From Chloroflexota bacterium (GTDB lineage: Bacteria; Chloroflexota; Anaerolineae; UBA4142), in NCBI GenBank assembly GCA_023380675.1, contig JAMCRS010000077.1, positions 1 to 9,382 on the forward strand: a stretch of DNA of 9,382 bases, in the 5' to 3' direction. Shown piece by piece: positions 1 to 9,382 of the stretch. How positions within the stretch are numbered: the first letter of the stretch is position 1; every line of letters begins with the position of its first letter. The notes beneath the pieces were generated by a model. That model made no database searches, was not told where the DNA came from, and saw only the letters and a list, made by a program, of their open reading frames with translations. A program made the translations under genes and the position numbers.

Positions 1-1
1 G

Positions 2-226
2 GACTATTCCGAGGCGACGGCGGCGCGGGTGGATGCGGATGTGCAGCAGCTCCTGGAGGACCAGCACGAGGTCGTCACCCGCTTGCTCAATCGGGAGCGC
101 GACAAGTTGGACAAGCTGGTCGACGCGCTCTTGCAGGAAGAGACGGTCGAACGGAAGGAGATCGAGCGTCTCCTGGGGTCGCGTCCTCTACCGGAAGAAC
201 CCGTCGTCAAGCCCGAGCTCGCGTAA
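2..226 (+). CDS. ftsH: FtsH (ATP-dependent zinc metalloprotease), C-terminal fragment
   Basis: The reading frame is open from the left edge and ends at TAA 224-226, giving the last 74 residues of a protein whose start lies outside the window. It begins DYSEATAARVDADVQQLLED and continues as a charged helical tail with RDKLDKLVDALLQEETV and EIERLLG. This is the pattern that closes the M41 peptidase domain of FtsH: YSE-TA--ID-EV, then a helix ending in D-LA-ALLE-ETL and EI--LL. FtsH is a hexameric, membrane-anchored AAA+ protease that degrades misfolded membrane proteins and some regulators. The AAA+ module and HEXXH zinc site are not visible. A short Pro/Glu-rich tail follows the conserved part, as is common in the family. 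It faces the next gene convergently, so no functional link to the minus-strand operon is implied. The family call rests only on the tail, but that match is characteristic. Confidence 0.8.
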   Translation, partial: DYSEATAARVDADVQQLLEDQHEVVTRLLNRERDKLDKLVDALLQEETVERKEIERLLGSRPLPEEPVVKPELA

Positions 227-242
227 GTAAAGGCAGAAGTCA

Positions 243-302
243 GAAGGATGAAGGTGGAAGAAGACCCACTCCTCTTTGGGTTTTCTTCCACCTTCATCCT
301 TC
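243..302. repeat. Near-perfect 26-bp inverted repeat between convergent genes (possible bidirectional terminator)
   Basis: The arms at 243-268 and 277-302 pair over 26 bp around an 8-nt loop. The single mismatch (G264 against T281) would be a G-U wobble in + strand RNA. The 5' arm is almost all purine (GAAGGATGAAGGTGGAAGAA). The stem lies between the ends of ftsH and the MFS gene, where it could stop transcription from both sides, but neither strand has a clear T-run after it. The 3' arm runs on into further TCATCC(T/C)T copies up to about 318, so the stem is part of a low-complexity purine/pyrimidine repeat tract. The rest of the gap to 415 shows only a short palindrome (ACGTCGACGT near 373) and no gene. 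Confidence 0.75.
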
Positions 303-415
303 ATCCCTCATCCTTCAGTAAGCAGCTGGGTGCGCAGCCTCGCTTTCATCAACACCACCATGTGCGGAATCCACGTCGACGTCGTGAAATAGATCGTCTT
401 CAGAGTTGCTGCTTG

Positions 416-1666
416 TTACGCGTTCTCGTCCTGATAGTTCCTCAGAAACGGTACCTTCCACGCCATGAGCGCGACGATGACGACAGTCGCCACGCCGCCG
501 ACGACGACCGAGATCGGCGCGCCGACCGCTGCGGCGAGCAGCCCGGCCTCCAAATCGCCGAGCTGCGGTCCTCCCGAGATGAAAATCGCATTCACCCCGG
601 ACATCCGGCCCCGCATCTGGTCAGGCGTCCAAATCTGCCGAATCGTGTTGCGCAGAATCGTGCTCACCGTATCGCCGGCGCCGACGATCATGAGCAGGAC
701 GAACGAAAGCGCGAATTGCTGCGAAATGCCGTACAGCGCGGTCGCCGCTCCGTACACGGCCACCGCGCCCAGCAAGAGGGCGCCTTGCTTTTTGAGGTGG
801 CTCCTGAGCGACAAGCCAACTCCCGACCCGACCGCGCCGATCGACTCCGCCGAATAGAGCATCCCCATCCCTTCCGGTCCGACATGGAGAATGTCCCGCG
901 CGAAGATTGGCAAAAGGGCGGTCGCGGAGGAGAAAAAGGTGGCAAAGAAATCGAGCACCATCGTGGAATAGAGGATCTCGGAGCGGCGGACAAAGCGGAT
1001 GCCTTCCCAGAGGGAGGAGAGCGAGAGACGGACGGCGCCGAGATTTTCCTGCGTCGGCAGCTTGATCAAGAGGAGCGCCAGGATCACGGCGAGAAACGAA
1101 GCGGCATTGATCCAGTAGACGGCGGCCACGCCCTTCCACGCGATGACGAATCCGGCGAGCGCGGGGCCGACGATCGACCCCGCCTGCTGCATGAGATTCG
1201 TGAGGCTCATGGCGTTCGCGAGGTGCTCTTTGGGGACGAGATTGGGGGGAAGCGCTTTGCGCACCGGGGTATCGAACGCGGTCGCCGCCGCGGTGAGCGC
1301 CGAGAGCAGGTAAATCACCCCGACCGAGGCCCAGCCCACGTTCGTCAACAGGCCGAGCGCCGCGGCAAAGACCAGCATCGAGCTCTGAGTAAAGATCATG
1401 AGCCGCCGGCGGTCGTGAGCATCGGCAAAGACGCCGCCCACAAGCGAAAACGCGACGAGGGGGACGACGCGGGCGAGCCCCGTGAGGCCGAGCGCCAGGG
1501 CGGAGCCGGTCAGGATGTAGATATGCCAGTTGATCGCGACCAACTGCATCTGGGTGCCCGCCGTCGAGACGAGCTGGCCCAGCCAGATGAGGCGAAAGTC
1601 GCGATATTGCAGCGCGGCAAGCGGCGCCGCGGACGGGACAGTCGCCGTCGAAGATGTCGAGCTCAA
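416..1666 (-). CDS. MFS transporter, MFS_3 / EntS-like exporter family
   Basis: A 416-residue polytopic membrane protein of usual family length, with about 10-12 hydrophobic segments. The N-terminal part matches the MFS_3 (enterobactin exporter EntS-like) pattern: LQYRDFRLIWLGQLVSTAGT at 19-38, then the loop 2-3 motif GGVFADAHDRRRLM at 77-90, the 'G-x-x-x-D-x-x-x-R-R' signature of major facilitators. Members are usually proton-driven exporters of siderophores, drugs or metabolites; substrate cannot be read from sequence. It is the last gene of the minus-strand series, 105 nt after the ThDP enzyme, and may be co-transcribed or have its own promoter in that repeat-bearing spacer. The start is TTG at 1666. 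An in-frame TAG at 1679-1681 excludes a longer protein, and no ATG or GTG occurs before the first conserved residues. The RBS is weak (GGAAA just upstream). It may export a product of the neighbouring oxidoreductase operon, which is inference from position only. Confidence 0.85.
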   Translation of the reverse strand: MSSTSSTATVPSAAPLAALQYRDFRLIWLGQLVSTAGTQMQLVAINWHIYILTGSALALGLTGLARVVPLVAFSLVGGVFADAHDRRRLMIFTQSSMLVFAAALGLLTNVGWASVGVIYLLSALTAAATAFDTPVRKALPPNLVPKEHLANAMSLTNLMQQAGSIVGPALAGFVIAWKGVAAVYWINAASFLAVILALLLIKLPTQENLGAVRLSLSSLWEGIRFVRRSEILYSTMVLDFFATFFSSATALLPIFARDILHVGPEGMGMLYSAESIGAVGSGVGLSLRSHLKKQGALLLGAVAVYGAATALYGISQQFALSFVLLMIVGAGDTVSTILRNTIRQIWTPDQMRGRMSGVNAIFISGGPQLGDLEAGLLAAAVGAPISVVVGGVATVVIVALMAWKVPFLRNYQDENA

Positions 1667-1764
1667 GGTTTCCGGTTTCTAGTTCAAGATAAAATTTCGG
1701 ATTCAAGGTTCAAGTCGATTTCCGCAGAGAGCCCTGGTCTTGCTGAAACCTTGAACCTCGAACT
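1663..1764. repeat. TTCAAG-type repeat cluster and hairpin in the spacer between MFS and ThDP enzyme genes
   Basis: The spacer carries several copies of a TTCAAG(G)TT-like unit in both orientations, near 1664, 1682, 1702, 1708 and inverted at 1746-1764. Arms 1702-1714 and 1750-1762 pair 12 of 13 bases around a 35-nt loop. Read on the minus strand, the hairpin follows the ThDP gene stop and is trailed by ATTTTAT near 1690, so it could weaken or end transcription before the MFS gene. It looks like a low-complexity dispersed repeat of the same general kind as that at 243-302 but with a different unit. Confidence 0.5.
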
Positions 1765-1771
1765 TGCTATC

Positions 1772-3511
1772 TCAGCGCCGCTCGGTTACCGCGTCGACGA
1801 GCGCGGGCTTGCCTTCCGTTTCCACAAAGCGAATCGCCCGTGCGAGCGCGGGGCCCAAGGCATCGGCGCGCATGATCGGACCCTCGGCGTACCAGCCGAG
1901 CGAGCGCGCGAGCCCGGCAAAGTCGGGCGGCGGGCCGTCGATCTCGGTGCCGACGGGCACATTCTCACGCGTCCGCCCGCGCCAACCCGCGATCCGGTAT
2001 TGATGGTCCCACGAATTGTTATAGGCCCGGTTGTTGTACATCACGACCAGCAGCGGGATCCGGTTCTTGCTCGCGGTCCAGAGCGCCCCCACATCATACA
2101 TCAAGTCGCCGTCCGGCTGCAAGTCCACCACGAGTTTACCCGTTCCCCGGTAGGCGAGAGCGACGCCGATGGCGATGCCAATCTGCGTCCCGGTCCCTTG
2201 ATGTTTGCCGGCGTGCCGGTAGGGTTGATCGAAATCCCAGAGCTTGCGCGACCAATCCAGCACCGTGTTTCCGGTCAAGACCCAATCTTTGCCTTGGAGC
2301 GCCCGGCCGACCTCGAGGACCATGTGCGGGATGGCCATCGGCGAGGCGTCCGGATTCGCCTTGGCTTCCTCGAGCCAGCGGGCGCGCTGGGTGTGATGTT
2401 TTTCGCGCCACATGTGCATCCGCGCTGCGCGGTTGTTCACGCTCGACTCGGGCGACGCCTCCGCTGCACGCGCCTTGCACGCGGCGACGATCTCGGGGAG
2501 CGCGACGTAGGTGTCCGCGAGGATCGAGAGATCGACCTGGGCAAAGCGCATCGAGTTCTGCGCCCAACTACTCGTTTCGAGGTCGTCCACGCCGATGGAA
2601 ATGACGCGGCAGTCCTTCGGAATGATCTTGCCGCCGGTCGGACGTTTGTCGCTCGTCAACTCGGCGAGTGTGCCGTAGAGGTCGCGCACGTCGAGCGAGA
2701 GGACCAGGTCGGCGTCGGTCAAGACCTTGGAGCCGAGTGTGAAGAGAGGATGGGTATTCGGGAAATTGAGCCGCCCGTCCAGGTCGAGCACCGGCGCGGC
2801 GAGAAATTCCGCGAGCTCGACGAGCGTCTGCACGCGCTCGTGATTGCGGCCGACATTCTCTGCCATGATCACCGGGCGCTGGGCCTTTAAAAGCTCCGGG
2901 ACGAGCGCGGCGAGAGCGGCGGGCTCCATCGCGAGGCGCGAGTGCAGTCCGCCCTGCGCGGGGTTGGGCAGCTCAACCGGCGCGGGGAGCTCGTCTTCCT
3001 GGAAGCTCACGTCGTAGCAGATGTACACGGGGCCCGTCGGCTCGGTGCGGGCGATACGGTAACCGCGGGCAAAGCCGTGAATCGCGCCGTCCGCATCAAA
3101 CGGCTGATCATCCCATTTCACAATATCGCGGATCAAATCGCCCTGGACGACAGCGGTGTGGTCCCAGTCGGTGCGCCGGCGCCGTCCCGCAGCCATCGGG
3201 CCGGAGGCGCCGAGAATCATCATCGGCGCGCGGTCGACATACGCGTAATAGATGCCCATCGGCGCATGCATGAGGCCGACGAGATTGTGGAGAAAGACCG
3301 CCATCGGCTTGTTGGTCGCTTTGGCATAGCCGTGCGCCAGGCCAATGGCAATCTTTTCGTGCTGGCATTCGACGATGGGAGGGCGGTTGCCCGCGTAATT
3401 CAAGATCGAGTCATGGGTTCCCCGGAAACTCGCCCCGGGATTGAAGGCCACATACGGGAAGTCGTAACAATTCAGTAGGTCCGCAATCAGGTCCGAGCCA
3501 TACTTGGCCAT
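1772..3511 (-). CDS. Thiamine-diphosphate-dependent enzyme, acetolactate synthase / 2-oxoacid decarboxylase superfamily
   Basis: A 579-residue protein with the three-domain layout of ThDP enzymes such as acetolactate synthase and benzoylformate decarboxylase. The N-terminal PYR domain (about 1-170) carries the catalytic Glu that activates the cofactor, in ECQHEKIAIGLAHGYAKAT (Glu52), then a conserved loop GLMHAPMGIYYAYVDRAP. A central Rossmann-like domain spans about 195-345. The C-terminal PP domain (about 395-575) holds the Mg-diphosphate motif LQPDGDLMY...VVMYNN (466-494). The usual GDG reads PDG here; from memory this also occurs in a poorly characterised 'thiamine pyrophosphate-requiring protein' group. 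Such enzymes cleave or form C-C bonds next to a keto group, so decarboxylation of a 2-oxoacid to an aldehyde is plausible, but lyase or carboligase activity is possible. The ATG at 3511 is preceded by GGAG at 8-nt spacing, and starts 5 nt after the MoaD-like gene's stop, implying coupling. The frame is open upstream to 3664, but that part overlaps the MoaD-like gene and reads as arginine-rich noise. Confidence 0.88.
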   Translation of the reverse strand: MAKYGSDLIADLLNCYDFPYVAFNPGASFRGTHDSILNYAGNRPPIVECQHEKIAIGLAHGYAKATNKPMAVFLHNLVGLMHAPMGIYYAYVDRAPMMILGASGPMAAGRRRRTDWDHTAVVQGDLIRDIVKWDDQPFDADGAIHGFARGYRIARTEPTGPVYICYDVSFQEDELPAPVELPNPAQGGLHSRLAMEPAALAALVPELLKAQRPVIMAENVGRNHERVQTLVELAEFLAAPVLDLDGRLNFPNTHPLFTLGSKVLTDADLVLSLDVRDLYGTLAELTSDKRPTGGKIIPKDCRVISIGVDDLETSSWAQNSMRFAQVDLSILADTYVALPEIVAACKARAAEASPESSVNNRAARMHMWREKHHTQRARWLEEAKANPDASPMAIPHMVLEVGRALQGKDWVLTGNTVLDWSRKLWDFDQPYRHAGKHQGTGTQIGIAIGVALAYRGTGKLVVDLQPDGDLMYDVGALWTASKNRIPLLVVMYNNRAYNNSWDHQYRIAGWRGRTRENVPVGTEIDGPPPDFAGLARSLGWYAEGPIMRADALGPALARAIRFVETEGKPALVDAVTERR

Positions 3512-3516
3512 GGCAT

Positions 3517-3816
3517 TCACTCCAACATCCTTTCCACTGCTCCCCCTCCCAGCGGCGGCAGCAGGCTCAGCTCGTCGCCGTCTTGCAGAAGGAGGTCGCC
3601 GCTCGCTTCCTCGACGACCTTGCCGTTGACGGCGATGACGACGTGGGTGCTGCCGTGGCGCCACTGATAATCGGCCGACGTACCGAGAATTCCCGGATAA
3701 TCGTTTTCCAGCTGCGCGAGGGCCTGGCCGAGTGTGCGCGACGGCGGGAGCGGGAGAAGGAGTTCGCGGCGGCCGGCGAGGTCGCGCAGCGCGCCGCTCA
3801 GCTTGACCTTAAGCAT
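3517..3816 (-). CDS. MoaD/ThiS-family ubiquitin-like sulfur carrier with a tail beyond the GG motif
   Basis: A 99-residue beta-grasp protein. It opens MLKVKLSGALRDLAG, matching MoaD-type proteins (V-LF-A-LRELAG), continues with TLGQALAQLENDYPG, THVVIAVNGKVVEE and LLLQDGDELSLLPPLGGG, and so has every landmark of the family. MoaD is the small subunit of molybdopterin synthase and donates sulfur from a C-terminal Gly-Gly thiocarboxylate to make the dithiolene of Mo/W pterin. Its place directly after an AOR gene suggests a dedicated role in making or loading that enzyme's tungstopterin. Oddly, Gly90-92 are not terminal: AVERMLE follows, and canonical carriers need a free GG end for adenylation. 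The start ATG (3816) lies inside the last codons of the AOR gene (8-nt overlap) and the stop is 5 nt before the next start, so it is translated within the operon. The extra codons also encode the ribosome-binding GGAG of the next gene. Confidence 0.85.
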   Translation of the reverse strand: MLKVKLSGALRDLAGRRELLLPLPPSRTLGQALAQLENDYPGILGTSADYQWRHGSTHVVIAVNGKVVEEASGDLLLQDGDELSLLPPLGGGAVERMLE

Positions 3817-5593
3817 GCACAAAACCCAATCCCAGGCGGTCGAGCGTGTCCGGGGTCGGACAGCCCTCGTCGTCACAGCCGCGTGCGGCGTACCACTCGG
3901 CGCGGTCGTGGAGAAAATCCTCGCGCGAGTACGCGGCGCCCGCCTGGGGACCCTGCGTGAGTGCGTCCTCATGGACGCGCGCGGGGAGGACATCGTCGCG
4001 CTCGGGCACCATGCCTTCGCGGATGTTGTAGGCGCGCGCCATGATGAGCAGACGTTCGGCGATCGGATCCCACTGCTCGGGGGCATAGTCCCAGCCGGTC
4101 GCGGAAGAAAGCAGCCCCAGATAATCGGATGGCGCGAGGAGGGCCCGGTGCCACGAGCAGCACGCGAGCGAGTCCGCCCACACCCGTGCGTTCTGCTCGG
4201 TCGCGTCGAGCCCGTAGTGATGGCAGCCGCCGCGGTCCCCCACCGCATACTGCAAAGCGCGGTCGGGGTGCGCCTGCGGGGCGTAGCCGGCGAAGGACAG
4301 CCCTTTGGCGTGCATCGCAAAACGTTCCGAGCCCCGGCCGATTTTCGCCGCGGCCTCGCGGACGCCGTCCGCGAGCAGATCCCCGATCCCTTCGCGGCGC
4401 GCGATCTTGAACCACAGTGTCTCGAGCGCCTTGGCATTGCCCCAGGTCAATTCCAGTCCATCGCAGTCCTGCCGGGTCAGCAGGCCGCGCTCGTAGCACT
4501 CGATCGCAAATCCGGCGATATTGCCGAGCGTGCTATTGTCAAAACCGAGATCGTCGCCGAGCGCGCTCAAATATTGCGCGCCCGCATAGTCCGTGATGAG
4601 ACAGCCGGGACCGATCGTGCCGAACGAGTCAAAATCCGGGTTGGTCAAGGTGCCGGCGTGCTCGCCCTCCCGCAGCACTCCCGTTTGCATACAGGCGATC
4701 GGACAGTTGTAGCAGCTGCGCGACCGCACCTTGCTGCGCCGTTCATACTGCAGTCCGCTGATCTTGTCGACCTCGGTCCAGTGCGCCTCGCGATAGTTGC
4801 GGACGTCTAATTCGGAAATGTCCGAGTGCGCGTCGTGGCTGATGGTCGAGCCCCAACGGCTGAGGGTGTAGCCGCGCCGCTTGGTCGTCTTGGCATCGCG
4901 CAGTTTGGCGTACACCCGGGCGTAGCGGTCCGCGTACTCTTCCCGACGGGCGAGCGGAATGGGACCGTGCCCGCGCACGACAATCGCCTTGAGCCGCTTG
5001 GAGCCCATCAGCGTCCCCGGCCCGCCGCGCGCCGCGGCGCGGAAATATTCTTGTGCGATGCTTGCATAGCGCACGAGATTTTCGCCCGCCGGCCCGATGC
5101 ACATGCTGCGGCGCCGCGGATCGCCCAGTTGGGTCTTGAGCAGCACCTCGGTCTCCATCACCCCCTTGCCCCACAGGAAATCCGCGGGGCGGAGCGTCAC
5201 CTCTTGGTCCTCAATCGAGAGGTAGACGGGGCTCGCTGCCCGGCCGGTGATAACCACGCCGTCATAGCCGGCCGTTTTTAGTTCGGTACCCCACTGCGAG
5301 CCAGTGAGCGCGTGCCCGAGGGTGATGCCCGTGTTCGGGGATTTAAAGACGACGGCCGTATGGGCGGAGCCGGGTGCAATACCGGTGATGGGGCCGGTGA
5401 GGAACATGAGCGGACTCTCGGGCGCGAGCGGATCAGTCCCCGCGGGCAGCCACTGCCACAAGAGGCGCGCGCCCAGACCGCGGCCCCCGATATAGTCCTG
5501 CGCAAACGCGAGATGCTCATCGCCGGTCCGCACCCGGCCGGTCGTCAGGTCCACATGCAGCAGCTTGCCCGTATAACCGCCCTGGGGATTCAT
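3809..5593 (-). CDS. Aldehyde:ferredoxin oxidoreductase family, tungsten/molybdenum bis-pterin enzyme
   Basis: A 594-residue protein of typical AOR length. It starts GGYTGKLLHVDLTTGRV (5-21), followed by YIGGRGLGARLL (34-45), LTGPITGIAPGSAHTAVVFK (65-84), IGPAGENLVRYASIA (166-180) and ARGGPGTLMGSKRLKAIVVR (188-207), the hallmarks of the pterin-binding N-terminal domain. The [4Fe-4S] ligands are visible as C294-x2-C297-x3-C301 plus a distal Cys at 478/479 in WADSLACCSW, which also matches the D-x-x-x-x-C pterin-contact motif. AOR enzymes oxidise aldehydes to carboxylates (or run in reverse) and pass electrons to ferredoxin. Some subfamilies act on formaldehyde, glyceraldehyde-3-phosphate or benzoyl-CoA; the sequence alone does not settle which applies. 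ATG 5593 is chosen because it overlaps the ferredoxin stop as ATGA and has AAGGAG at 5-nt spacing. An upstream in-frame ATG at 5623 lies deeper inside the ferredoxin gene and lacks family support. The gene overlaps the following MoaD-like gene by 8 nt. Confidence 0.92.
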   Translation of the reverse strand: MNPQGGYTGKLLHVDLTTGRVRTGDEHLAFAQDYIGGRGLGARLLWQWLPAGTDPLAPESPLMFLTGPITGIAPGSAHTAVVFKSPNTGITLGHALTGSQWGTELKTAGYDGVVITGRAASPVYLSIEDQEVTLRPADFLWGKGVMETEVLLKTQLGDPRRRSMCIGPAGENLVRYASIAQEYFRAAARGGPGTLMGSKRLKAIVVRGHGPIPLARREEYADRYARVYAKLRDAKTTKRRGYTLSRWGSTISHDAHSDISELDVRNYREAHWTEVDKISGLQYERRSKVRSRSCYNCPIACMQTGVLREGEHAGTLTNPDFDSFGTIGPGCLITDYAGAQYLSALGDDLGFDNSTLGNIAGFAIECYERGLLTRQDCDGLELTWGNAKALETLWFKIARREGIGDLLADGVREAAAKIGRGSERFAMHAKGLSFAGYAPQAHPDRALQYAVGDRGGCHHYGLDATEQNARVWADSLACCSWHRALLAPSDYLGLLSSATGWDYAPEQWDPIAERLLIMARAYNIREGMVPERDDVLPARVHEDALTQGPQAGAAYSREDFLHDRAEWYAARGCDDEGCPTPDTLDRLGLGFVHA

Positions 5594-6117
5594 AGCTTCT
5601 CCTTGGCCGGGTAATAGATGCACGCAAGCGACCGGGCGATTTCCTCTGGCGGCGCCATCATGTAATGGCTCGGGCTAAAGGCGCTTCCCGGCACCCACTG
5701 GAGACAGCCGGTGGGACACGCGGCGACGCAACGCGGGCTGCCGTCGCAGAGGTCGCACTGCATCGGGAGGTTGGTTGAAGGGTGAGGGGTAATGGACCCG
5801 GTATGGGGGCAGGCGGTGTAGCAAGCCTGGCATTGAATGCACGCGCCGGCGTCCAGTCGCACGACCTCGGCGGCCGCATCGAAGGCGAGCGCGTCAGTCG
5901 GGCAGGCGGCGATACATTGGCGCTCGAAACAGCGATGGCAGATCACCGGAATATCAAGGGGACCGGGGTAGAACTGCTCCACGCGAATGCGGGAAGCTTC
6001 GGGCCAGACGGTACCCTCGTGAAACAACGAACAAGCGGTCTCGCACAGGCGGCACCCGGTGCACGCCGCGTAGTTGATCTCGATGCTCGCGCGCCTCTGA
6101 CCAGCCTGTTTGCTCAT
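5590..6117 (-). CDS. Ferredoxin-like protein with four [4Fe-4S] clusters, electron-transfer partner of the AOR enzyme
   Basis: A 175-residue soluble protein with sixteen cluster Cys in four motifs: C19-x2-C22-x2-C25-x3-C29, C60-x2-C63-x4-C68-x3-C72, C93-x2-C96-x2-C99-x3-C103 and C121-x2-C124-x5-C130-x3-C134. Two further Cys (138, 166) lie outside. The layout resembles the HycB/DmsB/AorA class of polyferredoxin subunits that carry electrons to and from molybdo- or tungsto-enzymes. There is no twin-arginine or other signal peptide, so it should act in the cytoplasm. It is the first gene of the minus-strand operon, overlaps the AOR start by 4 nt (ATGA), and almost certainly receives AOR electrons and hands them to a partner outside the window. 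ATG 6117 has AAAGGG just upstream. The C-terminal tail (about 145-175) carries no cluster motif. Confidence 0.9.
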   Translation of the reverse strand: MSKQAGQRRASIEINYAACTGCRLCETACSLFHEGTVWPEASRIRVEQFYPGPLDIPVICHRCFERQCIAACPTDALAFDAAAEVVRLDAGACIQCQACYTACPHTGSITPHPSTNLPMQCDLCDGSPRCVAACPTGCLQWVPGSAFSPSHYMMAPPEEIARSLACIYYPAKEKL

Positions 6118-6203
6118 GGCACCCTTTCATCGGATATGATGCGTAGCGCGGCGCAGAACCGCGGGGTATTCTTCGCCCCTGGCAATTTGGACGTTAATCA
6201 AAG

Positions 6204-6231
6204 AGTATACAGCAAGGATTATGACCGTCAA
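6204..6231 (-). promoter_or_regulatory. Sigma70-type promoter for the ferredoxin-AOR operon
   Basis: On the minus strand TTGACG (complement of 6226-6231) stands 16 nt before TATACT (complement of 6204-6209), matching the -35/-10 consensus at 5 of 6 positions each. The predicted start near 6197 would give a leader of about 80 nt before the ferredoxin ATG. In such a GC-rich sequence this match is unlikely to be accidental, but it is untested. I saw no convincing riboswitch fold in the short leader. Confidence 0.6.
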
Positions 6232-6332
6232 TACCCAGACGGGTAGTCATGGCAGCTCCTTACCCGGCAAGGGACGCGGAGGTTGCATTCCCAACTACCC
6301 GTACGAGTGCGGACGCGCTAGTCGAAAGCATG

Positions 6333-6372
6333 TTGACTTGGACCCGGATTTGTATAATTATAGTACATTATA
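6333..6372 (+). promoter_or_regulatory. AT-rich promoter/operator island upstream of the substrate-binding protein gene
   Basis: TTGACT (6333-6338) is followed by TATAAT (6353-6358), but the spacer is only 14 nt. TAATTA (6355-6360) would give 16 nt with a poorer -10. The -10 region is the perfect palindrome TATAATTATA (6353-6362) inside a TGTA-N9-TACA inverted pair (6351-6367), and a further TACATTATA follows. On the minus strand two TATAAT boxes occur here (6357-6362 and 6367-6372) without a good -35. The cluster could be a + strand promoter overlapped by a repressor site. The leader to the ATG at 6499 would be about 130 nt. Confidence 0.4.
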
Positions 6373-6498
6373 GGTCGGCGGCCGCCCAAGACTGGCGGTG
6401 CCTCTGCGACTTGGCTCGTGCGGCATGGTTCGATGGGTTTTTTCCGTCTGTGACGTCTGCAGATAAGCGAGAAACCAAAACTCTTTGAAGGAGGCCCC

Positions 6499-7569
6499 AT
6501 GTCTCGCACCACGCTTGCCGTCGTTCTATTGATTGTCGCGCTCGTGGCGATCGCCTGCGCGCCCGCACCCGCCGCGGTGCCGACCGCCGCCCCGCCCGCT
6601 GGCACAACGGCTCCGACGACGGCGCCCGCCGCGTCGACCGCCGCTCCCCTGGTCAAGGTCAATTCCTCCTGGTCCATGACGAATGCCGACCCCGCGCCGC
6701 TGTGGGTCGCTCAGGACGTCGGCTTTTTCAAGCAGAACGGACTGGACGTTTCGCTCATCTTTATCGACGGCGGCACCAAGCATGCCCAGGCGCTGATTGC
6801 CAAGAGCGTCGACATCGGCATCAGCTCGGCTGCTCCGGTGGTGAGCGCGGATGCGGGGGGCGCGGACCTAGAACTCATCGCCGGGTTGGTCAACCGGATC
6901 AATTATGACTTTATCGTCCGCCCGGGCATCAAGTCAGGGGCAGATTTGAAGGGCGGCAAAGTCGCCATCAGCGGCCCTTCCGGCTCCTCGACGACGGCCA
7001 TGCGCATCGCGCTCAAGCAGCTTTTTAACCTCGACCCGGACAAGGACGTCGTGATGATTACCATCGGGAACGAGACCGAACGCGAGGCCGCGCTCCTCTC
7101 GGGGCAGATCGACGCCACCATCGTCAATCCGGACACGTCGATCAAGGCGAAGAAGGACGGCTTGGTCGTGCTCGAAACCCTATGGGGTAAGCCGATCGAT
7201 TACGAGCACACCGGCGTTGCGACGACCCGGTCTTTCGCGGAAAAGAACCCGCAGGTGGTGACCGCCTACCTCAAGAGCATCATCCAGGCGATCGGCTATA
7301 TGAAGGACCCGTCGAACAAGGCAAATGTCGAAAAGATCATTGCCAAGTATTTGAAATCGAACGATACGGAAATGATCGACCAGAGCTATACGCGCATGAG
7401 CCAGACGATCCTGCAATGCGCGCCCTACGTCACAATGGGCGGAATGAAGACGGTCATCAGCGAGAGCAAAACGGCGGTGAAAGCGGGGCTCACTCCCGAG
7501 AAAGCCTCCGATAATTCTTACCTGAAGGCTCTCGACGACAGCGGATTCATCAAAGCCAACTGCAAGTAG
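6499..7569 (+). CDS. ABC transporter substrate-binding lipoprotein, NMT1/THI5-SsuA-like family
   Basis: A 356-residue secreted lipoprotein. The signal peptide is a short basic start, a hydrophobic core (TLAVVLLIVALVAIA) and Cys20 as the lipid attachment site. A 30-residue Ala/Pro/Thr linker (21-50) follows, typical of membrane-tethered lipoproteins. The mature domain has the NMT1/SsuA-type periplasmic-binding fold order: WVAQDVGFFKQNGLDV (69-84), the loop GGTKHAQALIAKSVDIGISS (91-110), ADLKGGKVAISGPSGSST (148-165), and ERE-AALLSGQIDATIVNPD (194-212). Relatives bind sulfonates, nitrate, pyrimidine precursors or aromatic compounds; the ligand is not predictable here. No permease or ATPase gene follows in the window, so it either pairs with components elsewhere or is an orphan receptor. 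It is read away from the AOR operon and probably together with the next gene. ATG 6499 follows AAGGAGG. Its last codons are echoed by the direct repeat at 7664-7680. Confidence 0.87.
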   Translation: MSRTTLAVVLLIVALVAIACAPAPAAVPTAAPPAGTTAPTTAPAASTAAPLVKVNSSWSMTNADPAPLWVAQDVGFFKQNGLDVSLIFIDGGTKHAQALIAKSVDIGISSAAPVVSADAGGADLELIAGLVNRINYDFIVRPGIKSGADLKGGKVAISGPSGSSTTAMRIALKQLFNLDPDKDVVMITIGNETEREAALLSGQIDATIVNPDTSIKAKKDGLVVLETLWGKPIDYEHTGVATTRSFAEKNPQVVTAYLKSIIQAIGYMKDPSNKANVEKIIAKYLKSNDTEMIDQSYTRMSQTILQCAPYVTMGGMKTVISESKTAVKAGLTPEKASDNSYLKALDDSGFIKANCK

Positions 7570-7680
7570 GATAAGACGGCGCCCGCAGAGTCCGCGGGTA
7601 CGGCTTCGCCCTTTGAAAGATAAAGGACGAAGCCTCGCAATGACAAATTGCCGCCAAGTTGTGAAAGCCAACGGCAAGTA
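7552..7680. mobile_element. Palindromic (REP/MITE-like) insertion flanked by a 17-nt direct repeat
   Basis: The segment 7569-7663 is bounded by AAAGCCAACTGCAAGTA (7552-7568, the last codons of the lipoprotein gene) and AAAGCCAACGGCAAGTA (7664-7680), identical at 16 of 17 positions. Both copies reach into a stop codon (TAG 7567-7569; TAA 7679-7681). The insert contains two hairpins: CCCGC/GCGGG (7582-7598), and GGCTTCG/CGAAGCC (7602-7608 and 7628-7634) with an inner CCTTT/AAAGG stem. Its minus strand reads TGTCATTGCGAGGCTTCG (7629-7646), which from memory resembles the start of a GTCATTGCGAG-type dispersed palindromic repeat known from many bacteria. With the insert and one repeat copy removed, the lipoprotein stop would lie about 10 nt from the next start. 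It encodes no transposase, so any movement would need help in trans. A partly deleted second lipoprotein gene is the alternative explanation. Confidence 0.5.
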
Positions 7681-7691
7681 AAGAGGGAATA

Positions 7692-8780
7692 ATGCTCTTT
7701 TTGACGAACGAGCACGTGCAAGCGGTGCTCGATATGCCTGCCTGCCTGCAAGCGCTCGAGGACGCTTATGCCGAGCTCGCCGAGGCGCACGCGGCCTATC
7801 GCCCGCGGATGGACATGTACGTCCCCCAAGAGCCGCACTATTATCGCTGGGGGACGATGGAAGGCGTCTCCAGAAAGCAGGGCATTTTCGCGATTCGAAT
7901 GAAATCGGATATGCTTGTCTGGAGCGGGGGAACCGAAGAAAAGTACTGCCTCGAACCGGGGACCTTTTGCGGTCTCATCTTCCTCGTAAGCGTCCGGAAC
8001 GCCGAGCCGCTCGCGATCATGAACGACGGCTATGTGCAGCATATGCGGGTGGGCGCGGCGGCCGGCCTGGGCGTCAAGTATCTGGCGCGGCAAAACTCGC
8101 GGGTCCTCGCGATGATCGGTTCCGGCGGCATGGCGCGCACGTACGCGGAAGCGATCTGCGCGGTCCGCCCGATCGAACGCATCCGGGTCTACAGCCCGAC
8201 GCGCGCGAACCGCGAAGCTTTTGCCGTCGAAATGCAAGCGCGACTCAACGTGCCGGTCGAAGCGATGGAATCGGCAGAGCAAGCGGTGCGCGGCGCGGAC
8301 GTCGTCGCGCTGACGACCGATTCGCTCGGGCCGGTCATCAAGCCGGAATGGCTCGAGCCGGGGATGCATGTCACCAACGTCCGCTCGAACGAAGCCGGCC
8401 CCGACGTTTTTGCTCGCGCGGATGTGGTCTTCCGCCTCGGCTTCGCGACCTTTATGTTCGACCCGCCGCCTCCGGGCACGGTGTGCGGCTCGGATGGAAT
8501 CTTTGGCTACTGGGCCGGAACGCCTGAGGAAGCGAAACGAATCCCCGCCGCGCCGCCTGGCCGCAAGATCGATAGCGCCAAGACGCCGACGCTCCCGGAC
8601 CTGATCGCAGGTAAATGTGTAGGGCGGACGGAGGACCGTCAGATCACCTTTCTGAACAATCAGGGGACGCAGGGCCTGCAGTTCGCCGCCGTCGCCGGAA
8701 AAGCGTACGAGCTGGCGAAGGCGAAAGGACTGGGGCACTCGCTCCCGCTCGAGTGGTTCGTGCAAAAGATACGGGATTGA
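7692..8780 (+). CDS. Ornithine cyclodeaminase / mu-crystallin family NAD(P)-dependent protein
   Basis: A 362-residue protein of normal family length. Family landmarks are the N-terminal helix VLDMPACLQALEDAYAELA (12-30), the substrate-binding RMK at 69-71, the central HMRVGAAAGLGVKYLA (117-132, the family's 'TR-aAAsalA'), and the nucleotide-binding loop IGSGGMA (142-148) of a Rossmann domain. It ends with GRTEDRQITFLNNQGTQGLQ (311-330), matching the family's C-terminal 'GR-s--eiT-F-s-G'. Members include ornithine cyclodeaminase, alanine dehydrogenase, ketimine reductase and opine-type enzymes. In cyclodeaminases a catalytic Asp lies in a 'GgD-PGK-E' segment; here the corresponding stretch is NVRSNEAGPDVF (229-240), with Asn/Glu at that place. 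A cyclodeaminase reaction is therefore unlikely, and a dehydrogenase or imine-reductase role is more plausible. GAGGG lies just upstream of ATG 7692. It is probably co-transcribed with the lipoprotein gene across the hairpin-bearing spacer. Confidence 0.87.
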   Translation: MLFLTNEHVQAVLDMPACLQALEDAYAELAEAHAAYRPRMDMYVPQEPHYYRWGTMEGVSRKQGIFAIRMKSDMLVWSGGTEEKYCLEPGTFCGLIFLVSVRNAEPLAIMNDGYVQHMRVGAAAGLGVKYLARQNSRVLAMIGSGGMARTYAEAICAVRPIERIRVYSPTRANREAFAVEMQARLNVPVEAMESAEQAVRGADVVALTTDSLGPVIKPEWLEPGMHVTNVRSNEAGPDVFARADVVFRLGFATFMFDPPPPGTVCGSDGIFGYWAGTPEEAKRIPAAPPGRKIDSAKTPTLPDLIAGKCVGRTEDRQITFLNNQGTQGLQFAAVAGKAYELAKAKGLGHSLPLEWFVQKIRD

Positions 8781-8801
8781 AAGCGGGGCTGGAAGTGGAT
8801 T

Positions 8802-8825
8802 GCGCCCGTGGAGACCACGGGGCGC
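8802..8825 (+). terminator. GC-rich hairpin 22 nt after the cyclodeaminase-family gene (terminator candidate)
   Basis: GCGCCCGTGG (8802-8811) pairs with CCACGGGGCGC (8815-8825) around an AGA loop, with one bulged G, giving a 10-bp stem. It directly follows the stop at 8780. There is no T-run, so intrinsic termination is uncertain; it may also be a member of the palindromic repeats that fill the rest of this edge. Confidence 0.45.
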
Positions 8826-8858
8826 GAAACGGACAAGCGGATAGGAACGGATGTTTAG

Positions 8859-8905
8859 GCGGCTCTCGGGGTAGGGACCCGGGAGCCGCTGCGCGTTTGC
8901 GCGCA
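8859..8905. repeat. Two abutting GC-rich hairpins
   Basis: GCGGCTCTCGGG (8859-8870) pairs with CCCGGGAGCCGC (8878-8889) over 12 bp including one U-G wobble, with a 7-nt loop. The next base starts a second hairpin, TGCGCG/CGCGCA (8890-8895 and 8900-8905) with a TTTG loop. Two stems set side by side without coding sequence resemble a REP-type doublet. They could also act as the terminator of the preceding + strand genes. Confidence 0.6.
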
Positions 8906-8927
8906 ATCGCCGCGCCAACTCTGCTCG

Positions 8928-9149
8928 GTGCATGACTATAAAGCGATGCATCAATCCTTCCGGAAACGGGCGCCCAAGCCGGCCTTCCTAGCCCTACTGG
9001 GGAACCAGCCCCCGACCTCCTCAAGCCCGATTGAGGCATTCCCGGACCCGGTCGATTTCGTCCGCCGGGTGCTCGGGGTCGAGCCGGTCGGCTATCAAGC
9101 AGGGCGCCCCTATGGGCGCCCCTACGTGCGTACCGACCGGGGGGACCCA
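8928..9149 (+). pseudogene. Possible N-terminal remnant of a phage terminase large subunit
   Basis: This frame encodes FPDPVDFVRRVLGVEPVGYQ at about residues 39-58. That pattern (DP--FVR-VLG-EP--YQ) resembles the start of some large terminase subunits, where the Q precedes the ATPase. After YQ the frame runs into the short repeat GGGCGCCCCTA (9103-9123) and then, still in frame, into the transposase remnant at 9150. No Walker A or B motif is present, so if real it is only a fragment. The match is short and from memory, and a chance open frame in GC-rich DNA is quite possible. Confidence 0.25.
9102..9126. repeat. Tandem GGGCGCCCCTA repeat upstream of the RAYT remnant
   Basis: GGGCGCCCCTA occurs twice, starting at 9103 and 9115, separated by one base; each copy contains the palindrome GGGCGCCC. 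The complement reads TAGGGGCGCCC, a motif I recall as common in REP hairpins next to RAYT genes in Chloroflexota and cyanobacterial genomes. Its position 24 nt before the transposase start codon fits that association. Confidence 0.45.
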
Positions 9150-9230
9150 ATGAAACGGGATCCCGACAAGCATCACCGCCGATGCATCCGTCTGCGCGGA
9201 TACGATTACACGCAGGCGGGCGCGTGTTGA
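9150..9230 (+). pseudogene. REP-associated tyrosine transposase (RAYT, IS200/Y1 family), truncated N-terminus
   Basis: ATG 9150 opens a 26-residue frame that starts MKRDPDKHHRRCIRLRGYDY and ends TQAGAC before TGA 9228-9230. This is the highly characteristic beginning of RAYT proteins (KHHRRSIRLRGYDYTQAGAYFVTICT). RAYTs are single-strand, HUH-type transposases that act on REP palindromes. Here the similarity stops after QAGA, exactly where AYFVTI should follow, so the HUH motif and the catalytic Tyr are missing and the product cannot be active. The following sequence in all frames shows only palindromes, not the rest of the gene, which points to deletion rather than a frameshift. A G-rich run (GGGGGG) a few bases upstream could serve as its ribosome-binding site. 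The fragment explains why the flanks are packed with REP-like hairpins. Confidence 0.75.
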
Positions 9231-9238
9231 AGGATAAA

Positions 9239-9258
9239 CCCCGCTAGGATGCGCGGGG
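9239..9258. repeat. Hairpin directly after the RAYT remnant
   Basis: CCCCGC (9239-9244) pairs with GCGGGG (9253-9258) around an 8-nt loop, 8 nt after the truncated transposase stop. It belongs with the REP-like palindromes that continue to the right edge. Confidence 0.5.
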
Positions 9259-9290
9259 CAGGTGATGAGGGTCGCTGGACCTCGCGATCC

Positions 9291-9374
9291 TCCGCAGAGT
9301 CCGCGGAGTCTGCGGACCGCAGACCCCCGCAGGGGTCGCGGGGTCTAGCGACCCGCGGGATCCAAGATCCCGCG
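9291..9374. repeat. Chain of five overlapping palindromes (REP/BIME-like array)
   Basis: Five stems follow in an overlapping chain: TCCGCAGA/TCTGCGGA (9291-9316), the perfect 17-nt palindrome GTCTGCGGACCGCAGAC (9308-9324), GACCCC/GGGGTC (9322-9337), GGGTCGC/GCGACCC (9333-9354) and CGCGGGATC/GATCCCGCG (9354-9374). In each of the first three joins one arm overlaps an arm of the next, so these folds compete; the last two stems share only one base. Short direct repeats also occur (CGCGATCC at 9283 and 9371, GGGTCGC at 9269 and 9333). The array runs to the window edge and may continue. There is no spacer-repeat periodicity as in CRISPR. Confidence 0.7.
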
Positions 9375-9382
9375 ATCCCACG

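Follow-up and report, generated by a model that had tools for sequence, protein, structure and literature searches.

The window, i.e., the whole 9,382-nucleotide stretch of Chloroflexota DNA analysed here, harbors on its minus strand four genes in the order Fd–AOR–MoaD–ThDP, accompanied by a further codirectional gene, two divergent genes, and two promoter-like sites:

5590..6117, minus strand: Fd, small electron-transfer subunit (WorS/AorA-like), 4x[4Fe-4S]; ATG 6117, stop 5590, 175 aa
3809..5593, minus strand: AOR, AOR/WOR-family tungstopterin large subunit (WorL); ATG 5593, stop 3809, 594 aa
3517..3816, minus strand: MoaD, MoaD/ThiS-like beta-grasp protein; ATG 3816, stop 3517, 99 aa
1772..3511, minus strand: ThDP, benzoylformate decarboxylase/acetolactate synthase superfamily enzyme; ATG 3511, stop 1772, 579 aa
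416..1666, minus strand: MFS transporter (MFS_3, Pfam), about 105 bases downstream of ThDP and codirectional
6204..6231, minus strand: promoter-like TTGACG-16-TATACT upstream of Fd (consensus match only)
6333..6361, plus strand: divergent promoter-like site towards the substrate-binding-protein gene (consensus match only)
6499..7569, plus strand: NMT1/SsuA-family ABC substrate-binding protein, divergent, 356 aa (NMT1 91 bits, Pfam)
7692..8780, plus strand: ornithine cyclodeaminase/mu-crystallin-family dehydrogenase (OCD), divergent, 362 aa (OCD_Mu_crystall 137 bits, Pfam)

The four genes lie where the original prediction had placed them, and the tight codirectional packing described there is present: Fd shares 4 bases with AOR, AOR shares 8 bases with MoaD, and MoaD is separated from ThDP by 5 bases, a gap which becomes a 4-base overlap if the alternative in-frame GTG start of ThDP (3520) is used. 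The MFS transporter gene is possibly the last gene of the operon. The two promoter-like sites compare with 0.2 expected in the region; no RNA family at gathering score and no tRNA was found in the window.

The Fd protein contains 18 Cys residues, sixteen of which, as predicted, fall by eye into four Cx2Cx(2-5)Cx3C motifs; Pfam assigns it to Fer4 families. Its best PDB match is the Fe-S subunit of Pyrococcus WOR5 (6x6u_B, 4.1e-31), followed in order by 6x1o_B, 8c0z_C (described as an AOR subunit), and 9mqx_E. The AOR protein belongs to the AFOR family (Pfam AFOR_N, 233 bits at a cut-off of 29.8; AFOR_C, 316 bits at a cut-off of 27), matches 1aor (2.2e-94) and WOR5 6x6u_A (1.7e-92) about equally, and reaches no NCBIfam equivalog cut-off. 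The motifs and FeS ligands noticed earlier were recovered (Cys 294/297/301 together with the Cys within the DSLACC motif), with a correction in the active site, where Asp322 stands in place of Glu313 of PfAOR. The main text of a 2026 survey of these enzymes (PMC13328260) names Thr243, Glu313, Tyr427, and His448 (PfAOR numbering) for most aldehyde oxidisers. The corresponding residues of the window AOR are Ser249, Asp322, Tyr437, and His458, i.e., two of the four are identical and the other two are conservative changes; this departure from the typical set leaves the AFOR-family membership untouched. Counted over 121 AOR rows (the window included), Asp occupies the Glu313 position in 16/16 and 38/38 rows of the two closest groups, in 58/61 of the next, and in 3/6 of the rest.

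As defined in the main text of the survey (PMC13328260), Class II WORs possess an adjacent four-[4Fe-4S] small subunit and lack the FAD-containing WorN. At our locus, a four-[4Fe-4S] Fd with PDB matches to WorS adjoins AOR, and no WorN-like flavoprotein gene was recognised by Pfam among the seven window proteins scanned. Hence, Fd and AOR are best read, on sequence grounds, as a two-subunit tungsten oxidoreductase of Class II, WorL plus WorS. Known WorLS enzymes (Pyrococcus WOR5/PfASOR and Caldicellulosiruptor GOR) likewise combine an AFOR large subunit with a four-[4Fe-4S] small one; ferredoxin is their predicted acceptor and no WorN gene adjoins, which, judged from the genes, is also the case in the window. 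The window differs from them in the Asp at the Glu313 position and in the ThDP gene of the operon, and the sequence kinship is distant (6x6u_A, 314 bits).

The affinity to WOR5 raises the question of whether WorLS acts on a non-aldehyde, e.g., an aliphatic sulfonate as proposed for the Pyrococcus enzyme, which the main text of PMC13328260 now treats as an aliphatic sulfonate oxidoreductase. Among PDB entries, Fd comes closest to the WorS of WOR5, an SsuA-family binding protein is encoded divergently to the operon, and Glu313 is replaced by Asp in all 54 rows of the two closest AOR groups. Against this, the substrate-binding protein scores far below the SsuA_fam cut-off (90 of 163 bits, NCBIfam) in what is a broad NMT1/SsuA family, the seven window proteins scanned include none recognisable as a desulfonation enzyme, and sulfoacetaldehyde acetyltransferase models remain far under cut-off for the ThDP protein. 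A sulfonate substrate is considered highly improbable, and an aldehyde remains the favoured reading of the WorLS substrate.

The MoaD protein belongs to the ThiS-type beta-grasp proteins (ThiS PF02597, 54.3 bits at a cut-off of 22.5, Pfam), with MoaD/SAMP models under cut-off. The MoaD landmarks reported earlier hold, but the Gly-Gly is not terminal, since the conserved ...PPLGGG is followed by a seven-residue tail, so the window protein departs from the rule that MoaD/ThiS carriers end in Gly-Gly. The Gly-Gly pair is present in 18/18 aligned MoaD sequences; 5/18 end exactly there, and in the remaining 13 a tail of 1 to 17 residues follows, mostly dissimilar from one sequence to the next. A MoaD identical to that of the window (P0244) lies on a contig of 45,878 bases. 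Two readings suit the tail: it is trimmed, or the protein does not serve as a thiocarboxylate donor; probably, trimming precedes a role as sulfur carrier. A candidate tail protease, Prok-JAB, scores above cut-off in the genomes G002 and G003 and under it in G001, and has no match in G004 (the scan control was positive in 8/14), and its distribution follows no clear pattern with respect to the tail. MoeB, MoaE, and MoeA were not found by Pfam among the window proteins scanned. The on-site cofactor gene of the original prediction is there, and a MoaD gene beside AOR is already a known feature of AOR clusters according to their description in PMC1779556. That “tungsten cofactor” neighborhood (Iyer et al. 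2006, PMC1779556) shares with the window the MoaD strictly beside AOR and a 4Fe-4S ferredoxin, and differs in that its description lists no ThDP gene.

The ThDP protein is recognised by TPP_enzyme_N (64 bits) and TPP_enzyme_C (65 bits) of Pfam, with TPP_enzyme_M just below its cut-off (28.9 of 30.4 bits). It reaches no NCBIfam cut-off among the 25 of 45 model matches listed; PRK08327, e.g., gave 226 bits at a cut-off of 456. Four residues (Glu52, His75, Asp467, and Asn494) are invariant in 120/120 aligned rows; Glu52 is the catalytic Glu that had been pointed out earlier, and His75 is the counterpart of His70 of benzoylformate decarboxylase (BFD). The structure predicted for the protein (pLDDT 85.3) has BFDs as its nearest solved structures, with benzaldehyde lyase also among the nearest; in the VIA-align fold list, BFD entries fill the top and glyoxylate carboligase is tied with BFD rows. 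Thus, the protein shares with BFD the fold, a ThDP motif, and the equivalents of the activating Glu and His70. It differs from BFD in its low identity (~19-23%), in Ala27 at the Ser26 position, in a motif reading PDGD by eye (the usual ThDP motif is GDG(S/A)), and in forming a very large subfamily of its own. The BFD model NF005485 yields 133.6 bits at a cut-off of 493. Ala occupies the Ser26 position in 24/25 rows of at least 60% identity; below that, Ser is found in 45/95 and Ala in 50/95. The subfamily comprises 6370 matches at E <= 0.001 among 7998 scored candidates, and no characterised member was found in this analysis.

Three other assignments of the ThDP protein were rejected: acetolactate synthase (TIGR00118, 77 of the 538 bits needed), sulfoacetaldehyde acetyltransferase (TIGR03457, 70 of 676 bits), and glyoxylate carboligase (NF008431, 47 of 791 bits). 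Glyoxylate carboligase is not known to carry the catalytic Glu, and Glu52 is invariant here, though the fold is tied with BFD. A broader alternative is that the protein operates as a lyase, a 1,2-diketone hydrolase, or a 2-hydroxyacyl-CoA lyase, which would still release a (semi)aldehyde for WorLS; the invariance of the His70 counterpart and the BFD entries heading the fold list make it doubtful, though it deserves the most serious hearing among the alternatives. Simple 2-oxoacid decarboxylation is the favoured, though hypothetical, activity.

Genomes were scanned with 27 aligned ThDP homologues, and the best 80 loci of at least 459 were kept. Among these 80, AOR and MoaD accompany ThDP only in L001–L004, the loci of highest ThDP identity to the window (100%, 80%, 66%, and 61%, respectively). 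L001 (Chloroflexi MAG FK_Sedi_B_Bin.16) shares 98.8% DNA identity with the window over 5415 bases; it is a near-copy that starts inside AOR, and hence shows no Fd and does not count as an independent locus. The MFS gene (family f42) follows ThDP in this near-copy as well. L002 represents an Anaerolineales MAG of the same order as L001. In L002–L004, where Fd is present, the identity to the window amounts to 57-82% for AOR and 61-80% for ThDP. That three clearly different loci repeat this gene set and its order means that chance is not the explanation, and the recurrence of AOR and MoaD with ThDP in L001–L004, and of Fd in L002–L004, upholds the claim of one functional unit. No AOR, MoaD, or Fd was detected at the thresholds used in the other 76 loci (ThDP at most 55%), a weak absence, as many of these contigs are short.

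Conservation of gene order, named originally as a check, is found in part: the order Fd–AOR–MoaD–ThDP is kept in L002–L004, but the close adjacency of ThDP is lost in two of them. Only the window, L001, and L004 have ThDP directly beside MoaD; a cation-efflux gene intervenes in L002, and in L003 the gap spans about 5 kb and contains a cupin and ABC transporter genes. A tree of 87 ThDP rows separates the AOR-linked proteins from all others by a single branch (SH-aLRT 99, quick method); this clade consists of five rows (the window and L001–L004), all with the AOR set, from Chloroflexi/Anaerolineales, Bacillota, and Actinomycetes.

The 120 listed ThDP and 120 listed AOR proteins have five contig sizes in common (after jittering of the sizes, the mean number in common was 0.6). 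Two of these correspond to L002 and L003; the others (9795, 8832, and 11577 bases) probably represent further operon loci. Size matching yields false negatives, missing the window itself; among nine other ThDP proteins of at least 60% identity on contigs of at least 9 kb, five match no listed AOR contig size, including P0013, P0022, and P0026 on contigs >130 kb. With the central genome counted in each sample, ThDP at E <= 1e-180 occurs in 10/400 genomes of the phylum of G002 (nine of these at 49-55% identity), 1/296 of the phylum of G004, and 1/299 of that of G003, and at E <= 1e-170 in 1/349 genomes of the class of G004. AOR at E <= 1e-150 occurs in 2/20 genomes of the order of G001 (starting from G002 gives the same set), 1/18 of the order of G004, and 1/151 of the class of G003, and at E <= 1e-130 in 2/346 of the class of G001. 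Within these phylum, class, and order samples, close forms are confined to G001–G004, and nine further loci of the G002 phylum (L094–L102, 3.7-4.8 kb) showed no AOR, MoaD, or Fd. Overall, the operon is conserved in a small clade and is rare.

The genomes of L001–L004 contain 8, 9, 10, and 16 AOR-family matches, respectively, fragments included. In each of them, the AOR adjoining ThDP is by far the closest to that of the window (57-98% identity); the remaining copies stay at or below 47%, the sole match above 41% being a short one. The tree placement suggested in the original prediction, carried out with 49 AOR rows, puts the ThDP-linked AORs within a 23-row clade (98/95) but not in a group of their own: the clade also includes AORs of unseen neighborhood, e.g., Moorella and Desulfitobacterium proteins. 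WOR5 falls on the ThDP-linked side on a long branch of unsure placement, and PfAOR is represented by its first matched stretch only. Since the clade is mixed, this AOR type may be wider than its ThDP association.

An alternative is that AOR and ThDP share a catabolic regulon and handle different intermediates, with AOR mainly detoxifying aldehydes or running as an acid reductase. The genes inserted between MoaD and ThDP in L002 (cation efflux) and L003 (ABC transporter and cupin) would suit it, as would same-clade AORs on long contigs (P0139, P0147, and P0159) matching none of the 120 listed ThDP contig sizes; moreover, detoxification of aldehydes is the role assumed for the Aromatoleum AOR in the account given in PMC6365974. 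Against it stand the close spacing of the genes in the window, L001, and L004 and the AOR set retained by all five rows of the ThDP clade, which render separate intermediates unlikely.

The explanation that we prefer, with slightly better than even confidence, is that the four genes constitute one catabolic module, where an aldehyde released by the ThDP enzyme is oxidised by WorLS and MoaD is a dedicated sulfur carrier. Its observed basis is the gene set, its recurrence, the protein families, and the conserved catalytic residues. In the mechanism that we infer, from the substrate class and aldehyde hand-over to the electron acceptor and tail trimming, the ThDP enzyme would cleave a C-C bond beside a carbonyl, most likely converting a 2-oxoacid into an aldehyde and CO2. 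WorL would then turn the aldehyde and H2O into the carboxylate and 2 electrons in a CoA-free manner, the electrons passing through WorS to ferredoxin via five [4Fe-4S] clusters; MoaD, probably after trimming of its tail, would serve the WorLS pyranopterin. The hand-over of an aldehyde is supported by the AOR family and by the nearest structures of the ThDP enzyme, BFD and benzaldehyde lyase. The pathway put forward in the original prediction (2-oxoacid to aldehyde to acid plus reduced ferredoxin) stands as the leading hypothesis.

Phenylpyruvate decarboxylase of the Aromatoleum route is a ThDP enzyme. In phenylalanine degradation by Aromatoleum aromaticum, as outlined in PMC9765128, phenylpyruvate is an intermediate, AorABC can oxidise phenylacetaldehyde, and a direct ferredoxin-dependent route runs in parallel. 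Owing to this precedent, the chemistry of the earlier idea is not new, and its presentation as an alternative to 2-oxoacid:ferredoxin oxidoreductases loses some of its novelty. AorABCDE resembles our system in combining a tungsten AOR with a poly-FeS subunit, in the presence of MoaD-like genes within the aor operon (described in PMC6365974), and in oxidising an aldehyde from an amino-acid-derived 2-oxoacid, which in the window is a proposal. It differs in possessing the NAD-linked AorC subunit and in sequence (8c0z_A, 245 bits), and the operon description in PMC6365974 names no decarboxylase gene, unlike the window operon.

Each half belongs to a known family; what is new, within the scope of the searches, is their pairing, i.e., both steps in a single operon with both partners from uncharacterised subfamilies. 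The literature search found no paper describing an AOR–ThDP operon in its title or abstract, and the main text of PMC13328260 contains no mention of thiamine, ThDP, decarboxylase, chloroflex, acetolactate, or MoaD. According to the abstract of this 2026 survey, only 5/92 WOR clades include an enzyme whose physiological role has been defined (PMC13328260). The conserved ThDP partner gives one WOR group a testable substrate source, and the operon would open a way into the very large ThDP family; if the proposal is true, 2-oxoacid:ferredoxin oxidoreductases would have in it a CoA-free counterpart that is genetically coupled.

Neighboring gene families were delineated by all-against-all BLAST over 81 loci (the 80 and the window) and named from representatives. 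Near the ThDP family, 27 of the 81 loci carry HIBADH/GarR-type reductases, 10 carry aldehyde oxidase/xanthine dehydrogenase-type proteins, 11 UbiD decarboxylases, and 31 members of a cupin family. The first two groups can act, like AOR, on (semi)aldehydes, in circumstantial agreement with an aldehyde product. Mutual exclusion of GarR-type reductases and AOR was not significant (0/4 vs. 27/76 loci, Fisher p 0.29, kinship uncorrected).

As for the substrate, the OCD dehydrogenase and the binding protein next door (family f11, with members in 9/81 loci) would fit an amino-acid-derived 2-oxoacid. The dehydrogenase, for which every NCBIfam equivalog among the matches listed is under cut-off, is a candidate supplier of it. 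An aromatic 2-oxoacid would fit the UbiD, cupin, and PaaK-like genes beside the relatives. A more far-reaching version of the proposal, which we hold only tentatively, envisages a dedicated operon for CoA-free, two-step, ferredoxin-reducing oxidation, where a new ThDP subfamily and a new Asp-type WOR clade would hand over the aldehyde within a complex; it would form part of an unrecognised anaerobic route for aromatic or amino-acid-derived 2-oxoacids, with UbiD, cupin, and ligase enzymes in the relatives, spread by cross-phylum gene transfer. Upstream in L004 lie genes for a PaaK-like ligase (473 of 646 bits) and for an IclR regulator, and downstream a UbiD-type gene (by family f10) and a pair of cupins; in L002, a cupin is encoded upstream and a pair of UbiD proteins downstream, and in L003 a broken OCD gene follows ThDP.

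Residue 322 of the tungstopterin AOR large subunit encoded in the window (3809-5593, minus strand) is Asp, at the position where the reference enzyme PfAOR carries the active-site Glu313. The same Asp is found in 54/54 sequences of the closest AOR groups and in 58/61 of the next group. The tungstoenzyme set of G001-G004, the four genomes in which AOR and MoaD genes accompany the ThDP gene, is rich: each harbors 8-16 AOR-family matches (fragments counted).

The MoaD proteins of the AOR cluster retain Gly-Gly (window gene 3517-3816, minus strand, homologues P0244-P0258, and loci L002-L004; alignment n = 18). Of the 18 aligned proteins, 13 possess a tail of 1-17 residues beyond this motif, which implies either that the tail is trimmed or that MoaD has a non-canonical role.

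Two further features lie at or near the ThDP gene:

Window 248-2890, plus strand: 880-aa open frame, antisense to the ThDP and MFS transporter genes
L003:9888-10424: broken ornithine-cyclodeaminase-family gene, after the ThDP gene

The former mirrors the reading frame of high-GC coding DNA and was not considered a gene. An intact relative of the latter is present in the window, divergent to the operon.

The wider ThDP family is housed in uncharacterised clusters (e.g., loci L010, L016, L024, L036, L037, L048, and L050) of variable gene content, including HIBADH/GarR-like reductase, single-domain cupins, a long cupin protein, EutA-like protein, and ABC/tripartite transporters. A EutA family member is close to the ThDP gene in 12 of 81 loci (the best 80 of 459 plus the window).
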